From: Muricauda sp. SCSIO 64092
GTDB lineage: Bacteria; Bacteroidota; Bacteroidia; Flavobacteriales; Flavobacteriaceae
Direction of reading: 5' to 3'
Length of the DNA: 64,000 nucleotides
Assembly: GCF_023016285.1 (NCBI RefSeq)
Contig: NZ_CP095413.1
Location: 620,001-684,000, forward strand
Numbering within the stretch: the first letter of the stretch is position 1; each line of letters starts with the position of its first letter. The translations under genes and the position numbers were made by a program. Below the pieces are notes generated by a model that was not told the origin of the DNA, did no database searches, and saw only the letters and a program-made list of their open reading frames with translations. Positions 1 through 64,000 of this stretch are shown here, one piece after another.

Positions 1-375
<375 letters not shown>

Positions 376-414
376 CTACTTCAGCTATTGTGTTAAAATG
401 TTCTCTTAAAATTC

Positions 415-3400
415 TTATTCTTCCAATCTAATATCCAGACCCAATCCCTTGAGTTCGTGCATCAATACATTGAAAGATTCTGGCAATCCAGGTTCTGGCA
501 TGGTCTCCCCTTTTACGATGGACTCGTAGGTTTTGGCCCGTCCTATAACGTCATCCGATTTTACGGTCAAAATCTCACGCAGGGTAGAGGAAGCACCATA
601 GGCTTCCAATGCCCAAACCTCCATCTCACCAAATCGTTGACCACCAAATTGCGCTTTACCGCCCAATGGTTGTTGTGTAATCAAAGAGTATGGTCCAATG
701 GAACGTGCGTGCATTTTGTCATCCACCATATGGCCTAGTTTAAGCATATAGATAACCCCAACGGTCGCTGCCTGGTCAAAGCGTTCACCCGTGCCACCGT
801 CATACAAATAGGTATGACCAAAACGAGGCACACCGGCTTCGTCCGTAAATCCATTGATTTCGTCCAAAGAAGCTCCATCAAAAATTGGTGTGGCGTATTT
901 CCTTCCCAATTTTTGACCTGCCCAACCCAATACGGTTTCATAAATCTGACCGATGTTCATCCGGGAAGGTACACCTAGCGGATTCAAAACAATATCGACC
1001 GGGGTTCCATCTTCAAGGAAAGGCATATCTTCCTGACGTACGATACGTGCTACAATACCTTTATTTCCGTGACGACCCGCCATTTTATCACCTACTTTAA
1101 GTTTGCGCTTTTTGGCGATATAGACTTTGGCCAGTTTCATGATTCCGGCAGGCAATTCATCTCCGACTGAAATGGTAAACTTATCCCTCCTTAAACTTCC
1201 CTGAAGGTCATTCAATTTGATTTTATAGTTATGCAACAAGTCATTGACCAAGATGTTGGTTTTGTCATCCGTGGTCCATGTTCCACTGATCAAATGGGCA
1301 AAGTCATCCACTGAGTTCAGCATCTTTATGGTGTACTTCTTACCTTTTGGAAGTACTTCTTCACCAAGGTCGTTCTGTACCCCTTGAGAGGTTTTACCGT
1401 TTACCAAAGCAAACAGTTTTTCCACCAAAACATCCTTTAGTTGCTGGAATCTCACTTCATAGTCCATCTCCAATTTGGAAATGGCTTCCTTATCCTCCGA
1501 ACGTTTTCGCTTATCCTTAATGGAACGCGAGAACAATTTTTTGTCAATAACAACTCCTCTAAGTGATGGTGAAGCTTTTAATGAAGCATCCTTTACATCA
1601 CCGGCCTTATCCCCAAAAATGGCACGAAGCAATTTTTCCTCCGGCGTTGGATCGGATTCCCCTTTTGGTGTAATCTTACCAATAAGGATGTCCCCAGGTT
1701 TTACTTCCGCACCAATACGGATCATACCGTTTTCATCCAAATCCTTGGTAGCTTCCTCGGAAACGTTCGGGATATCGTTCGTCAACTCTTCGGCACCCAA
1801 TTTGGTATCCCTAACTTCCAAAGCGTATTCATCTATATGAATGGAGGTAAAAATATCCTCTCGTACGACTTTTTCAGAGATTACGATCGCATCTTCAAAG
1901 TTATATCCCTTCCAGGGCATGAAAGCTACTTTCATGTTTCTTCCAAGGGCAAGTTCCCCGCTTTGCGTGGCATAACCTTCGCAAAGCACTTGACCTTTTT
2001 GCACCTTATCCCCTTTTCGTACAATAGGTTTAAGGTTAATGGAAGTACCCTGGTTTGTCTTGCGGAACTTGATCAAGTCGTACGTTTTGGAGTCTTCTTC
2101 AAAACTGACCATCTTTTCTTCCTCGGATCTGGAATATTTAATAATTATTTTCTTGGCATCCACATAGTCGACAACACCATCTTCCTCTGCATTGATCAAT
2201 ACCCTTGAATCCTTGGCAACCTGTCTTTCCAAACCGGTTCCCACAATGGGCGATTCTGGTCGTAATAACGGAACGGCCTGACGCATCATGTTGGACCCCA
2301 TTAAAGCACGGTTTGCGTCATCGTGCTCCAAGAAGGGAATCAAAGAGGCCGAAATGGAGGCAATTTGATTTGGTGCTACGTCGGTATAGTTCACTTCGGA
2401 AGGTTCTACCACGGGGAAGTCACCTTCCTCACGGGCAATTACCTTATCGCCGTCAATGGCACCCGCATCATTCAAAGGAATATTGGCCTGAGCTATTTTC
2501 ATTCCTTCTTCCTCTTCTGCGCTTAAGTACACATACTCTTCAACATTCACCTTTCCATCCGCAACTTTTCTATACGGTGTTTCCAAGAAGCCCATCTGGT
2601 TCACTTTGGCAAAAACCGAAAGTGAAGAAATTAAACCAATATTAGGACCTTCAGGAGTTTCAATTGGACATAAACGCCCATAGTGGGTGTAATGTACGTC
2701 ACGGACCTCAAATCCTGCCCTTTCCCTTGATAGACCACCTGGGCCAAGTGCCGATAGCCTACGTTTATGGGTTATCTCTGCCAACGGATTGGTTTGGTCC
2801 ATAAACTGGGATAGCTGGTTGGTACCAAAAAATGAGTTAATCACCGATGACAAGGTCTTGGCATTGATCAAATCGATTGGTGTAAATACCTCGTTATCGC
2901 GAACATTCATTCGCTCACGAATGGTACGTGCCATACGTGCCAAACCAACACCAAACTGAGAGGACAATTGTTCACCAACCGTTCTTACCCTTCTGTTGGA
3001 CAGGTGATCTATGTCATCAATCTCCGCTTTGGAATTGATAAGTTCAATCAAATATTTAATAATAGTAATGATATCTTCCTTGGTCAATACCTGCTTGTCC
3101 ATTCCAATATCAAGACCTAATTTTTTGTTCATACGGTAACGGCCTACCTCCCCAAGATTGTACCGTTGGTCGGAAAAGAACAATTTGTCTATGATTCCCC
3201 TCGCGGTCTCTTCATCTGGCGGTTCGGCATTACGCAATTGTCTGTAAATATGTTCTACCGCTTCCTTTTCGGAGTTTGTGGGATCCTTTTGAAGTGTATT
3301 GTGGATAATGGCATAATCCGACAGATTTGCATTTTCCTTATGCAAAAGGATGGTCTTTACATCTGCATCGATAATCTCGTCTATATGCTCCTTTTCCAAA

Positions 3401-4227
3401 ACGGTATCACGATCAAGGATAATCTCGTTTCGTTCAATGGAAACCACCTCGCCCGTATCTTCATCCACAAAATCCTCGTGCCAGGTATTCAGTACCCTCG
3501 CGGCCAACTTACGGCCCATTACCTTCTTCAATCCGGCCTTTGAGACTTTAACCTCCTCCGAAAGGTCAAAAATTTCAAGGATATCCTTATCACGTTCAAA
3601 TCCAATAGCCCTGAATAAGGTGGTAACCGGTAACTTTTTCTTCCTATCGATATAAGCGTACATTACGCTATTGATATCGGTGGCAAATTCAATCCATGAA
3701 CCTTTAAAAGGAATTACCCTGGCGGAATACAGCTTAGTTCCGTTGGCATGGAAGGACTGCCCAAAGAATACACCTGGAGAACGGTGCAACTGAGAAACCA
3801 CAACACGTTCCGCCCCATTGATCACAAATGTTCCACTGGGTGTCATGTATGGGATGGTCCCCAAATAAACATCCTGTACAATAGTCTCAAAATCTTCATG
3901 TTCCGGATCGGTACAGTATAGTTTTAATCTAGCTTTTAAGGGTACGCTATAGGTAAGACCACGCTCGATACATTCTTGTATCGTATATCTTGGTGGGTCA
4001 ATGAAATAATCCAAAAATTCCAATACGAATTGGTTGCGCGTGTCCGTAATGGGAAAGTTTTCCATGAAGGTATTGTACAAACCTTCGTTACCACGCTCAT
4101 CCGATTTGGTTTCAAGTTGGAAAAAGTCTTGAAATGATTTTATTTGGATGTCCAAGAAATCCGGGTATTCCGGCATGTTCTTAGCGGTTGCAAAGTTTAC
4201 TCTTTCTTCAGTCTTGTTAGTGAACAT
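415..4227 (-). CDS. rpoB: DNA-directed RNA polymerase beta subunit
   Basis: Catalytic beta subunit of RNA polymerase, 1270 residues. A TTG lies one codon upstream of the ATG at 4227; I chose the ATG ([12 protein letters not shown]). The rifampicin-binding segment reads [15 protein letters not shown] then [13 protein letters not shown], so the positions equivalent to E. coli D516, H526 and S531 are wild type. The [12 protein letters not shown] motif and the C-terminal [18 protein letters not shown] segment that contacts beta' are present. It follows rplL after a 126-base spacer containing a stem-loop and precedes rpoC, the standard order. Length is close to that of other Bacteroidota beta subunits. 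Confidence 0.99.
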
Positions 4228-4297
4228 CAATGGACAATTTTAATAGTGAATTCTCAGTTGGGTCACGTATAACTTCATACGCTTCCATTAAACAGGC

Positions 4298-4329
4298 TAA
4301 GGTCTTAACCGCAAAACGGCAAGACCTTA
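4298..4329 (-). promoter_or_regulatory. Stem-loop in the rplL-rpoB spacer
   Basis: The arms TAAGGTCTT (4298-4306) and AAGACCTTA (4321-4329) are perfect complements, with an inner CCG/CGG pairing around an A-rich loop. There is no T-run in the direction of transcription, so it is not a simple terminator. In E. coli the equivalent spacer holds an RNase III processing site and a partial attenuator that set the ratio of L7/L12 to beta. A similar role here is inference from position and structure. Confidence 0.5.
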
Positions 4330-4353
4330 ACCAATACAATATAGTTTCTGCTA

Positions 4354-4737
4354 TTATTTAAGCTCAACTTCTGCTCCTGCTTCTTCCAAAGATTTTTTGA
4401 TTCCTTCAGCTTCATCCTTGGAAACAGCTTCTTTAACTGCTTTTGGTGCGCTGTCCACAATCTCTTTAGCATCTTTCAATCCAAGACCGGTCAATTCCTT
4501 AACCAGTTTTACGACAGCAAGTTTTGAACCTCCAGGGGCTTTCAAAATTACATCGAATTCAGATTGTTCTTCAGCAGCTTCACCAGCATCGGCACCGGCA
4601 CCACCACCGGCAGCAACGGCTACCGCAGCAGCAGCAGGCTCAATGCCGTATTCTTCTTTTAATATATCGGCCAACTCGTTTACCTCTTTTACGGTAAGGT
4701 TAACCAACTGTTCTGCAAAATCTTTCAAATCTGCCAT
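4354..4737 (-). CDS. rplL: 50S ribosomal protein L7/L12
   Basis: 127 residues. Stalk protein of the large subunit that recruits translation factors. It has the N-terminal dimerisation helices ([22 protein letters not shown]), an Ala/Gly-rich hinge at about residues 36-55, and a C-terminal factor-binding domain with [18 protein letters not shown] and [10 protein letters not shown]. It is followed by rpoB and preceded by rplJ, whose product (L10) anchors L7/L12 dimers on the ribosome. Start at the ATG at 4737. Confidence 0.99.
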
Positions 4738-4790
4738 TTTCTATCGTTTTAATAAATTTTTAAAAATATGTTTGTTTTAGTGCGTACAAA

Positions 4791-5306
4791 TTATCTTTCG
4801 GATAAGGTTTTGAGGATTCCAGCCAATTTTCCACCACCTGATTTAAGTCCGGAAATAACATTTTTGGCTGGGGATTGCAACAATCCTATAATGTCACCGA
4901 TAACTTCCTCTTTGGATTTGATATTCACCAAAGAATCCAGGTTTTCGTCACCAATATAAACTGCTTCCTCAATAAAAGCCCCTTTCAATAAGGGCTTATC
5001 CGATTTCTTTCTAAAATTCTTGATCAGTTTTGCCGGGGCATTACCTGTTTCGGATAACATTAAAGAGGTGTTACCCTTTAATACGTTGGGCAATTCACCG
5101 AATTCCTTGTCCGAAGCCTCCATTGCTTTTGCGAGCAATGTATTCTTAACAACTGCCAATTTTATGTTGGCCTTAAAGCAAGCCCTCCTTAAATCCGAAG
5201 TGGTACCCGCATCAAGTCCCGAAATATCCGCTAGGTAGATATTTGGATTGTCAGCCAACTGAGCAGTCAAATCTTCAATTACGATCGCTTTTTCTTCTCT
5301 TGTCAT
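4791..5306 (-). CDS. rplJ: 50S ribosomal protein L10
   Basis: 171 residues, usual length. Base of the ribosomal stalk: the N-terminal domain binds 23S rRNA and L11, and the C-terminal helix carries L7/L12. Family features are the start MTREEKAIVIEDLTAQL, LRRACFKANIKLAVVKNTL and the C-terminal helix GGGKLAGILKTL. It lies 26 bases after rplA and 53 bases before rplL. In proteobacteria L10-L12 represses translation at a leader upstream of rplJ; the 26-base gap leaves little room for one unless it lies inside rplA. Confidence 0.98.
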   Translation of the reverse strand: MTREEKAIVIEDLTAQLADNPNIYLADISGLDAGTTSDLRRACFKANIKLAVVKNTLLAKAMEASDKEFGELPNVLKGNTSLMLSETGNAPAKLIKNFRKKSDKPLLKGAFIEEAVYIGDENLDSLVNIKSKEEVIGDIIGLLQSPAKNVISGLKSGGGKLAGILKTLSER

Positions 5307-5332
5307 TGTATTACGTTTGAACTACTCTATGA

Positions 5333-6022
5333 TTAAACAGCTTTGGGATCTAACTGAACACTAGGACTCATGGTACTGCTCATATATATACTTTTCATAT
5401 ATACTCCTTTTGCAGCTGCAGGTTTCAGCTTATTCAACGTATCGATAAGTTCCTTTGCATTTCCGGCAATTTTGTCCGGAGAGAAAGAAACCTTTCCGAT
5501 GGCAGCATGAACAATTCCCGTTTTATCAACTTTGAAATCTATTTTACCGCCTTTTACGTCAGCCACAGCCTTACCTACATCCATGGTTACCGTCCCGGTC
5601 TTCGGATTGGGCATTAGTCCGCGAGGACCCAAAATCCGACCCAATGGGCCCAATTTCCCCATAACGCTGGGCATGGTAACGATGACATCAACGTCTGTCC
5701 AACCGCCTTTAATTTTATCCAAATATTCATCCAACCCTACATAGTCTGCACCAGCTTCTTGAGCTTCCGCTTCCTTATCCGGGGTCACCAATGCCAAAAC
5801 CTTTACGTCCTTACCTGTTCCATGGGGAAGGGTAACCACGCCACGCACCATTTGATTGGCCTTCCTTGGGTCAACACCCAAACGAACCGCCAAATCCACC
5901 GATGCATCAAATTTCACATTGGTTATTTCTTTTACCAAAGAAGAGGCTTCTTCCAAGGAATACATTTTATTCCTATCGATTTTAGCAACTGCCTCTTTTT
6001 GCTTTTTAGTCAATTTTGCCAT
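5333..6022 (-). CDS. rplA: 50S ribosomal protein L1
   Basis: 229 residues. Forms the mobile L1 stalk that helps release deacylated tRNA. Diagnostic segments are the N-terminal Lys-rich stretch, [35 protein letters not shown] and the C-terminal [18 protein letters not shown]. The gene starts 18 bases after rplK, so rplK-rplA form a translationally close pair. In many bacteria L1 is the autoregulator of this pair. Confidence 0.99.
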
Positions 6023-6040
6023 TCTAAATTGCTTTTCCGA

Positions 6041-6478
6041 TTAAAAAGGTTTTGGGCCAGAAACCTTTAGTCCCATTGAACGTGCCGTACCGGCCACCAT
6101 TCGCATTGCAGATTCCACGGTAAATGCATTCAAATCCACCATTTTATCCTCTGCAATAGTTTTCACTTGGTCCCAAGTCACTGAACCGGATTTTACACGG
6201 TTAGGTTCGCCAGATCCTTTTTTAATCTTGGCTGCTTCCATCAATTGAACGGCCGCAGGTGGTGTTTTTACAACAAATTCAAACGATTTGTCCTTGTAAA
6301 CGGTGATAACAACAGGCAATACTTTTCCCTGCTTGTCCTGGGTCCGGGCATTAAACTGCTTACAGAACTCCATGATGTTAACACCAGCAGCACCTAAGGC
6401 GGGTCCAACCGGTGGCGATGGATTCGCAGCACCTCCCCTAACTTGTAGTTTTACAACCTTATCTACTTCTTTTGCCAT
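6041..6478 (-). CDS. rplK: 50S ribosomal protein L11
   Basis: 145 residues. Part of the GTPase-associated centre; binds 23S rRNA and senses stalled ribosomes with RelA-type enzymes. The N-terminal domain shows [19 protein letters not shown] and [12 protein letters not shown]; the C-terminal rRNA-binding domain ends in [12 protein letters not shown]. The start ATG is at 6478. It is preceded by a 151-base spacer after nusG, the longest gap between nusG and rplL, so an internal promoter or leader control could sit there. Confidence 0.99.
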
Positions 6479-6496
6479 TTTACTTAATTAAATTTG

Positions 6497-6527
6497 AAAT
6501 TGTGTCTATTTGGAAGCAACACAATTT
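6497..6527 (-). promoter_or_regulatory. Inverted repeat in the rplK leader
   Basis: Perfect 9-bp arms AAATTGTGT (6497-6505) and ACACAATTT (6519-6527) with a 13-base loop, 18 bases upstream of the rplK start. The rest of the nusG-rplK spacer (6528-6629) is AT-rich and shows no clear ORF or strong promoter. Position fits either an operator or the leader hairpin of an L1-controlled rplKA mRNA. I do not see a convincing L1-site match, so the role is unproven. Confidence 0.35.
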
Positions 6528-6629
6528 TATCTATGTAACAGCTCTTTTATTTTTCTTGACTTTAGATTTAAGACGTGAGATTTGAGATAAATAATTTCTT
6601 ATGTCCCTCATCTAACATCCCAATTCTTA

Positions 6630-7181
6630 CTATACTTTTTCAACTTGCATATAGCTGAGTTCCAATGGTGTCTTTCTACCGAAAATCTTCACCATCACTT
6701 CCAGCTTACGTTTTTCTTCGTTGATTTTTTCAACAGTTCCATTAAAGCCATTGAACGGTCCATCTATTACCTTTACCGTTTCCCCCAATACAAAGGGTAT
6801 GGCAATATTATCGGTATTTACGGCAAGCTCATCTACCTTGCCCAGCATACGGTTTACTTCGGCTTTCCGCAAAGGCACGGGATCCCCTCCTTTGGTTTCG
6901 CCCAAAAACCCAATAACATTGGTAATGGATTTGATGATATGGACCATTTCCCCGCCTAAATTGGCCTTGATCATAATATAACCGGGGAAATAGGTACGCT
7001 CCTTATTTATTTTCTTTCCATTTCGTATTTGCACCACTTTTTCAGTTGGCACCAATACATCTTCCAAGTAATCCCCAAAACCGGCACGTTCAACTTCACT
7101 TTCTATATAGCCTTTGATTTTATTCTCTTGGCCACTGACTGCACGCACCACGTACCACTTTTTTTCCAACACCTCTGACAT
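6630..7181 (-). CDS. nusG: Transcription termination/antitermination factor NusG
   Basis: 183 residues, using the ATG at 7181; a GTG one codon upstream is possible but unneeded. The NGN domain has KKWYVVRAVSGQENKIK and ERTYFPGYIMIKAN, the surface that contacts the RNA polymerase clamp. The C-terminal KOW domain (GETVKVIDGPFNGFNGTV) binds Rho or S10. The start is three bases after the secE stop, the usual tight secE-nusG pairing. Complete and ordinary. Confidence 0.98.
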   Translation of the reverse strand: MSEVLEKKWYVVRAVSGQENKIKGYIESEVERAGFGDYLEDVLVPTEKVVQIRNGKKINKERTYFPGYIMIKANLGGEMVHIIKSITNVIGFLGETKGGDPVPLRKAEVNRMLGKVDELAVNTDNIAIPFVLGETVKVIDGPFNGFNGTVEKINEEKRKLEVMVKIFGRKTPLELSYMQVEKV

Positions 7182-7184
7182 CAC

Positions 7185-7373
7185 CTACCCAATTAATTTT
7201 TCAAAGTACAACGCAATCAACTTACTAAAAACCGTATCCACTCCCCATGTTGCCAACGCAAACAAGATTGAGAAGACCGCAACAACGACCATTAAATTGG
7301 ATGCCTGTTCCCGGTTCAACCAAGTAACATTATTTTTCAACTCTTCCCAAGATTCCTTTACGTAAGTCAACAT
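7185..7373 (-). CDS. secE: Preprotein translocase subunit SecE
   Basis: 62 residues. Short single-span SecE form: an amphipathic helix with VKESWEELKNNVTWL and a single membrane helix NLMVVVAVFSILFALATWGV. It clamps SecY in the inner membrane channel. It lies between tRNA-Trp and nusG, the canonical position for secE. The 183-base spacer to tRNA-Trp contains a duplicated tRNA end, annotated separately. Confidence 0.95.
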   Translation of the reverse strand: MLTYVKESWEELKNNVTWLNREQASNLMVVVAVFSILFALATWGVDTVFSKLIALYFEKLIG

Positions 7374-7479
7374 ATCAAAAAAATTCTTTGTGGCCCTATG
7401 GAAGCTTTCCTTAGCTCAGCGCAAGCTTTTTGCCCAGGACCAACTTTCCGTCCAATTGCTTTTTGTTCTTTCTCCTTTA

Positions 7480-7573
7480 CACGGGAGGAGAGACTCCCTT
7501 CGACTTCGCTCAGGGTAAACTTCCCGTCTCTTCTCCAGACTTTCCTTTCTGTTCAGCACGGGAGGAGAGACTC
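7480..7573. repeat. Direct duplication of the 3' end of tRNA-Trp
   Basis: The 17-base string CACGGGAGGAGAGACTC occurs at 7557-7573, where it is the 3' end of tRNA-Trp, and again exactly at 7480-7496, 77 bases away in the same orientation. The segment between the copies includes CCCTTCGACTTCGCTCAGGG (7497-7516), which resembles a dispersed flavobacterial repeat. A tRNA 3'-end duplication is the usual mark of site-specific integration, but the enclosed piece is far too short to be an island. It may be a footprint of a lost element or a slippage duplication. Confidence 0.7.
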
Positions 7574-7629
7574 GAACTCCCGACACCTGGTTTTGGAGAC
7601 CAGTGCTCTACCAACTGAGCTACACCCGT
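7557..7629 (-). tRNA. tRNA-Trp (anticodon CCA)
   Basis: 73 bases. On the minus strand: acceptor arm ACGGGTG, D arm GCTC..GAGC, anticodon stem CTGGT/ACCAG with loop CTCCAAA (anticodon CCA), T arm GGGAG/CTCTC with TTCGAGT. The sixth acceptor pair is a T:T mismatch. The 3' CCA is not encoded. It lies between tuf and secE. Confidence 0.95.
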
Positions 7630-7633
7630 TCAT

Positions 7634-7682
7634 ATTTATACTGAAAGGTATCCGCTAAAAAGCGAACACCCTCAGTATAAAT
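7634..7682 (-). promoter_or_regulatory. Stem-loop between tuf and tRNA-Trp
   Basis: Perfect 11-bp arms ATTTATACTGA (7634-7644) and TCAGTATAAAT (7672-7682), enclosing a smaller CGC/GCG hairpin with an A-rich loop. It occupies nearly the whole spacer between the tuf stop and tRNA-Trp. There is no T-tract, so it is more likely an mRNA end stabiliser or a cleavage site that frees the tRNA than a terminator. That role is inferred. Confidence 0.5.
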
Positions 7683-7699
7683 TTGTTATATCAAAAAAA

Positions 7700-8887
7700 T
7701 TAATCTAAAATTTCAGTAACCTGACCAGCTCCCACTGTTCTACCACCCTCACGGATAGCAAAACGCAGACCTACATTTAGGGCAATAGGCTGAATCAAAT
7801 CTACTGTAATGGTCAAGTTATCACCTGGCATTACCATTTCAACACCGTCAGGAAGGACAATATTTCCTGTTACGTCAGTAGTTCTCACATAAAATTGAGG
7901 ACGATAGTTGTTATGGAATGGGGTGTGACGACCACCTTCTTCTTTTTTAAGGATATACACCTCTGCTTTAAATTTAGCGTGTGGTGTAACGGAACCTGGT
8001 TTGCAGATTACCATACCCCTTTTGATGTCTGATTTTTCAATACCCCTCAAAAGGATACCTACGTTATCACCAGCTTCACCCCTATCCAAAATCTTACGGA
8101 ACATCTCAACCCCAGTTATTGTGGAAGTCAATTTCTCAGCACCCATACCAATAATATCAACACCATCACCAGTATTGGCAACACCTGTTTCTATACGTCC
8201 GGTAGCTACCGTACCACGACCGGTAATAGTGAATACATCTTCAACCGGCATTAAGAAAGGCTTATCGATATCACGTTCGGGTAATTCAATCCATTCATCA
8301 ACGGCATTCATCAATTCCATTACGGTGTCAACCCACTTCTGTTCTCCGTTCAAAGCACCAAGTGCAGAACCGGAAATTACAGGACCGTTGTCACCATCGT
8401 ACTCATAGAAAGAAAGTAGCTCGCGCACCTCCATCTCCACAAGTTCCAAAAGTTCGTCATCATCAACCATGTCCACTTTGTTCAAGAAAACAACGATTCT
8501 TGGAATACCTACCTGACGACCTAGAAGGATGTGCTCACGTGTTTGGGGCATAGGACCATCTGTGGCAGCAACCACCAAGATTGCACCATCCATTTGAGCG
8601 GCACCAGTTACCATGTTCTTAACGTAATCCGCGTGACCAGGACAATCCACATGCGCATAGTGCCTATTCTCTGTCTGATACTCTACGTGAGACGTATTGA
8701 TGGTAATACCCCTTTCTTTCTCTTCAGGTGCATTATCAATAGAATCAAAGCTTCTAAGCTCAGAAAGACCTGCGTTTGCCAATACCGTTGTAATAGCAGC
8801 AGTCAATGTAGTTTTACCATGATCTACGTGTCCAATAGTACCTATGTTAAGGTGGGGTTTGGAACGATCAAAAGTTTCCTTTGCCAT
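7700..8887 (-). CDS. tuf: Elongation factor Tu
   Basis: 395 residues, full length. Delivers aminoacyl-tRNA to the ribosome. G-domain motifs are [26 protein letters not shown] and NKVDMVDD; domain 2 and 3 landmarks include [13 protein letters not shown] and the C-terminal [17 protein letters not shown]. It is flanked by tRNA-Thr(GGT) upstream and tRNA-Trp downstream, the tRNA-tufB arrangement also seen in E. coli. No other tuf copy is in the window. Confidence 0.99.
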
Positions 8888-8935
8888 TTTTAATGAATTT
8901 AATCTTAAGTTTATATTAGTGTCTGTTTTCTATCG

Positions 8936-9007
8936 AGCCAACGACGGGAATTGAACCCGTGACCTCTTCCTTACCAAGGAAACGCTCTACCCCTGAGCTA
9001 CGTCGGC
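8936..9007 (-). tRNA. tRNA-Thr (anticodon GGT)
   Basis: 72 bases. Acceptor GCCGACG/CGTTGGC (one G:T pair), D arm GCTC..GAGC, anticodon stem TTTCC/GGAAG closed by the loop TTGGTAA (anticodon GGT), T arm ACGGG/CCCGT with TTCAATT. It lies just upstream of tuf. Confidence 0.95.
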
Positions 9008-9085
9008 GTAAAGTGTTCAATCTACATCCTTATGACAAAGGAAGAGATTTAGCCACCCCATTTGGGGCAACATCGTCACTCTTAG

Positions 9086-9158
9086 AGCGGGAGACCGGGT
9101 TCGAACCGGCGACATTCAGCTTGGAAGGCTGACGCTCTACCAACTGAGCTACTCCCGC
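9086..9158 (-). tRNA. tRNA-Gly (anticodon TCC)
   Basis: 73 bases. Acceptor GCGGGAG/CTCCCGC, anticodon stem TCAGC/GCTGA with loop CTTCCAA (anticodon TCC), T arm CCGGTTCGAACCCGG region. Third of four clustered tRNA genes upstream of tuf. Confidence 0.95.
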
Positions 9159-9218
9159 TTATTACTATTCAATATTTCAAAAAACCATCCTTTTCAGGAT
9201 TATTCTGGTCTGCACCCG

Positions 9219-9301
9219 TGGGGAGAGCAGGATTCGAACCTGCGAAGGTAAAAACCAACAGATTTACAGTCTGTCCTCGTTGGCCGCTTGAGTATCTCCC
9301 C
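9219..9301 (-). tRNA. tRNA-Tyr (anticodon GTA)
   Basis: 83 bases, class II. Acceptor GGGGAGA/TCTCCCC, anticodon stem ACAGA/TCTGT with loop CTGTAAA (anticodon GTA), a long variable arm, and T-loop GTTCGAATC. The order Thr-Tyr-Gly-Thr-tuf matches the E. coli thrU-tyrU-glyT-thrT-tufB order. Confidence 0.95.
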
Positions 9302-9324
9302 TCCTTGATTTTCAGTAAATTACG

Positions 9325-9398
9325 AGCCGATAGAGGGACTCGAACCCACGACCTGCTGATTACAAATCAGCTGCTCTAGCCAGCTGAGCTATATCGGC
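9325..9398 (-). tRNA. tRNA-Thr (anticodon TGT)
   Basis: 74 bases. Acceptor GCCGATA/TATCGGC, D arm GCTC..GAGC, anticodon stem GCTGA/TCAGC with loop TTTGTAA (anticodon TGT), T arm with GGTTCGAGTCC. First tRNA of the operon that runs on into tuf. Confidence 0.95.
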
Positions 9399-9419
9399 TT
9401 TTCAGCCACTTTTTTACAC

Positions 9420-9447
9420 AAAAAAAGCCCGTTATTTCTAACGGACT
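9420..9447 (-). terminator. Rho-independent terminator of hpf
   Basis: On the minus strand the arms AGTCCGTTA and TAACGGGCT pair over 9 bp (one T:G) around GAAA and are followed by seven T residues. It sits 54 bases after the hpf stop and 22 bases before tRNA-Thr(TGT). It overlaps the likely transcription start of the tRNA-tuf operon. Confidence 0.85.
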
Positions 9448-9448
9448 G

Positions 9449-9478
9449 CAAATGTAGCGTTTTATTTGTTTAATCAAA
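9449..9478 (-). promoter_or_regulatory. Likely promoter of the tRNA-tuf-secE operon
   Basis: On the minus strand the -7 box TACATTTG (9456 down to 9449) matches the Bacteroidota consensus TAnnTTTG. A TTTG -33 element lies at 9478-9475, an 18-base spacer that is one short of the usual 19-21. The predicted start near 9443 lies within the 5' arm of the hpf terminator, so RNA begun here would lack a full hairpin. Confidence 0.6.
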
Positions 9479-9500
9479 ACAAACTGAAAAAAAATTTTGA

Positions 9501-9803
9501 TTAGGCATGTGCCCTTGTTTTCTCCTTTGTTTTCACCAATTGCCGCTCCAATGAATTGCATGCATTATCAACGGCCTCCTCAAAAGACTTACATTGTTTT
9601 TTTACAATAAATTGGTTCCTGGGCACCTTCACCTTGATTTCCACACTTTTGTTCTCCTTGGAACTGGTGTTCTCAACTTTTAAATAAACATCCGAACTAA
9701 TGACTCTGTCATAGAACAGTTCCAATTTATCCATTCGCGCCTGAATGAATTCAATTAATTTTTTGTCGGCCACAAAATTTACAGATTGTGCATTAACCTT
9801 CAT
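9501..9803 (-). CDS. hpf: Ribosome hibernation-promoting factor, short form (HPF/RaiA family)
   Basis: 100 residues; only the N-terminal S30AE domain is present, with no long C-terminal dimerisation domain. Family features are the start MKVNAQSVNF, the stretch DKLELFYDRVISSDVYLKVEN and VEIKVKVPRNQFIVKK. Such proteins bind the 30S decoding centre in starved cells. It is downstream of xerC on the same strand (57-base gap) and ends at a strong terminator. Which of HPF or RaiA/YfiA activity applies cannot be told from sequence alone. Confidence 0.88.
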   Translation of the reverse strand: MKVNAQSVNFVADKKLIEFIQARMDKLELFYDRVISSDVYLKVENTSSKENKSVEIKVKVPRNQFIVKKQCKSFEEAVDNACNSLERQLVKTKEKTRAHA

Positions 9804-9860
9804 AAAAATTTCTCTTTTAGGTCCACTCCAAGGTGGATAGGTTATACATTACAAGGAGTA

Positions 9861-10751
9861 CTATTCCTTGTTTCTAGGATGGGTAGTTGCGTGCACTTCC
9901 TTTAGTTTGGCAATACTACTATGGGTATATACCTGTGTAGAAGCCAAACTGGAATGACCCAACAGTTCTTTCACAGCATTTAAGTCCGCTCCTTGGTTCA
10001 AGAGATGTGTCGCGAAAGTATGCCTCAACATATGTGGACTTTTCTTGACTTTGGGCGAAACCCTACTAAGATACTTATTTATAACCCTGTAAACAAGGGT
10101 TTCGTATATTTTGTGGCCTGTATTTGTCAATAAAAAATGTGTGGCATCCACTATCTTTGGCACAGCCGATCTTTGCTCTAAATAGGATTGTATGGAACCG
10201 ATCAATCGGGGCATTAAAGGTAGTATACGTTCCTTGTTGCGTTTGCCCAACACCTTTACCGTTTTTCCATTAAGGTCAACATCACTAAGCTTAAGATGAA
10301 CCAGCTCTGACCTGCGCATACCTGTGGCATACAGTAGTTCTATGATCAATTTGTCCCTAAGGCCCAAAAAGTCATCATCGTATTCCATAGCGTCCAATAC
10401 CCGTTCCATTTCATTTTCCGAAAAAGGAACCTGAATTCTTTTTTCGGACTTAAGCGCCCTGTGCTTGGCCAAAGGATTGTGTTCGATCATTCCAATTTTC
10501 AACAGAAACCTATAGTATGCTTTTAGGGAAGCTATTTTTCGATTTATCGAACGATTGGATACCCCCTGTTCCACCAATGCCACAATCCAACTCCTAATGG
10601 GGCCATACTCCACCTTCTGGATTTCTTCAAGTTGATAATGGTCCAAAATGTATTTTTGAAAATCATCAATATCCTTGGCATAGGCCTTAATGGTATGGGG
10701 CGAGTAGTTCTTCTCCAGATTCAAATATGAGGTAAAGGCATCCAAACTCAT
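9861..10751 (-). CDS. xerC: Tyrosine recombinase XerC
   Basis: 296 residues. Site-specific recombinase that resolves chromosome dimers at dif. N-terminal SAM-like core-binding domain (YLNLEKNYSPHTIKAYAKDI) and C-terminal catalytic domain with Arg in ATGMRRSELVHL, the HMLRHTFATHLLNQG box (His and Arg), the late His in LGHSSLASTQ and the nucleophile Tyr in VYTH. It is a housekeeping Xer protein by length and context (rpsU upstream, hpf downstream), not a phage integrase. No dif site was recognised here. Confidence 0.93.
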   Translation of the reverse strand: MSLDAFTSYLNLEKNYSPHTIKAYAKDIDDFQKYILDHYQLEEIQKVEYGPIRSWIVALVEQGVSNRSINRKIASLKAYYRFLLKIGMIEHNPLAKHRALKSEKRIQVPFSENEMERVLDAMEYDDDFLGLRDKLIIELLYATGMRRSELVHLKLSDVDLNGKTVKVLGKRNKERILPLMPRLIGSIQSYLEQRSAVPKIVDATHFLLTNTGHKIYETLVYRVINKYLSRVSPKVKKSPHMLRHTFATHLLNQGADLNAVKELLGHSSLASTQVYTHSSIAKLKEVHATTHPRNKE

Positions 10752-10781
10752 ATCCTAAAGGTAGTAATCCTACTTTAAAAA

Positions 10782-10808
10782 AAAATCCTGCTCTTACAGC
10801 AGGATTTT
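10782..10808 (-). terminator. Terminator between rpsU and xerC
   Basis: Perfect 11-bp stem AAAATCCTGCT/AGCAGGATTTT with a 5-base loop, symmetrical with A/T runs on both sides. On the minus strand it follows the rpsU stop by 22 bases and is followed by a long T-tract, so it ends rpsU transcripts. Confidence 0.88.
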
Positions 10809-10830
10809 TAATTTTTTCCAGAAAAGGGTC

Positions 10831-11025
10831 CTAAAGTTCCTCTTTGTCCCTTAAGCTCTGGATATATTGTGCTTTTTGAATTTCAGCTCTACGCCTAACG
10901 GAAGGTTTGGTGAACTGCTGTCTGCTTCGTAATTGACGCATTGTTCCCGTTTTATCGAACTTCCTCTTAAAACGCTTCAGTGCTCTATCAATGTTCTCTC
11001 CTTCTTTTACCGGTATTATTAACAT
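10831..11025 (-). CDS. rpsU: 30S ribosomal protein S21
   Basis: 64 residues. Basic protein with the family signature start MLIIPVKEGENIDRALKRFKRK and RRRAEIQKAQY. In Bacteroidota bS21, with bS18 and bS6, helps hide the anti-Shine-Dalgarno end of 16S rRNA. Unlike almost every other gene in the window it has a full Shine-Dalgarno sequence (AGGAGGT, 8 bases before the ATG). This fits the reported autoregulation in Flavobacterium johnsoniae, where ribosomes lacking bS21 favour rpsU mRNA. Followed by a strong terminator. Confidence 0.97.
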   Translation of the reverse strand: MLIIPVKEGENIDRALKRFKRKFDKTGTMRQLRSRQQFTKPSVRRRAEIQKAQYIQSLRDKEEL

Positions 11026-11033
11026 AGGCTACA

Positions 11034-11040
11034 ACCTCCT
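11034..11040 (-). promoter_or_regulatory. Strong Shine-Dalgarno sequence of rpsU
   Basis: On the minus strand AAAGGAGGTT precedes the rpsU ATG with 8 bases between AGGAGGT and the start codon. A near-complete match to the anti-SD is rare in this phylum, whose ribosomes mostly ignore SD. It decides the start and is probably the sensor of bS21 occupancy. Confidence 0.85.
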
Positions 11041-11092
11041 TTCTTTTAAATTTTGGTGTGCAAATATACAAATGTATTTATAACCACGGTGG

Positions 11093-12292
11093 TTATTTGA
11101 AAATTTCTTCGTTGGTGTTCACGCTTGTGGAGGCTGGGCGATATTCCTTTTTGTCCACAATAATCTTTGCAATGATTTCCCTGAGAATCTCAGAAGTTCC
11201 CCCACCAATTGGCCCCAATCTACTATCCCTTAGCATGCGGGCCATGGGATAATCCTCAATATAGCCATAACCCCCAAGGAATTGCAGGCAGTGGTAAATA
11301 ACATCATCTGCCATTTTTGTAGACTTCAATTTGGATATGGTGGCCTCTTTTACCACATATTCCCCTTGCTCCATTCGATATACTACGGAATAATTATAGT
11401 TTTTGCACATCTCCATATCTGCATAGAGATCCACCAATCTGTGGCGAAGTGCTTGATACTGGTTTATGGGCTTCCCGAACGTTTCCCGTTCGGACATATA
11501 TTGTAAGGCGTAGTCGATGGCGTGTTCGGCCCTGGCATGGGCATTGATTCCCATGACCAAACGCTCAAGGGCAAAGGCCTCCATGATGAATCCAAAACCA
11601 GTGCCCTCCTCACCCATCAGGTTTTTGGCGGGTACGATAACATTATCAAATGCCAATTCCGCAGTATCCGAAGCACGCCATCCAAGTTTGTTGAGTTTGT
11701 TGGCGGTCACCCCTTCACTTTTAAGATCAACAATGAAAATGCTGATTCCTTTATTACCCTTGGAAGGACTGGTTTTTGCAGCCAGAATGATATAATCGCC
11801 ATAAACCCCATTGGTAATGAAGGTTTTTGAACCATTGATAATGTAATGATCACCCTTTCTTACCGCAGTTGTGCGCATCCCTGCCACATCACTTCCCCCA
11901 AAGGGCTCGGTTACTCCCAAGCAACCTATTTTTTCACCATTTACACTTGGTGTCAAGTACGCTTCTTTCTGCTCGTGGTTGGCATTTTTGTTCAAATGGG
12001 TCATCGCCAAGTAAACGTGCGCCCAAATGGCGGCAGCAAATCCCCCTGAGTTAATTTTTTGAAGTTCCTCCAGCAGAATTACCGTGTAGAACAAATCCAG
12101 TCCCAATCCATCATATGCTTCCGGGGTGGCCAAACCAAAATAACCCATTTGACCCAGTTTTTTCCAAATAAAACGTTCAATGGTTCCTGTTTCTTCCCAT
12201 TTATCCAAATGCGGGACGACTTCTTTCTGCAAAAAATCTTTTAAACTCTCCCTAAATAATTGATGCTCTTCCGTGAAGTACATACTATCCAT
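11093..12292 (-). CDS. Acyl-CoA dehydrogenase
   Basis: 399 residues. FAD-dependent alpha,beta-oxidation of an acyl-CoA. Recognisable parts are the N-terminal helical domain, the FAD/substrate segment GCLGVTEPFGGSDVAGM and ITNG, and the C-terminal GGYGYIEDYPMARMLRD followed by GGGTSEILREIIAKII. The medium-chain catalytic Glu before GT is a Gly here, while FALERLVMG in helix G offers a Glu in the place used by long-chain and isovaleryl-CoA dehydrogenases. That suggests the alternative catalytic base and a long or branched substrate. The exact substrate cannot be assigned. It stands 67 bases upstream of rpsU. Confidence 0.9.
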   Translation of the reverse strand: MDSMYFTEEHQLFRESLKDFLQKEVVPHLDKWEETGTIERFIWKKLGQMGYFGLATPEAYDGLGLDLFYTVILLEELQKINSGGFAAAIWAHVYLAMTHLNKNANHEQKEAYLTPSVNGEKIGCLGVTEPFGGSDVAGMRTTAVRKGDHYIINGSKTFITNGVYGDYIILAAKTSPSKGNKGISIFIVDLKSEGVTANKLNKLGWRASDTAELAFDNVIVPAKNLMGEEGTGFGFIMEAFALERLVMGINAHARAEHAIDYALQYMSERETFGKPINQYQALRHRLVDLYADMEMCKNYNYSVVYRMEQGEYVVKEATISKLKSTKMADDVIYHCLQFLGGYGYIEDYPMARMLRDSRLGPIGGGTSEILREIIAKIIVDKKEYRPASTSVNTNEEIFK

Positions 12293-12302
12293 ATCAACTC
12301 CT

Positions 12303-13157
12303 TTAATACGACAAATATAAGGCTATTCTATCTATTTTGTTTATCGGAAACCCCGAAACGTTAAACAAATCTTCTTTTGATGTATACGCTCCATTTTCCT
12401 CTCTATATATAACGATATTTTTTGCCACTTTATACTTTAGGTACACCAAAGATGCAATTTCATCTGGATTGGCCGTATTAATATTGATTTTTTTAACCTT
12501 TGGAGGATGTAGCACCCGAAATTTTTTTAGGGTCCTTTCCACTACTTGCGGTTCAAGACCGTAAACATCATAAAGCTGCTCATTTACCAGAAAACCTCCA
12601 AGCCTCTCCCGAAATTTAATTATTCTGGCAGACAACTTTTCCCCTATTCCATTGACTTTCTTCAAATCTTGGGCCGAAGCAGTGTTCAAATCCAAAATCC
12701 TTGGCTTTCGGTTGTTGCTGACTTCGGTTTTTTTTGTTGTCGGCTTTGTAGTCTGCGTCCATTCCGGAAATTTAAAAAACGGTGAGATGCCATTCAGCAA
12801 GGAATCCGATATTCCAGTGATTCGTTGAAACTCCTCCGCAGAGTGCACAAATCCGTTTTGTGCCCTAAAGCTATGTAGTCTATCAAGTTCCAAAGGGGAC
12901 AGGCCCAACAAGTATCCCTTATACTCAGAAATATAATTTGGATTAAAGGGCTTGAACTGTAATTTCGACTTGCGCTCTTCAATACCCAAGCTATCGGTCA
13001 GCAACTGGTTTTTTATGTCCAATGAGAATACATCGGTACCATTGGCGGTCGAAAATCGGTTCAAACCAAAATAAGCTAATTGAAATACTGCGATCAATAC
13101 CAGCAAAAAGAAAATCCCCCTCCGTTCCTGTTTGGTGAAGTTAAAGTAGGATTTCAT
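12303..13157 (-). CDS. Membrane-anchored helix-hairpin-helix (ComEA-like) protein
   Basis: 284 residues. One N-terminal membrane helix (GIFFLLVLIAVFQLAYFGL, residues about 14-32) and then three helix-hairpin-helix modules: about residues 75-125 (LDRLHSFRAQNGFVHSAEEF), 155-205 (LDLNTASAQDLKKVNGIG) and 222-275 (ININTANPDEIASL). Such modules bind DNA in ComEA, where they pull in transforming DNA, but this domain arrangement is a common flavobacterial variant whose role is not established. Start ATG at 13157, 10 bases after the AGCS gene upstream, so cotranscription is likely. Confidence 0.82.
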   Translation of the reverse strand: MKSYFNFTKQERRGIFFLLVLIAVFQLAYFGLNRFSTANGTDVFSLDIKNQLLTDSLGIEERKSKLQFKPFNPNYISEYKGYLLGLSPLELDRLHSFRAQNGFVHSAEEFQRITGISDSLLNGISPFFKFPEWTQTTKPTTKKTEVSNNRKPRILDLNTASAQDLKKVNGIGEKLSARIIKFRERLGGFLVNEQLYDVYGLEPQVVERTLKKFRVLHPPKVKKININTANPDEIASLVYLKYKVAKNIVIYREENGAYTSKEDLFNVSGFPINKIDRIALYLSY

Positions 13158-13167
13158 GGTTTATGTA

Positions 13168-14781
13168 CTACACTTGCTTATTCGCCTTAATGGCGTCCAG
13201 ATAACGCCGTAATTGTTTTTTGACAATAGGGAACAAGAAATACAAGCCTACCATATTGGGAAACACCATGGCAAAAATCATGGCATCCGAAAAGGCCCAA
13301 ATGGAATCCATACTGGCAGCGGCCCCAATAATGACAAAAACGCAGAATAATAATTTATAGGTCAAATCCGTGGTCCTACCCCTACCAAAAAGGTACTTCC
13401 AGGACTGCAGACCGTAATACGACCATGAAATCATTGTAGATACCGCAAACAGGACAACTGCAACGGTAAGGAACACATTGGAGAAGGGGATGTATTCACC
13501 AAATGCCTTGGAAGTAATACCTGCGCCTTCATAGGGCATTCCGTCTATCATCACAACTCCGGAACCATCACCTCCATATTCAAAAAACCCGCCAAAATTG
13601 AAAATGACGATTACCAAAGCAGTCATGGTACAGATAACGACGGTATCAATAAAAGGTTCCAACAGCGCAACCAATCCTTCAGATGCTGAGTATTTGGTCT
13701 TTACTGCCGAGTGGGCAATGGAAGCCGAACCCGCACCTGCCTCATTTGAAAAGGCCGCCCTTCTAAATCCTACCAAGAGCACCCCAATAACTCCACCAAC
13801 ACCCATGGCCGTTGGATTAAAGGCCTCTTTTACGATCAAACCTATGGCATCATCAATCAAGGGAAAATTACTGAAAATGATATACAGGCAGCATACCACA
13901 TAGAGAACCGCCATAAAAGGGACTACTTTTTCAGTCACCGAAGCAATTCTTTTAATACCCCCAATAATAATGATTGCCACCAAAACGGCGAGTACTACCC
14001 CTATTATGGTACCGGCCATTGTACTTTCCCATCCAAAGAGTTCCTTGACCACAATGGTAGCCTGATTGGATTGTGCTGCATTTCCGCCACCAAAGGACCC
14101 ACCGATACAGAATACGGCAAATAGTACAGCGGCAATTTTTCCCAAGGTCTTGAAGCCTTTATCCTTAAGTCCCCTGCTAATGTAATACATGGGTCCTCCA
14201 TAGACCGTTCCGTTTTCATCCACATCCCGAAATTGGACACCTAACGTACATTCCACAAATTTTGTGGACATTCCCAATAACCCACAGATGATCATCCAAA
14301 ATGTAGCACCGGGCCCTCCAAGGGCAATGGCCAGGGCCACCCCGGCAATGTTACCATTACCGACCGTACCGGATACCGCGGTTGCCAATGCCTGAAAATG
14401 GCTTACTTCGCCTTCCTGGCTCTCATCCCGGATCGTATCGGGCAAATCCCCATCAACAATATTTATTTCCGCTTTTTCCACTCCATGGCCTTCGGGATAT
14501 TCCAATTCATCATATTTGCCCCTGACCACACTTATGGCGGTCCAAAAATGCCGGATGTTGGGAAACTTAAAATAGAGAGTGAAAAAAAGGGCACTTCCTA
14601 CTAAAAGAATCAATACGAAGGGCGTTCCCATTATTTCAAAGAAGATGACATCATTGAAAAAGTCCGAAACTGGTTGAAAGGCCCTATCAATCCTTTTGTC
14701 CAAACCAACTTCCTCGGCTTCCTGGGCCATGGAAAAAAATGGTAATAAGAAAGAGAGAAGGGTAAAAAGTCTGTACTTCAT
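13168..14781 (-). CDS. Alanine/glycine:cation symporter family protein (AGCS)
   Basis: 537 residues with about 11 hydrophobic spans. AGCS family motifs include GTVGNGNIAGVALAIALGGPGA, GPMYYISRGL and FSNEAGAGSASIAHSA. It would import alanine or glycine with Na+. The N terminus (MKYRLFTLLSFLLPFFSMAQ) looks like a cleavable signal peptide ahead of the first span, as in other Bacteroidota AGCS proteins. It forms a run with the ComEA-like gene; the K+ channel gene lies 64 bases upstream. Confidence 0.92.
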   Translation of the reverse strand: MKYRLFTLLSFLLPFFSMAQEAEEVGLDKRIDRAFQPVSDFFNDVIFFEIMGTPFVLILLVGSALFFTLYFKFPNIRHFWTAISVVRGKYDELEYPEGHGVEKAEINIVDGDLPDTIRDESQEGEVSHFQALATAVSGTVGNGNIAGVALAIALGGPGATFWMIICGLLGMSTKFVECTLGVQFRDVDENGTVYGGPMYYISRGLKDKGFKTLGKIAAVLFAVFCIGGSFGGGNAAQSNQATIVVKELFGWESTMAGTIIGVVLAVLVAIIIIGGIKRIASVTEKVVPFMAVLYVVCCLYIIFSNFPLIDDAIGLIVKEAFNPTAMGVGGVIGVLLVGFRRAAFSNEAGAGSASIAHSAVKTKYSASEGLVALLEPFIDTVVICTMTALVIVIFNFGGFFEYGGDGSGVVMIDGMPYEGAGITSKAFGEYIPFSNVFLTVAVVLFAVSTMISWSYYGLQSWKYLFGRGRTTDLTYKLLFCVFVIIGAAASMDSIWAFSDAMIFAMVFPNMVGLYFLFPIVKKQLRRYLDAIKANKQV

Positions 14782-14845
14782 GCTGGTTATTTTGCTTTGT
14801 TGAGTAGATGTAAAGCCGACAATATCCTAAAAAAAACCTATGCAA

Positions 14846-15874
14846 TCAAATTTCATCGGTTTTTAACTGATGAATGTGGAACATTTGATTCAGTTTTTGT
14901 ATCTGCTCCGGGCGGCCCAAAACAATTACCTTTCCTTTGGGCTCCAATTCCAAATCAGGTTCTGGATTAATGATATATTTCCCGTTGGGCTTTATGTAGC
15001 CAATAATGGTGCAACCTGTTTTGCTCCTCAAATTCAGGTCACGAATGGATTGGCAATCCACTTGGTCCGTAAAATCGGCAATTTCCACTTCCTCCAAATT
15101 GGTTGTACTCTCCCCTTCTATGGAAAGTTGATCCATAAATGTTATTAGATCTGGCATAACCACCAAAGAGGCCATATGGTCCCCTCCTATTTTATCTGGC
15201 ATAATGACTTTGTTTGCGCCGGCAAATTCCAATTTTTTAACCGACGTGGCTTGAGAGGCCCGACTGATGATGAAAAGATCTTTGTTCAACTGCCGTGCGG
15301 ATAGGACCACAAAGAGATTTAAGGCATCATCGGGCAATGCGGCCACAAAATACTGGGCCCTTTGGATACCGGCCTGCACCAGGACCTCATCATCATTAAC
15401 GTCACCTTCAACAAATAACACCTCGTCCTCATTGGCACTGATCACTTCTTTGTCCTTTTCAATGACGACAAAGGGTTTTTTGTACGCCTTCAATTTATGT
15501 GCTGCCTGTTGGCCATTTCTGCCATAACCACAGACCACCACATGATTCTTTAAGCCATTAATTGTATTCTTCACCCTTTTCTTCTTTAAAAGTTGCAATG
15601 AATTCCTGCTTAGCACATATTCGGAAACCACGGAGATGGCAAACCCAAATATAAAAACGCTGCTAACAATGAGGAAAATAGTAAAAATCTTAGCATTCTG
15701 ATCAAGTGGCCTTACTTCCGAAAAACCTACCGTGGTAATCGTAATAATGGTCATATATATGGCTTCCACCCAGGTATATGACGCTACCATTTTATACCCA
15801 AATACGCCAATGGTAAACACCAAAATCATCAGGGACAATGCCAATACGAGTTTGGAACGGAATAGTTTGATCAT
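14846..15874 (-). CDS. Potassium channel with RCK (TrkA-N/TrkA-C) domains
   Basis: 342 residues. Two membrane helices flank a pore loop with the filter TTVGFSE (residues 47-53; TVGF in place of TVGY). A Rossmann RCK-N domain follows, with GYGRNG (116-121) binding a nucleotide, and then a TrkA-C domain (about 245-335). This is the architecture of MthK-like or Kch-like ligand-gated K+ channels. It lies next to the PspC gene (3-base gap). Ion selectivity is inferred from the filter. Confidence 0.92.
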   Translation of the reverse strand: MIKLFRSKLVLALSLMILVFTIGVFGYKMVASYTWVEAIYMTIITITTVGFSEVRPLDQNAKIFTIFLIVSSVFIFGFAISVVSEYVLSRNSLQLLKKKRVKNTINGLKNHVVVCGYGRNGQQAAHKLKAYKKPFVVIEKDKEVISANEDEVLFVEGDVNDDEVLVQAGIQRAQYFVAALPDDALNLFVVLSARQLNKDLFIISRASQATSVKKLEFAGANKVIMPDKIGGDHMASLVVMPDLITFMDQLSIEGESTTNLEEVEIADFTDQVDCQSIRDLNLRSKTGCTIIGYIKPNGKYIINPEPDLELEPKGKVIVLGRPEQIQKLNQMFHIHQLKTDEI

Positions 15875-15877
15875 AGG

Positions 15878-16105
15878 TCACAAGTCAAAAACAGAGGTTC
15901 TTTTGGTATACACCAAGTCTTTTATCCTTAACCAAAAGGCAATGAATAGATAAAGGGCAAATCCGAAGCCCAGTGTTACAAAGGTGAGGTAAATAAATGT
16001 GGTACGCACAACCCGGGCCCTGATGCCCAAACGTTCAGCAATACGTTCACATACTTGGAACCCCCTTTTTTGAAAATAATACAACAGACTGTAAAACCAC
16101 CGCAT
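15878..16105 (-). CDS. Small PspC-domain membrane protein
   Basis: 75 residues from the ATG at 16105 (MRWFYSLLYYFQKRGF); a longer reading frame back to 16177 would overlap DUF2851 and adds no conserved sequence. One PspC-like segment (FQVCERIAERLGIRARVVRTTFIYL) followed by a hydrophobic stretch FVTLGFGFALYLFIAFWL. PspC proteins sense envelope stress with PspB; no other psp gene is nearby. Three bases separate it from the K+ channel gene. Confidence 0.8.
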   Translation of the reverse strand: MRWFYSLLYYFQKRGFQVCERIAERLGIRARVVRTTFIYLTFVTLGFGFALYLFIAFWLRIKDLVYTKRTSVFDL

Positions 16106-16113
16106 GGCTAAAA

Positions 16114-17397
16114 TTAGTTTTTTCTTGCCAATAAATTGGTTCCTACATGACATTGAAGACATTTGTTCACCGTACAATACCCATTGTACAATTGGATCTT
16201 CGCCTGACTTTCAAATGCTGATCCCGTAGGAACCCCAATACGTTCAAATCGATTGATTATGCTGTTTTTTTCAGCCGGAACAGTATTTGCCAACTCCAAC
16301 AATTCTTCGGTATTGTTCCTTCCCAAATAGTTGTCATAACAAAATTTTATGGGGATTATGGTATTCATTAGGACCAAATGCACAAAATCCCTGGAAATCC
16401 CCTTTTTTCTTTTTCTGGACTCCTTACCAAAGGTATAGTGGTCGTCCCAATACGCACTGGCATGGACGTCAAAAAGCCTGTAAAAATCGTCCAAATTTGT
16501 ACACTCCATTATTTTGCTGAACAAGTTGGGGTGCTGGTTATGTACCCTCGCAAGCTGGGACAAACGGATGGTAGGGAAATTGGAGGGCCTCAATCCAAAG
16601 AAAATAGGTCTCTCTCCCTTGTATTCCTTTATTTGAAACTTGTTCCGAAGGAAGGTGAACTCGTTTTGAAGGCGCAAAAAATAGTCATCCAGAATTTCGG
16701 CCTTGGACAGAAAACCGGCCACTCCAAAAAACAGGCTTTCCAGTTGTAACAAATCCTTGGATACTTTTTTTATCACCGCATAATCCAGATGTTTTGCCAT
16801 ATCCAAAAAGGCTTCGCCATTTTTGTTGAGGCCAAAGTTCTTCATTACCATGGCAAAAAGGACGGCTTCCCAGTCGTTCCTGGTCCCTTCCAATAGTGTT
16901 TTGATGTGTTTTGACTTCTGTTCCAAGCGCTCTATGTAGAGCCGCTGTTGCCACTGACCCCAAATGATACTTTTGACACTGTTCGCATCTTTTTCGCAAT
17001 TGATGAATTTGCGCCCTTTATTGCATACCAAGCTTTTATAGGACGAAAGTAGTTCTTCATTCAAATACTCTTTTAAGGCCAAAGTGGGGATCTTACTACC
17101 ATCTTTTCTAAACACGCTCAGGTTGTCCTCCCAAACTACATGAAGTATGACATTGTCATAGTTTTGGTCTTGCTCATGTCCATGTGCGTACCAATCAGAA
17201 GATTTGGTGTGAATTTCCACATTACCCGCCCATTCCTGATTTTGAATACGTATTCGGGCATTAAAAAAATCGGGGCCACTGGAAGTATTGTATTGCCCAA
17301 TATGGATAATTTCTATTGGCTCTTGGGAAGAAGTCCGTAAATCAAGGCTTTGAAACTTTTGGGTCTTCCAAACATAATGAAGCAAATCTTCACGCAT
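16114..17397 (-). CDS. DUF2851 family protein
   Basis: 427 residues. Matches the Bacteroidota DUF2851 family in my memory: the start MREDLLHYVWKTQKF, GQYNTSSGPDFFNARIRI, WAGNVEIHTKSSDWYAHGH and VILHVVWEDN. The last 20 residues carry CTVNKCLQCHVG, a cysteine-rich tail. The resemblance of the N-terminal half to endonuclease-like folds is only a suspicion. Function unknown. It is located between DinB and PspC genes on the same strand. Confidence 0.85.
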   Translation of the reverse strand: MREDLLHYVWKTQKFQSLDLRTSSQEPIEIIHIGQYNTSSGPDFFNARIRIQNQEWAGNVEIHTKSSDWYAHGHEQDQNYDNVILHVVWEDNLSVFRKDGSKIPTLALKEYLNEELLSSYKSLVCNKGRKFINCEKDANSVKSIIWGQWQQRLYIERLEQKSKHIKTLLEGTRNDWEAVLFAMVMKNFGLNKNGEAFLDMAKHLDYAVIKKVSKDLLQLESLFFGVAGFLSKAEILDDYFLRLQNEFTFLRNKFQIKEYKGERPIFFGLRPSNFPTIRLSQLARVHNQHPNLFSKIMECTNLDDFYRLFDVHASAYWDDHYTFGKESRKRKKGISRDFVHLVLMNTIIPIKFCYDNYLGRNNTEELLELANTVPAEKNSIINRFERIGVPTGSAFESQAKIQLYNGYCTVNKCLQCHVGTNLLARKN

Positions 17398-17418
17398 GCA
17401 ACGAAAATAGAAATTTGA

Positions 17419-17928
17419 TCACCATTTTCCTGCATAGGTCAAATCATCTTTACTGGAAAATTTTAAATATGCATGATGGATCCGATTTATTTGCCTTATA
17501 TGATGGTAATCGTGCGCCAACCAATTTACCAGGAACTTTTTGGCGCTTCTTGGCCCTACTTCGGGATGGTCAACCGTCTGCTCCCAATTTGGGTTTTCAA
17601 GGGATTGTAGCCAATCTATGGATTGCTGCCTTTCCTTAAGGAAACTTTGGAGAACGGTTGCAAAGTTCCGTTGTAAATAACCACGTTCCTTAGGCCATTC
17701 TTCTGGACTGATGGGTTTCAAGGGCTGATTTGGATCCCATAAGACGCTTTTTACCCGTGCTTTAAAATCTTCTACCTCCTCATCCAATAAATGGCAAACA
17801 ATCTCCAATAGGCACCAAGAATCGGCATTGATCCTAAAAGAATACTGTTCTTCGGTACAGGTTTCCAGCAGATGCCGAAAGACCATTTTGTTGGCCTGCA
17901 GTTTTCCGATGATGGTCTTGGGAAGCAT
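17419..17928 (-). CDS. DinB family protein (DUF664-like four-helix metalloprotein)
   Basis: 169 residues. Four-helix bundle with a His-based metal triad: His46 in VCHLLDEE and the pair in HDYHHIRQ near residues 139-146. Members include bacillithiol-dependent transferases and stress-induced proteins; a specific substrate cannot be named. It starts one base before the rhodanese stop, so the two genes are probably translated from one mRNA. Confidence 0.85.
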   Translation of the reverse strand: MLPKTIIGKLQANKMVFRHLLETCTEEQYSFRINADSWCLLEIVCHLLDEEVEDFKARVKSVLWDPNQPLKPISPEEWPKERGYLQRNFATVLQSFLKERQQSIDWLQSLENPNWEQTVDHPEVGPRSAKKFLVNWLAHDYHHIRQINRIHHAYLKFSSKDDLTYAGKW

Positions 17929-17929
17929 C

Positions 17930-18262
17930 TTACTCGACTACCTCCCCTTCCCAATTGGAAAAGCCCCCTTCCAAATTGTAGGCTCTTTCAAAACCGACAC
18001 TGTTCATTATGGCGCAGGCTTGACCACTTCGGTTCCCGGAACGGCAATAGACATAGTAGTTTTTGGATTTATCCAATTCCTCCAATCCATCCAAAAAGCC
18101 TTGCCCCAAATAAATATCAATATTTGTGGCACCGGGAATATAGCCCTCCTCCACTTCCTCAGGGGTTCTAACGTCCAATATGAAGGCATTTTCGTCATTC
18201 GCTAATTTTTCGGCCCATTCTTCTTGGCTCAAATCCATAAGTGTATTGTTTAAATTGCTCAA
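17930..18262 (-). CDS. Single-domain rhodanese-like sulfurtransferase
   Basis: 110 residues. One rhodanese domain with the conserved FILDVRTPEEVEEGYIPGA and active-site Cys73 in YCRSGNRSG. No signal peptide, so cytoplasmic. It probably carries persulfide sulfur. It lies directly upstream of DinB and downstream of a strong terminator, so it likely has its own promoter in the short gap. Confidence 0.92.
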   Translation of the reverse strand: MSNLNNTLMDLSQEEWAEKLANDENAFILDVRTPEEVEEGYIPGATNIDIYLGQGFLDGLEELDKSKNYYVYCRSGNRSGQACAIMNSVGFERAYNLEGGFSNWEGEVVE

Positions 18263-18268
18263 AAATAA

Positions 18269-18293
18269 AAGTCCAGAGCATTACTCTGGACTT
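18269..18293 (-). terminator. Terminator after the thioredoxin-like gene
   Basis: Perfect 10-bp stem AAGTCCAGAG/CTCTGGACTT with a 5-base loop; on the minus strand it is followed by TTATTTTTG. It lies 21 bases after the stop of the gene at 18315-18923 and separates it from the rhodanese gene. Confidence 0.85.
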
Positions 18294-18314
18294 AAAAACC
18301 AAATATTTTTTCAA

Positions 18315-18923
18315 TTACACCTTAATGGAACATCCAATGGCCCTGGTGGTCTCAACTTTAATCTCTTCTCCTGCCAACATGGCGTCCACAGCCTGTTCAA
18401 CATATTTTTCCTCTACTTGGGAGGCATCTTGGTAATTATCGTCTATGGCCCCTATATAACGGACTACGTTACCCGATTCCTTTTTTTCCAATAAAAAAAC
18501 GTGAGGGGTGCGTGTAGCTCCGTATTGTGGGTACACCTTTTGACCATCGTCCAGGAGATAAGGAAAGGTAAAACCTTTTTGTTTTGCCCTGGTTTTCATT
18601 TCTTCAAAACCATCTCCGGGTTTGGCCTTAGGATTATTGGGATTGATTGCGATAACCGGCACTCCCAAAGACTTGTATTTAGTGTCCAGGGCAATGATTC
18701 GGTCTTCATAGGCCTGTGCATAGGGACAGGTATTGCACGTAAATATCACCAGAAAACCCTTGGCATCCTCATAATTGGAAAGGGAAACCATTTTTCCATC
18801 AACATTTTTCAACGAAAAATCCGTTGCCATATCGCCAATGCCATACCCCTTAATTGGGTTTGGGGAAAAAGCCGTAATGGAAATCAGTACGACAAGGAAT
18901 CCCAAATAGTTTAATGTTCGCAT
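18315..18923 (-). CDS. Exported thioredoxin-fold protein (AhpC/TSA-like)
   Basis: 202 residues. N-terminal signal-like hydrophobic stretch (LGFLVVLISITAFS) then a thioredoxin fold with the redox pair Cys63-Asn-Thr-Cys66 in FTCNTCPYAQAYEDR. The region after it (KGFTFPYLLDDGQKVYPQYGATRTPHVFLL) is typical of the RedB/thioredoxin-like group near peroxiredoxins. Probably a periplasmic thiol-disulfide reductase. It starts 5 bases after the TlpA-like gene stops, so they form a two-gene unit of envelope redox proteins. Confidence 0.88.
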   Translation of the reverse strand: MRTLNYLGFLVVLISITAFSPNPIKGYGIGDMATDFSLKNVDGKMVSLSNYEDAKGFLVIFTCNTCPYAQAYEDRIIALDTKYKSLGVPVIAINPNNPKAKPGDGFEEMKTRAKQKGFTFPYLLDDGQKVYPQYGATRTPHVFLLEKKESGNVVRYIGAIDDNYQDASQVEEKYVEQAVDAMLAGEEIKVETTRAIGCSIKV

Positions 18924-18928
18924 TTCTC

Positions 18929-19480
18929 TTAATTTAAAAATTTTTGAAGTTCCGTATACAATCCGTCGTATGAAAAGCCCTTTTCATAAAAAACCCTTTC
19001 CTTTTCATTGTATATCAAGGTGGCCGGTATGCCCCCACCCCAGTCTTTATTGATTTTTGGAATCCACTCATTCATTTTTGGGTCGTCCAAAATAACCAAC
19101 TTACCTTTCAATCCTTTTTTCTCAACATAGGGAATCAGTCTTTTTTTCCACATGGATGGCATATCCAGACTTACCAAAATCAATTCCACGTTATTGTCGC
19201 GCTGTTCCTCATAGATTTGTTGAAAATATGGCATTTCCTCCAAGCAGGGTTTACACCAAGTGGCCCAAAAATTGACAATATAGGTTTTACCATCATTCTT
19301 GTTCAACAGCGGTTCAAGGCCTTCATAATCGTAAACTGGAAAAGGAAGTTCCACCGTATTGCCCACAATCACCTTATCCGTCAATTGTGCTTTCTCTTCG
19401 TTTTTTAATTGTTTCTTATCCTCCGCACAACCAATCATGAAAAGAAAACAACTACCAAAAACAAGGCTATTTAGCTTCAT
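18929..19480 (-). CDS. TlpA-like thiol-disulfide oxidoreductase lipoprotein
   Basis: 183 residues. Lipoprotein signal ending in FMIGC (Cys18), then a thioredoxin fold with FWATWCKPCLEEMP (Cys76, Cys79) and the cis-Pro region GGIPATLIY. Anchored in the envelope, it would reduce disulfides, for example in cytochrome c maturation. First gene of the pair with the thioredoxin-like gene; it is divergent from marR, with 132 bases between the starts. Confidence 0.92.
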   Translation of the reverse strand: MKLNSLVFGSCFLFMIGCAEDKKQLKNEEKAQLTDKVIVGNTVELPFPVYDYEGLEPLLNKNDGKTYIVNFWATWCKPCLEEMPYFQQIYEEQRDNNVELILVSLDMPSMWKKRLIPYVEKKGLKGKLVILDDPKMNEWIPKINKDWGGGIPATLIYNEKERVFYEKGFSYDGLYTELQKFLN

Positions 19481-19558
19481 ACCATAGGATTACAGATTAA
19501 AAATAACCATTGCACAACCCATGGTTTGATTTTTTAACAAAAAATTATCGATGGACCC

Positions 19559-19607
19559 TTGTGGTGTTCATGAATACGGCTATACATTTGTATATACAAT
19601 TATTGTA
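19559..19607 (+). promoter_or_regulatory. marR promoter overlapped by two palindromes
   Basis: TTG at 19559-19561, 21 bases, then the -7 box TACATTTG at 19583-19590. A perfect 12-bp palindrome TTGTATATACAA covers 19588-19599, and a second inverted repeat TACAAT-T-ATTGTA covers 19595-19607. Both lie over the end of the -7 box and the start region, where a bound MarR dimer would block transcription. Autoregulation is inferred. Confidence 0.7.
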
Positions 19608-19612
19608 ATGGC

Positions 19613-20059
19613 ATGAATGTAGAAGAAATCATTAAGACCAAGAAAAAATTACCGCTCAAAGTTAGAACGATGATTCATTTCGCTTTGGTCGGAAATAAAA
19701 TCAATGAAACCTTTGCCGCTACATTAAAACCGTACGAAATGTCCGAACAACAATTCAACGTTCTCAGAATTTTGAGGGGACAGAACGGTAAGCCTGCCAA
19801 TCTTTCTACCATCAATGAACGTATGGTAACCAAAATGAGCAATACCACCAGACTTGTGGACAAACTCATTTTAAAGGGATATGTGGATCGGGAGGTTTGT
19901 GCCTTAAATAGACGCAAGGTGGAAATTACCATTACGGACAAAGGCAACAGGATTTTATCCCAATTGGATAAAATCATGGAACAAACGGAAAATGAACTCT
20001 TAAAAAATTTCAGCGATACTGAACTACATCAATTGAATCGATTATTGGATAAATTTTAA
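19613..20059 (+). CDS. MarR family winged-helix transcriptional regulator
   Basis: 148 residues. Family features are MSEQQFNVLRILRGQ, the recognition helix region TKMSNTTRLVDKLILKGYVDRE and the wing CALNRRKVEITITDKG. The cysteine in REVCALNRRK sits at the wing base and might be a redox sensor, though this is speculative. Its own promoter carries palindromes. It is followed one base later by a nitroreductase gene and then yceI, a set often seen together in Flavobacteriia. Confidence 0.93.
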   Translation: MNVEEIIKTKKKLPLKVRTMIHFALVGNKINETFAATLKPYEMSEQQFNVLRILRGQNGKPANLSTINERMVTKMSNTTRLVDKLILKGYVDREVCALNRRKVEITITDKGNRILSQLDKIMEQTENELLKNFSDTELHQLNRLLDKF

Positions 20060-20060
20060 T

Positions 20061-20693
20061 ATGGACGATACCCTAACAATTAGAAAATGGCGTTATGCCA
20101 CAAAAAAATTTGATGCGAACAAAAAAGTATCAAATGAAGATTTGGAAACACTGTTGGAAGCAACCAGGCTAAGTGCTTCTTCCTATGGATTACAACCTTA
20201 TCATATGTATGTAATCTCCAATCAGGAAACAAAAGAGAAGCTTAGGCCCATAAGTTGGGGACAATCACAGATTTCCGATGCATCCCACATCATTGTTTTT
20301 GCGAATTCAACGGATTTTGATGAGAATTTGGTAGATGATTACCTGGAAAATGTATCAAGGACCAGAAATATCCCACAAGAAGGACTAAAAGGATATGGTG
20401 ATTTCATGAAATCCAAATTATTGGATTTACCCTTGGACAGTAAAGGAAGCTGGACAACGAAACAGGTATATCTGGCATTTGGAAATGCCATGCAGGCCGC
20501 CGCCGAATTGAAAATTGATACCTGTCCCATGGAAGGTTTTGAACCGGAGAAATACAATGAAGTTTTGGGACTGAACGAAAAAAATCAGAATGCTGCCGTT
20601 GTTTTGGCCATTGGGTACCGTTCCGAGGAAGACGAGACCCAGCACTATGCAAAAGTCAGAAAATCAAGAGAGGAATTATTCACTTATATATAA
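20061..20693 (+). CDS. NAD(P)H-dependent nitroreductase (FMN)
   Basis: 210 residues, NfsB-like. FMN-binding elements are RKWRYATKKFD and ATRLSASSYGLQPYHMYVI, and the later AAELKIDTCPMEGFEPEKYNEVLGL. It would reduce nitroaromatics, quinones or similar electrophiles. Located one base after marR, so it is probably the main target of that regulator along with yceI. Confidence 0.92.
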   Translation: MDDTLTIRKWRYATKKFDANKKVSNEDLETLLEATRLSASSYGLQPYHMYVISNQETKEKLRPISWGQSQISDASHIIVFANSTDFDENLVDDYLENVSRTRNIPQEGLKGYGDFMKSKLLDLPLDSKGSWTTKQVYLAFGNAMQAAAELKIDTCPMEGFEPEKYNEVLGLNEKNQNAAVVLAIGYRSEEDETQHYAKVRKSREELFTYI

Positions 20694-20734
20694 ATCATTA
20701 ACCCATTTTAAAAACAAAAATTAATTCTAAAATC

Positions 20735-21307
20735 ATGAAAAAGAACATTTTAACCCTAGCGTTGACCTTGGTATTTGGAACAGCCCTCGCCAATCCAGTT
20801 GATGGTGAGAAAAAAGAGGTAAAGACCGAATCAAGTACCGTTACCTGGAAAGCCTATAAAGTTACCGGCTCGCACACAGGTACCATCGACCTTAAATCCG
20901 GTGCCCTAATGTTCGATGAGGGCAAACTTACAGGTGGTGAATTTACTGTTGATATGACCACCATCAACACTACCGACCTAACAGGGGATTATAAGCAAAA
21001 ACTGGATGGACACTTACATTCGGATGACTTTTTCTCCACGGCTTCCAACCCAACCTCATCCCTAAAATTTACAAAGGTGGAAGCATCCGGTAAAAATTCA
21101 TATAAGGTAACAGGTGACCTCACTATAAAAGGAATCACCAAACCAGTGACTTTTGATGTTTCGGTGTATGGCAGCAAAGCGACCGCTACCATGAAAATTG
21201 ATCGGGCACAGTACAATGTAAAGTATGGTTCCGGAAGTTTTTTCGACAACTTAGGTGACAAGACCATTTATGATGAGTTTGACCTGGTTGTCGATTTGGA
21301 GTTCTAG
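20735..21307 (+). CDS. YceI family periplasmic protein
   Basis: 190 residues with a Sec signal peptide (LTLALTLVFGTALA). YceI proteins are lipocalin-like barrels that bind isoprenoid or amphiphilic ligands. Seen here are STVTWKAYKVTGSHTGTIDL, GEFTVDMTTINTTD, LDGHLHSDDFF and the C-terminal FDNLGDKTIYDEFDLVVDLEF. Third gene after marR, ended by a clear terminator. The ligand is unknown. Confidence 0.93.
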   Translation: MKKNILTLALTLVFGTALANPVDGEKKEVKTESSTVTWKAYKVTGSHTGTIDLKSGALMFDEGKLTGGEFTVDMTTINTTDLTGDYKQKLDGHLHSDDFFSTASNPTSSLKFTKVEASGKNSYKVTGDLTIKGITKPVTFDVSVYGSKATATMKIDRAQYNVKYGSGSFFDNLGDKTIYDEFDLVVDLEF

Positions 21308-21351
21308 ACACCTTGAAATTATAGAAAAAGAAAATTAGTTTGAGTGTTTGA

Positions 21352-21391
21352 AAATCCTGTTGCGGTACCACTGCAGCGGGATTTTTATTTT
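21352..21391 (+). terminator. Terminator of the marR-nitroreductase-yceI unit
   Basis: The arms AAATCCTGTTGC (21352-21363) and GCAGCGGGATTT (21373-21384) pair over 12 bp with two G:T pairs and are followed by TTTATTTTTTT. It lies 45 bases after the yceI stop. Confidence 0.88.
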
Positions 21392-21395
21392 TTTG

Positions 21396-21426
21396 TTTGG
21401 TTTCATCAAATACATTTCTATATTTG
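21396..21426 (+). promoter_or_regulatory. trp operon promoter
   Basis: TTTG at 21396-21399, a 19-base spacer, and the perfect -7 box TATATTTG at 21419-21426. This is the best match to the Bacteroidota consensus in the window. The -7 box ends 4 bases before the ATG of the leader peptide, so the RNA may start at or very near that ATG. Confidence 0.82.
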
Positions 21427-21430
21427 GGAC

Positions 21431-21487
21431 ATGAAAGGTAAACAACAAATGAACTGGTGGTGGAACAACTTGCGTATGCTATCGTGA
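21431..21487 (+). CDS. trpL: trp operon leader peptide
   Basis: 18 codons, MKGKQQMNWWWNNLRMLS and TGA, with three consecutive TGG codons at 21455-21463. Three tandem Trp codons in so short a peptide, directly ahead of a terminator hairpin and trpE, are diagnostic of ribosome-mediated attenuation. When charged tRNA-Trp is scarce the ribosome stalls at the Trp run. An in-frame ATG at 21449 would give a 12-residue form if the mRNA begins downstream of the first ATG. Confidence 0.9.
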   Translation: MKGKQQMNWWWNNLRMLS

Positions 21488-21493
21488 GCTAGT

Positions 21494-21547
21494 CCTATAT
21501 ATCCAGAACCCATATAAGGCTTGTCATCACGACAAGCCTTACTTTTT
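21494..21547 (+). terminator. trp attenuator: terminator and alternative antiterminator
   Basis: Terminator: perfect 10-bp stem AAGGCTTGTC (21516-21525)/GACAAGCCTT (21531-21540), loop ATCAC, then ACTTTTTTG. An alternative stem pairs CCTATAT (21494-21500) with ATATAAGG (21512-21519, one bulged A). It uses the AAGG of the terminator arm, so the two folds are mutually exclusive. That gives the 2:3 versus 3:4 logic of a trp attenuator. The 1:2 pairing was not convincingly found. Confidence 0.85.
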
Positions 21548-21561
21548 TGAATCAATTTGAA

Positions 21562-22959
21562 ATGAAATTTGAACTAAAAACCTATTACAAACAGATACTT
21601 GCAGATACCATTACCCCGGTTAGTGTGTATCTAAAAATACGGGATAAATATCCCAATAGTATTTTACTGGAAAGTAGTGATTACCATGCCAACGACAACA
21701 GCTTCTCCTATATTTGCTGCAATCCCATTGCGTACATTAAAATTGAGGGCAATTCCATTATCCAACAATTTCCGGATGGGACAGTGGAGGAAATGGAGAT
21801 TACGGATTCTACGGACGTGACCGCCATAATCCATGGTTTTTCGCAGCAATTTTCCGTGGAAAACCACAATTTCAAATTTATAACCAACGGCCTTTTTGGG
21901 TATATGGCCTATGATGCCGTCCGTTACTTTGAATCTGTAGAAATCTCCGAAAAATCCAATTCCGTCAAAATACCGGATATCTTCTACGCGGTGTATCAAA
22001 ATATTATTGCAATAAACCATTTTAAAAATGAGGCTTACCTATTTGCCCATTGTTTTAATGCTGAAAATAATGTTGACGATCTGGAACAATTGCTTAAGGT
22101 AAGAAGCTTTGCAACCTATAATTTTTCAAAACAAGGTGAAGCCAGATCCAATCTTAAAGACGAAGAATATCGGGAACACGTGGAACTGGCCAAAAAACAT
22201 TGCAAGCGCGGTGATGTATTTCAGTTGGTATTGTCAAGACGGTTTTCCCAAGATTTTAAGGGGGATGAGTTCAATGTATATCGCGCATTGCGCTCCATAA
22301 ATCCGTCCCCCTATCTTTTCTATTTTGATTATGGGGATTTTAAAATATTTGGTAGTTCCCCTGAGGCGCAACTGATCGTAAAGGACGGAAAAGCCGAAAT
22401 ACATCCCATTGCCGGAACTTACAAAAGAACGGGCAATGATGAAAAAGATGCTGAACTCGCCAAAAAACTGGCCGGTGACGAAAAAGAGAACAGCGAACAC
22501 GTGATGCTGGTGGATCTGGCCCGAAACGATTTGAGCAGAAATGGTAATCTAGTGAATGTGGAGACCTATAGGGAAGTCCAGTATTTCTCACATGTCATCC
22601 ATTTGGTCTCCAAAGTCACGGGACATAAGAAACCGGACATCCCAACTTTAAAAATTGTTGCGGACACCTTTCCCGCCGGCACGTTGAGCGGAGCTCCAAA
22701 ACATATGGCCATGCAACTCATTGAAAGATATGAAAAGACCAATAGGGCTTACTATGGTGGCGCCATTGGATTTATGGATTTCAACGGAAATTTCAACCAT
22801 GCCATTATGATTCGGACTTTTTTGAGTAAGAACCATCAACTCCATTATCAGGCAGGTGCAGGTTTGGTTGCCGCATCCAACCCGGAAAACGAATTGCAGG
22901 AGACCTATAATAAATTGGGTGCCTTGAACAGGGCATTGGAAATTGCAGAAACTATCTAA
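21562..22959 (+). CDS. trpE: Anthranilate synthase component I
   Basis: 465 residues from the ATG at 21562; an upstream TTG at 21547 lies in the attenuator T-tract and is rejected. TrpE makes anthranilate from chorismate using ammonia supplied by TrpG. The feedback-binding motif LLES is present (SILLESSDYH). Catalytic-core signatures are GDVFQLVLSRRF, IAGTYKRTGND, SEHVMLVDLARNDL, TFPAGTLSGAPK and the C-terminal QAGAGLVAASNPENE. The stop codon abuts the trpG ATG. Expression is set by the upstream attenuator. Confidence 0.97.
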   Translation: MKFELKTYYKQILADTITPVSVYLKIRDKYPNSILLESSDYHANDNSFSYICCNPIAYIKIEGNSIIQQFPDGTVEEMEITDSTDVTAIIHGFSQQFSVENHNFKFITNGLFGYMAYDAVRYFESVEISEKSNSVKIPDIFYAVYQNIIAINHFKNEAYLFAHCFNAENNVDDLEQLLKVRSFATYNFSKQGEARSNLKDEEYREHVELAKKHCKRGDVFQLVLSRRFSQDFKGDEFNVYRALRSINPSPYLFYFDYGDFKIFGSSPEAQLIVKDGKAEIHPIAGTYKRTGNDEKDAELAKKLAGDEKENSEHVMLVDLARNDLSRNGNLVNVETYREVQYFSHVIHLVSKVTGHKKPDIPTLKIVADTFPAGTLSGAPKHMAMQLIERYEKTNRAYYGGAIGFMDFNGNFNHAIMIRTFLSKNHQLHYQAGAGLVAASNPENELQETYNKLGALNRALEIAETI

Positions 22960-23529
22960 ATGGGACGACAGATTTTAATGATAGACAATTACGATAGCTT
23001 CACCTATAATTTGGTACACTATCTGGAGGACCTGGGTTGCGAAGTGGTGGTAAAACGAAATGACGAACTTACATTGGACGATGTGGATAGGTTCCAGGAA
23101 ATTGTCCTTTCACCCGGTCCAGGAATACCTGATGAAGCCGGCCTTTTAAAACCCATAATCGAGAAATATGCCCCAAGCAAACGAATTTTTGGTGTTTGTT
23201 TGGGACAACAGGCCATTGGGGAAGTTTTTGGGGGCACCCTTATTAATTTGGATGAAGTGTACCATGGGGTGGCAACTACCATAACGATTATAGAGGACGA
23301 TTACATATTTCAAGAAATGTCAAAAACCATGGAGGTGGGGAGGTACCATTCCTGGGTCGTGGACAGCAAGCTCCCAAAGGAACTTACGGCCACTTCGGTG
23401 GACGAAAAAGGACAGATTATGTCCCTAAAACACAATACCTATGATGTAAGGGCAGTACAATTTCATCCGGAATCCGTACTTACACCACAAGGAAAACAAA
23501 TGCTTAAAAATTGGTTGAATAATAATTGA
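22960..23529 (+). CDS. trpG: Anthranilate synthase component II (glutamine amidotransferase)
   Basis: 189 residues. Class I amidotransferase with MIDNYDSFTYNLVHYL, oxyanion region SPGPGIP, nucleophile Cys80 in GVCLGQQAIGEVFGG, and His169-Glu171 in QFHPES. It starts immediately after the trpE stop, giving tight coupling of the two subunits. It is stand-alone and not fused to TrpD. It is followed by a 75-base gap holding a palindromic element. Confidence 0.97.
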   Translation: MGRQILMIDNYDSFTYNLVHYLEDLGCEVVVKRNDELTLDDVDRFQEIVLSPGPGIPDEAGLLKPIIEKYAPSKRIFGVCLGQQAIGEVFGGTLINLDEVYHGVATTITIIEDDYIFQEMSKTMEVGRYHSWVVDSKLPKELTATSVDEKGQIMSLKHNTYDVRAVQFHPESVLTPQGKQMLKNWLNNN

Positions 23530-23532
23530 AAC

Positions 23533-23595
23533 TTGTCATTCCTGTGAAAACAGGAATCCAAAAAAATAGATTCCGCATCAAGTGCGGAATGACAA
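23533..23595. repeat. Solo two-hairpin palindromic element between trpG and trpD
   Basis: 63 bases bounded by 10-bp inverted ends TTGTCATTCC (23533-23542) and GGAATGACAA (23586-23595). Inside are hairpin A, ATTCCTG/CAGGAAT (23538-23557), and hairpin B, ATTCCGC/GCGGAAT (23570-23590), separated by an A-rich spacer. The same A and B hairpins flank the GIY-YIG gene after trpB. It adds two strong stems to the trpG-trpD spacer without any T-tract. Confidence 0.88.
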
Positions 23596-23604
23596 AAAGA
23601 AAAA

Positions 23605-24597
23605 ATGAAAGAAACACTGAACAGACTTATCAATCACGAAATCCTGGCAAAGGAAGATGCCAAGCAAATCCTGGTAAATATTGCCAAGGGGCAATACAAT
23701 ACCAGTCAAATTGCCGCTTTTCTGACCGTTTACATGATGCGAAGCATTACCATTGAGGAGTTGGAAGGTTTTCGGGATGCACTTTTGGAACTCTGCCTGG
23801 CAGTGGATTTGAGCGATTATAACCCCATTGATCTCTGTGGAACGGGAGGTGATGGCAAAGACACGTTCAACATTTCCACTTTGGCCTCTTTTGTAACTGC
23901 CGGAGCCGGGATAAAAGTCACCAAACATGGAAATTATGGGGTTTCCTCCAAATGTGGAAGTAGCAATGTCATGGAATTTTTGGGCATCAAATTCAGTAAC
24001 GAGGCCGATTTTCTCAAAAAATCCATAGATGAAGCCGGTATCTGTGTATTGCATGCGCCCCTTTTTCATCCTGCCATGAAAAATGTGGCCCCCATACGAA
24101 GGGAATTGGCCGTAAAAACCTTTTTCAATATGTTGGGGCCAATGGTGAATCCGGCTTTTCCAAAGAACCAAATGGTGGGTGTATTTAACTTGGAACTGGC
24201 CCGAATGTATGGATACCTCTATCAGAATACGGATAAAAACTTTACCGTACTCCATGCTTTGGACGGCTATGATGAGATTAGTTTAACGGGAGCGACCAAA
24301 ACCATATCCAATGGTTCGGAAGGTATTTTGCAGCCCCGGGATTTTGGTTTGGAAAGCGTAAATGCAAATGCGATTGCTGGCGGTGAGGACGTTGCCGAAT
24401 CCGCGCAGATTTTTATGAACATTTTACAGGGCAAGGGAGTAGAAGCACAGAATAATGTGGTCTGCGCCAATGCTGGGATAGCCATAGCCACAGTGGAGGG
24501 CCTTGCGCCAAAAGAAGGATTTGAAAAAGCGAAAGAATCCTTGCTAAATGGCAAAGCGTTAAAAGCATTAAGGAAATTACAGGAGTTGAGTAATTAG
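23605..24597 (+). CDS. trpD: Anthranilate phosphoribosyltransferase
   Basis: 330 residues. Transfers phosphoribose from PRPP to anthranilate. Signature segments are DLCGTGGDGKDTFNIST (PRPP loop), VTKHGNYGVSSKCGSSNVMEFLG, and LLGPMVNP-like NMLGPMVNPAFPKNQMVGV. Complete and of usual length. It is the third gene of the operon, with a palindromic element before it and a minisatellite starting at its own stop codon (the G of TAG is the first base of the repeat). Confidence 0.97.
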   Translation: MKETLNRLINHEILAKEDAKQILVNIAKGQYNTSQIAAFLTVYMMRSITIEELEGFRDALLELCLAVDLSDYNPIDLCGTGGDGKDTFNISTLASFVTAGAGIKVTKHGNYGVSSKCGSSNVMEFLGIKFSNEADFLKKSIDEAGICVLHAPLFHPAMKNVAPIRRELAVKTFFNMLGPMVNPAFPKNQMVGVFNLELARMYGYLYQNTDKNFTVLHALDGYDEISLTGATKTISNGSEGILQPRDFGLESVNANAIAGGEDVAESAQIFMNILQGKGVEAQNNVVCANAGIAIATVEGLAPKEGFEKAKESLLNGKALKALRKLQELSN

Positions 24598-24672
24598 TTG
24601 TTGGTTGTTGGTTGTTGGTTGTTGGTTGTTGGTTGTTGGTTGTTGGTTGTTGGTTGTTGGTTGTTGGTTGTT
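24597..24672. repeat. 7-bp minisatellite (GTTGTTG)n between trpD and trpC
   Basis: Ten perfect copies of GTTGTTG plus six bases of an eleventh, 76 bases in all, starting on the last base of the trpD stop. A 7-bp unit is not a multiple of three, so any reading frame through it cycles. It is a likely hypervariable slippage site. Its effect on trpC expression is unknown. Confidence 0.97.
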
Positions 24673-24925
24673 ATGGATTTAAAGTCTTTTTTTCAAGAAC
24701 AACTATTTTGGTTGATTCCGATTGTTTCAACCATCAGGAATTTAGTCAGCCAAAACCTAACAATTGGGATGAATAAAACGGTACAACGTATGTATGACAT
24801 AAGCACGGTAATAGCACTCGAAATCTTCAATATCAATTTAGCAATGGGGAAACCTCACTCATTTTTTTCTGAATCAATATTCACCAATCCATTAAACCAA
24901 TAACCGTAAACCCACAACCCAAAAA
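24673..24925 (+). other. Non-coding stretch upstream of trpC
   Basis: With the minisatellite this makes a 328-base gap inside an otherwise compact operon. A frame from ATG 24673 could code for about 76 residues (MDLKSFFQEQLFWLIPIV), but it has no recognisable motif, no clear start signal and AT-rich codons. I see no terminator and no promoter matching the consensus. It looks like degraded or inserted sequence. Confidence 0.5.
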
Positions 24926-25711
24926 ATGAACATTCTGGAAAAAATAGTGGCCGATAAACGAAAGGAAGTTGCCCTCAAACAGTCTTTGATTCCAACTTTG
25001 CAGCTGGAAAAGTCGGTTTTATTTGAGCGGAAATGCCCGTCCCTGGCTTCTACTTTAAGGAACAGTAACACAGGAATCATTGCAGAACATAAACGACGTT
25101 CCCCTTCTAAACGAACCATAAATCAAAATACCAACGTAGCCCAGGTGGCAAAGGGGTATCAAAACGCCGGCGTATGTGGAATGAGTGTACTTACGGATAT
25201 TAAATACTTTGGAGGTTCGTTGGAAGATCTGCTCTTGGCACGGGCATCTGTGGACATGCCCTTATTGAGAAAGGAATTTATGATAGACGAATATCAGGTA
25301 TTGGAGGCTAAAGCAAATGGGGCGGATGTGATTTTACTCATAGCCGCAGTACTGTCCAAAAAGGAACTAAAAGTACTTTCCGAGCTGGCTAAAAGTTTGG
25401 GAATGAACGTACTTTTGGAGGTCCACAACCAGCAGGAATTGAACAAGTCCTTACTGCCCAGTGTGGATATGTTGGGCGTTAACAACCGTAATTTAAAGAC
25501 CTTTGAAGTGAGTTTGGAAACCAGCAAGTCATTGGCCAAAGAAATCCCGGAGGATTTCGTAAAAGTATCCGAGAGCGGCATAAGTTCAGTTAGTGCCATT
25601 AAAGAACTTAAGGAATTTGGCTATCAAGGTTTTTTGATCGGTGAGAATTTTATGAAAACAGAGAACCCGGGAGAAAGCGCAGCAGAATTTATTCAAAAAT
25701 TAGGGAGATGA
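24926..25711 (+). CDS. trpC: Indole-3-glycerol phosphate synthase
   Basis: 261 residues, TIM barrel. Closes the ring of CdRP to indole-glycerol phosphate. Motifs are IIAEHKRRSPSKR (catalytic Lys), LTDIKYFGGSLEDL, LLRKEFMIDEYQV, GVNNRNLKTFEV and SESGISS. Stand-alone, not fused to TrpF. The stop overlaps the trpF start by four bases (ATGA), so translation is coupled. Confidence 0.97.
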   Translation: MNILEKIVADKRKEVALKQSLIPTLQLEKSVLFERKCPSLASTLRNSNTGIIAEHKRRSPSKRTINQNTNVAQVAKGYQNAGVCGMSVLTDIKYFGGSLEDLLLARASVDMPLLRKEFMIDEYQVLEAKANGADVILLIAAVLSKKELKVLSELAKSLGMNVLLEVHNQQELNKSLLPSVDMLGVNNRNLKTFEVSLETSKSLAKEIPEDFVKVSESGISSVSAIKELKEFGYQGFLIGENFMKTENPGESAAEFIQKLGR

Positions 25712-26367
25712 AACTTAAAATATGTGGTCAAAAACATAATATTGCCGATGTGGCCGGTTTGCAACCGGATTACCTCGGTTTTATCTTTTGGGAACCCTCG
25801 TCCCGTTACTTTGATCATGAACCATCCCCACTACCCCCAGAAATAAAGAGCGTTGGGGTTTTTGTGGACGCCTCCATTGAAAACGTTTTGGAAAAGGTTT
25901 CAGCATATCATTTGGATGCCGTTCAGTTACATGGAAATGAAACCCCGGAATATTGCGCAAATCTAAAAAATCGTCATTCGGAACTTGTTTCGGAATCCCA
26001 AACCAAAGAATTTGACATCATAAAGGTATTTTCAATCAAGGAAACATTCGATTTTTCCATCTTAGAAGCTTATGAGAATTCCTGTGACTACTTTCTCTTT
26101 GATACCAAGGGAAAGCTGCCCGGAGGAAATGGCTACGCTTTTGATTGGGAAGTCCTGCAACAATACCCTTCAACCAAACCCTACTTTTTAAGTGGGGGCA
26201 TTGGATTGGAGAATGTAAATGAATTACGGAAATTCTTGGATACCGATACCTCAAAATACTGTTATGCCATTGATGTGAACAGCAAATTTGAAACGGAACC
26301 CGGATTTAAGGATATCAAAAAACTAAAAGAATTTAAAAAAGTGCTGGAAAATGAGTTATCACGCTAA
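25708..26367 (+). CDS. trpF: Phosphoribosylanthranilate isomerase with an in-frame repeat insertion
   Basis: 219 residues, slightly long for the family. Small TIM barrel with the catalytic Cys in KICG (residue 6), [26 protein letters not shown], and a late Asp in AIDVNSKFE. Residues 89-97 (RHSELVSES) are encoded by a palindromic repeat and lie in the loop after the LHG strand and before the DIIKVFSI strand, a place that tolerates extra residues. It overlaps trpC by 4 bases and trpB by 17 bases. It is presumably active, since the frame and core are intact. Confidence 0.94.
25972..25999. repeat. Half palindromic element inserted inside trpF
   Basis: The sequence CGTCATTCGGAA-CTTG-TTTCGGAATCCC forms an imperfect hairpin (7 of 8 pairs in ATTCGGAA/TTTCGGAAT). 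Its left end GTCATTC and right end GGAATCC match the ends of hairpin A of the elements at 23533 and 27537. It reads as RHSELVSES in frame, a peptide I know as a recurring translation of such bacterial palindromes. Confidence 0.8.
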
Positions 26368-27532
26368 CGAAAAAGGTTATTACGGAGAATTTGGAGGGGC
26401 ATTCATTCCAGAGATGTTATACCCCAATTGTGAGGAACTTCGCCAAAATTACATCCGGATCATGTCGGAACCTTCCTTCCAGGAGGAGTTTCATCAACTG
26501 TTAAAAGACTATGTAGGCAGACCCACTCCCTTGTATTTTGCAGAGCGTTTATCGGAAAAGTATCAAACCAAAATATATCTAAAACGGGAAGACCTTTGCC
26601 ACACAGGGGCGCACAAGGTCAATAACACCATAGGGCAAATTTTGATGGCCAAAAAATTGGGCAAAAACCGAATCATAGCGGAAACCGGTGCAGGTCAACA
26701 TGGGGTTGCCACAGCAACGGTTTGTGCTTTAATGGGTATTGAGTGCGTCGTGTACATGGGTGAAATTGATATTGAAAGACAAGCACCCAATGTAGCCCGC
26801 ATGAAGATGTTGGGTGCAGAGGTCCGTGCGGCCAAATCTGGCAGTAGAACGTTAAAGGACGCTACCAATGAAGCCATACGTGATTGGATCAACAACCCTG
26901 TAAATACCCATTACATTATAGGCTCGGTTGTAGGACCACATCCTTATCCGGATATGGTAGCGCGTTTTCAATCCGTAATTTCTGAAGAAATCAAATGGCA
27001 GTTACGGGAAAAGGAAGGGAGGGAAAATCCCAATTATGTGGTGGCCTGTGTGGGAGGTGGTAGCAATGCCGCTGGTGCCTATTATCATTATTTGGACACC
27101 CCGGAGGTCGGTATCATTGCAGTTGAGGCAGCTGGAAAAGGAGTTAATTCCGGGGAGAGTGCTGCAACATCGGCCTTGGGAAAAGTAGGTATCATCCATG
27201 GTAGCAAAACCCTGTTGATGCAAACCGAAGATGGTCAAATTACCGAACCGTATTCCATTTCCGCGGGACTGGACTACCCTGGAGTAGGACCCATGCACGC
27301 ACATTTGTATAAAAGTGGTCGTGGGGAATTCATTTCAATCACTGATGATGAGGCTATGACCGCCGGCCTGGAAATGGCACAATTGGAAGGCATTATTCCC
27401 GCCATAGAAACCAGCCATGCCTTCGCTATTTTCGATTATAAAGAATTCAAGAAGGATGATGTTATCGTAATCAATCTTTCCGGGAGGGGAGATAAGGATC
27501 TTCAAACGTACATTGACTACTTTAAATTGTAA
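26351..27532 (+). CDS. trpB: Tryptophan synthase beta chain
   Basis: 393 residues, PLP enzyme joining indole and serine. Lys89 in HTGAHKVNN binds PLP; the phosphate loop GGGSNAAG is in [16 protein letters not shown], and [15 protein letters not shown] and [10 protein letters not shown] are present. It is the standard TrpB1 type that pairs with TrpA. It starts inside trpF. Unusually, trpA does not follow directly: 613 bases with a GIY-YIG element and a small ORF intervene. Confidence 0.98.
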
Positions 27533-27536
27533 TTCC

Positions 27537-27898
27537 TGTCATTCCTGCAAAAGCAGGAATCCAGTTCATGATAAAAAATGTCCATCAATATTATATCTAT
27601 ATCCTTACCAATCATAAAAACGGTACACTTTACATTGGAATGTCAAATGATTTGGAAAGAAGAGTCTTCGAACACAAAAACAAGTTAATTGAAGGATTTA
27701 CAAAAAAATATGGATTGAATCGGTTAGTATATTTTGAGGTTTATCAATATGTAAATGATGCCATCTTGAGGGAGAAACGGATTAAAAAGTGGAAAAGACA
27801 GTGGAAAATTGAGTTAATTGAAGAAGAAAATCCTGAATGGGATGATTTAGCACAAGATTGGTGTGACTAATGGATTCCGCATCAAGTGCGGAATGACA
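27537..27898 (+). mobile_element. Palindromic element carrying a GIY-YIG nuclease gene
   Basis: The ends TGTCATTCC (27537-27545) and GGAATGACA (27890-27898) are inverted repeats. The left end forms hairpin A, ATTCCTGC/GCAGGAAT (27541-27560), and the right end forms hairpin B, ATTCCGC/GCGGAAT (27874-27894). The nuclease gene fills the space between A and B, exactly where the solo element at 23533 has a short A-rich spacer. It begins five bases after the trpB stop. This looks like a complete copy of a small selfish element, with the 63-bp copy as its gene-less form. Confidence 0.75.
27568..27870 (+). CDS. Small GIY-YIG nuclease (URI-domain protein)
   Basis: 100 residues, a single GIY-YIG domain. 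The catalytic elements are visible: tyrosines in YYIYILTN (8-15) and TLYIGMSND (20-28), the arginines in LERRVFEH, and the glutamate in AILREKRIKKWKR. There is no DNA-binding extension as in homing endonucleases. It may nick at the flanking hairpins and drive element copying, but this is inference. It is in the same direction as the trp genes, so it is read through by the operon transcript. Confidence 0.9.
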   Translation: MIKNVHQYYIYILTNHKNGTLYIGMSNDLERRVFEHKNKLIEGFTKKYGLNRLVYFEVYQYVNDAILREKRIKKWKRQWKIELIEEENPEWDDLAQDWCD

Positions 27899-27934
27899 AG
27901 AATAGTTCATTGGATATTCAATAATTAATAAGAA

Positions 27935-28105
27935 ATGACCACTCAAGACATTTTGACTGCAATTGGCTTAATAGGAATTGGTGGCTTATTAAAAAGCTTA
28001 ATCGATTACCTAATATCTAGCAAAAAACAAAAATTCGAAAGTAAACAATCCTATAATCAATTAATTTTTGTGATAAGGAGAAATTTTATAGGATATAAAG
28101 ACTAA
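27935..28105 (+). CDS. Small hypothetical protein, possible gene fragment
   Basis: 56 codons from ATG 27935 to TAA 28105. The N-terminal half is hydrophobic (ILTAIGLIGIGGLLKSLIDYLI) and the rest is Lys/Gln/Ser rich. I recall similar N termini in longer small membrane proteins of Bacteroidota, so it may be the broken start of one. It lies between the GIY-YIG element and trpA, with more AT-rich composition than its neighbours. No function can be given. Confidence 0.4.
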   Translation: MTTQDILTAIGLIGIGGLLKSLIDYLISSKKQKFESKQSYNQLIFVIRRNFIGYKD

Positions 28106-28145
28106 AATTAGAGCAAAGGATTTCATCTTAGAAAAAAAATAACAA

Positions 28146-28907
28146 ATGAACAGAATAAAAGCCAAGCTCCAGGAGAACAAAAAACTCCTCTCCATTTACT
28201 TCACCGCGGGATATCCAAAATTGGATGATACCCTTCCAATAATTCAGGAATTGGAGAGGGCCGGAGTGGATATGATAGAAATAGGCCTTCCTTTTAGCGA
28301 TCCGTTGGCAGATGGGCCTACCATTCAGAAAAGTTCCACAGCTGCACTGGGAAATGGTATGCACACCGAACTGCTATTTGAACAATTAAAGGACATACGG
28401 AAATCCGTTTCCATTCCCTTGATCGTTATGGGCTATTTTAATCCAATGCTACAGTACGGGGTCGAGGCTTTTTGTCGAAGATGCTTTGAAATTGGGATCG
28501 ATGGTATTATTATGCCCGATCTTCCCCTGGATGTCTATAAAGAAGCCTACGAAGCCATTTACAAAAAATACAATCTTATCAACGTCTTTTTGATTACCCC
28601 ACAGACCAGCGAAGACCGCATTCGTGCAATCGACAATGCCTCGGACGGTTTTATTTATATGGTCAGTTCGGCAAGCACCACCGGTGCCAAGGATGGCTTT
28701 GGTGAGGAACAGCGGGAATACTTCCAACGGATTGCCAAACTTAATCTCAACAATCCCCAGATAGTGGGGTTTGGCATTAGTAATGCGAATACCTTTGAGG
28801 CGGCCACGGCGAAAGCCAAAGGGGCCATTATTGGGTCTGCATTTATTAAGCATTTAACCGAAAATGGGATTGAAAAGATTGGGGATTTCATCAAAACAAT
28901 CCGATAA
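28146..28907 (+). CDS. trpA: Tryptophan synthase alpha chain
   Basis: 253 residues, TIM barrel that cleaves indole-glycerol phosphate to indole. Catalytic Glu45 in MIEIGLPFSDP and Asp56 in LADGPTIQ correspond to E. coli Glu49 and Asp60; the phosphate loops (SSASTTGAKDGF, GFGISNANTF) are present. It is separated from trpB by the mobile element and a small ORF, so its expression depends on read-through across those hairpins or on an unseen internal promoter. Last gene of the trp operon. Confidence 0.97.
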   Translation: MNRIKAKLQENKKLLSIYFTAGYPKLDDTLPIIQELERAGVDMIEIGLPFSDPLADGPTIQKSSTAALGNGMHTELLFEQLKDIRKSVSIPLIVMGYFNPMLQYGVEAFCRRCFEIGIDGIIMPDLPLDVYKEAYEAIYKKYNLINVFLITPQTSEDRIRAIDNASDGFIYMVSSASTTGAKDGFGEEQREYFQRIAKLNLNNPQIVGFGISNANTFEAATAKAKGAIIGSAFIKHLTENGIEKIGDFIKTIR

Positions 28908-28926
28908 GGGGCAAATTCAATTTCGT

Positions 28927-29001
28927 TTAATAGCCCGGGTTTTGGACAACATTTGGGTTTAAGTTAATCTCATCGGCCGGTATTGGCCAGTAAAACGTCA
29001 A
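28927..29001 (-). pseudogene. SusD/RagB C-terminal scar
   Basis: In a frame different from the overlapping lipoprotein gene, the minus strand reads LTFYWPIPADEINLNPN then VVQNPGY and a stop. This is the canonical end of SusD/RagB outer-membrane glycan-binding proteins. Only about 24 codons remain, with no SusC or other polysaccharide locus gene nearby. It is the remnant of a deleted susD gene joined to the end of another reading frame. Confidence 0.8.
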
Positions 29002-29425
29002 TATCCGGGTCGGTTTCTTGGATGGTTTGAACAGGATCTATAACCTCGACCTCCAATGTTTCCGTATCATTTTCCTCAGAAAGGGTTACACTGAATTCGT
29101 AAATCAAACCTTCCACGAAAGAATTGGAATCCATGGACAATTCAACGGTAACTTGATAAGTACCCAGTTCCAAATCATTGAACCTAACTGTCCCTTGATC
29201 ATCGGTAACGAGCGTGCTATTTCCAGGGATAAGGGTTACACTTGCATTTGGTTCCGGAGTTCCATCGGATGTGCTTACCACAACTATTAACGTTCCCGTA
29301 ATGCTATCTTGAGCTTCATTATCGGAGCCACAACCAGAAACCATTATCGAAACAATTAGCACAAAAAATAGTATGGGGTTGCTTTTTGCACATCTTGACC
29401 GTAATACATCAAATCGATTCATCAT
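28970..29425 (-). CDS. Lipoprotein with a carboxypeptidase-regulatory-like domain, probably truncated
   Basis: 151 residues. Long signal ending in VSGC (Cys32), then one Ig-like carboxypeptidase regulatory domain (about 43-115: LIVVVSTSDGTPEPNASVTLI and FNDLELGTYQVTVEL). The frame ends with DVLLANTGR just where a SusD tail begins in another frame. So the original gene probably continued, perhaps as a SusD-like protein with an N-terminal Ig-like domain, and suffered an internal deletion plus frame change. It may still give a small surface lipoprotein. It is convergent with trpA. Confidence 0.65.
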   Translation of the reverse strand: MMNRFDVLRSRCAKSNPILFFVLIVSIMVSGCGSDNEAQDSITGTLIVVVSTSDGTPEPNASVTLIPGNSTLVTDDQGTVRFNDLELGTYQVTVELSMDSNSFVEGLIYEFSVTLSEENDTETLEVEVIDPVQTIQETDPDIDVLLANTGR

Positions 29426-29536
29426 TCAAAAATACTTTGGCAGTTTAATGTTCATATGAAACAAAAATGGGTAAATCCCATTGCACCATTGACTGCCGTA
29501 CTCTGGAACAACGGTTACCCCCATGTTTTCATCTTC

Positions 29537-29560
29537 TTATAGCTCTTAAGTAAGCTATAA
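29537..29560. terminator. Inverted repeat downstream of the histidine kinase gene
   Basis: Perfect 8-bp arms TTATAGCT (29537-29544) and AGCTATAA (29553-29560) with an 8-base loop, 35 bases beyond the kinase stop on the minus strand. No T-tract follows, so it is a weak terminator or a 3'-end stabiliser. The rest of 29426-29594 shows nothing recognisable. Confidence 0.35.
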
Positions 29561-29594
29561 ATTTCGATGGCAACAAGATTAATCAAAAAAATGA

Positions 29595-30911
29595 TTACTG
29601 AACAACACTTAAACCGTGATTTATAGGTATGGACTTAAAAATTTGAATTTCCGCCAATACGCCTGTCTTACTTTTGGACAATTTTAGACGGGCATTATTG
29701 TTCTTGAGCATCCGCTTACAGATAAAAAGCCCTTTTCCAGATCCCTTCTCCTTTTTAGTACCAAGGGAACTGGTCACCATTTGGCCAGTATTGATTTTGG
29801 AAAGCTTTTCTTCATCTACTGCTTCGGCACTATTATGAACCCTTAAGCTAAAATGGTTCTCATCCTCCATATTATCGACCAGAATCCGTTGGTTTTGTGG
29901 TGAGAACTTAATGGCATTGGTAATCAAATTTCGGATTGCCGTTTGAAAGACCTCCTTGGAATAAAACAGATTGAAATCGGTATCCACAGCATTGACCAGA
30001 CTTAATTCCTTTTCATTCAGGTTTTGTGAATACTGACTGCGTATCTCTTCGATCAGCTCATGGAGGTTAATATCCATATAGGACTTTAAGGTTTCGTCAT
30101 TTTGCATGGACCAGTTCAATAAATTGTCCAACATGCCGTAGGTCTTGTCTACGGATTGTTGCAATAAGTCCAAATAACTGTTCCTATCGGTTTTTGAATT
30201 TGAATTTCTAATAATGGTGGTCAGCATCGAAATTTGATGTATCGGTGTCCTAAGGTCATGGGCAATTATTTTCATAATGTCCTTCCGGAATGAGGTAAGC
30301 TCCAATAATTCCTCATTTTGAAGACTGACCAATTGATGCTGTCCCTGCAGCTCGTTCTGCAACCGTATGACCTTGCTGAAGACAAAGAAGCTGACCGCGG
30401 CAACGGATGAAATCATAATGAACGCAAGGATGTATTTCCCAATGGACAGATCAGGATATAACATGGCACAGGCTATGATGAATATGGTATTATAACCAAT
30501 AACCACAAATTGGTGCCATGGTTTTTCAAAAACCGCCAATAAAAGGCCCATCACAAAAACAATCATCTCCACCCTCGAAAAATAGGCCTCAAAGTTCAGA
30601 TTTACGTCCGCAACCCGAAAAGGTAAATATATCGTGGACGAGAGGATATTGATATAGACCATAATAATGAACAGCAAACTGGTGGTCATCCCCTTTAATT
30701 TCCATATGACGGACGAAATCAGAATAATTGAAAACACCACTAAATGCTTTACTGCATATCTGTTAAATCCCCCCAGTTGGTATTCCGTGAAGAAATTGGT
30801 GGCCAATCCGGCCAACACCAAAATAATGAGTACATGAAAAATTATGCTCGAGCGATTAATTGCAACAAGCACTTTTTTATCTTTAGCAGATGAATCAAGA
30901 GTCGTATTCAA
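29595..30911 (-). CDS. Membrane sensor histidine kinase
   Basis: 438 residues. About six membrane helices in the first 190 residues (7TM/MASE-like, no periplasmic domain), a short coiled coil (LQNELQGQHQLVSLQNEELLEL), then HisKA with IAHDLRTPIHQISM and a HATPase domain with NLITNAIKFSPQN and a GSGKGLFICKRML G-box. The Gly-rich boxes are partly degenerate (no clear D-x-G-x-G), but the nucleotide fold is recognisable. No response regulator is adjacent; the nearest stand-alone receiver is at 32628. Signal unknown. Confidence 0.88.
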   Translation of the reverse strand: MNTTLDSSAKDKKVLVAINRSSIIFHVLIILVLAGLATNFFTEYQLGGFNRYAVKHLVVFSIILISSVIWKLKGMTTSLLFIIMVYINILSSTIYLPFRVADVNLNFEAYFSRVEMIVFVMGLLLAVFEKPWHQFVVIGYNTIFIIACAMLYPDLSIGKYILAFIMISSVAAVSFFVFSKVIRLQNELQGQHQLVSLQNEELLELTSFRKDIMKIIAHDLRTPIHQISMLTTIIRNSNSKTDRNSYLDLLQQSVDKTYGMLDNLLNWSMQNDETLKSYMDINLHELIEEIRSQYSQNLNEKELSLVNAVDTDFNLFYSKEVFQTAIRNLITNAIKFSPQNQRILVDNMEDENHFSLRVHNSAEAVDEEKLSKINTGQMVTSSLGTKKEKGSGKGLFICKRMLKNNNARLKLSKSKTGVLAEIQIFKSIPINHGLSVVQ

Positions 30912-30978
30912 AATGAATGAATTCTTGGTCTATGAACGACAATTGGTGTATTTTCTTACTTTTTTGATTGAAATTTAG

Positions 30979-32484
30979 ATGAAACGCAGCTTTTTTTTTG
31001 TTTGCTCCCTGGTGTTGACATTTGGCTTTGGCCAAGAATTGGACAGTACCGCTTTAAAGTCACAGGTAGCCGAGGCGATCAGGGATTTAAGGGATTTTAT
31101 TGCCATACCCAATGACGCCCTAAATCCCAGTGATATTGACGATAATATCTTTTGGCTCAAAAAGCAATTTGAAAAACGGGGATTCAATACCGCAGTATTG
31201 GATACCGACAACCTGCCCCTATTTTTTGCGGCCCTTCCCATGGACGATACCAAACCTTCGGTATTGATCTATATGCATTTTGATGGGCAATCCGTGGATG
31301 CCTCTAAATGGAATCAGCCCGATCCCTATAAAGTGGTCCTTAAAAAACCTGATGGTGATACTTTTGAGAAGATGAAATTTGAGGAACTGGGGGAGGACAT
31401 CAATTACGATTGGCGGCTTTTTGGCCGCTCCACTTCAGATGACAAGGGTCCCATTGTGATGTTGTTACATGCCCTGGACCTCCTAAAAAAAGAGGAAACG
31501 GAGCTTCCCTTTAACGTCAAGGTGATTCTGGATGGGGAAGAGGAAAAAGGCAGTAAACCGTTGCCCAATGCCGTAAAGCAGTACAGAGAGCTATTGCAAG
31601 CCGATTTTTTATTGATCCACGACGGACCAATGCACGCTTCGGGAAAACCCACTATCATTTATGGCTGCCGGGGGATTACCACGCTTACATTGACAACCCA
31701 TGGCCCTTTCAAACCCCAACATAGTGGACATTATGGAAATTATGCCCCAAACCCGGGGTTTCAATTGGCCCAACTTCTGGCCACTATGAAAAATGCTGAA
31801 GGCCGTGTGACCATACCTGGGTATTATGAGGGTATTTCATTAAATGAAGAAACCCAGACCATTCTCAAAAGCGTGCCCGATGATGCTGTGGCCATTTCAG
31901 AGCAACTACAGTTTAAAACCCATGAAAAAGTAGGGAGTTTTTACCAAGAGGCCTTGCAATATCCAAGCCTGAACATAAGAGGTCTCGGCTCCGGATGGAT
32001 CGGTGAAAAGGTCAGGACCATCGTTCCCGAAAGCGCCACGGCGGAGCTGGACCTGCGGCTGGTACCGGAATCGGATGGCAATCGGTTAAAACGTCTGGTC
32101 AAAGACCATATTAAAAAACAGGGATTTCATGTTTTGGACCATGTGCCCAACAAAGAGGAACGCCTGGCCCATGAGAAAATAGTCACGGTTACCGAAGGCG
32201 GTGTTACCGATGCCTTTAGAACCAGTTTTGACAATGCCTATGGGAAGTTTTTGATAAACACCTTACGTAGCACTTTTGGCGAAGAAGTCGTACAGATTCG
32301 GATTATGGGAGGTACGGTACCCATCGCCCCTTTTATCAACGAGTTGAAAATACCGGCTTTTATAATACCAATGGTCAATCCCGATAATAACCAACATAGC
32401 CCAAACGAAAATTTAAAAATTGGACAATTGGCTTATGGCATAAGGGCATTCCATTCCCTATTAAGTCATAGACCGGATAAATAA
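30979..32484 (+). CDS. Exported M20 family metallopeptidase (dipeptidase-like)
   Basis: 501 residues with an N-terminal signal peptide (FFFVCSLVLTFGFG). M20 di-zinc signatures: YMHFDGQSVDASKW (first His), FGRSTSDDKGPIVMLLHAL (bridging Asp) and ILDGEEEKGSKPL (catalytic Glu pair). A lid/dimerisation domain (about 215-380) and NQHSPNENLKIG near the end (last His) follow. It probably trims peptides in the periplasm or outside the cell. Divergent from the histidine kinase, 67 bases apart. Confidence 0.92.
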   Translation: MKRSFFFVCSLVLTFGFGQELDSTALKSQVAEAIRDLRDFIAIPNDALNPSDIDDNIFWLKKQFEKRGFNTAVLDTDNLPLFFAALPMDDTKPSVLIYMHFDGQSVDASKWNQPDPYKVVLKKPDGDTFEKMKFEELGEDINYDWRLFGRSTSDDKGPIVMLLHALDLLKKEETELPFNVKVILDGEEEKGSKPLPNAVKQYRELLQADFLLIHDGPMHASGKPTIIYGCRGITTLTLTTHGPFKPQHSGHYGNYAPNPGFQLAQLLATMKNAEGRVTIPGYYEGISLNEETQTILKSVPDDAVAISEQLQFKTHEKVGSFYQEALQYPSLNIRGLGSGWIGEKVRTIVPESATAELDLRLVPESDGNRLKRLVKDHIKKQGFHVLDHVPNKEERLAHEKIVTVTEGGVTDAFRTSFDNAYGKFLINTLRSTFGEEVVQIRIMGGTVPIAPFINELKIPAFIIPMVNPDNNQHSPNENLKIGQLAYGIRAFHSLLSHRPDK

Positions 32485-32627
32485 TCCCATTTATCGATAC
32501 CTAAGATTCCGTAATATGGTCCAAATCCCGGAAATACGTATTTTTATCGAATATTTGTAGGATTTAACCTATATATTTAGATGTGGGAGCTGATGAAAGT
32601 AGCTTTAAACTACCCAAATTTAATCCC

Positions 32628-33017
32628 ATGAACTATAAAACGGTTATCATAGATGACTCTTCAGTACATCGCCTAGCTATTTCATTCCTAGTACAAAATC
32701 ATCCAAAATTGCAATTGATAGGAGCATATTCCGACCCTTATGAAGGTATTAAAGCAATCTACGAGCACAATGTGGATATTGTTTTTATGGACATTCTTTT
32801 GGACAATCTAAATGCTTTTGAATTATTGGATCAGATTCAAATACCTGCAGCCATTGTCCTGAATTCCTCCTGGGAAAAGTTTTCGTCCAGGGCCCGGCAA
32901 TATGGCATCCAATATTTTTTGACAAAACCAATGCAAAAAAGCGCTTTTGAAACGGCAGTTAAAGGAGTCTTACAATCCTTGGAAAGCGACAAAGTAAAAA
33001 AGCACGCTACTTCTTAA
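32628..33017 (+). CDS. Stand-alone response-regulator receiver protein
   Basis: 129 residues from the ATG at 32628 (MNYKTVIIDDSSVHRL); a GTG 15 codons upstream is in frame but adds no conserved sequence. A receiver domain only, with the acidic pair IIDD, phospho-acceptor Asp in VFMDILLDN, Ser in VLNSSWE and Lys in FLTKPM. No DNA-binding output, so it may act by protein contact or as a phosphate sink. The receiver is most like those of LytTR regulators. Partner kinase not evident. Confidence 0.88.
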   Translation: MNYKTVIIDDSSVHRLAISFLVQNHPKLQLIGAYSDPYEGIKAIYEHNVDIVFMDILLDNLNAFELLDQIQIPAAIVLNSSWEKFSSRARQYGIQYFLTKPMQKSAFETAVKGVLQSLESDKVKKHATS

Positions 33018-33063
33018 GCCAACCCATAAAAAAGTGGTGCAAAAGGCCAGCATTAAGATGAAA

Positions 33064-34239
33064 TCATGGCTTGTTCCCATAATTCCATCGCATGCCGAAC
33101 AATACCCTTGTCAGTATGGTTTTTCTAATGATGAAATGGTACAACGACCAAATAGCTGTTAAACACACCAGCACTAGAAGCAGCAATTTTGGTAAAATGC
33201 CCATATCCCATTCCAATATGTAGTATCCCGAGGCCACAATAACCGCCTGATGCGTGATGTAAAAGGGATATACCGCTGTATTGAGATAACTTAAGTTCTT
33301 GTTCGAAAAATTGAGGTATTTCATAGCGTAGCCAATGGCAGCAAGGATAATGGTCCAAATATGCAGATCATTTAAAAGGCCATAAACATAAAGGTCCATA
33401 TCCTGCTCCTTTGGTTTATTGAGTTCCCAGTTCCAGTAGTACCTTGCGAAAAGTACGATTGCCATGGTAAGGGCGACCACTAGGAACATCCTTCGATACT
33501 TCAAACAGGTATCCCAGAAATTCTGAATGGCCCCAAGAAAAAACCCCAACACGTAAAATGTAATCGAAGAAATAAAAACATACCAGTCGTTGATAAGACT
33601 TCCCTGTTCGGGCCAGTCGATATACAACCAAAAAATATACAGCACAAAGGGGGTTGCCAAAACAAGATGGGCGATGGGATTTCCAAAAATTGGACCGATC
33701 ATTTTCCTGAACCTGTTGAACCATTTAATTTTTGCCATGGAGAAAATTGGTAGCAATAAAATGGTAAAAACAAACAAATAGGCCACAAACCACATATGGC
33801 TCCATGTAAACGAACCATCGGGATAGGGAACTATTTCATAGACCGAAGGGTAGAATTCCATATAACCGGACGTTATCCGGCCCTTTTGCAACCATTCAAA
33901 ATATACTTGAATGGGAGTAATGAAAAAAATGGCAAAAACGAGTGGAACAAGCAATCGTACAAAACGCTCGCCCATAAACTTGGGGATGCTCCGTTTGCGC
34001 AATGAGAACCGCACCCCTACCCCAGATATAAAAAAGAGCATGGGCAATCGCCACTGATGTACCCACCTAATGATCCGTGTTATCCAAGGGGAAGTTTCCG
34101 TATTGTTGATTTCCCAGGTATAGTGCTCCACAAAAGGTACCGCACAATGAAATAGAATTAAGGTCATAAAGGCCAGGACACGCAGCCAATCGATATAATG
34201 TAGTCGTTCCGGTTTCAAGATGCCAAAAGGTTGGTTCAA
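33064..34239 (-). CDS. Acyltransferase 3 family membrane protein
   Basis: 391 residues, about ten membrane helices. Acyltransferase 3 features include RLHYIDWLRVLAFMTLILFHC (the catalytic-type His near residue 30) and the loop QWRLPMLFFISGVGVRFSLRKRS with FMGERFVRLLVP. Family members acetylate or succinylate surface glycans or glucans (OafA, OpgC). No glycan cluster flanks it, so the acceptor is unknown. Convergent with the receiver gene. Confidence 0.85.
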   Translation of the reverse strand: MNQPFGILKPERLHYIDWLRVLAFMTLILFHCAVPFVEHYTWEINNTETSPWITRIIRWVHQWRLPMLFFISGVGVRFSLRKRSIPKFMGERFVRLLVPLVFAIFFITPIQVYFEWLQKGRITSGYMEFYPSVYEIVPYPDGSFTWSHMWFVAYLFVFTILLLPIFSMAKIKWFNRFRKMIGPIFGNPIAHLVLATPFVLYIFWLYIDWPEQGSLINDWYVFISSITFYVLGFFLGAIQNFWDTCLKYRRMFLVVALTMAIVLFARYYWNWELNKPKEQDMDLYVYGLLNDLHIWTIILAAIGYAMKYLNFSNKNLSYLNTAVYPFYITHQAVIVASGYYILEWDMGILPKLLLLVLVCLTAIWSLYHFIIRKTILTRVLFGMRWNYGNKP

Positions 34240-34298
34240 TACTAAAGACGCATTGCGCCACCCAAGCGTTGCCTTATCCTATAAAATTTACGCTTTTG

Positions 34299-36854
34299 TT
34301 ATGCGGAATTACGACTGGCATTGATATTTCCGTACAAGGAACGGGTCACGATCTTTTCGTATAATTCCTTAAGATTGGAATCTTGGGTGATGTGGTACAG
34401 CGCATTTTGTTGTATGACCAACAGCGGTAACACAATACGTTCCCGTATACGGACGGATTCCCTTGAAACCACTTCATCCTCCATGAGGATTTTATGCCCG
34501 GAAACCTGAAGGAGCATTTTTTTTGATAGTTCAAACTCCTCGTTCAAAATGCTCCAAAACCCACCAAATTCTTGGTCATCCCGCATATAACTGGTCAAAT
34601 CAAAATTGGTTTTGGCCAGGGACATCATACTGTTGTGCATTAGTGCTCTAAAAAAGGGAACGTCCCTGTACAATGCTTTTACTTCCCCAAATCGACCTTC
34701 TTCCTTTAGCTTTTTTATGGCTGTTCCCAATCCAAAATAACCCGGTACGTTTTGCTTCAGCTGGCTCCAGGAGCCCACAAAGGAAATTGCCCTTAAATCG
34801 GAAAGGGTCAGTTGTTTTTTATTGCCGCGTTTTCCAGGTCGACTACCAATATTGGCCCTGGTATAATACTTTAAAGTGCTCCGCTGTTCCAGATATGGAA
34901 TGAATTTTTCGTGCTGTTTTAACGCTTCGTACTTCTTGTAACTGAGTTCAGAGAGTTCTTCGATCAATTTCCGCTGTGCAGTGGGAATTAAATGTTCCTT
35001 CCCAAAAAGATTGTTGCTCAATCCTGCGGTCAGCAATTGTTCCGCATTATGGATAAACTGCTCTTTGGTCCCATACGTACTGGTAATGGTCTGTCCCTGG
35101 ATGGTCAGCTGGATTTCATGATTGGCCACATCCTTGGTCTGTGCAGCATAAAAACGATGGGTTTTTCCCCCACCACGCGCTGGTGGGCCTCCCCTACCAT
35201 CAAAGAAAATGGCCTTGATCCCATTTTTCTTACAGATTTTACTGAGGGTCTCCTTGGTTTTTAAAATGCTCCAGTTGGCCTTTAGGTAGCCGCCATCTTT
35301 GGTGCCATCCGAAAAACCAAGCATTATGGTATGTGTCTCGTTTCTACGTTTTAAATGATTCCTGTAGATTGGAGTATCAAAAAGGTTTTGCATTACCGCT
35401 TCCGAGGCTTCCATACCCTTCATCGTTTCGAATAATGGAATGATATCAAAGGTAATCTCTTCGGTCTTCCAGCCACACCATCGGAACAGACCAAACACAA
35501 ACAATACTGCAAAAATGTCCTCGGAGTTACTGATGATATAGCGATTACATCCATCTTCACCATTCCTTTCCTGGATTTCCTTTAACTGCTTGATATTAAT
35601 TATGGTCTCTTTGACGATATCTTCGCTAAAATCATTGGGATCCAAAGAAACATCCCCCTCCAATAACCATTTTACCAATTCGTTTTGGGAAAGCTCGTCC
35701 AGGGAATCCGTTATTGCTCCTTGCTGCCTTAAAACGGTCTCCACGGTCAAATAATGCTTGCTATGGTCCTGGCGAATGTCCAAAGCCGCAAAATGGGTCT
35801 TGAAAATGTGTACTTTATCCAATAGGGCATTCAATTCATCCAAGTACAGGGAATGGTAATCGGTAATGAGTGTCTGTCTGATTTCGGTCAGCTTTTCGGC
35901 AATTTCCGCATACGACAACAAAAAGTTCTCTTGAAACATGGCTTTATAAAGCTTCAGGTTCAAGTCGTTTAAAGACTCTTGGAGTCCCTTGAAGGTGAGT
36001 TTTCTCCGCAAGACCTTTAAATCGTTATAATAGCATTTCATTAAGGTCAATCGAAGCTCGTCTGCGACTTTTCGGGTCATATCGGCAGTAACAAACGGAT
36101 TTCCATCCCGATCCCCTCCCGGCCAAAAACCGAGTTTTATAATATTGTAATTGTCAAAATTACTGTCCCGAATATTACTTTTTACATATTGAAAAAGTTC
36201 CCCAATGGCCTGGTAATATGTGTTCCGGAGAATATGGATAATATTCTTGGCCTCATCCAAAGGGGTAGGCTTTTTAGCATTTATCAATGAAGTAAGGCCC
36301 AATTGCTGTAAGGTCAAATCAATATCATCAATACGATTTTCATCAATCAGCACGCGCATATCCGCAATAATATCCAAAACCGAAGGGGAATAGAATTGCG
36401 TTGGGTGTGCCGTTAGTACGATCCTGGCACTGAATGATGAAAGTTTCTTTGCGATTTTATCCCAGTTTTTGTTTTGATCTACCAATTCAAAATAATCCTT
36501 TATGGAAAGGGAACTGGTATATTCCTGTAGTTTGGGAAAGGCGGCATCCTCCACACTGTCGTAGAGGACCACTTGGCGTTCCACATATTGTATAATGCGG
36601 AACATGAAATCTATTTGTGCCTGCTCCTCTTCAATCCCTACAAATTGTGTGAAAAAGTCACTCAAAATATCCTGGGGTTTTTTACCGGACTTAAGTCCTT
36701 TCTTGCATTGCTCAAAAAGAAGGGGCACCAACATGCCCACATTTTCCATATCCGTATAGGGCAGACTTAGAAAAAGACTATTGTAAATCTTAAATTTATT
36801 GGTGATCGATTTTTTGAACTCGTCCAACTTTTGGGACCGTTGCATTTCATTCAT
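34299..36854 (-). CDS. ppc: Phosphoenolpyruvate carboxylase
   Basis: 851 residues. Adds bicarbonate to PEP to give oxaloacetate, refilling the TCA cycle. Catalytic motifs: VLTAHPTQ (His), GFWPGGDRDGNPFV, the FDGRGGPPARGGG loop and GFSDGTKDGGYLKANW (usually GYSDSxKDxG). The C terminus reads NASRNSA, where the well-studied enzymes end in QNTG or RNTG with a backbone carboxylate at the active site. This is an odd variant that may be usual in the lineage. Monocistronic in appearance. Confidence 0.95.
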   Translation of the reverse strand: MNEMQRSQKLDEFKKSITNKFKIYNSLFLSLPYTDMENVGMLVPLLFEQCKKGLKSGKKPQDILSDFFTQFVGIEEEQAQIDFMFRIIQYVERQVVLYDSVEDAAFPKLQEYTSSLSIKDYFELVDQNKNWDKIAKKLSSFSARIVLTAHPTQFYSPSVLDIIADMRVLIDENRIDDIDLTLQQLGLTSLINAKKPTPLDEAKNIIHILRNTYYQAIGELFQYVKSNIRDSNFDNYNIIKLGFWPGGDRDGNPFVTADMTRKVADELRLTLMKCYYNDLKVLRRKLTFKGLQESLNDLNLKLYKAMFQENFLLSYAEIAEKLTEIRQTLITDYHSLYLDELNALLDKVHIFKTHFAALDIRQDHSKHYLTVETVLRQQGAITDSLDELSQNELVKWLLEGDVSLDPNDFSEDIVKETIINIKQLKEIQERNGEDGCNRYIISNSEDIFAVLFVFGLFRWCGWKTEEITFDIIPLFETMKGMEASEAVMQNLFDTPIYRNHLKRRNETHTIMLGFSDGTKDGGYLKANWSILKTKETLSKICKKNGIKAIFFDGRGGPPARGGGKTHRFYAAQTKDVANHEIQLTIQGQTITSTYGTKEQFIHNAEQLLTAGLSNNLFGKEHLIPTAQRKLIEELSELSYKKYEALKQHEKFIPYLEQRSTLKYYTRANIGSRPGKRGNKKQLTLSDLRAISFVGSWSQLKQNVPGYFGLGTAIKKLKEEGRFGEVKALYRDVPFFRALMHNSMMSLAKTNFDLTSYMRDDQEFGGFWSILNEEFELSKKMLLQVSGHKILMEDEVVSRESVRIRERIVLPLLVIQQNALYHITQDSNLKELYEKIVTRSLYGNINASRNSA

Positions 36855-36978
36855 GCGAAACCCTATTTGAATTGATGATGGTTAAAGGTCGTTATAAACC
36901 CCTGATTTTTTGGTATAATTTACCCAAATCACAAATTACGCCCGTGACCCTGCAAACCTAACAAAGGATGGGAGCAAA

Positions 36979-37638
36979 TCAAAAAAACTTTTGATATTGG
37001 AGCACCCTGAAATCCAACGTATTGAATTCAGGATTTTCGTTTTTAAGTTCTTTGTATTCCCTTAGGCTCCCTACTGCCCTGTTGGCCGCTCCGGACGGGG
37101 CAATCAAGGAAACGGTCGTAACGCTTTTCTGTGTGGCAGGATGTAAGAATTTATGGATCCGGGGTACCTGATCGGATACGCGTTCCAACTGCAGCCCATG
37201 TGCCTTTAGGTGTCTCCTAAAGAAATACTCGGGCCCATTTTTACTATTGCCCCCGGTGAACAAAAGGGTGTGGACTGTAGGAAATCTTTCGAGATACCCA
37301 AGCATATCCCGAAGTTGCACATTCTGCATACCCAAATCCGAAGCATCCACCTTTTGACGTTCTGCAAGTTCCACAATGTCACAAATACCGATCTTATATT
37401 TTCTAAGAAATTGTTTCCGTTGATGGATTGCCTTATCCGTAGTCTCAAAAACCAGCCCCAATTGAAAAATCCTGTCCAGAATGGGCCATAGCTGTCCGTC
37501 CCTACTGCCATAGCAGAAATCCACATCTCCTTCCTTTAGTTTACGCGAAGTAAATCTGGGGGGAGGTAAGGTCCCAACTATTAATTTTTCCACACCCCTG
37601 AACAAAAATGGGGGATATGGGTGCTGATGTAAAAACAT
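36979..37638 (-). CDS. Uracil-DNA glycosylase superfamily protein
   Basis: 219 residues. The N-terminal LIVGTLPPPRF matches the GxxPP motif 1 region of the UDG superfamily, and LIAPSGAANRAVG near residue 180 resembles motif 2. In between, KIGICDIVELAERQKVDASD and TLLFTGGNSKNG look like fold elements. The catalytic Asp or Asn of known families is not clear, so base specificity cannot be stated. It lies alone upstream of bTHX on the other strand. Confidence 0.65.
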   Translation of the reverse strand: MFLHQHPYPPFLFRGVEKLIVGTLPPPRFTSRKLKEGDVDFCYGSRDGQLWPILDRIFQLGLVFETTDKAIHQRKQFLRKYKIGICDIVELAERQKVDASDLGMQNVQLRDMLGYLERFPTVHTLLFTGGNSKNGPEYFFRRHLKAHGLQLERVSDQVPRIHKFLHPATQKSVTTVSLIAPSGAANRAVGSLREYKELKNENPEFNTLDFRVLQYQKFF

Positions 37639-37754
37639 AAGGCATAAAGGTAATGGAATCCCCCATTTTTATTTAACCATTGATTTTTCTTAAATTAAGG
37701 GAAAAACGGAATACCAGATTCCGGGCCAGTCGGTAACAATAAACAATACAAATC

Positions 37755-37883
37755 ATGGGAAAAGGGGACATTAAGACCAAAAGGGGAAAAATTGCGAACA
37801 AATCTTTCGGGGCAAGAAGAAAACGGAAAATAAAAAAACGAACTTCAGTAGAGGAAAAGGTCAGTACGGAAAAGGCAAAATAA
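37755..37883 (+). CDS. 30S ribosomal protein bTHX
   Basis: 42 residues: MGKGDIKTKRGKIANKSFG followed by a run of Arg/Lys and an acidic-basic tail. The MGKGDxKTxRGKI start is the hallmark of THX, a small ribosomal protein that sits in the head of the 30S subunit in Thermus and is widespread in Bacteroidota. It is easily missed because of its length. It lies alone between the UDG-like gene and a small lipoprotein gene. Confidence 0.92.
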   Translation: MGKGDIKTKRGKIANKSFGARRKRKIKKRTSVEEKVSTEKAK

Positions 37884-37891
37884 ACTGAGGC

Positions 37892-38257
37892 CTAATCTAT
37901 CTTAAAATTAAAGATCAGTTCCCCTTCTTGATCAATATCCAATTGATAGGTATACAGACCAATGGGCAAAGGACTTGTTACGGTATCCGGGACAAAATTA
38001 AATACTGTGGAATCCGCTTCAACCCTTAAGGTATCCTGCTGAAATGCCAAATCAAATTCCATGTAGTCGGAAAAGCTATCTGCAGCAACATTCTCATAGA
38101 ACAATGTATCTACCCGGACCTCCACACGTGAGAAATTTTGGCCGCTCCTATTTTGAATCCTAATGTTGGGACCGGTTAGGTTATCATCACGATCATCACA
38201 GGACTGGGAAACCAGGACAAGGGAAAATAGCAATAGGGACCGTACAACATTTTTCAT
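37892..38257 (-). CDS. Small lipoprotein of unknown function
   Basis: 121 residues. Signal ending in VSQSC (Cys20) followed by DDRDD, an acidic stretch that in Bacteroidota can mark surface export. The mature part is a single beta-rich domain (IRIQNRSGQNFSRVEVRVD, GLYTYQLDIDQEGELIFNF). I do not recognise a family. Its stop lies 8 bases from the bTHX stop (convergent). Confidence 0.75.
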   Translation of the reverse strand: MKNVVRSLLLFSLVLVSQSCDDRDDNLTGPNIRIQNRSGQNFSRVEVRVDTLFYENVAADSFSDYMEFDLAFQQDTLRVEADSTVFNFVPDTVTSPLPIGLYTYQLDIDQEGELIFNFKID

Positions 38258-38301
38258 GGCAAAGCACTTTATGTAATCAACGCTATTGCCGCTAAATTAT
38301 T

Positions 38302-39063
38302 CTATCGAATAAATACGGGTTCGTTCTCCTTCACCGTATGTTCCTGACTAAATTGGTAATCATCATAATCAAATCCTTTGATATCATCCAGGGTATGGGC
38401 ATCGTTGTCCAGAATGTATCGGACCATGGAACCACGTGCCTTTTTTGCAAAAAAGCTAATGACCTTTAATTTATCATTCTTCCAATCCTTGAATACCGGC
38501 GATATCACGGGAACTTTTAAGGCCTTGGCATCAATGGCGCCAAAATATTCATTACTTGCCAAGTTTATAAAAAGTTCACCGTCCATAAGTTCTGCATTTA
38601 AATGCGCGGTCAATGTTTTTTTCCAAAACTCATAAAGGTTCTTTTTACGACCAACCTTTAACTGGGTACCCATTTCAAGCCTATAGGGTTGAATCAAATC
38701 CAAGGGTTTCAAAATTCCGTAAAGACCGGACAGGATTCGCAATGTGGATTGTAATTGTTCCAGTTTGTTTTCGGGTATGGAATAGGCATCCAGGCCTTGA
38801 TAGACATCGCCATTAAAGGCATAAACCGCAGGTCTCGCATTTTCTGTGGTAAATGGGATGGAGAATTGTTGGTTCCTTTCCCAATTCAATTGGGCAAGAT
38901 TGTCCGAAATTGACATTAATTGGGACAGTACCTTGGGTTTCTTTTTTACCAAGACCTTATTTAGTTTTTCCGACAATCCCAGGAATTCAGGTTGACTAAA
39001 TCTATCCGTGGGCAGATCAGAATCAAAATCCAGCGATTTGGCAGGGGAAATAACAATTTTCAT
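38302..39063 (-). CDS. yaaA: Peroxide stress protein YaaA
   Basis: 253 residues from the ATG at 39063 ([13 protein letters not shown]); a TTG three codons upstream is rejected. YaaA/DUF328 landmarks are the start, [42 protein letters not shown], and the late [14 protein letters not shown]. In E. coli YaaA lowers free iron under hydrogen peroxide stress and binds DNA. Single gene; 96 bases separate it from rluD upstream. Confidence 0.95.
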
Positions 39064-39159
39064 CTTAAGCAATTTAATGCTTCAAAAATAACACCTAAAT
39101 CAAAATCTTATTCAGCAATGCCCAATATGTTTTCAATGATGGAATTGAAGATGTCTATA

Positions 39160-40188
39160 CTACCCATCCAGATGCTTGGCATATCCTTCCCATTTCTCGA
39201 TACATTTTGCAATATCATCAGGGATTTGAGAATCAAAAAGTAGTTGCTTCCCCGTGGTGGGATGAATAAATCCCAAGGTCCTGGCATGGAGTGCCTGTCT
39301 TGGCAGAATCTTGAAACAGTTTTCCACAAACTGTTTGTATTTGGTAAAGGTGGTTCCTTTTAAAATTTTATCCCCTCCATATCGCCCGTCATTGAACAAG
39401 GTATGCCCCAAATGCTTCATATGCACCCGAATCTGATGTGTTCTGCCCGTTTCCAATTTACAGGAAACCAAGGTCACGTATCCCAATCGTTGCAACACTT
39501 TGTAATGTGTAATGGCATCCTTACCCTGTTCCCCTTCCGGGAATACCATCATTTGTAATCTATTTTTGGGATTACGGGCAATAGGTCCTTCAATAGTGCC
39601 TTCATCTTCTTTTAAGCTCCCCCAGACCAGGGCAACATATTCCCGTTCGGTGGATTTTTCAAAAAACTGTTGTGCCAAATTGGCCATGGCCATATCCGTT
39701 TTTGCGATGACCAATAAACCAGAGGTATCCTTATCAATACGATGTACCAAACCAGGTCTTCCAGAGCTATTGTTGGGTAAATCCTTAATGTGATGTACCA
39801 AGGCATTCAGCAGTGTTCCCGAATAATTCCCATGTCCCGGATGGACTACCATTCCAGCAGGTTTGTTGACCACTAAAACCTGATCGTCCTCAAAAACCAC
39901 GTCCAATGGAATAGCTTCCGGCGTCAACAAAAACTCGTACGGAGGGTGTTCAAAAAGTACTTTTACCTGGTCCCCGGCCTTTACGCGATAATTCTGTTTT
40001 ACTTGCTTGTTGTTTACCCAAATATGACCCTGTTTGGCCGCTTGTTGAATCTTGTTTCTCGTGGCGTTCTCAATGAAGTTCATCAAAAATTTATCCACCC
40101 TAAGCGGTTCTTGCCCCTTTGAAGCCTCAAATCGGTAATGTTCAAAAAGCTCATCTTGTGATAGATCGGAGGTATCAGAATCCATCAT
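39160..40188 (-). CDS. rluD: RluA/RluD family rRNA pseudouridine synthase
   Basis: 342 residues from the ATG at 40188, which overlaps the stop of the PASTA gene as ATGA. An S4 domain at the N terminus (LRVDKFLMNFIENATRNKIQ) precedes the catalytic domain with VVNKPAGMVVHPG, HRIDKDTSGLLV (catalytic Asp) and LETGRTHQIRVH. RluD-type enzymes modify helix 69 of 23S rRNA; length and S4 domain support RluD over RluC, but the target site is inferred. Coupled to the PASTA gene. Confidence 0.9.
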   Translation of the reverse strand: MMDSDTSDLSQDELFEHYRFEASKGQEPLRVDKFLMNFIENATRNKIQQAAKQGHIWVNNKQVKQNYRVKAGDQVKVLFEHPPYEFLLTPEAIPLDVVFEDDQVLVVNKPAGMVVHPGHGNYSGTLLNALVHHIKDLPNNSSGRPGLVHRIDKDTSGLLVIAKTDMAMANLAQQFFEKSTEREYVALVWGSLKEDEGTIEGPIARNPKNRLQMMVFPEGEQGKDAITHYKVLQRLGYVTLVSCKLETGRTHQIRVHMKHLGHTLFNDGRYGGDKILKGTTFTKYKQFVENCFKILPRQALHARTLGFIHPTTGKQLLFDSQIPDDIAKCIEKWEGYAKHLDG

Positions 40189-40778
40189 TGGTTTTGGGAT
40201 TCTGCTTTTATGATGGCACGTCCAGGGATTGTACCGTTCCCACAAATCAATTCTACTTTGGAAGTTCTGGGCAATTTATCCCCAGGATTCATCTCTTTGC
40301 CTTTGTACCTGATATAGTAGACCATATCCTTTCCCAATTGGTCTATGTAGGTAACCCCTTGTACATCCAACCCAACTGCCCGTAACATGGAAGTGGCATT
40401 ACGACGGGTAACCTGAATAATTTTGGGGATGGTCACCTTTTTATAGCCCGAAGGGTTCACGGTAAAATAGATTTTTCGGTTTTCCTTGACCTTGGTCCCG
40501 GCGGGGGGATCCTGTTCAAGAATGGAAAACCTAGGATAATTGGGGTCATAGTTCGTGGAATCCAAAACCTCGTAACGCAGGCCGGCATCCTCGGCGGCTT
40601 TTCGCATATCCATTACGGACATTTTTGAAAAATCGGGCACTTCAACAAACTCCCCATGGTTGGTGCTACCTTTTAACCAGCGTAATGTCATAAAACAAAT
40701 GGCAATAAAAACCAGGACTGCCAAGCCCAATTGAATCAAAAATGTTCTGCTCCGCAGAAAATCCAGGAAATTCCTCAT
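40185..40778 (-). CDS. PASTA-domain membrane protein
   Basis: 197 residues. One N-terminal membrane helix (LIQLGLAVLVFIAICFMTL) and then extracytoplasmic PASTA repeats: about 45-110 (VEVPDFSKMSVMDMRKAAEDAG, LEQDPPAGTKVKENRKIYFTV) and 114-185 (VTIPKIIQVTRRNATSMLRAVG, LPRTSKVELICG). PASTA domains bind peptidoglycan or beta-lactams. No kinase domain is attached. It sits divergent from ddl, also a cell-wall gene, with 73 bases between. Confidence 0.9.
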   Translation of the reverse strand: MRNFLDFLRSRTFLIQLGLAVLVFIAICFMTLRWLKGSTNHGEFVEVPDFSKMSVMDMRKAAEDAGLRYEVLDSTNYDPNYPRFSILEQDPPAGTKVKENRKIYFTVNPSGYKKVTIPKIIQVTRRNATSMLRAVGLDVQGVTYIDQLGKDMVYYIRYKGKEMNPGDKLPRTSKVELICGNGTIPGRAIIKAESQNQ

Positions 40779-40851
40779 GCCAAATGGTTTGCCGACAAAT
40801 ATAGAAAAACAGCCCTTTTTTAATTACTTTGGTGGCGTTTAATCGACCAAA

Positions 40852-41826
40852 GTGAAAAAGAACATTGCCATTATCATAGGGGGTTATTCCAGTGAGTACG
40901 CAATATCCGTGAAAAGCGGTACTGTGGTCCAACAGCATTTGGACAATGAAATATTCAATACGTACAACATAGTTATTGGACCTGATAACTGGTACCACGA
41001 ACTGCAAACTGGGGAGAGGGTTGAAATCGACAAACACGATTTTAGTTTGAGCCTGCCCAATGGAAGAATAAAATTTGACTGTGTTTTCAATGCCATACAT
41101 GGAACCCCAGGGGAAGATGGTCTGCTACAGGCCTATTTTGAACTCCTGGGCATACCACAAACTTCCTGTGGTTATTATCAAGCAGCTTTGACCTTTAACA
41201 AAAGGGACTTGTTGAGTACTTTAAAACCCTATGGCATAAAATGTGCAACCTCCTATTACGTGAACAAAGGAGAGGAAATAAACACCAATGAAATCGTTAT
41301 AAAAGTAGGATTGCCCTGTTTTGTAAAGGCCAATAGGGCGGGAAGCAGCTTTGGCATCAGCAAGGTGTATTTGGGGGAAGAATTGCCATCTGCCATCCAA
41401 AAGGCATTTGAGGAGGATGATGAGATCATCATTGAATCCTTTTTGCATGGGACCGAAGTCTCCGTTGGGGTAATTACCTATAAGGGAAAAGTCAAGGTTT
41501 TACCAATGACGGAAATAGTAAGTGAAAATGATTTCTTTGATTATGAAGCCAAGTACCAAGGGAAGTCCCAAGAAATTACACCGGCCAGAATCTCCGACAC
41601 GCAGTATCAAAACGCGGCCCGTATTGCAAAAAAAATCTATAGCGTATTAAAAATGACCGGCTATACCCGAAGTGAGTTCATCTTTCAAGGGGATGAGCCC
41701 TATTTATTGGAAGTAAACACAACTCCCGGCCTTACGGAGGAAAGTATTCTTCCCCAACAGGCAAGGGAAGCCGGAATTTCACTATCCGAATTATTTGAAA
41801 GTGCAATTGAAGAAGCTTTGAAATAG
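40852..41826 (+). CDS. ddl: D-alanine--D-alanine ligase
   Basis: 324 residues, GTG start at 40852 (read KKNIAIIIGGYSSEYAIS). ATP-grasp ligase making the D-Ala-D-Ala end of peptidoglycan precursors. It shows HGTPGEDGLLQAYFELLGIP, FVKANRAGSSFGISK, EVSVGVI and the C-terminal LEVNTTPGLTEESILPQQ. An ordinary Ddl with no sign of D-lactate specificity that I can judge. Followed by coaD 37 bases later. Confidence 0.96.
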   Translation: MKKNIAIIIGGYSSEYAISVKSGTVVQQHLDNEIFNTYNIVIGPDNWYHELQTGERVEIDKHDFSLSLPNGRIKFDCVFNAIHGTPGEDGLLQAYFELLGIPQTSCGYYQAALTFNKRDLLSTLKPYGIKCATSYYVNKGEEINTNEIVIKVGLPCFVKANRAGSSFGISKVYLGEELPSAIQKAFEEDDEIIIESFLHGTEVSVGVITYKGKVKVLPMTEIVSENDFFDYEAKYQGKSQEITPARISDTQYQNAARIAKKIYSVLKMTGYTRSEFIFQGDEPYLLEVNTTPGLTEESILPQQAREAGISLSELFESAIEEALK

Positions 41827-41863
41827 CAAATTCTGTGTATTTTTAGTCAAATTCCTTCCACAC

Positions 41864-42331
41864 ATGAGACGAGCCATCTTTCCAGGTTCCTTTGATCCGT
41901 TAACATTAGGGCATTACGATATTATAAAACGGGGCATCACCCTTTTTGACGAACTCTTTATAGCCATTGGCATCAATGCGGACAAGAAATACATGTTCAC
42001 CTTGGAAGAACGCCAAAAATTTATTGTGGAGGCCTTTAAGGATGAGCCAAAAATAAAAGTGGTGACCTATGAAGGGTTGACCGTTGACTTCTGCAAGGAA
42101 GTTGATGCGGATTTCATCCTTAGGGGCCTTAGAAATCCCGGGGATTTTGAATTTGAAAAAGCCATTGCCCATACCAATAGGAAGCTATCGGAAATTGAAA
42201 CGGTATTCCTACTCACCTCCTCCGGAAAATCCTATATCAGTTCCTCTATTGTTAGGGATGTAATTAGAAATGGTGGCAACTATAAAGGGCTTGTTCCGGA
42301 TACCGTAGTCGTTACAGGTCACCGAAGCTAA
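41864..42331 (+). CDS. coaD: Phosphopantetheine adenylyltransferase
   Basis: 155 residues. Nucleotidyltransferase with the start MRRAIFPGSFDPLTLGHYDII (T/HxGH site), RGLRNPGDFEFEKAIAHTNR and the ISSSIVRDV signature. It catalyses the fourth step of coenzyme A synthesis. Same strand as ddl. The 175 bases after it (42332-42506) are AT-rich with no clear hairpin terminator. Confidence 0.97.
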   Translation: MRRAIFPGSFDPLTLGHYDIIKRGITLFDELFIAIGINADKKYMFTLEERQKFIVEAFKDEPKIKVVTYEGLTVDFCKEVDADFILRGLRNPGDFEFEKAIAHTNRKLSEIETVFLLTSSGKSYISSSIVRDVIRNGGNYKGLVPDTVVVTGHRS

Positions 42332-42506
42332 AATTGGATTTAACGTTAAAAAATAACATTTCACCCTCACTTCCTTACCAAAAAGGGAAAGCAAACAACA
42401 TGTTTCCGCACATACACAACATATATTTAAAAATATAGTGATATACTATTAAAATTGTAGGAAATTACATATGTGTTAGGAGTCCCATATCTTAAAAACC
42501 TACAAT

Positions 42507-44354
42507 TTGAAAGCTTTAAAGACCGACTCATTTAGTTATTTTGTAAGGCAATTACCCCAACCCATAGCTTTTGTGGACACTTCTTTTAGGTTGGTTGGTA
42601 TTTCCGACAAGTGGTTGGAATATTTTGAATTCCCCCAGCAAAAAAAAACAGGAACTTCCATTTTTCATCTTTATGGGGAAAAAATCAATACCCCTTGGAA
42701 AAATAGTTTTGAGAGCTGTCTTAACGGAAATACTGAGTACGGTATTCAAACCAGGATTACCAGTACTGGGAAGGAAAACTGGTACGAATGGACGAACATT
42801 CCATGGTATGACGAGGAAGAAAATGTAATTGGGGTTATCGGTAAAATTGAGGACATCACCAAAAAGGTGGAAAATGAAATGAAATATGAAAAACTGGAAA
42901 ACCTTCTTAAGGATCAATCGGAAATTACCAAAGTAGGGACCTGGGAGTACAACATTGGAACGGATACCTTAACATGGTCTCCCATGACCAAAAAAATTCA
43001 TGAGGTTACCATGAACTATAAACCCAATGTAGAAACGGCCATTGACTTTTATCAACAAGGGCATTCCAGAAATACCATTGCCATGCTGATCCACAATGGG
43101 ATACACCGTGGGGAAAGTTGGTCCAAGAAACTACGGATAGAAACGGCCAAAGGAAACGGAAAATGGATTATTGCCGCCGGAAAACCACTTTACAAAAATG
43201 GAAGGATAACCAGACTAATTGGGACCATACAGGACGTAACCGAGCAAGTTGAACAGGAAACCAAAACCAAAGAGAGTGAAGAATTGCTAAGGACACTCAT
43301 TGATAATCTGCCCTTAAACCTGTATATAAAGGATTTGGAATCCAGAAAAGTTTTGGTGAACAAATCGGAATGTGATTATCTGGGTGTGCAAAATCAGGAG
43401 GAAATTATTGGAAAAACGGATTTTGAATTATACGATGAGCGTATTGCCCAAATATCCAGGGATGAAGATTTGCACGTGATAAAAACCCAAAAACCCATTA
43501 TTGGAAAAAGAACGATCAGTATAAAGAGGGATGGAACCGCTACTTCCTTCCTGACTTCAAAAATACCTTGGCTCAACGGCAATGGGGAGAGCAAGGGACT
43601 CATAGGAATCAGTATTGACATTTCCGAACTTGTACAAAAGGAAAATCAACTTAGCAATTTAATCAATGTTACCGCCATCCAGAACAAAAAGCTCATCAAC
43701 TTTGCCCATATTGTTTCACATAACCTACGCTCCCATGCAGCAAATTTTTCCATGCTGTTGAATTTCCTGGGAAAAGAGGATGAGGAAACCGAAAAGAAAA
43801 ACATTTTGAAAATGCTGACCAAGGCTTCGGACAATCTAATGAATACCCTGGAAAACCTGAACGAAGTCGTGCATATCAGTACAAATGTAAATTTGGAAAA
43901 GAAACCCATTAACCTAAATGGGCAAATTACCAAGGTACAGGAAAACCTTGCTGTTTTTTTACAACAGAAAAACGCAAAGATCGTGAATACCATCTCTGAC
44001 AAGGTCTATGTGAACGCAGTACCGGCCTACCTGGAAAGTATTCTCCTGAACCTGCTTACCAATTCCGTTAAATACAAACATCCCGATAGGGATCCGGAAA
44101 TTATACTATCGACCAAAAAAGAGGAAGACCAAATTGTTTTTAGTGTAAAGGACAATGGACTGGGCATTGATATGGATAAATATGGAAGAAAGCTCTTTGG
44201 AATGTACAAGACTTTCCATAACAATTCGGACGCCAGGGGTATTGGACTTTACATTACCAAGAACCAGATTGAAGCCATGGGCGGTTCCATAGTTGCCCAT
44301 AGCCAAATAAACAAAGGATCGACGTTTAATGTATATTTTAAAGATGAAACTTAA
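42507..44354 (+). CDS. Cytoplasmic multi-PAS sensor histidine kinase
   Basis: 615 residues. The only available start in this frame near the PAS domain is TTG at 42507; the next ATG would remove the first PAS domain. No membrane helices. Three PAS/PAC units: about 10-118, 130-250 (FYQQGHSRNTIAMLIHNG) and 262-375 (LEWRTLIDN-like LLRTLIDNLPLNLYIKD, then GKTDFELYDERIA). Then HisKA with IVSHNLRSHAANFSML and HATPase with NLLTNSVKYKHPDRDPE, DNGLGIDMDKYG and GIGLYITKNQ. It overlaps the following receiver gene by 11 bases, so the two form a signalling pair. Confidence 0.88.
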   Translation: MKALKTDSFSYFVRQLPQPIAFVDTSFRLVGISDKWLEYFEFPQQKKTGTSIFHLYGEKINTPWKNSFESCLNGNTEYGIQTRITSTGKENWYEWTNIPWYDEEENVIGVIGKIEDITKKVENEMKYEKLENLLKDQSEITKVGTWEYNIGTDTLTWSPMTKKIHEVTMNYKPNVETAIDFYQQGHSRNTIAMLIHNGIHRGESWSKKLRIETAKGNGKWIIAAGKPLYKNGRITRLIGTIQDVTEQVEQETKTKESEELLRTLIDNLPLNLYIKDLESRKVLVNKSECDYLGVQNQEEIIGKTDFELYDERIAQISRDEDLHVIKTQKPIIGKRTISIKRDGTATSFLTSKIPWLNGNGESKGLIGISIDISELVQKENQLSNLINVTAIQNKKLINFAHIVSHNLRSHAANFSMLLNFLGKEDEETEKKNILKMLTKASDNLMNTLENLNEVVHISTNVNLEKKPINLNGQITKVQENLAVFLQQKNAKIVNTISDKVYVNAVPAYLESILLNLLTNSVKYKHPDRDPEIILSTKKEEDQIVFSVKDNGLGIDMDKYGRKLFGMYKTFHNNSDARGIGLYITKNQIEAMGGSIVAHSQINKGSTFNVYFKDET

Positions 44355-44757
44355 TAAAGTCTATATCGTTGATGATGATAGTATCACCATTTTCGGATTG
44401 AGAAAGCTTCTGGAAAAGTTCAGCAAGGAACTTTGCATTGAAGAGTTCAGAAATGGAAGGGAAGCCTTGGATGCATTATCTTCACTTTTGAAAAAGGGGG
44501 CAGCGTTGCCAGAGGTCATTTTTTTGGATATCAACATGCCCGTCATGGATGGTTGGACGTTCCTGGATGAATTCTTAAAACTTCCAAGTGTTTCAGGAGT
44601 ACACATTAAGATCATCACCTCCTCCATAGATGTTAGGGATCGCCAAAAATGGAAGTCCTACGTAAAAAAAACCGGGCATCACATCGATTTCATCACCAAA
44701 CCAATCTATGAATTGGATTTACGGGATGTTACCCACAATATGAATTTGGCTTCCTAG
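44344..44757 (+). CDS. Receiver-domain response regulator, partner of the PAS kinase
   Basis: 137 residues from ATG 44344 (MKLNKVYIVDDDSITIFGL). Receiver domain only: acidic triad VDDD, phospho-acceptor Asp in VIFLDINMPVMDGW, Thr/Ser in IITSSID, Lys in FITKPI. No output domain. Translational overlap with the PAS kinase gene argues it is the direct phosphoryl acceptor. Output is probably by protein binding. Confidence 0.92.
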   Translation: MKLNKVYIVDDDSITIFGLRKLLEKFSKELCIEEFRNGREALDALSSLLKKGAALPEVIFLDINMPVMDGWTFLDEFLKLPSVSGVHIKIITSSIDVRDRQKWKSYVKKTGHHIDFITKPIYELDLRDVTHNMNLAS

Positions 44758-44801
44758 CAGTGGATCTTCTACTTTTGACTACACCGTAGTCAAAATAACC
44801 C

Positions 44802-46577
44802 ATGAAGTCGCGCTATCTGGTCTTTTTACTAATTCCATTCCTTTTTTCCTGTAAGGATTCAATCCAACCGGATGAAAAGACCTTTTCCACAATTTTTGAG
44901 GATTCCAACGGGATGCAAACTGCAACCTATGATCAGGTAATTGAATTCTATCTCCTACTTGCCAGGGAATTTCCAGAAATCAACGTTCAGACCATAGGGG
45001 ATACCGATAGCGGTCACCCTTTGCATTTAGTGACGTACAATCCTAATGCCGATTTTAATTTTCAGAAAATACGACAGGAAAAAAGCATTGTCCTGATCAA
45101 TAATGGAATCCACCCTGGAGAACCGGATGGCATTGATGCCACCATGCTTTTGTTCAGGAATTTGGCCCAAAAGAGGATTGACGCTCCAGAAAACGTGGTC
45201 ATAACCTCCATTCCCGTTTACAATGTAGGGGGAATGTTGAATAGGAACAGTACCAGTAGGGTCAATCAGAATGGTCCCGAAACCTATGGGTTTCGGGGAA
45301 ACGCCCAAAACTATGACTTGAATAGGGACTTCATAAAAATGGACACGCGAAACGCTTACACTTTCGTGGATATTTTCCATTTGTTGAAACCGGATATATT
45401 CATAGACAACCATGTGAGCAATGGTGCCGACTATCAATATATTTTGACCCATCTATTTACCCAACACAATAAACTGGGTGGGGAATTGGGAAATTATTTG
45501 CATCAGGAACTCATGCCTTCCCTGGAAATGGAACTACAAAATAACGGACTGGCGATCACCCCGTACGTCAATGTATTCAATAGGCCTCCCGATGGTGGCT
45601 TTTCTCAGTTTATGGACCATCCCAGATATTCCACAGGGTATACTACACTATGGAGTACCTTGGGAATGATGGTCGAAACCCATATGTTAAAACCTTACAA
45701 ACTTAGGGTTGAAAGTACCTATGAGCTATTGCGGCAAATGGTGGATATAACGGATAGGGACTACGAAAAAATAAAATCCCTTAGGACCAAGGCCAATGAA
45801 TCGGCCCTAAAATTGAAAGGATTTCCATTGAATTGGGTATTGGACACCACTAAGGTTACAAAATTGAATTTTAAGGGTTTTACCGCAGATACCCTTTTGA
45901 GCGAGTTGACCGGTATGCCAAGATTACGATACGATAAAACGAAGCCCTTTGAGAAGGAAATCCCCTATCATGATCATTTTTATCCCAAAGATACCATTGA
46001 AGTGCCGGAAGCCTACCTTCTGAAAAAAGGGTGGCAGAAGGTCATTGATCGTTTGGCTGCGAACAATATTGATTACTTTGAAGTGGAAAAGGATACGCTT
46101 CTAAGTGTTGAAAGTTATCATATTAAATCCTATGAAACCTATTCCAGACCATACGAAGGACATTATCCGCATTACAACACCCAGGTGACCAAATCCCAAA
46201 TAGAGGTCCGTGTGCAAAAAGGGGATTACGTAATTCCCACACGGCAAGAGGGGATCCGCTATGTATTGGAAACCTTGGAACCGGAAGCGGTCGATTCCTT
46301 TTTTAACTGGAACTTTTTTGATACCGTGCTGCAACAAAAGGAAGGTTTTTCCCCTTACGTTTTTGAAGATTTGGCCCTCAGGATTTTAGGGGAAAATGTG
46401 CTTTTAAAAGACAGTTTTGAGCTTAAAAAAGCAAAAGAAAAGGACTTTTCCGAAAACTGGTATGCCCAATTGGCTTGGATTTATAAGAACTCCCAACATG
46501 GTGAGTCCGCCCACTTGCAGTATCCCGTTTACCGCATACTAAAGGGTAGTGAAGGCGCTCTCCTGTTAAAAGATTAG
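44802..46577 (+). CDS. M14 family zinc carboxypeptidase lipoprotein
   Basis: 591 residues. Lipoprotein signal ending in LFSC (Cys17). M14 zinc-ligand motif HPGEPDGIDA (His and Glu, residues about 104-113) and the later His in FIDNHVSNGADYQY; LNRDFIKMDTRNA and YNVGGMLNRN fit the substrate-binding parts. The C-terminal 250 residues are a beta-rich extension. It would remove C-terminal residues from peptides at the cell envelope. Its end overlaps the convergent NUDIX gene by 12 bases. Confidence 0.9.
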   Translation: MKSRYLVFLLIPFLFSCKDSIQPDEKTFSTIFEDSNGMQTATYDQVIEFYLLLAREFPEINVQTIGDTDSGHPLHLVTYNPNADFNFQKIRQEKSIVLINNGIHPGEPDGIDATMLLFRNLAQKRIDAPENVVITSIPVYNVGGMLNRNSTSRVNQNGPETYGFRGNAQNYDLNRDFIKMDTRNAYTFVDIFHLLKPDIFIDNHVSNGADYQYILTHLFTQHNKLGGELGNYLHQELMPSLEMELQNNGLAITPYVNVFNRPPDGGFSQFMDHPRYSTGYTTLWSTLGMMVETHMLKPYKLRVESTYELLRQMVDITDRDYEKIKSLRTKANESALKLKGFPLNWVLDTTKVTKLNFKGFTADTLLSELTGMPRLRYDKTKPFEKEIPYHDHFYPKDTIEVPEAYLLKKGWQKVIDRLAANNIDYFEVEKDTLLSVESYHIKSYETYSRPYEGHYPHYNTQVTKSQIEVRVQKGDYVIPTRQEGIRYVLETLEPEAVDSFFNWNFFDTVLQQKEGFSPYVFEDLALRILGENVLLKDSFELKKAKEKDFSENWYAQLAWIYKNSQHGESAHLQYPVYRILKGSEGALLLKD

Positions 46578-47162
46578 ATTTTCCTCAAAAAGGATCCTTA
46601 TGTTTCGGTAGGAATTTTTAAGGGCCTTTTCCGTTTTTTTGGGCCCTTTCCATTTTACTTTGGTTATGCCCTCCTCTTCCTGGGCAACAAACTTGCCCGA
46701 ATAATCGGTATACATTTCAAACCAGTACACTTTTTTTAGTTTGAATTTATCACCTCTCCTAAAAATATGGTACGTAGTCTGCAAATACCGTTTTACGCTA
46801 AGGTTTTCTACCCCGGTCTCCTCTTCCACTTCCCTTACGGCGGCAGCCTCTATGGATTCCCCTTTGTCCAGCTTCCCTTTGGGCAAGTCCCATTTTCCTT
46901 CCCTAAAGATAAAGAGCACTTTTCCTTTTTTATTTTTTACCAATCCTCCTCCGGCAACGATCATAGGTATTTTACTGGTAAACTTCTCAAGGATATCATT
47001 GCCCGGTTCAAAAATATAGGCGGTATCCAAAAGGTTTTTGGCAAGAGCGGTTATCGCGTAATTTATGGCATTGTCCTCAAGGGTAAAAACATTTCCCAAA
47101 GAGTTGTCCGGTTGTTGATTGGTCAAAATCAACGGAGACTCATTTACAAAAACTTTATACAT
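46566..47162 (-). CDS. NUDIX hydrolase
   Basis: 198 residues from ATG 47162 (MYKVFVNESPLIL); seven upstream codons are in frame but overlap the pyrE promoter. An N-terminal extension of about 65 residues precedes the Nudix domain. The Nudix box is GKLDKGESIEAAAVREVEEETG in essence (GX5EX7REUXEEXGU). The substrate cannot be told. Divergent from pyrE with only 7 bases between start codons. Confidence 0.92.
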   Translation of the reverse strand: MYKVFVNESPLILTNQQPDNSLGNVFTLEDNAINYAITALAKNLLDTAYIFEPGNDILEKFTSKIPMIVAGGGLVKNKKGKVLFIFREGKWDLPKGKLDKGESIEAAAVREVEEETGVENLSVKRYLQTTYHIFRRGDKFKLKKVYWFEMYTDYSGKFVAQEEEGITKVKWKGPKKTEKALKNSYRNIRILFEENLIF

Positions 47163-47165
47163 TTG
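47158..47165 (+). promoter_or_regulatory. Candidate -7 box of pyrE
   Basis: TACATTTG at 47158-47165 matches TAnnTTTG and ends 4 bases before the pyrE ATG. No clear TTTG is found 19-21 bases upstream. If used, the mRNA would begin at or next to the start codon, and the box overlaps the first codons of the NUDIX gene on the other strand. Confidence 0.45.
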
Positions 47166-47169
47166 CGCA

Positions 47170-47811
47170 ATGATTTTGGACAAGAACAGCGCTAAAAAAA
47201 CAGCTGAGCTGTTGCTGCAAATTAATGCAATTAAGTTGAGTCCTGAAAGTCCATTTACATGGGCTTCCGGTTGGAAATCCCCAATTTACTGTGATAACCG
47301 AATAATTCTGTCCTATCCACAGATTCGGAATTTTGTCCGCGAGGAAATGGCCAAACAGGTTGAGGGAATTTATGGAAAGCCCGATGCCATTGCCGGAGTG
47401 GCGACCGGCGCCATAGGTATTGGTATCCTGGTCGCGGAATCCCTTGGGTTACCTTTTGTTTATGTGAGGCCCCAACCCAAGTCGCATGGAAGGCAGAATC
47501 AAATTGAAGGCCATTTGGAACCCGGACAAAGTGTGGTGGTCATTGAAGACCTCATCAGTACGGGCAAAAGTAGCCTTAATGCGGTGAATGCCCTAAAATC
47601 AGCCAAACTGGAGGTAAAGGGCATGGTGGCCATTTTCACATATGGCTTTGAAACGGCGACCGAAAATTTTAAAAATGAACATGTCCAATTACATACCTTA
47701 AGCGATTACGGGCATTTGATCGAGCAGGCTGCCCAAACACAGTATATCCGAGAATCCCAATTAAAAACGCTAATGGAATGGAGAACGGCTCCGGACCAAT
47801 GGCAACCTTAA
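47170..47811 (+). CDS. pyrE: Orotate phosphoribosyltransferase
   Basis: 213 residues from ATG 47170 (MILDKNSAKKTAELLLQ). Converts orotate and PRPP to OMP. It shows FTWASGWKSPIYCDNR, GVATGAIGIGILVAESL, VRPQPKSHGRQNQIEG and the PRPP loop VVVIEDLISTGKSS. Complete. Followed 7 bases later by an SRPBCC gene in the same direction. Confidence 0.96.
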   Translation: MILDKNSAKKTAELLLQINAIKLSPESPFTWASGWKSPIYCDNRIILSYPQIRNFVREEMAKQVEGIYGKPDAIAGVATGAIGIGILVAESLGLPFVYVRPQPKSHGRQNQIEGHLEPGQSVVVIEDLISTGKSSLNAVNALKSAKLEVKGMVAIFTYGFETATENFKNEHVQLHTLSDYGHLIEQAAQTQYIRESQLKTLMEWRTAPDQWQP

Positions 47812-47818
47812 GTAAATT

Positions 47819-48217
47819 ATGTATATAGAAGCACCTAAAAAAAGTTTGAATACCAGTGCAAAAGAAGTCTTTGACTTTCTCTGTGACATCCGGAACTTTG
47901 AAAAGCTTATGCCTGAAAACATTGATAAGTTCGAGGTTTTGGACGAAAACACTTTTAGATTTGCCCTAAAGGGAATGCCTGAAATTGTGCTGCGCCTAAA
48001 GGAGAAATACCCAAATTCCAAAGTGATTTATGGAGCGGCCAGTAGCAAACTTTCATTTACCCTAACCGCAGCTATTCAAGAAATGGATGGGGATACCAGT
48101 GAGGTCACCCTAAGTTTTGAAGGGGAATTCAACGCAATGATGGCAATGATGATCAAAAGTCCCATTACCAATTTTATAGGGACCCTCTCCTCCAATATGG
48201 ACGTGATCGGTCAATAA
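47819..48217 (+). CDS. SRPBCC (START-like) family protein
   Basis: 132 residues. Helix-grip fold: starts with AKEVFDFLCDIRNFEKLMPENI, then a long beta-sheet and a C-terminal helix (MMAMMIKSPITNFIGTLSSNM). It resembles polyketide-cyclase/CoxG-like proteins that bind a hydrophobic ligand. The ligand is unknown. Just behind pyrE; its end overlaps the convergent birA gene by 7 bases. Confidence 0.82.
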   Translation: MYIEAPKKSLNTSAKEVFDFLCDIRNFEKLMPENIDKFEVLDENTFRFALKGMPEIVLRLKEKYPNSKVIYGAASSKLSFTLTAAIQEMDGDTSEVTLSFEGEFNAMMAMMIKSPITNFIGTLSSNMDVIGQ

Positions 48218-48942
48218 ATAAAGGTTACTTCCTTAAAATTAAAGTGTTCCATTTGGCCGTTTTCCCGCTCTATTTTTAACTGGCCACCTTCCGTAACGCC
48301 CTTGATCGTGCCTTTGAATGGTTGCCCTTTTCCCACACGAAATGCCGCTTTGGCTTCCATCCGAAACAGAACGGCTTCATATTGTTGTATGATTTCCTGA
48401 AAATTCAGTTTTTCCAAGGATTTCAAACGAAACTCGATGTAGTGTAAAAGCCTGCTCAATAATTCATCCAAATCATGGTCCCTTCCTGTGGCCAGCTTTA
48501 AGGAAGAAACGTTTGCAAGTTCCCCAAAATTAGTTTGGTTCACATTAAGTCCTACACCGATAATACTTTGTTGCACTGTTGTGCCCTGAAGCGTATTTTC
48601 AATTAAAATGCCACATATCTTCTTATTTACTGACATAATGTCGTTAGGCCATTTAACCCTAACATCAGGAACTGACAGTTCCTGTAACACATCAAAAATA
48701 GCTAGGGAAACCAAGCAATTTAGACTAAAACCCTGCCTGGCCCCAAGGTTGGAAAATCGTTTTAACACACTCAAAGTAAGGTTTTTACCTTCTTCCGAAA
48801 CCCAACTGTTCCCTTTTTGTCCCCTACCACTGGTTTGATGGTCACATACCACAACCGTTAAATCCCCAAGGTCTTTTTGCTGTGCCAATTGTTTCAAATA
48901 ATCATTGGTCGAAGCGATGGCATTAAGTTTGATTATGTGCAT
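48211..48942 (-). CDS. birA: Biotin--[acetyl-CoA-carboxylase] ligase (monofunctional)
   Basis: 243 residues from ATG 48942 (MHIIKLNAIASTNDYLK). Catalytic biotin ligase domain with SGRGQKGNSWVSEEGKN (biotinyl-AMP loop), VRVKWPNDI and GVGLNVNQTNF, and a small C-terminal SH3-like domain. The N-terminal winged helix found in E. coli BirA is missing, so it cannot repress biotin genes. It attaches biotin to carboxylases. Divergent from rsfS. Confidence 0.93.
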   Translation of the reverse strand: MHIIKLNAIASTNDYLKQLAQQKDLGDLTVVVCDHQTSGRGQKGNSWVSEEGKNLTLSVLKRFSNLGARQGFSLNCLVSLAIFDVLQELSVPDVRVKWPNDIMSVNKKICGILIENTLQGTTVQQSIIGVGLNVNQTNFGELANVSSLKLATGRDHDLDELLSRLLHYIEFRLKSLEKLNFQEIIQQYEAVLFRMEAKAAFRVGKGQPFKGTIKGVTEGGQLKIERENGQMEHFNFKEVTFIY

Positions 48943-48963
48943 GTAACTATGCTTTTTACCGTT

Positions 48964-48994
48964 CAATGTTATGTTAAAAACACCGTCGGTCAAA
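48964..48994 (-). promoter_or_regulatory. Candidate birA promoter
   Basis: On the minus strand TTTG (48994-48991), a 19-base spacer and TAACATTG (48971-48964; one mismatch to TAnnTTTG), 21 bases before the birA ATG. Spacing fits the Bacteroidota consensus. Confidence 0.5.
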
Positions 48995-49006
48995 ACAAAA
49001 AAGTAA

Positions 49007-49014
49007 TAACTTTG
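49007..49014 (+). promoter_or_regulatory. Candidate -7 box of the rsfS-ftsH operon
   Basis: TAACTTTG matches TAnnTTTG, 19 bases before the rsfS ATG. A clear -33 TTTG is not seen at the right distance, so support rests on the -7 box and its position. Confidence 0.45.
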
Positions 49015-49033
49015 TAGAAATTAAATTTTTTGG

Positions 49034-49408
49034 ATGCAGAAAAACAAAGCTAGCGCAGATGAACTAATTACCTTAATCATAGCGGGAATTGAAGAAGTAA
49101 AGGGGATAGATATAAACCTCTTGGATTTAAGGGAAATAGAAAATACAGTTTGCGATTACTTTGTAGTATGTAACGGAACATCCAACACGCACGTCAACGC
49201 AATAGTATCTTCCATTCAAAAGACGGTCAGCAAATCAATTAAGGATAAACCTTGGCATATTGAAGGCGCAGACAACGCAGAATGGGTTTTAATGGATTAC
49301 GTTAATGTTGTTGTTCATGTTTTTCAAAAGCATACTAGGGAATTTTATGATATCGAAGGACTTTGGGGTGACGCCAAAGTCACTATGGTAGAGAGCAGCT
49401 ACAATTAA
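49034..49408 (+). CDS. rsfS: Ribosome silencing factor RsfS
   Basis: 124 residues. Binds L14 and blocks subunit joining in starvation. Features: IAGIEEVKGIDINLLDL, NTVCDYFVVCNGTSNTHVNAI, KPWHIEGADNAEWVLMDYVNVVVHVF and the C-terminal REFYDIEGLWGDA. First gene of a likely operon with ftsH 4 bases on. Confidence 0.96.
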   Translation: MQKNKASADELITLIIAGIEEVKGIDINLLDLREIENTVCDYFVVCNGTSNTHVNAIVSSIQKTVSKSIKDKPWHIEGADNAEWVLMDYVNVVVHVFQKHTREFYDIEGLWGDAKVTMVESSYN

Positions 49409-49412
49409 AAAA

Positions 49413-51398
49413 ATGGCAAAAGAAAATTCAAATACCCCTAAAAAACCCAGGTTCAGTTCTTGGTGGATCTACGGTGTAATTATTGCCCTTATTCTGGGTT
49501 TTCAATTTTTTGGCAGTGCAACATTCTCCAATACGGAGAAGACCACCACTTCCGAAATGCAGGAATTTCTTAGAAATGGGGATATCTCTAAAATTATAAT
49601 CATTACCAATACCAGACAGGCAAAAGTCTTTTTAACGGATGAAGGTCTTAAGAAAGATGTCCATAAGGGCGTTGCGGACAAACCTATGCTCCCTACGACC
49701 GGTTTGGTGCCCCAATATATCTTGGACTATGGGGATTTACAGATATTTCAGAATGAAATCAGCGAGATAAAAAAGGAAAACAATCTTGATACCATCGTTG
49801 AATTTGATACGGAATCCAATGTCCTTGGGGATTTGCTGCTATCCTTGCTACCCTTTATTCTCATTATTGGGATTTGGATTTATTTGATGCGCCGAATGTC
49901 CGGTGGTGGCGCTGGTGGCGCTGGAGGTCAAATCTTTAATATTGGAAAGTCCAAAGCCAAACTCTTTGATGAGAAAACGGACACAAGGACATCATTTAAG
50001 GATGTTGCAGGTTTGGAAGGTGCAAAAGAGGAAGTACAGGAGATTGTGGAGTTCTTGAAAAACCCGGACAAGTATACTTCCTTGGGTGGTAAAATACCCA
50101 AAGGGGCTTTATTGGTCGGTCCTCCGGGAACAGGAAAAACGTTATTGGCCAAAGCAGTGGCAGGAGAGGCCAAAGTTCCCTTTTTCTCCCTTTCCGGTTC
50201 AGATTTTGTAGAGATGTTCGTTGGTGTCGGTGCCTCCCGGGTGCGTGACTTGTTCAAACAGGCCAAGGACAAATCTCCGGCCATTATATTCATAGATGAA
50301 ATCGATGCCATAGGTCGTGCCAGGGGAAAGAACAATTTCACGGGTTCCAATGATGAACGTGAAAACACCCTAAATCAATTACTGACGGAGATGGACGGTT
50401 TTGGTACCAATACCAATGTTATTGTACTTGCCGCAACCAACCGTGCCGATGTCCTGGATAAAGCCTTGATGCGTGCTGGCAGGTTTGACAGACAGATATA
50501 TGTGGATTTACCGGACATTAGGGAAAGAAAGGAAATTTTTGAAGTCCACCTACGGCCCATAAAGACCGCAGAAACTTTGGATTTGGATTTCTTGGCCAGA
50601 CAAACACCTGGATTTTCAGGAGCGGACATAGCCAATGTTTGTAATGAAGCTGCATTGATTGCCGCAAGAAAAGAAAGAAAGGCAGTGACGAAACAGGATT
50701 TCCTGGATGCCGTGGATAGGATTGTAGGGGGGCTGGAGAAGAAAAACAAAATAATCACCCCGGAAGAAAAGAAAACCATTGCATACCATGAGGCAGGTCA
50801 CGCAACGGTAAGTTGGATGTTGGAGCACGCAGCACCATTGGTCAAGGTTACCATTGTGCCCCGTGGACAATCCCTGGGCGCCGCATGGTACCTTCCAGAG
50901 GAACGATTGATCGTTCGCCCGGAACAAATGTTGGATGAAATGTGCGCCACCATGGGTGGACGGGCCGCAGAAAAAGTCATTTTCAATAAAATATCCACTG
51001 GTGCTTTAAGTGATTTGGAAAAAGTTACCAAACAAGCACGGGCAATGGTCACTATTTACGGACTGAATGATGAGTTGGGTAATATTACCTATTACGACTC
51101 CTCCGGACAAAACGAATATGGTTTTACCAAACCGTACAGTGAAGAGACCGCCCAAAAAATTGACGAGGAAATCTCTAAAATTATCGAGAAGCAATATACA
51201 AGGGCCATTTCCATTCTTGATAAAAACAAGGATAAATTAACCCAATTGGCGGACAGGTTGTTGGAAAAAGAAGTAATTTTTAAGGACGATCTGGAAAAAA
51301 TCTTTGGAAAACGTCCTTTTGAAAAGGAAGAAGAAGGGGCGGAACAACCCAAATCCAACGATACTGAAACGGAAGAAGTAAAGGAAAAAACCAACTGA
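49413..51398 (+). CDS. ftsH: ATP-dependent zinc metalloprotease FtsH
   Basis: 661 residues. Two membrane helices (about 17-37 and 133-152) flank a periplasmic domain; then the AAA+ module with Walker A GPPGTGKT (about 235-242), Walker [16 protein letters not shown], the SRH region, and the zinc protease HEAGH (about 459-463). It degrades membrane and regulatory proteins. The C-terminal tail is acidic ([17 protein letters not shown]). Between rsfS and the LUD gene. Confidence 0.98.
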
Positions 51399-51435
51399 TC
51401 CTTGCTCGCTTCCCGTTTCCTGGCCTAAAAGAAAT

Positions 51436-52044
51436 ATGAGCCTATTTGACAAACTTTTTGGAGGAGGTAAAAAAGTTTCTAAAGAAACTGCGGAAACTAG
51501 GGGCGAACATATGCCAGATTTAAAAATCCCCATAGATGAAAAGTTTACCATTTATTTTAAAAAGAACGGGGGGAAATTTATCTACTGTGAAGATTTTACC
51601 GAAGTTCAAACCGCTCTGGCCAATATTGTTTCGGAAAATAACTGGCAAGGTCATTTTTTCTACACCTTGAACAAAAGAATCAATGAGCGATTTGCCTCAG
51701 AAAAACTGTCGTTCACGGACAACAGGAACGAAAGCGATATTTTCTTTACCACTTGTGAGCACCTCATAGCCCACAATGGCTCCATTTTAGTATGCTCACA
51801 TCAAATAAAAGAGAAAAAACTAAACGAATTGCCCAGCAATCTAATTGTTTTTGCCACAACAAGCCAATTGGTGGATTCCATTAGTGAGGCCCTAAAAATC
51901 ATTAAGAAAAAGTATCCCCAAAAAATCCCCGATAATATAACCACCTTAAAACATTTTCTTCCCACACCAGAAAACAAAAATGATTTTCTCTCCTACGGTA
52001 GTGCTTCAAAAAATGTCTATCTTTTGCTTTTGGAAGACTACTAA
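51436..52044 (+). CDS. LUD domain protein (LutC/YkgG-like)
   Basis: 202 residues. A single LUD domain, similar to LutC of lactate utilisation but lacking LutA and LutB neighbours. Seen are DIFFTTCEHLIAHNGSILVCSHQ, LPSNLIVFATTSQLVDSISEAL and the C-terminal NVYLLLLEDY. In Flavobacteriia this gene sits regularly between ftsH and cdsA; its role there is unknown. Same strand and 38-base gap after ftsH. Confidence 0.8.
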   Translation: MSLFDKLFGGGKKVSKETAETRGEHMPDLKIPIDEKFTIYFKKNGGKFIYCEDFTEVQTALANIVSENNWQGHFFYTLNKRINERFASEKLSFTDNRNESDIFFTTCEHLIAHNGSILVCSHQIKEKKLNELPSNLIVFATTSQLVDSISEALKIIKKKYPQKIPDNITTLKHFLPTPENKNDFLSYGSASKNVYLLLLEDY

Positions 52045-52051
52045 CTAGTGT

Positions 52052-52855
52052 ATGAGAGAACTTCTGCGTAGGTCACTTACCGGAATTGTTTACGTTTTTT
52101 TATTGTTATCCGCCGTTTTTCTGAGTTCGGATGCCTTTGATTTTCTCTTTATGGCCTTTGGGCTGGCTTGCCTTTATGAGTTCAAAAGACTGATGAAAAT
52201 AACCGGATATTATGTTTTTATTGCCTATTTGGCGTTGTGGTGGGCTTTTATCTACTTGATTCATGACTTTGCCATGATCAAAATATTACTGGTTTTAACC
52301 ATTACCGTGGACTTGGCATTGCTGGTGTATTTGTTTTCCCCCCCCCAAAATGCATTGACCACAGTCCAAAAATATGTGATAGCCACATTCTATATAGGCG
52401 GGGGCTGTGTTTTCCTCACCATGATTCCCTATCAAAACGAACATTTTGCAAAGCTCCTGATCATGGGGGTCTTCATTTTGATATGGGTGAACGATTCATT
52501 TGCCTATCTGGTGGGCAGAACTTTGGGAAAGCATAAATTATTTCCAAGAATTTCTCCCCAAAAAACAATTGAAGGTTCTTTGGGAGGTCTTATTTTTGCA
52601 ATGGTTGCCGCATACATTATTTCTAGGTATGAACCAATCATCACCATGGAACAGTGGTTAATTTTAGCCGTTGTTATCGTAATTATGGGTAACCTGGGTG
52701 ATTTGCTGGAATCAAAATTCAAGCGAATGGCCGGTGTAAAGGATAGTGGTGCCATTTTACCGGGCCATGGTGGAATATTGGATCGATTGGATAGTTTGGT
52801 TTTTGCAGCACCATTTGCATATTTGACCTTAATTTTGTTTACCTATGTTTCATAA
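52052..52855 (+). CDS. cdsA: Phosphatidate cytidylyltransferase
   Basis: 267 residues with about seven membrane helices. Makes CDP-diacylglycerol. Signature near the C terminus: GDLLESKFKRMAGVKDSG then ILPGHGGILDRLDS, plus WVNDSFAYLVGRTLGKHKLFP. It is followed by psd with an 11-base overlap, pairing two steps of phosphatidylethanolamine synthesis. Confidence 0.95.
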   Translation: MRELLRRSLTGIVYVFLLLSAVFLSSDAFDFLFMAFGLACLYEFKRLMKITGYYVFIAYLALWWAFIYLIHDFAMIKILLVLTITVDLALLVYLFSPPQNALTTVQKYVIATFYIGGGCVFLTMIPYQNEHFAKLLIMGVFILIWVNDSFAYLVGRTLGKHKLFPRISPQKTIEGSLGGLIFAMVAAYIISRYEPIITMEQWLILAVVIVIMGNLGDLLESKFKRMAGVKDSGAILPGHGGILDRLDSLVFAAPFAYLTLILFTYVS

Positions 52856-53510
52856 AGAAGGTAAGAACATTATTCTTACTACCTTTTTTTTGGTGGTTGC
52901 CGTGATAATTCTGGCGCAATACTTTGTTGCTTTGGAATGGCTCCGTATGCTTTTACAGGTGGTTTCCCTGGTACTATTGATTTTGATCCTACAGTTCTTC
53001 AGAAATCCCAAGAGACCTTTGACCCCAAACTTTAATGAAATCCTGGCCCCAGTCGATGGAAAGGTTGTCGTAATTGAAGAGGTGGAGGATACCGAATATT
53101 TCCAGGGAAAAAGAAGACAGGTATCCATCTTTATGTCCCCTTTGAATGTTCATGTTACAAGGTATGCCGCAAGTGGTACGATTACCTATTCCAAATACCA
53201 TCCCGGAAAATACTTGGTTGCTTGGCATCCCAAGTCAAGTACGGACAACGAAAGAACCACGGTTGTCATCCATACCCCAAAATTTGGCGAAATCCTTTAC
53301 AGACAAATTGCCGGTGCCATGGCCAGAAGGATCGTGAATTATGCCGAAGAAGGGGAACAAGTGGTGCAGGGTGATGACGCTGGTTTTATCAAGTTTGGCT
53401 CAAGGGTGGATGTGTTGCTTCCCCTTGACTGTAAGGTCTGCGTGGGATTAAATCAAAAAGTTGTGGGTGCAAGGACCTGCATTGCGATGTTACCGGAACA
53501 AGATGGTTGA
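52845..53510 (+). CDS. psd: Phosphatidylserine decarboxylase, short soluble-domain type
   Basis: 221 residues. Two hydrophobic helices at the N terminus (about 10-50), then the decarboxylase domain with APVDGKVVVIEEV, FMSPLNVHVTRYAASG and the self-cleavage site KFGSRVD (Gly-Ser; pyruvoyl group from Ser), as in the short PSD-B type. The final product is phosphatidylethanolamine. It overlaps cdsA upstream and the ACBP gene downstream (8 bases). Confidence 0.95.
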   Translation: MFHKEGKNIILTTFFLVVAVIILAQYFVALEWLRMLLQVVSLVLLILILQFFRNPKRPLTPNFNEILAPVDGKVVVIEEVEDTEYFQGKRRQVSIFMSPLNVHVTRYAASGTITYSKYHPGKYLVAWHPKSSTDNERTTVVIHTPKFGEILYRQIAGAMARRIVNYAEEGEQVVQGDDAGFIKFGSRVDVLLPLDCKVCVGLNQKVVGARTCIAMLPEQDG

Positions 53511-53766
53511 CAAAAGCTTACAAAATAAGTTCCAAGAAGCCGTTCAATATGTGAACAACTACGTAGAGCCCATCCCGGCAGATATTCTCCTAAAGCTGTA
53601 CGCGTATTATAAAATTGCCAACAAAAACTTTGACAATCCTGGAAGCAAAACACCACTGATCAATGCCTTTAAGGCCAATGCACTTATCCAGGCCCAAAAT
53701 ATCAACAGGAACGAGGCAATGGCCAATTACATTGAATTGGTCAATAAGGAGCTAAAACCCGATTAA
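53503..53766 (+). CDS. Acyl-CoA-binding protein
   Basis: 87 residues from ATG 53503 (MVDKSLQNKFQEAVQYV). Four-helix ACBP fold: YVNNYVEPIPADILLKLYAYYKIA, the Lys-bearing substitution of YKQATxGD, and NAFKANALIQAQNINRNEAMANYIELV. It carries acyl-CoA esters and fits at the end of a phospholipid operon. Overlaps psd by 8 bases; its 3' end overlaps the convergent desaturase gene by 4 bases. Confidence 0.9.
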   Translation: MVDKSLQNKFQEAVQYVNNYVEPIPADILLKLYAYYKIANKNFDNPGSKTPLINAFKANALIQAQNINRNEAMANYIELVNKELKPD

Positions 53767-55034
53767 GCTGTGACATTTACTTCAGGTTTGGTTGAATTTT
53801 CCAAAAAAGTGAAGTACCATCCCCCAAAAACAGTGATTCCAAAATAAAACAAAATAGCGGTACTCCCCCACTTCCAATAGGCATTGATTCCAAACCAATC
53901 ACCGGTAAACCAAATAAGCAAGAAGCCCATAACACTTCTCACAAATTCTATCCAAAAGGCATGGCGCTTCCTATCCATTAATGAGGTATACCCATAAATG
54001 CCCACAAATACAAATGCTCCAAATAGGAGAAGGTTGTTAAATCCTATTTCAGAATAATTATAGAACATAAAAAGCATCAATCCGGTATTGAACAATAGCT
54101 GAAAAATAGCATACCCTTTTAAGGATGGGGAAGCTAGGGGCTTATACTTGTTGAAAGCATAAACATTTTCAATTTTTGATATGGGATATTTTTCATTGAC
54201 GTCATTTGGCCGCCATCCCGTTGGCATGAACCATATACGCAATTTATCCTTCCAGTTCTTGGTACGCCATGCATCTTTCATCAGTCTCCAAACATGTTGA
54301 AAGTTGATGATGATCGGATTCCAGGTAGCCGCTGGTTTTAAAACCCCATATTGTGGTGGCACATCATCCAACTCTTCCTGGAAAGTTCCAAACATACGGT
54401 CCCATATACAAAGTATCTGACCTAGATTTTTATCAATGTACTCTGGATTAATGGCGTGATGCACCCGATGCTGGGATGGGGTTACGATTACATATTCAAG
54501 CCAGCCCATTTTACCAATATGCTGGGTGTGGTACCAAAATTGGGCGAATAAGTGGATAGGGGCCAAAATGGCAATGACCTCATTGGGTACCCCCAGTAAA
54601 GCAGCCGGAATCAATAATAGTGCAAAGTACCCTATTACATTGGAAATGGACTGTCGCAATGCACAGGCCAAATTAAACTCCTCACTGCTATGATGGATAA
54701 CATGTTGATTCCAAAAAATATTGACATGGTGGCTTAATCTATGGTTCCAGTACCCTGCAAAATCAATACAAAGAAAGGCCAAAAGCCAAACCAACCAAGT
54801 GGATTCAATTGTGAACAATGCCAAATATTTCAACAAAAATGGATAGCCCACCAGTACCAAAACGAGACCCAGGGAATCCTTTACAATATTGGTAAGACCA
54901 GAGCTTAAACTGCTCACCGTGTCCATAACATTGTGTTTTTGGTCCTTTACCAAATACCCATATCCTATTTCCAGGAGTACCAACCCAATGAAAAAGGGAA
55001 TGGCATATAATAAAGCGTTCGCATAAGTTTCCAT
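53763..55034 (-). CDS. Sterol desaturase/fatty acid hydroxylase family membrane protein
   Basis: 423 residues. Di-iron histidine clusters HRLSHH, HVIHHSSE and HRVHHA at about residues 98-200, within a helical membrane protein, followed by an additional 150-residue membrane region. Families with this signature hydroxylate or desaturate lipids (alkylglycerol monooxygenase-like). The substrate is unknown; context with phospholipid genes is suggestive only. Upstream is a two-component pair on the same strand. Confidence 0.88.
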   Translation of the reverse strand: METYANALLYAIPFFIGLVLLEIGYGYLVKDQKHNVMDTVSSLSSGLTNIVKDSLGLVLVLVGYPFLLKYLALFTIESTWLVWLLAFLCIDFAGYWNHRLSHHVNIFWNQHVIHHSSEEFNLACALRQSISNVIGYFALLLIPAALLGVPNEVIAILAPIHLFAQFWYHTQHIGKMGWLEYVIVTPSQHRVHHAINPEYIDKNLGQILCIWDRMFGTFQEELDDVPPQYGVLKPAATWNPIIINFQHVWRLMKDAWRTKNWKDKLRIWFMPTGWRPNDVNEKYPISKIENVYAFNKYKPLASPSLKGYAIFQLLFNTGLMLFMFYNYSEIGFNNLLLFGAFVFVGIYGYTSLMDRKRHAFWIEFVRSVMGFLLIWFTGDWFGINAYWKWGSTAILFYFGITVFGGWYFTFLENSTKPEVNVTA

Positions 55035-55043
55035 ACCTTTAAA

Positions 55044-55748
55044 TTAAGCAATATTTGGAATCCTAAGGATAAAACCCTTGCCATGGACATTCTCAATTTT
55101 AAGGGTATCGTCTTTTTTTAAGTAATTGCGCAATCTGGTAATGAACACATTGAGGCTTTTCCTGTTGAAATAATCATTATCCCCCCAAAGCTTGACGAGA
55201 ATTTCCTTATGCGTGCATAAATTATTTTTGTTGGTGGCCAGTATCCTTAGCAATTCCATTTCCCTTGTGGTAAGTGTAGTGAAATCATCCCCAAAAATCA
55301 ATTTTTGATTCTTACAGTCCAATTGATACTGCCCTAAAATCAGGATTTCCTGTTCCATGGAACGGCCTTCCGGAATCAATCGGGACAAAAGTGTATGAAT
55401 ACGTACCACCAGTTCCTCCTCGTCGATGGGTTTCTTTAAATAATCAACCGCGCCCAGGGCAAATCCCTTAAGGACATCTATTTTGAGCGATCTTGCCGTA
55501 AGGAACAAAAATGGCAACTCCATAGCATTGATCCGCATCCGTTCGGCCAGGGCAAAACCATCCATTCGGGGCATCATCACATCCAAAATGGCCAAATCGT
55601 AGTTTTTCTTCTCCATAAGTTCCAAAGCTTCCTCACCATTCTTGGCCCATGTTACCTGAAACCCTTTCATTCCAAGGTATTCAGAGAGAAGATACCCTAG
55701 GGATTCTTCATCTTCTACCAATAACAATCTTTTTTTATTGGATTTCAT
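55044..55748 (-). CDS. OmpR-type response regulator
   Basis: 234 residues. Receiver (VEDEESLGYLLSEYL, phospho-acceptor Asp in LAILDVMMPRMDG, Lys in YLKKPIDEEEL) and a winged-helix DNA-binding domain (TLTTREMELLRILATNKNNL, then FNRKSLNVFITRLRNYLKKD). It overlaps the upstream kinase gene by 14 bases. Nine bases separate it from the desaturase gene downstream, so that gene may be cotranscribed. Confidence 0.94.
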   Translation of the reverse strand: MKSNKKRLLLVEDEESLGYLLSEYLGMKGFQVTWAKNGEEALELMEKKNYDLAILDVMMPRMDGFALAERMRINAMELPFLFLTARSLKIDVLKGFALGAVDYLKKPIDEEELVVRIHTLLSRLIPEGRSMEQEILILGQYQLDCKNQKLIFGDDFTTLTTREMELLRILATNKNNLCTHKEILVKLWGDNDYFNRKSLNVFITRLRNYLKKDDTLKIENVHGKGFILRIPNIA

Positions 55749-57036
55749 ACAGTGGAATTTGTACAGTAACCGTGGTTCCTTTAAGGGGTTCGCTTTCCAG
55801 CTTGATCCTTCCTTTATGTTGCCTTACGACCGTCTTTACATAATTAAGTCCCAATCCAAAACCCTTAACCGTATGGACATTGCCCCTATTGGACCGATAG
55901 TACTTTTCAAAAACCTTTCCCTGCTCCTCCTTGGCAATCCCATATCCATTGTCCTTTATTTCAATATACAAGCTTTTTGCTTTCTTGCAAGCCATTAACT
56001 CCACCTTAGGGGAATCGGCATATTTTTTGGCATTGTCCAAAAGATTATTGACCATGTTCTGTAAATGGAAGGACTCCCCTTTTATGGGAAAAGGACCTTT
56101 CTTCAACTCAAAGGAAAAGTCCACTTTTTCAAGGGCTGAAAGTGCTTTGTAATCCTTGCAGACTTTTTCCAAATACGGGTAAAAATCAATGGGCATCGAT
56201 TGTATTACCGCTTTTTTTCGCTCCATGGTAGCTAGTTCCAATACCTTTTCGATATGATTTGACAAACGTTCGGATTGTTGATGTATAATCGTTACAAAGG
56301 TCTGTGCGGAATCATCCACTTTATCCTTCAATATTTTGGAAGCCAAGCTAATGGAAAAAACGGGTGTTTTAAGTTCGTGGGTCAGGTTATTGATAAATGC
56401 GTCGGTGGTAGTGATGACCCTGCGTTGCCAGTAATAGGTCCGCAAAATCCAAATCACCACAACAATGATTCCCAATAGAAAAATAATACTGGGGAGGGTA
56501 AGGCCATTCAATTGCGAAAGGAAATAGCGATTTAAATCCCGAAATTTAAGGTTCAGCACAAATCGCTGTCCAAAGAGATTGGGGAGATAACCATCCAACA
56601 GAATAGGATAGGAATTGCTCTTTTCACGTTTCCCGAACACATTTGGGGATTTAAGATAGTATGCAGAATCCCTGGTCGTCAAGGTATAGGTGAAATCTGC
56701 CTCCACGCCGTTCTGAATCAAACTTTCCCTTAAAAAATCATTTAGAAAATAACTCGAAGCATCCAAAACACTATCCGGACTGGTCCTAAAAAAGGATGTG
56801 TCCCGACGCATTGCACTGACCATCAGGAAAGTAAGTTCATTCTCTGTTCCAAGGCCCCTCTTTATATCCTCCATGGACCTTTCCACCTTTTCACTGAATT
56901 GAATCTTGGCAAGATTCAAGCCTATTCTAAGATATTGATATTGTACAAAAGCCAATCCAAAAATGGAAACCACAAAAACGATTATGAAAAGGCTTCTGTT
57001 TTTCAATGGAACAATGCTTAAGGATTTATGGCACAA
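55735..57036 (-). CDS. Membrane sensor histidine kinase (partner of the OmpR-type regulator)
   Basis: 433 residues if TTG 57036 is used; TTG 57006 (KNRSLFIIVF) gives 423 and is at least as likely. No ATG is available in this frame upstream of the first helix. Two helices (about 14-34 and 185-205) bracket a periplasmic sensor domain; then HisKA with LTHELKTPVFSISLASKIL and HATPase with NLLDNAKKYADSPKVELMA, DNGYGIAKEEQGKVFEKYYR, GFGLGLNYVKT. Its 5' end is 31 bases from the MITE, so its promoter may lie in or near that element. Confidence 0.9.
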   Translation of the reverse strand: MCHKSLSIVPLKNRSLFIIVFVVSIFGLAFVQYQYLRIGLNLAKIQFSEKVERSMEDIKRGLGTENELTFLMVSAMRRDTSFFRTSPDSVLDASSYFLNDFLRESLIQNGVEADFTYTLTTRDSAYYLKSPNVFGKREKSNSYPILLDGYLPNLFGQRFVLNLKFRDLNRYFLSQLNGLTLPSIIFLLGIIVVVIWILRTYYWQRRVITTTDAFINNLTHELKTPVFSISLASKILKDKVDDSAQTFVTIIHQQSERLSNHIEKVLELATMERKKAVIQSMPIDFYPYLEKVCKDYKALSALEKVDFSFELKKGPFPIKGESFHLQNMVNNLLDNAKKYADSPKVELMACKKAKSLYIEIKDNGYGIAKEEQGKVFEKYYRSNRGNVHTVKGFGLGLNYVKTVVRQHKGRIKLESEPLKGTTVTVQIPLYEIQ

Positions 57037-57066
57037 TATACGGTGTTGTATGGTTTTGAAATAGCC

Positions 57067-57316
57067 TTAGAGCCTGTTTGGGAATTTGTCAATTGTTTTT
57101 CTATGTCCCTTTTTGCGGCCAGCGCACCATCTGGCCCCTCTTTCAAAGGCCAAACCGTTGGCCTTTTCTTTCGGTCCTGTTAAAATTTTGGTCCATAACC
57201 ATAGCTATGCTTTTCCATCGCACCAGCTCGCCCATAGCTTTCGCTATGTCGTGCCCCGTTCCGCACTAAAAATGTCCTATTACAATTCCAATCACAAATT
57301 CCCAAACAGGCTCTTA
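57067..57316. mobile_element. MITE with perfect terminal inverted repeats and TTA target duplication
   Basis: 244 bases (57070-57313) bounded by 20-bp perfect inverted ends: GAGCCTGTTTGGGAATTTGT at 57070-57089 and its complement at 57294-57313. TTA flanks both ends (57067-57069 and 57314-57316), a 3-bp TNA duplication of the kind made by IS5-family transposases. The interior has no intact gene. The rest of the 415-base intergenic gap (57317-57451) shows only AT-rich sequence. Confidence 0.9.
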
Positions 57317-57451
57317 ATCTTTCATTAACCATTTTGATCTTTTGTTATCCCAGTGCTATTGGCAAGAACGCTAGTTTTGTCCTAGTTTAGTTTTAATTTC
57401 TTTTCAAGTATTATAAATAAAGAGAGGTCTTAATGGGCCTCTTTTACATTT

Positions 57452-58295
57452 TCAGTCAAAGAAAGTGGCAATATCCGATGCGGAGGTCAAATCCGGAATC
57501 TTTTCTGAGCGGGGAATACACAGCATGCTTTGGGGAAATTCCTTGACCATATTTCGAACAGCCTCAGGTAGCTCTTTCTCCTTTCTTACGGGATGAATGG
57601 GGCAGTCTTCCAAAAAAGGGTAAATGGTCGCTCCATGAAAATTGAAAATATTCATACTTACCCAAAGCTTCCCATGTCTTTTGCGATAATCCTCCAACAC
57701 GGGACCGGTCGGTTTCTCCAAAATATCCGTTACAAAACCAGCATCATTGAAATCCAATAAAGCAAATCTGGCAATTTTTTCTTGGGAATGGCCCAGACCC
57801 TCCCCATCATAGCCAATCAATGCATTGGTGACTTTTCTTTCTGCCATTAACGCCCTAAACGCCCCTACATCATAGAGGTTATCCCCATTACAGACCGTGA
57901 AGTTTTCATCCAGTAGATTTTGGTGCTGATGTAAACACTGTTGGAGTGCATCAGCCGTGCCCAAGGGCTTTTCCCTATGGGAAGGAATATGTTGAACGGC
58001 GACCTTCACCTCCAGTCCACGAAATTTTTCCATGCTCCCCCAACTCGGTTATAAAATCCATAAAAGCTTCATTTTCCGGAGAAGTAATCAAATATATCGT
58101 CCGTATACCGGCCGTTACGGCATTCCGAATCAGGTAGTACAAAAGGGGTCTGCCCATTTTACCCAGGGGAATAAGACTTTTATGTAACTTTTTAGCGGTC
58201 TGAATTATCGTACTGGACAAATTCGAATCTTCCAGGCTCTTTTTCATTCTGGAAGAAGCCCCCCCGGCCATAATGACCAAACTATTGTTTCTCAT
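57452..58295 (-). pseudogene. Sugar nucleotidyltransferase, frameshifted
   Basis: Two overlapping frames give one protein. The N-terminal part (58295 to 57975) starts MRNNSLVIMAGGASSRMKK, the nucleotide-binding signature, and continues to FMDFITELG. The C-terminal part (to 57452) carries KPLGTADALQQCL and ENFTVCNGDNLYDV, the catalytic Asp region, then ILEKPTGP. Removing one G from the GGGGG run (plus strand 58037-58041) joins them as TELGSMEKFRGLEV, a 280-residue product. As written the reading is lost by a +1 shift. It follows the GHMP kinase with a 4-base overlap. Either decay, phase variation at the G run or a sequencing error. Confidence 0.85.
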
Positions 58296-59353
58296 ACTTT
58301 GGGATATGTAAGTTTAACTTCGTAAGCGGCTTTTGCCCCATTGTCCAAAAAAGCGGTAATCACATCTTGTTTATGGGTATCCTCCACCATGGCGACCATA
58401 CAACCTCCTCCCCCCGAACCAATAATCTTTGTTCCATTTGCCCCCGCTTTCCTGGCCGCATCCATCATCATGGCCATTTCCCTGGGGGTGTTCCCAATAT
58501 GGTCCTCCAATATTTTTTGATGACGGTTCATGAGTTCCCCCAACTGCATCAGGTCGGGGTTTTCGTTTTTTAAAAGCCTTTTCGCCTTTTGGGTAATGTC
58601 ATAATTGTGTATGGTGGCATACCAGTATCTGACATACTTTTCTGGAATCACCCCCTTGTATTTTTCATAATCCATTACGTTGGCATCCTGAATTTTAAAT
58701 TCCGGATTTTGGGCCTTTATCCGATATAATGCACTTTGTTGATAGCTTTTCGCATTTTGAAGCACATCCAAAGTCCTTTTGGCCATTCCGGACTCCGCTA
58801 TCACCAAATTTCCCCATCTTCCTTTTAACCTCTCCGTTTTTCCATGTTGCGTATCAATAAAAAGCAGTCCCTGCTGTGCAATGGTATATTGATCCATTAA
58901 TCCGCCCGGTTGATCAAAAAAGCGTACTTCTGCTTCATAGGCCCAACGTCCTATATCCGAATCCGTAAAACGTATTCTCCCTTCTTGGATGGCAACCAAA
59001 AAACGAATCCATGCAACGGTTAATGCGGAAGAGCTTGAAAGACCAGCATTTATCGGAATATTTCCGGATATTTCAATTTTGTAGCCCTGCCTAAAACGGA
59101 AATCTTTTTCCAGCAAAATAGCCATTGCGGAACGAATGTAGTCCCCAGGGGCCACCTTTTCCCCGTTTGTATCCAAAGGGACGGTTCTGAAGGAGTTTAT
59201 GTCCTTGAGTTCCAATTGAAACTCATGTGACCGAATCGGTTTGGCCTTCAGCTGCATATATCGGTCAATGGTACCGGCAATTACGGGTAGGCCCAAATAA
59301 TCCTGATGATCTCCAAAAAAACAGATACGGGCCGGGACCCTTATTTTAATCAT
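58292..59353 (-). CDS. GHMP family sugar kinase
   Basis: 353 residues. GHMP motifs: N-terminal PARICFFGDHQDYLG (residues 7-21, galactokinase-like substrate loop), PINAGLSSSSA (100-110, ATP loop) and the C-terminal KIIGSGGGGCMVAMV. Probably a sugar 1-kinase. Neighbours are a GH109 glycosidase (3-base gap upstream) and a nucleotidyltransferase, so it likely phosphorylates a sugar, perhaps GalNAc, released by GH109. Glucuronokinase, L-fucokinase or heptose kinase activity is also possible. Confidence 0.85.
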   Translation of the reverse strand: MIKIRVPARICFFGDHQDYLGLPVIAGTIDRYMQLKAKPIRSHEFQLELKDINSFRTVPLDTNGEKVAPGDYIRSAMAILLEKDFRFRQGYKIEISGNIPINAGLSSSSALTVAWIRFLVAIQEGRIRFTDSDIGRWAYEAEVRFFDQPGGLMDQYTIAQQGLLFIDTQHGKTERLKGRWGNLVIAESGMAKRTLDVLQNAKSYQQSALYRIKAQNPEFKIQDANVMDYEKYKGVIPEKYVRYWYATIHNYDITQKAKRLLKNENPDLMQLGELMNRHQKILEDHIGNTPREMAMMMDAARKAGANGTKIIGSGGGGCMVAMVEDTHKQDVITAFLDNGAKAAYEVKLTYPKV

Positions 59354-59356
59354 GGA

Positions 59357-60754
59357 CTAGGAAACGATTTGAAGTGGTTGGGTATGTTTCCAATTTCCCC
59401 GTGTAAAATCTGGAAATGGTTGCGGGTAACCTCCGCTGGCTACGGACCGTTCACTCAAGGGGGCCACGGCACTCCAAAAGCAACCTTCGTATACATTTTG
59501 GTCCAGGGGCAATCCCTTTTGTAAACATTCCACAATTCGGTACACCATAATCCCATCCATTCCCCCATGGCCACTTTCTTTGGCAGCATCATTTAACCTT
59601 TTGTACAGCGGATGGTCGTACATATCATAAAGTGCTTGAAGTTGGTCTCCCTGCACCCACGAGTGATGATCTTTGGTAAGTCCCTCTACCCCGTCTTCCA
59701 AAGCTACCCGAGTTGGGAAGCCGGCCAAAGCCCCTTTTGTTCCTTGAACCAAATTTAATCTTGAATAAGGTCGGGGACTGGTTTCGTCCCATTGTACCAT
59801 AATGGTTCTGCCAAAATGGGTTTTAATGATCGAGGTATTCAAATCACCTCCCTTAAAGTCCAATTGGTTCCATTTATGATCCTTCGGATACTTTTTTTTG
59901 GCGTATGCTTCACGTCCCAACCCAGGACTCGAGAAAGAGACCAAACTCCCAAAGGTATCTTCTTGCCTTCCCAAACTCATATATTGGGCTATGGGGCCCA
60001 ATCCATGGGTTGGATATAAATTTCCGTTTCTTTCGGCATAATGATAGGTCCTCCAAGAACCTGTTCCCCTGTCCTGTTCTTCCATTTGCCACCGTAATTC
60101 ATGGATATAAGCTGCTTCTCCGTGTAAGAGCTCACCTATCACTTCCTGTCTGCACATATGGAGAAACATTAATTCGTCCCGACCATAATTCACGTTCTCC
60201 AACATCATACAGTGTTTTTGGGTCATTTCGGATGTATCTACGATATCCCACATTTCCTGGAGTGTCAACGCAATGGGAACCTCAACAAAGGTATGGGCGC
60301 CCTGTTTCATACTCTCAATGGCCATTGGGGCGTGATTTCGCCAATTGGTGGCAATGAACACAATATCCGGTTTGACCTCCGTCAGCATGGTTTTCCATCG
60401 ATCCTCATGCCCATGGTACAATTTGATGTTTTGATGTCTGCCTTGATCGGCAACTTCCCGCACCCATCCCTCTTTTTCCATGACCAAATCCTCATACAGA
60501 TCACATATGGCCACAACTTCGGTTCCAGGCAAGGAAGCCAAAAACTTGAGATGATATCCACCTCTTGCCCCCACACCGATAAAAGCCGCTCTAATATTTT
60601 CCAGTTTTGGTGCGGCAAAGCCTCCCATATAGGTGGCAGCGGATGGTCGCTCTGTCTGCCCTCTGATATACTCCGGAAACAAGGATAGCGCACCCATGCT
60701 TGCCGTTGCCATGGAGGTCTTTTTGAGGAAATTTCTTCGGTTAATGTTTTTCAT
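59357..60754 (-). CDS. GH109-like Gfo/Idh/MocA protein (alpha-N-acetylgalactosaminidase family)
   Basis: 465 residues. Twin-arginine-type signal (NRRNFLKKTSMATASMGAL), a Rossmann domain with IGVGARGGYHLKFLASLPG and VVAICD, then the family C-terminal domain. The stretches CMMLENVNYGRDELMFLHM, GELLHGEAAYIHELR and GNLYPTHGLGPIAQYMS are GH109 landmarks as I remember them. GH109 enzymes use NAD+ bound in the protein to cleave alpha-GalNAc. Exported, so it would act on glycans outside the cytoplasm. First gene of the operon with the GHMP kinase. Confidence 0.9.
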   Translation of the reverse strand: MKNINRRNFLKKTSMATASMGALSLFPEYIRGQTERPSAATYMGGFAAPKLENIRAAFIGVGARGGYHLKFLASLPGTEVVAICDLYEDLVMEKEGWVREVADQGRHQNIKLYHGHEDRWKTMLTEVKPDIVFIATNWRNHAPMAIESMKQGAHTFVEVPIALTLQEMWDIVDTSEMTQKHCMMLENVNYGRDELMFLHMCRQEVIGELLHGEAAYIHELRWQMEEQDRGTGSWRTYHYAERNGNLYPTHGLGPIAQYMSLGRQEDTFGSLVSFSSPGLGREAYAKKKYPKDHKWNQLDFKGGDLNTSIIKTHFGRTIMVQWDETSPRPYSRLNLVQGTKGALAGFPTRVALEDGVEGLTKDHHSWVQGDQLQALYDMYDHPLYKRLNDAAKESGHGGMDGIMVYRIVECLQKGLPLDQNVYEGCFWSAVAPLSERSVASGGYPQPFPDFTRGNWKHTQPLQIVS

Positions 60755-60865
60755 GTTTACAGTTAGTCCAGGAATACAAACAAAATGTGTATTGAAAATA
60801 GGAAAAAAGTAGTTAACCCAGGGATATTGGCCACAACGGTTTTCGTCATTATTGAATAAAATACA

Positions 60866-60893
60866 AAGAACCGAGGGGTATCCCTCGGTTCTT
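60866..60893 (-). terminator. Terminator of the large surface lipoprotein gene
   Basis: Perfect 12-bp stem AAGAACCGAGGG/CCCTCGGTTCTT with a 4-base loop, 40 bases beyond the lipoprotein stop on the minus strand. It is followed by TGTATTTTATT, a weak T-tract. It separates the lipoprotein from the GH109 operon. The rest of the 60755-60933 gap has no clear promoter. Confidence 0.75.
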
Positions 60894-60933
60894 GCAACAA
60901 TAAAACATCAAACACTAACTGAAAATGAAGTCG

Positions 60934-63765
60934 TTATTGTGGCTGAATCTCTACTCGAACAACATTATATCCCCCTCTTGGGTCCTGTAAATAAACCACC
61001 CCGGGGCCACTGCTGATAAGTCCCTTTCCAAATTGAACATCTTCCAATTCACTTACCCTACGCACCGTGGTGTTTGCATCGGCAGGGCCTTCATTGGGTC
61101 CTCCCTGTCTTGGGGCCTGATAAATACCAAAGCCTACGGCTTCGTCCACTTCCGTTCCAGAATCGTATAGGTATGATTTCTCGCTGGCACCGAAACCGGA
61201 TGCAGGCGTACCGTTTTCATCAAAAAGTGGATAACCGGCATTGTTATAGGCAATAAACCAATCATTGGTTTGAACGTACATGGTGGAAAATCCAAACTTA
61301 AAGTTTTGATCTTGGGGCACCTCCAAGGTAAAACTTAGGTATTCCCCAGGACCAACAGGTGCTGTCTCATTACTGGCCGCAACGGGCAAACCTAGACTTT
61401 CCAAGTAGGCCACTGCCACGGAATTATCACCATCTTCGGCCAATTCCTCAAGTCCGTTCCCGGGATTGTTGGTTTCCCCCTGTAGCACCAGTGGATCCCT
61501 TTCCCCATTAAATGCGTACACAAGCCCTGGTGAGAAAACGCTTAGCGATGATGCCAAACGCAATGGCGCGCCCTGTGAACCGGTTTCTTTGAACCAGTTG
61601 TACAAAGGCATTACATTGCCATCTTCGGCAATGGCTTCCAAGCCAACACCCCTATCCGCTTGTCCCAAAGTGAACAACGGTTCCGGTAGGGCATGCAATA
61701 CTACCAATCCTGGAGTCACAACAAAACCGTTGTTAAACGTATTTGCTCCGTTATCAGAACCAAACGAAGGCGTGGAAGTCTCTGTCCAATTGGCAAATCC
61801 TGAGGCAATTCCATTGGAAATAATGCTGTTTGTTGGTGCTGCAACGGTTGGCAAATAATCACCTGCGGTCCAAAGACCAGCTGCTACGGCCACATTCTCG
61901 CGAGCACTACCTGCGGCACCCCATTGTACAAAATCCACCATGGCATTGGAATCCGTAAAGGCATTTGAACTGTACAAGCCCAATCCTTCAGAATCACCCA
62001 TTTCAAAAGGTAATGTCAACGCTTCACCCGCAGCTAGGTTTATCGTTCCATTTACGGGAGTAAGGGTACCTATTCTGGCATATCTTCCCGGGCCCAAACA
62101 CAACCAATAGTTATTTAAATCCAGGGTAGTTGAACCTGTATTTAGAATTTCCACATAATCAGCTCCTTGATACTGCACTTCACTAAGAATGGCGCCGCGG
62201 TCAGTAGCCGGCTGTGGGGCCATTATGGCTTCGATGGTGAGAGTAAACGTTCCGGCCGAGGTTGCGGTACCAGGGGCATAATCCAATACAGCGGTAATAT
62301 AGGTATCACCCCTACGACCACCACGGTCCACAAGGCGTACTGCGGCATTCGAATCCGCAGGGCCAACATTGGCGCCAGCTGGTGGAAAATAGGCAGGATC
62401 ATTGTCCGCTTCCGTACCTAAGTCATAAAGAACGAGCTCATTGGCAATGTCCACACCACTAAGTGCCTGACCGTTGGGAAACAAATCGATACCTGCCAAA
62501 TCCTCAGGTGCCAAAAACCAATCGTTACTGTTGCCCATCATGGTAATGGGAGTGAATTTGGTACCACGCACTGCCTGAAATTGAATTTGATATTGGGCTC
62601 CATTGGTCGTCAATGGACCAGGTCCCGAAGCACCTACCGGAGTAGTGAAGGCATGGACATTCAAATAATTGGTAACATTACTAATGGTAATATTAAAAGC
62701 TGTTGTCCTGGGAGCGGCATCGTTTGCTTCCCCTAGGGAAGGTATGGCTTCCGGGTTCCAGTCCGCAGCAGTATCACCCTCTCCATCATACTCAATACTT
62801 GCGGAAAGTCCTACTGTGGGAACATATTCCCCTTCGGTCCAGATACCAGCTTCAACGGCAACATTTTCACGTGCACTCCCCGATGCACCCCACTGAACGA
62901 AATCTACGATAGCTTCTGCGTTTGTAAAGGCATTTGTGGAGTAAAGACCCAATCCACCTTGCGTATCCGGCAGGGTCACCGGGAGCACCAAAAATTCTCC
63001 TGCCGGCAACTCAATATTACCCGTTTTAGGGGTGAGCGTTCCAATTTGGGTATACTGCCCAGGACCCAGGCATAACCAATATCCACTAAGGTCAACGGCC
63101 ACATTGCCATTATTGTAAATTTCCACATAATTAAGGTTCCCATATTGAACCTCATTCAGAACAATGGACTGTCTGTTGGCCACGGGCATGGTCAATACAT
63201 TGTCCGCTCCAAACGTTGGGGTACTAGTTTCTGCCCAATTGGCCACACCATTACCATCCCCGTCAAAAATAATGCTGTTGTCCGCACTACCTAAAACGGG
63301 AACAAATTCCCCAGCGGTCCAGATACCGGCTTCTACGGCAACATTTTCCCTGGCGCTACCAGCTGCGCCCCACTGTACAAAATCAACCAACGCTTCCGAA
63401 CTAGTGAATTCGTTACTGGAGTACAAGCCTATGCCGCCCTGCTCCTGTGGCATTTCAAAAAATATCGTAAGGTATTCCCCTGCGGCCAAGTTAACATTAC
63501 CCTCTGTGGTAATAGTACCAATTTGCGCATACTGCCCTGGGCCTAAACACAACCAATAGCCACTAAGGTCACCCGCAGCATCACCATTGTTAAAAATTTC
63601 AACCCGGTCCCCCAGGTATTCCACCTCATTGAGTACAAAGGATGCCTTACCTGCAGTCCCTCCTCCATTATCGGGTGGATTTACTACGGGACCATCCGTG
63701 TCATCGTCGGAACATGCCAGCGCAAAAAAGGACAGCGCAGCCATTTTTAAAAAATTCTTTTTCAT
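60934..63765 (-). CDS. Large surface lipoprotein with three lamin-tail-like and two spondin-like domains
   Basis: 943 residues. Lipoprotein signal ending in ALAC (Cys18) followed by SDDD, an acidic surface-export signal of Bacteroidota type. Domains in order: lamin-tail-like about 41-190, 199-347 and 523-672 (each with LNEVxYLG-type start, GYWLCLGPG and DFVQWGAxGSARENVAV), and spondin_N-like about 356-514 and 676-940 (NDWFLAPEDLAG, NDWFIAYNNAGYPLF, LYDxGTEvD, GPADxNxxVR). The lamin-tail-like copies are very alike, so recent duplication is likely. No enzyme motif. Role: adhesion or binding at the cell surface, by inference only. Confidence 0.85.
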   Translation of the reverse strand: MKKNFLKMAALSFFALACSDDDTDGPVVNPPDNGGGTAGKASFVLNEVEYLGDRVEIFNNGDAAGDLSGYWLCLGPGQYAQIGTITTEGNVNLAAGEYLTIFFEMPQEQGGIGLYSSNEFTSSEALVDFVQWGAAGSARENVAVEAGIWTAGEFVPVLGSADNSIIFDGDGNGVANWAETSTPTFGADNVLTMPVANRQSIVLNEVQYGNLNYVEIYNNGNVAVDLSGYWLCLGPGQYTQIGTLTPKTGNIELPAGEFLVLPVTLPDTQGGLGLYSTNAFTNAEAIVDFVQWGASGSARENVAVEAGIWTEGEYVPTVGLSASIEYDGEGDTAADWNPEAIPSLGEANDAAPRTTAFNITISNVTNYLNVHAFTTPVGASGPGPLTTNGAQYQIQFQAVRGTKFTPITMMGNSNDWFLAPEDLAGIDLFPNGQALSGVDIANELVLYDLGTEADNDPAYFPPAGANVGPADSNAAVRLVDRGGRRGDTYITAVLDYAPGTATSAGTFTLTIEAIMAPQPATDRGAILSEVQYQGADYVEILNTGSTTLDLNNYWLCLGPGRYARIGTLTPVNGTINLAAGEALTLPFEMGDSEGLGLYSSNAFTDSNAMVDFVQWGAAGSARENVAVAAGLWTAGDYLPTVAAPTNSIISNGIASGFANWTETSTPSFGSDNGANTFNNGFVVTPGLVVLHALPEPLFTLGQADRGVGLEAIAEDGNVMPLYNWFKETGSQGAPLRLASSLSVFSPGLVYAFNGERDPLVLQGETNNPGNGLEELAEDGDNSVAVAYLESLGLPVAASNETAPVGPGEYLSFTLEVPQDQNFKFGFSTMYVQTNDWFIAYNNAGYPLFDENGTPASGFGASEKSYLYDSGTEVDEAVGFGIYQAPRQGGPNEGPADANTTVRRVSELEDVQFGKGLISSGPGVVYLQDPRGGYNVVRVEIQPQ

Positions 63766-63845
63766 AATACTATATTTTAGATTTGAATTTGTTGATGGTA
63801 CAAATGAACCCAGGAAACGGGCCCCTTCCCTATTAAAAGTGGGTG

Positions 63846-63877
63846 AAACGGAATTATGAGGTTTAAAACGGAATTAT
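63846..63877. repeat. 12-bp direct repeats upstream of the surface lipoprotein gene
   Basis: AAACGGAATTAT occurs at 63846-63857 and again at 63866-63877, 20 bases apart (about two helical turns). They lie 81-112 bases upstream of the lipoprotein start. Such spacing suits a regulator that binds two direct sites on one face of the helix. The remaining right edge (63878-64000) shows nothing recognisable. Confidence 0.4.
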
Positions 63878-64000
63878 CCCATAAACCTTAAGGTCCAGTA
63901 TTTATGAGGGATATCCTGGAATGGGTTTTGGAAAAGCCAACCATGCGAGGTTGTATATAGGTTTTGCAATTTCTTTAAAAACCAATAGGGATAACTATAT

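Follow-up and report, generated by a model that had tools for sequence, protein, structure and literature searches.

A one-domain GIY-YIG nuclease and the GTC-tagged palindromes around its gene probably form a cognate pair and, together, a mobile REP system. In our best reading, each clade of the nuclease serves its own GTC-tagged palindrome, and the window (the whole stretch of 64,000 nucleotides of Muricauda sp. SCSIO 64092 that was analysed) contains such an element twice, once complete and once empty. Support for this comes from the anatomy of the element, the association of gene and hairpins across bacteria, the matching of the two ends to each other and to the nuclease clade, presence and absence between relatives, inserts in hairpin loops and low dN/dS ratios. 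The element is not unique to the window; it is one lineage of a widespread system.

As read from the sequence, the window contains a trp operon in which the GIY-YIG element splits trpB from trpA. The features concerned are the following.

23533 to 23595, forward strand: A/B dimer without a gene, between trpG and trpD, TTGTCATTCCTGTGAAAACAGGAATCC-aaaaaaata-GATTCCGCATCAAGTGCGGAATGACAA, with an A-rich spacer where the gene stands elsewhere.
25972 to 25999, forward strand: CGTC-type palindrome inside trpF, in frame, CGTC-ATTCGGAA-CTTGT-TTCGGAAT-CCC, 7/8 pairs.
27537 to 27898, forward strand: complete element of 362 bp in the trpB-trpA gap, consisting of hairpin A, the GIY-YIG gene and hairpin B, with the TGTC tags outward.
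27537 to 27563, forward strand: hairpin A, TGTC-ATTCCTGC-AAAA-GCAGGAAT-CCA, 8-bp stem and 4-nt loop.
27568 to 27870, forward strand: ORF of the single-domain GIY-YIG nuclease, 100 aa, from the ORF list and a PF01541 match.
27871 to 27898, reverse strand: hairpin B, read on that strand as TGTC-ATTCCGCA-CTTGA-TGCGGAAT-CCA, 8-bp stem and 5-nt loop, adjoining the stop codon.

The preliminary description had placed a GIY-YIG gene between hairpins A and B, with a gene-less copy 4 kb away, and the sequence bears this out (27537-27898 and 23533-23595). It had also taken the ORF to be the only difference between the two copies. This is nearly true: hairpin B has the identical sequence in the gene-bearing copy and the solo dimer, but in hairpin A the uppermost stem pair shows a compensatory change of T-A to C-G, and one loop base differs. 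A repeat finder paired the B hairpins of the two copies as a direct repeat (34 nt, 94%); the tail of B in the solo dimer is CTA. The palindrome in trpF encodes the stretch RHSELVSES and is common to the two nearest relatives, being the same in G102 and diverged in G106 (RHSKLVPE). Two other features of the operon were noticed. Tandem GTTGGTT repeats follow directly on trpD (24597-24672) and overlap the beginning of an ORF that had no convincing family match, and a 56-aa ORF (27935-28105) stands between the GIY-YIG element and trpA. The latter was absent from the trpB-trpA gap of the congeners compared and had no match in Pfam and none among plasmids.

The hairpins recur elsewhere in the genome. 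The pattern TGTCATTCC-N10-16-GGAATC matched at 22 places in the single-contig genome of 5.69 Mb and nowhere in the backward control, so the repetition of the A/B hairpins is not due to chance; one of the matches, at 2077742, folds more loosely. The other genomic copies include A/B or B/A dimers, nested forms, and single or decayed ones, and two of the dimers (L028 and L030) share the spacer CCACARTATTTCCTRTGCGAATGGA. A second GIY-YIG copy in the genome, 83% identical, is likewise bracketed by hairpins. At G000:C1:3792715-3793723 (L103), tandem units of about 300 bp consist of a REP dimer and a 3' fragment of the GIY-YIG gene, and their copy number differs between this genome and G106. Two remote GIY-YIG genes, L007 (G000:C1:3375575) and L009 (G000:C1:2443997), lie, as judged by eye, beside apparent tRNA genes, a piece of which is repeated on the other side or further on.

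In 100 genomes, A-type repeats were found at 150 places in 24 genomes, compared with none in the backward control of the same 100. Within 1.2 kb of each other, 12 neighbour pairs faced outward. Six of these were 46-56 nt apart and are empty dimers. Among the matches listed, five were 223-368 nt apart and each enclosed a GIY-YIG match (one of them broken), and the remaining pair, 1042 nt apart, enclosed a 236-aa ORF with GIY-YIG absent. Empty or nuclease-filled are therefore the only states but one among the 12 pairs. The hairpin consensus search and the table of spacers that had been proposed at the outset gave 22 genome matches against 0 in the control, and spacers that were empty or held GIY-YIG in 11 of 12 outward pairs in 100 genomes. 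That gene-bearing and gene-less forms belong together, as suggested, is strongly supported by an association far above controls, by cognate ends, and by empty and filled forms in the genome itself and its kin.

Palindromes also appear to have entered palindromes. An exact-pattern search found inserts in the loop of hairpin A at 12 places in 5 of the 100 genomes; the backward control gave none. Two of the 12 are tandem hairpins and 10 are other sequence (L308 at G000:C1:1613725-1613773, L309-L312, L314, L315 and L317-L319), several of which are palindromic by eye and some GTC-tagged. In the genome itself, for example, the 4-nt loop of hairpin A holds GTGTCACCCTGAGCTCGTCCAAGGGAAG, which is similar to the palindrome next to another GIY-YIG gene (L256), and an insert in G088 is apparently doubly nested. 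These inserts suggest hairpin tips as targets, and such tips may be preferred for insertion. A looser scan for GTC hairpins with large loops at all loci examined gave 165, compared with 81, 91, 96, 104 and 127 for five shuffled tags; this excess was too mild to serve as evidence for loop insertion, and the exact-pattern search alone was used.

Beyond the genus, our main sample comprised the 80 loci nearest to an Azospirillum protein, out of at least 579 confirmed relatives. By their titles these were mostly Proteobacteria, with some Bacteroidetes, Patescibacteria, Chloroflexi and others. The control ORFs were mechanical ORFs of 80-700 aa in the same loci, chance ORFs included, and were not curated genes. 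Under a strict rule, outward GTC hairpins stood on both sides of the gene in 39 of the 80 loci, on one side in 18 and on neither in 23, and on both sides of 5 of 1393 control ORFs. Hairpins matching each other on both sides were found at 41/80 GIY-YIG loci versus 2/1444 control ORFs (p 1.6e-55). An inverted-repeat score of at least 35 was reached by 60/80 loci versus 11/1399 control ORFs, and also by 72 of 636 random pairings of flanks from different loci, because the repeats resemble each other; the score was below 30 in 16 of the 80. Several of the 23 loci missed by the strict rule, for example in Bradyrhizobium, have longer, bulged GTC palindromes on both sides. GTC was the commonest outer triplet in this set (44 of the 68 loci with a repeat), compared with 18 of 142 control repeats (1784 ORFs). 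In Azospirillum the GIY-YIG gene splits sufB from sufC, much as trpB and trpA are split here.

In the plasmid collection, we examined 12 of 32 matches, with flanks within 300 bp. Clean outward CGTC hairpins on both sides were present in seven of the 12 records (Neisseria, Sinorhizobium, Azospirillum, Novosphingobium, Sphingobium, Neorhizobium and Shinella), with inward-facing hairpins in addition in the Neisseria and Azospirillum records. Two records had imperfect hairpins (Planktothrix and Spirosoma), one had hairpins of the same orientation (Aeromonas, L117), and in two, Photobacterium and Rhizobium K1/93 (L116 and L119), no hairpin pair was found. In the Planktothrix plasmid (L115), the GIY-YIG gene with its imperfect flanking repeats has an MmeI-type restriction gene on one side and drmA (DISARM) on the other.

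At least 65 of 100 Flavobacteriaceae genomes have a relative of the GIY-YIG gene. Matching hairpins were found, in order of falling similarity to the window protein, at 5/7, 21/37, 12/34, 1/20 and 0/6 of 104 Flavobacteriaceae genes, and at 0/188 control ORFs of these loci. We had considered the two most remote clades (0/20 and 0/6 under the strict rule) as a negative control and rejected them, since many of their flanks hold imperfect, longer GTC palindromes. The palindromes in these flanks are GTC-tagged ones of other kinds, such as GTCACCTCGAGCGCAGTCGAGAGG or GTCATTGCGAG..GCAATCT. Among the 26 remote genes examined, GTC was the commonest outer triplet (13 of 20 repeats), and among the 78 near ones it came second with 27 of 60 repeats, after TCA with 28.

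The hairpin at one end of a gene matches that at the other, and the hairpin type follows the nuclease tree. Where both hairpins were present (68 genes), the arms of 8 nt shared 6.85 positions between the two ends of one gene, compared with 4.56 between genes (0/2000 in a permutation test). The loops were 4 and 4 nt in 33 of these genes, 5 and 5 nt in 30, and of other pairings in 5, of which the mixed-loop element of the window is one. On a tree of 163 proteins (99 columns, with few deep forks resolved), the 5-nt-loop class required 17 changes versus 33.6 when shuffled (0/500) and the 4-nt-loop class 29 versus 43.9. The mixed-loop class, to which the window element belongs, was unclustered, with 9 changes versus 8.9. 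Among the matches listed, A-type repeats elsewhere in the genome were found in 8 of 11 genomes with a near-clade nuclease (best E up to 3.7e-36) versus 15 of 89 others (p 2.7e-4); this is a hand count that excludes, in the near-clade genomes, any repeat with a GIY-YIG match within 2 kb. The 15 genomes with A-type repeats and no near nuclease are as expected of non-autonomous copies. Another repeat type, TGTCATGCTGAA..TTCAGCATC, was found in 13 of 100 genomes (control 0), where many of its places adjoin GIY-YIG genes, and the hairpin of the GTCATGCTGAA type belongs to another nuclease clade. The preliminary description had staked its reading on the hairpins not being widespread without such genes, and on other genes of the family having them. 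The first holds in part: bracketing recurs (41/80), but A-type repeats also occur, among the matches listed, in 15 of the 89 genomes without a near-clade nuclease. To the second there are exceptions, as some family members have no recognisable pair (e.g. L116 and L119).

Between close relatives, the element comes and goes. The trpB-trpA element is absent from this gap in all 10 congeners, two of which have a TrpB that is 98-99% identical, and in four of the 10 trpB and trpA overlap. The orthologous gaps had been expected to give precise boundaries; the absence is clear in them, but the junctions between congeners are too diverged to fix the point of insertion. In G107 the gap contains the start of a different, broken GIY-YIG gene behind another hairpin, GGTCATGCTGAACTCGTTTCAGCATCTC. 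The empty dimer between trpG and trpD is present in one congener (G102) and absent in nine, and in G103 and G101 these two genes overlap, which is a plain empty site. The second GIY-YIG copy is common to G106 and G102, with one stop codon in each, and absent in G101 and G103; its outer flanks are too diverged between congeners to name a target duplication. Of the marks of a MITE or insertion sequence, terminal inverted ends are present, and no clear target-site duplication was seen at the junctions compared. The trpG-trpD gap of some relatives holds a second kind of small gene. In G106 (L092:1526-1882) a 23S_rRNA_IVP-type gene (PF05635, 3.1e-40), adjoining tandem GAGATGT repeats, stands where the window has the empty dimer, and similar sequence is found in the same gap of G104 and G107 (L096 and L098).

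These comparisons bear on homing, in which the nuclease would cut empty REP dimers and its gene would be copied in by gene conversion, the REPs spreading by some other means. GIY-YIG is a classic homing fold, the protein gave a TIGR01453 match (7.8e-9, under the family cutoff), and the gene occupies precisely the spacer of a dimer that is also found empty. At neither of the gene-bearing sites compared (two) does any congener have the A/B dimer in its empty form, and homing leaves the clade-specific repeat types and the loop inserts unexplained. We therefore consider it unlikely, and prefer the palindrome itself as the mobile unit.

The nuclease is a compact protein. Pfam gave GIY-YIG (PF01541, E 2.8e-15) and T5orf172 only, and 2675 relatives were found at E up to 0.001, of which we examined the best 120; the phage collection had no match to the protein. 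Tyr11, Tyr22, Arg32, His36, Glu69 and Asn88, which we take to be the catalytic set of GIY-YIG enzymes, are invariant in a 40-row alignment. Homology to the Neisseria enzyme is borne out by invariant residues in an alignment and by 48% identity, over 91% of the query, to a Neisseria gonorrhoeae relative that lies among CGTC hairpins. A structure predicted from 40 sequences had a mean pLDDT of 93.5, and its sole structural match below E 0.001 was the UPF0213 protein 1zg2 (3.1e-4), followed by 1ywl (0.021) and then by chains of the branched-DNA nuclease Slx1 (0.03-0.3). By sequence, 1zg2 (1e-4) and 1ywl (0.021) were again the nearest solved proteins. dN/dS was 0.03-0.09 in eight of 10 sister nuclease pairs, these ratios being rough with dS above 1 in six of the eight; the other two pairs, one of which is the two copies of this genome, were saturated.

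Such low ratios could also mean that the nuclease is useful to the host, for instance as a regulator of the uptake or recombination of incoming single-stranded DNA that bears the repeats, as is reported of Ssn, with the repeats as its targets and not its vehicle. The N. gonorrhoeae relative, embedded as it is in CGTC repeats, fits this idea. The patchy distribution among congeners, a stop codon in the G102 and G106 copies and the different, broken copy in G107 have rather the look of a short-lived selfish gene, and we regard this explanation as quite improbable. A role of the hairpins as ordinary terminators or in stabilising mRNA, or their pairing by chance, is hardly credible: REPs are common between genes, according to the available text of Di Nocera et al. 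(2013, PMC3733652), and the gene is co-directional with the trp operon, but a hairpin pair brackets only 0.1-0.4% of the control ORFs in the same loci, and a terminator is not expected to precede a gene, to bear a GTC tag that faces outward on either side, or to match its partner.

If palindrome and nuclease are indeed a mobile unit and its cognate enzyme, most copies would be gene-less REPs or dimers that travel as passengers, and the few gene-bearing dimers would be their source. The REP might fold as a hairpin in single-stranded DNA or as an extruded cruciform, where the nuclease would recognise the tag and the stem and nick there; the position of the GTC tag beside the stem suggests the folded single strand as the recognised form. 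GIY-YIG enzymes are not known to us to join strands, so the spread would need host repair or replication. After cleavage, these could carry a copy of the REP, or of the dimer complete with its gene, to new sites, among which other hairpins would be favoured. We infer, then, that the nuclease cuts its own REP and drives its spread by a single-strand route. More tentatively, and with somewhat less than even confidence, we suggest that the entire GTC/CGTC superfamily is moved by one-domain GIY-YIG nucleases, its missing mobilisers. Each nuclease clade would act on a stem-loop type of its own, gene-less copies would be moved as single-stranded hairpins and inserted preferentially at hairpin tips, and this would be a second, non-HUH route by which REPs are made.

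According to the available text of the 2013 survey that defined the CGTC palindromes, what moves them was left open (PMC3733652). A cognate nuclease inside a repeat dimer, type-matched across bacteria, is a concrete candidate for the mobiliser of CGTC REPs, and the question is now open to a simple biochemical test with one 100-aa protein and one 26-nt hairpin. If the proposal is true, it opens up a large reservoir of structure- or sequence-specific nucleases that come already paired in nature. The window element is probably a new member of an already known kind, and the valuable part is the link of the nuclease to the CGTC REPs. For a union of this nuclease family with the CGTC REPs in a single mobile system, no counterpart was found in the literature searched: by title and the start of the abstract, none of the PMC papers listed links GIY-YIG to REPs.

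Several known systems resemble the element in part. The gene of a GIY-YIG homing endonuclease interrupts the enzyme's target, within an intron or a conserved gene, and the enzyme has a separate DNA-binding domain. The window gene is intergenic and encodes one compact 100-aa domain, with TIGR01453 below the cutoff. The small GIY-YIG proteins of the UPF0213/YhbQ type (1zg2 and 1ywl) are the nearest solved proteins both in sequence and in structure, and we know of no repeat partner for them. Ssn was reportedly described in 2025 as a family of GIY-YIG single-strand nucleases with a repeated target in Neisseria, and is said to cut single strands and to modulate transformation, not transposition. 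The N. gonorrhoeae relative, presumably the Ssn protein, shares the one-domain GIY-YIG architecture, and because it lies among CGTC hairpins, the window protein is likely of the Ssn family. A repeated sequence is present in the genome here, as is said of the Ssn target; the role ascribed to Ssn differs, in that the window gene is part of a dimer that looks mobile and has relatives without a gene.

With RAYT/TnpA-REP and its GTAG REPs and REPINs, as given in the available text of Di Nocera et al. (PMC3733652), the element has in common an enzyme gene flanked by REPs, with gene-less copies elsewhere. The enzyme there is an IS200/IS605-like tyrosine transposase and the tag is GTAG, whereas the window protein matches GIY-YIG and T5orf172 in Pfam, has a fold nearest to UPF0213 and Slx1, and stands beside a TGTC tag.

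The CGTC REPs were defined in 2013 as apparently without a dedicated transposase (Di Nocera et al. 2013, PMC3733652). As far as the available text of that paper goes, they have an unpaired CGTC tag (or TGTC/CCTC) at one end, occur in five phyla, obligate intracellular bacteria included, and lie inside palindromes in other species, and no transposase gene flanked by them is reported. The window shares with them the CGTC/TGTC tag, a stem of 8-9 bp opening with A-T pairs, a loop of 4-5 nt and a CCA tail, as well as inverted dimers, hetero-dimers, intragenic copies and repeats nested in other palindromes. Both window hairpins have the TGTC tag along with the stem, loop and CCA tail, and they are repeated in the genome and form dimers. 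The difference is that the window dimer holds a GIY-YIG gene, where the available text of the survey (PMC3733652) has no flanked transposase gene. Because the 2013 search was directed at transposases, the association with GIY-YIG extends the CGTC-REP family and does not deny it.
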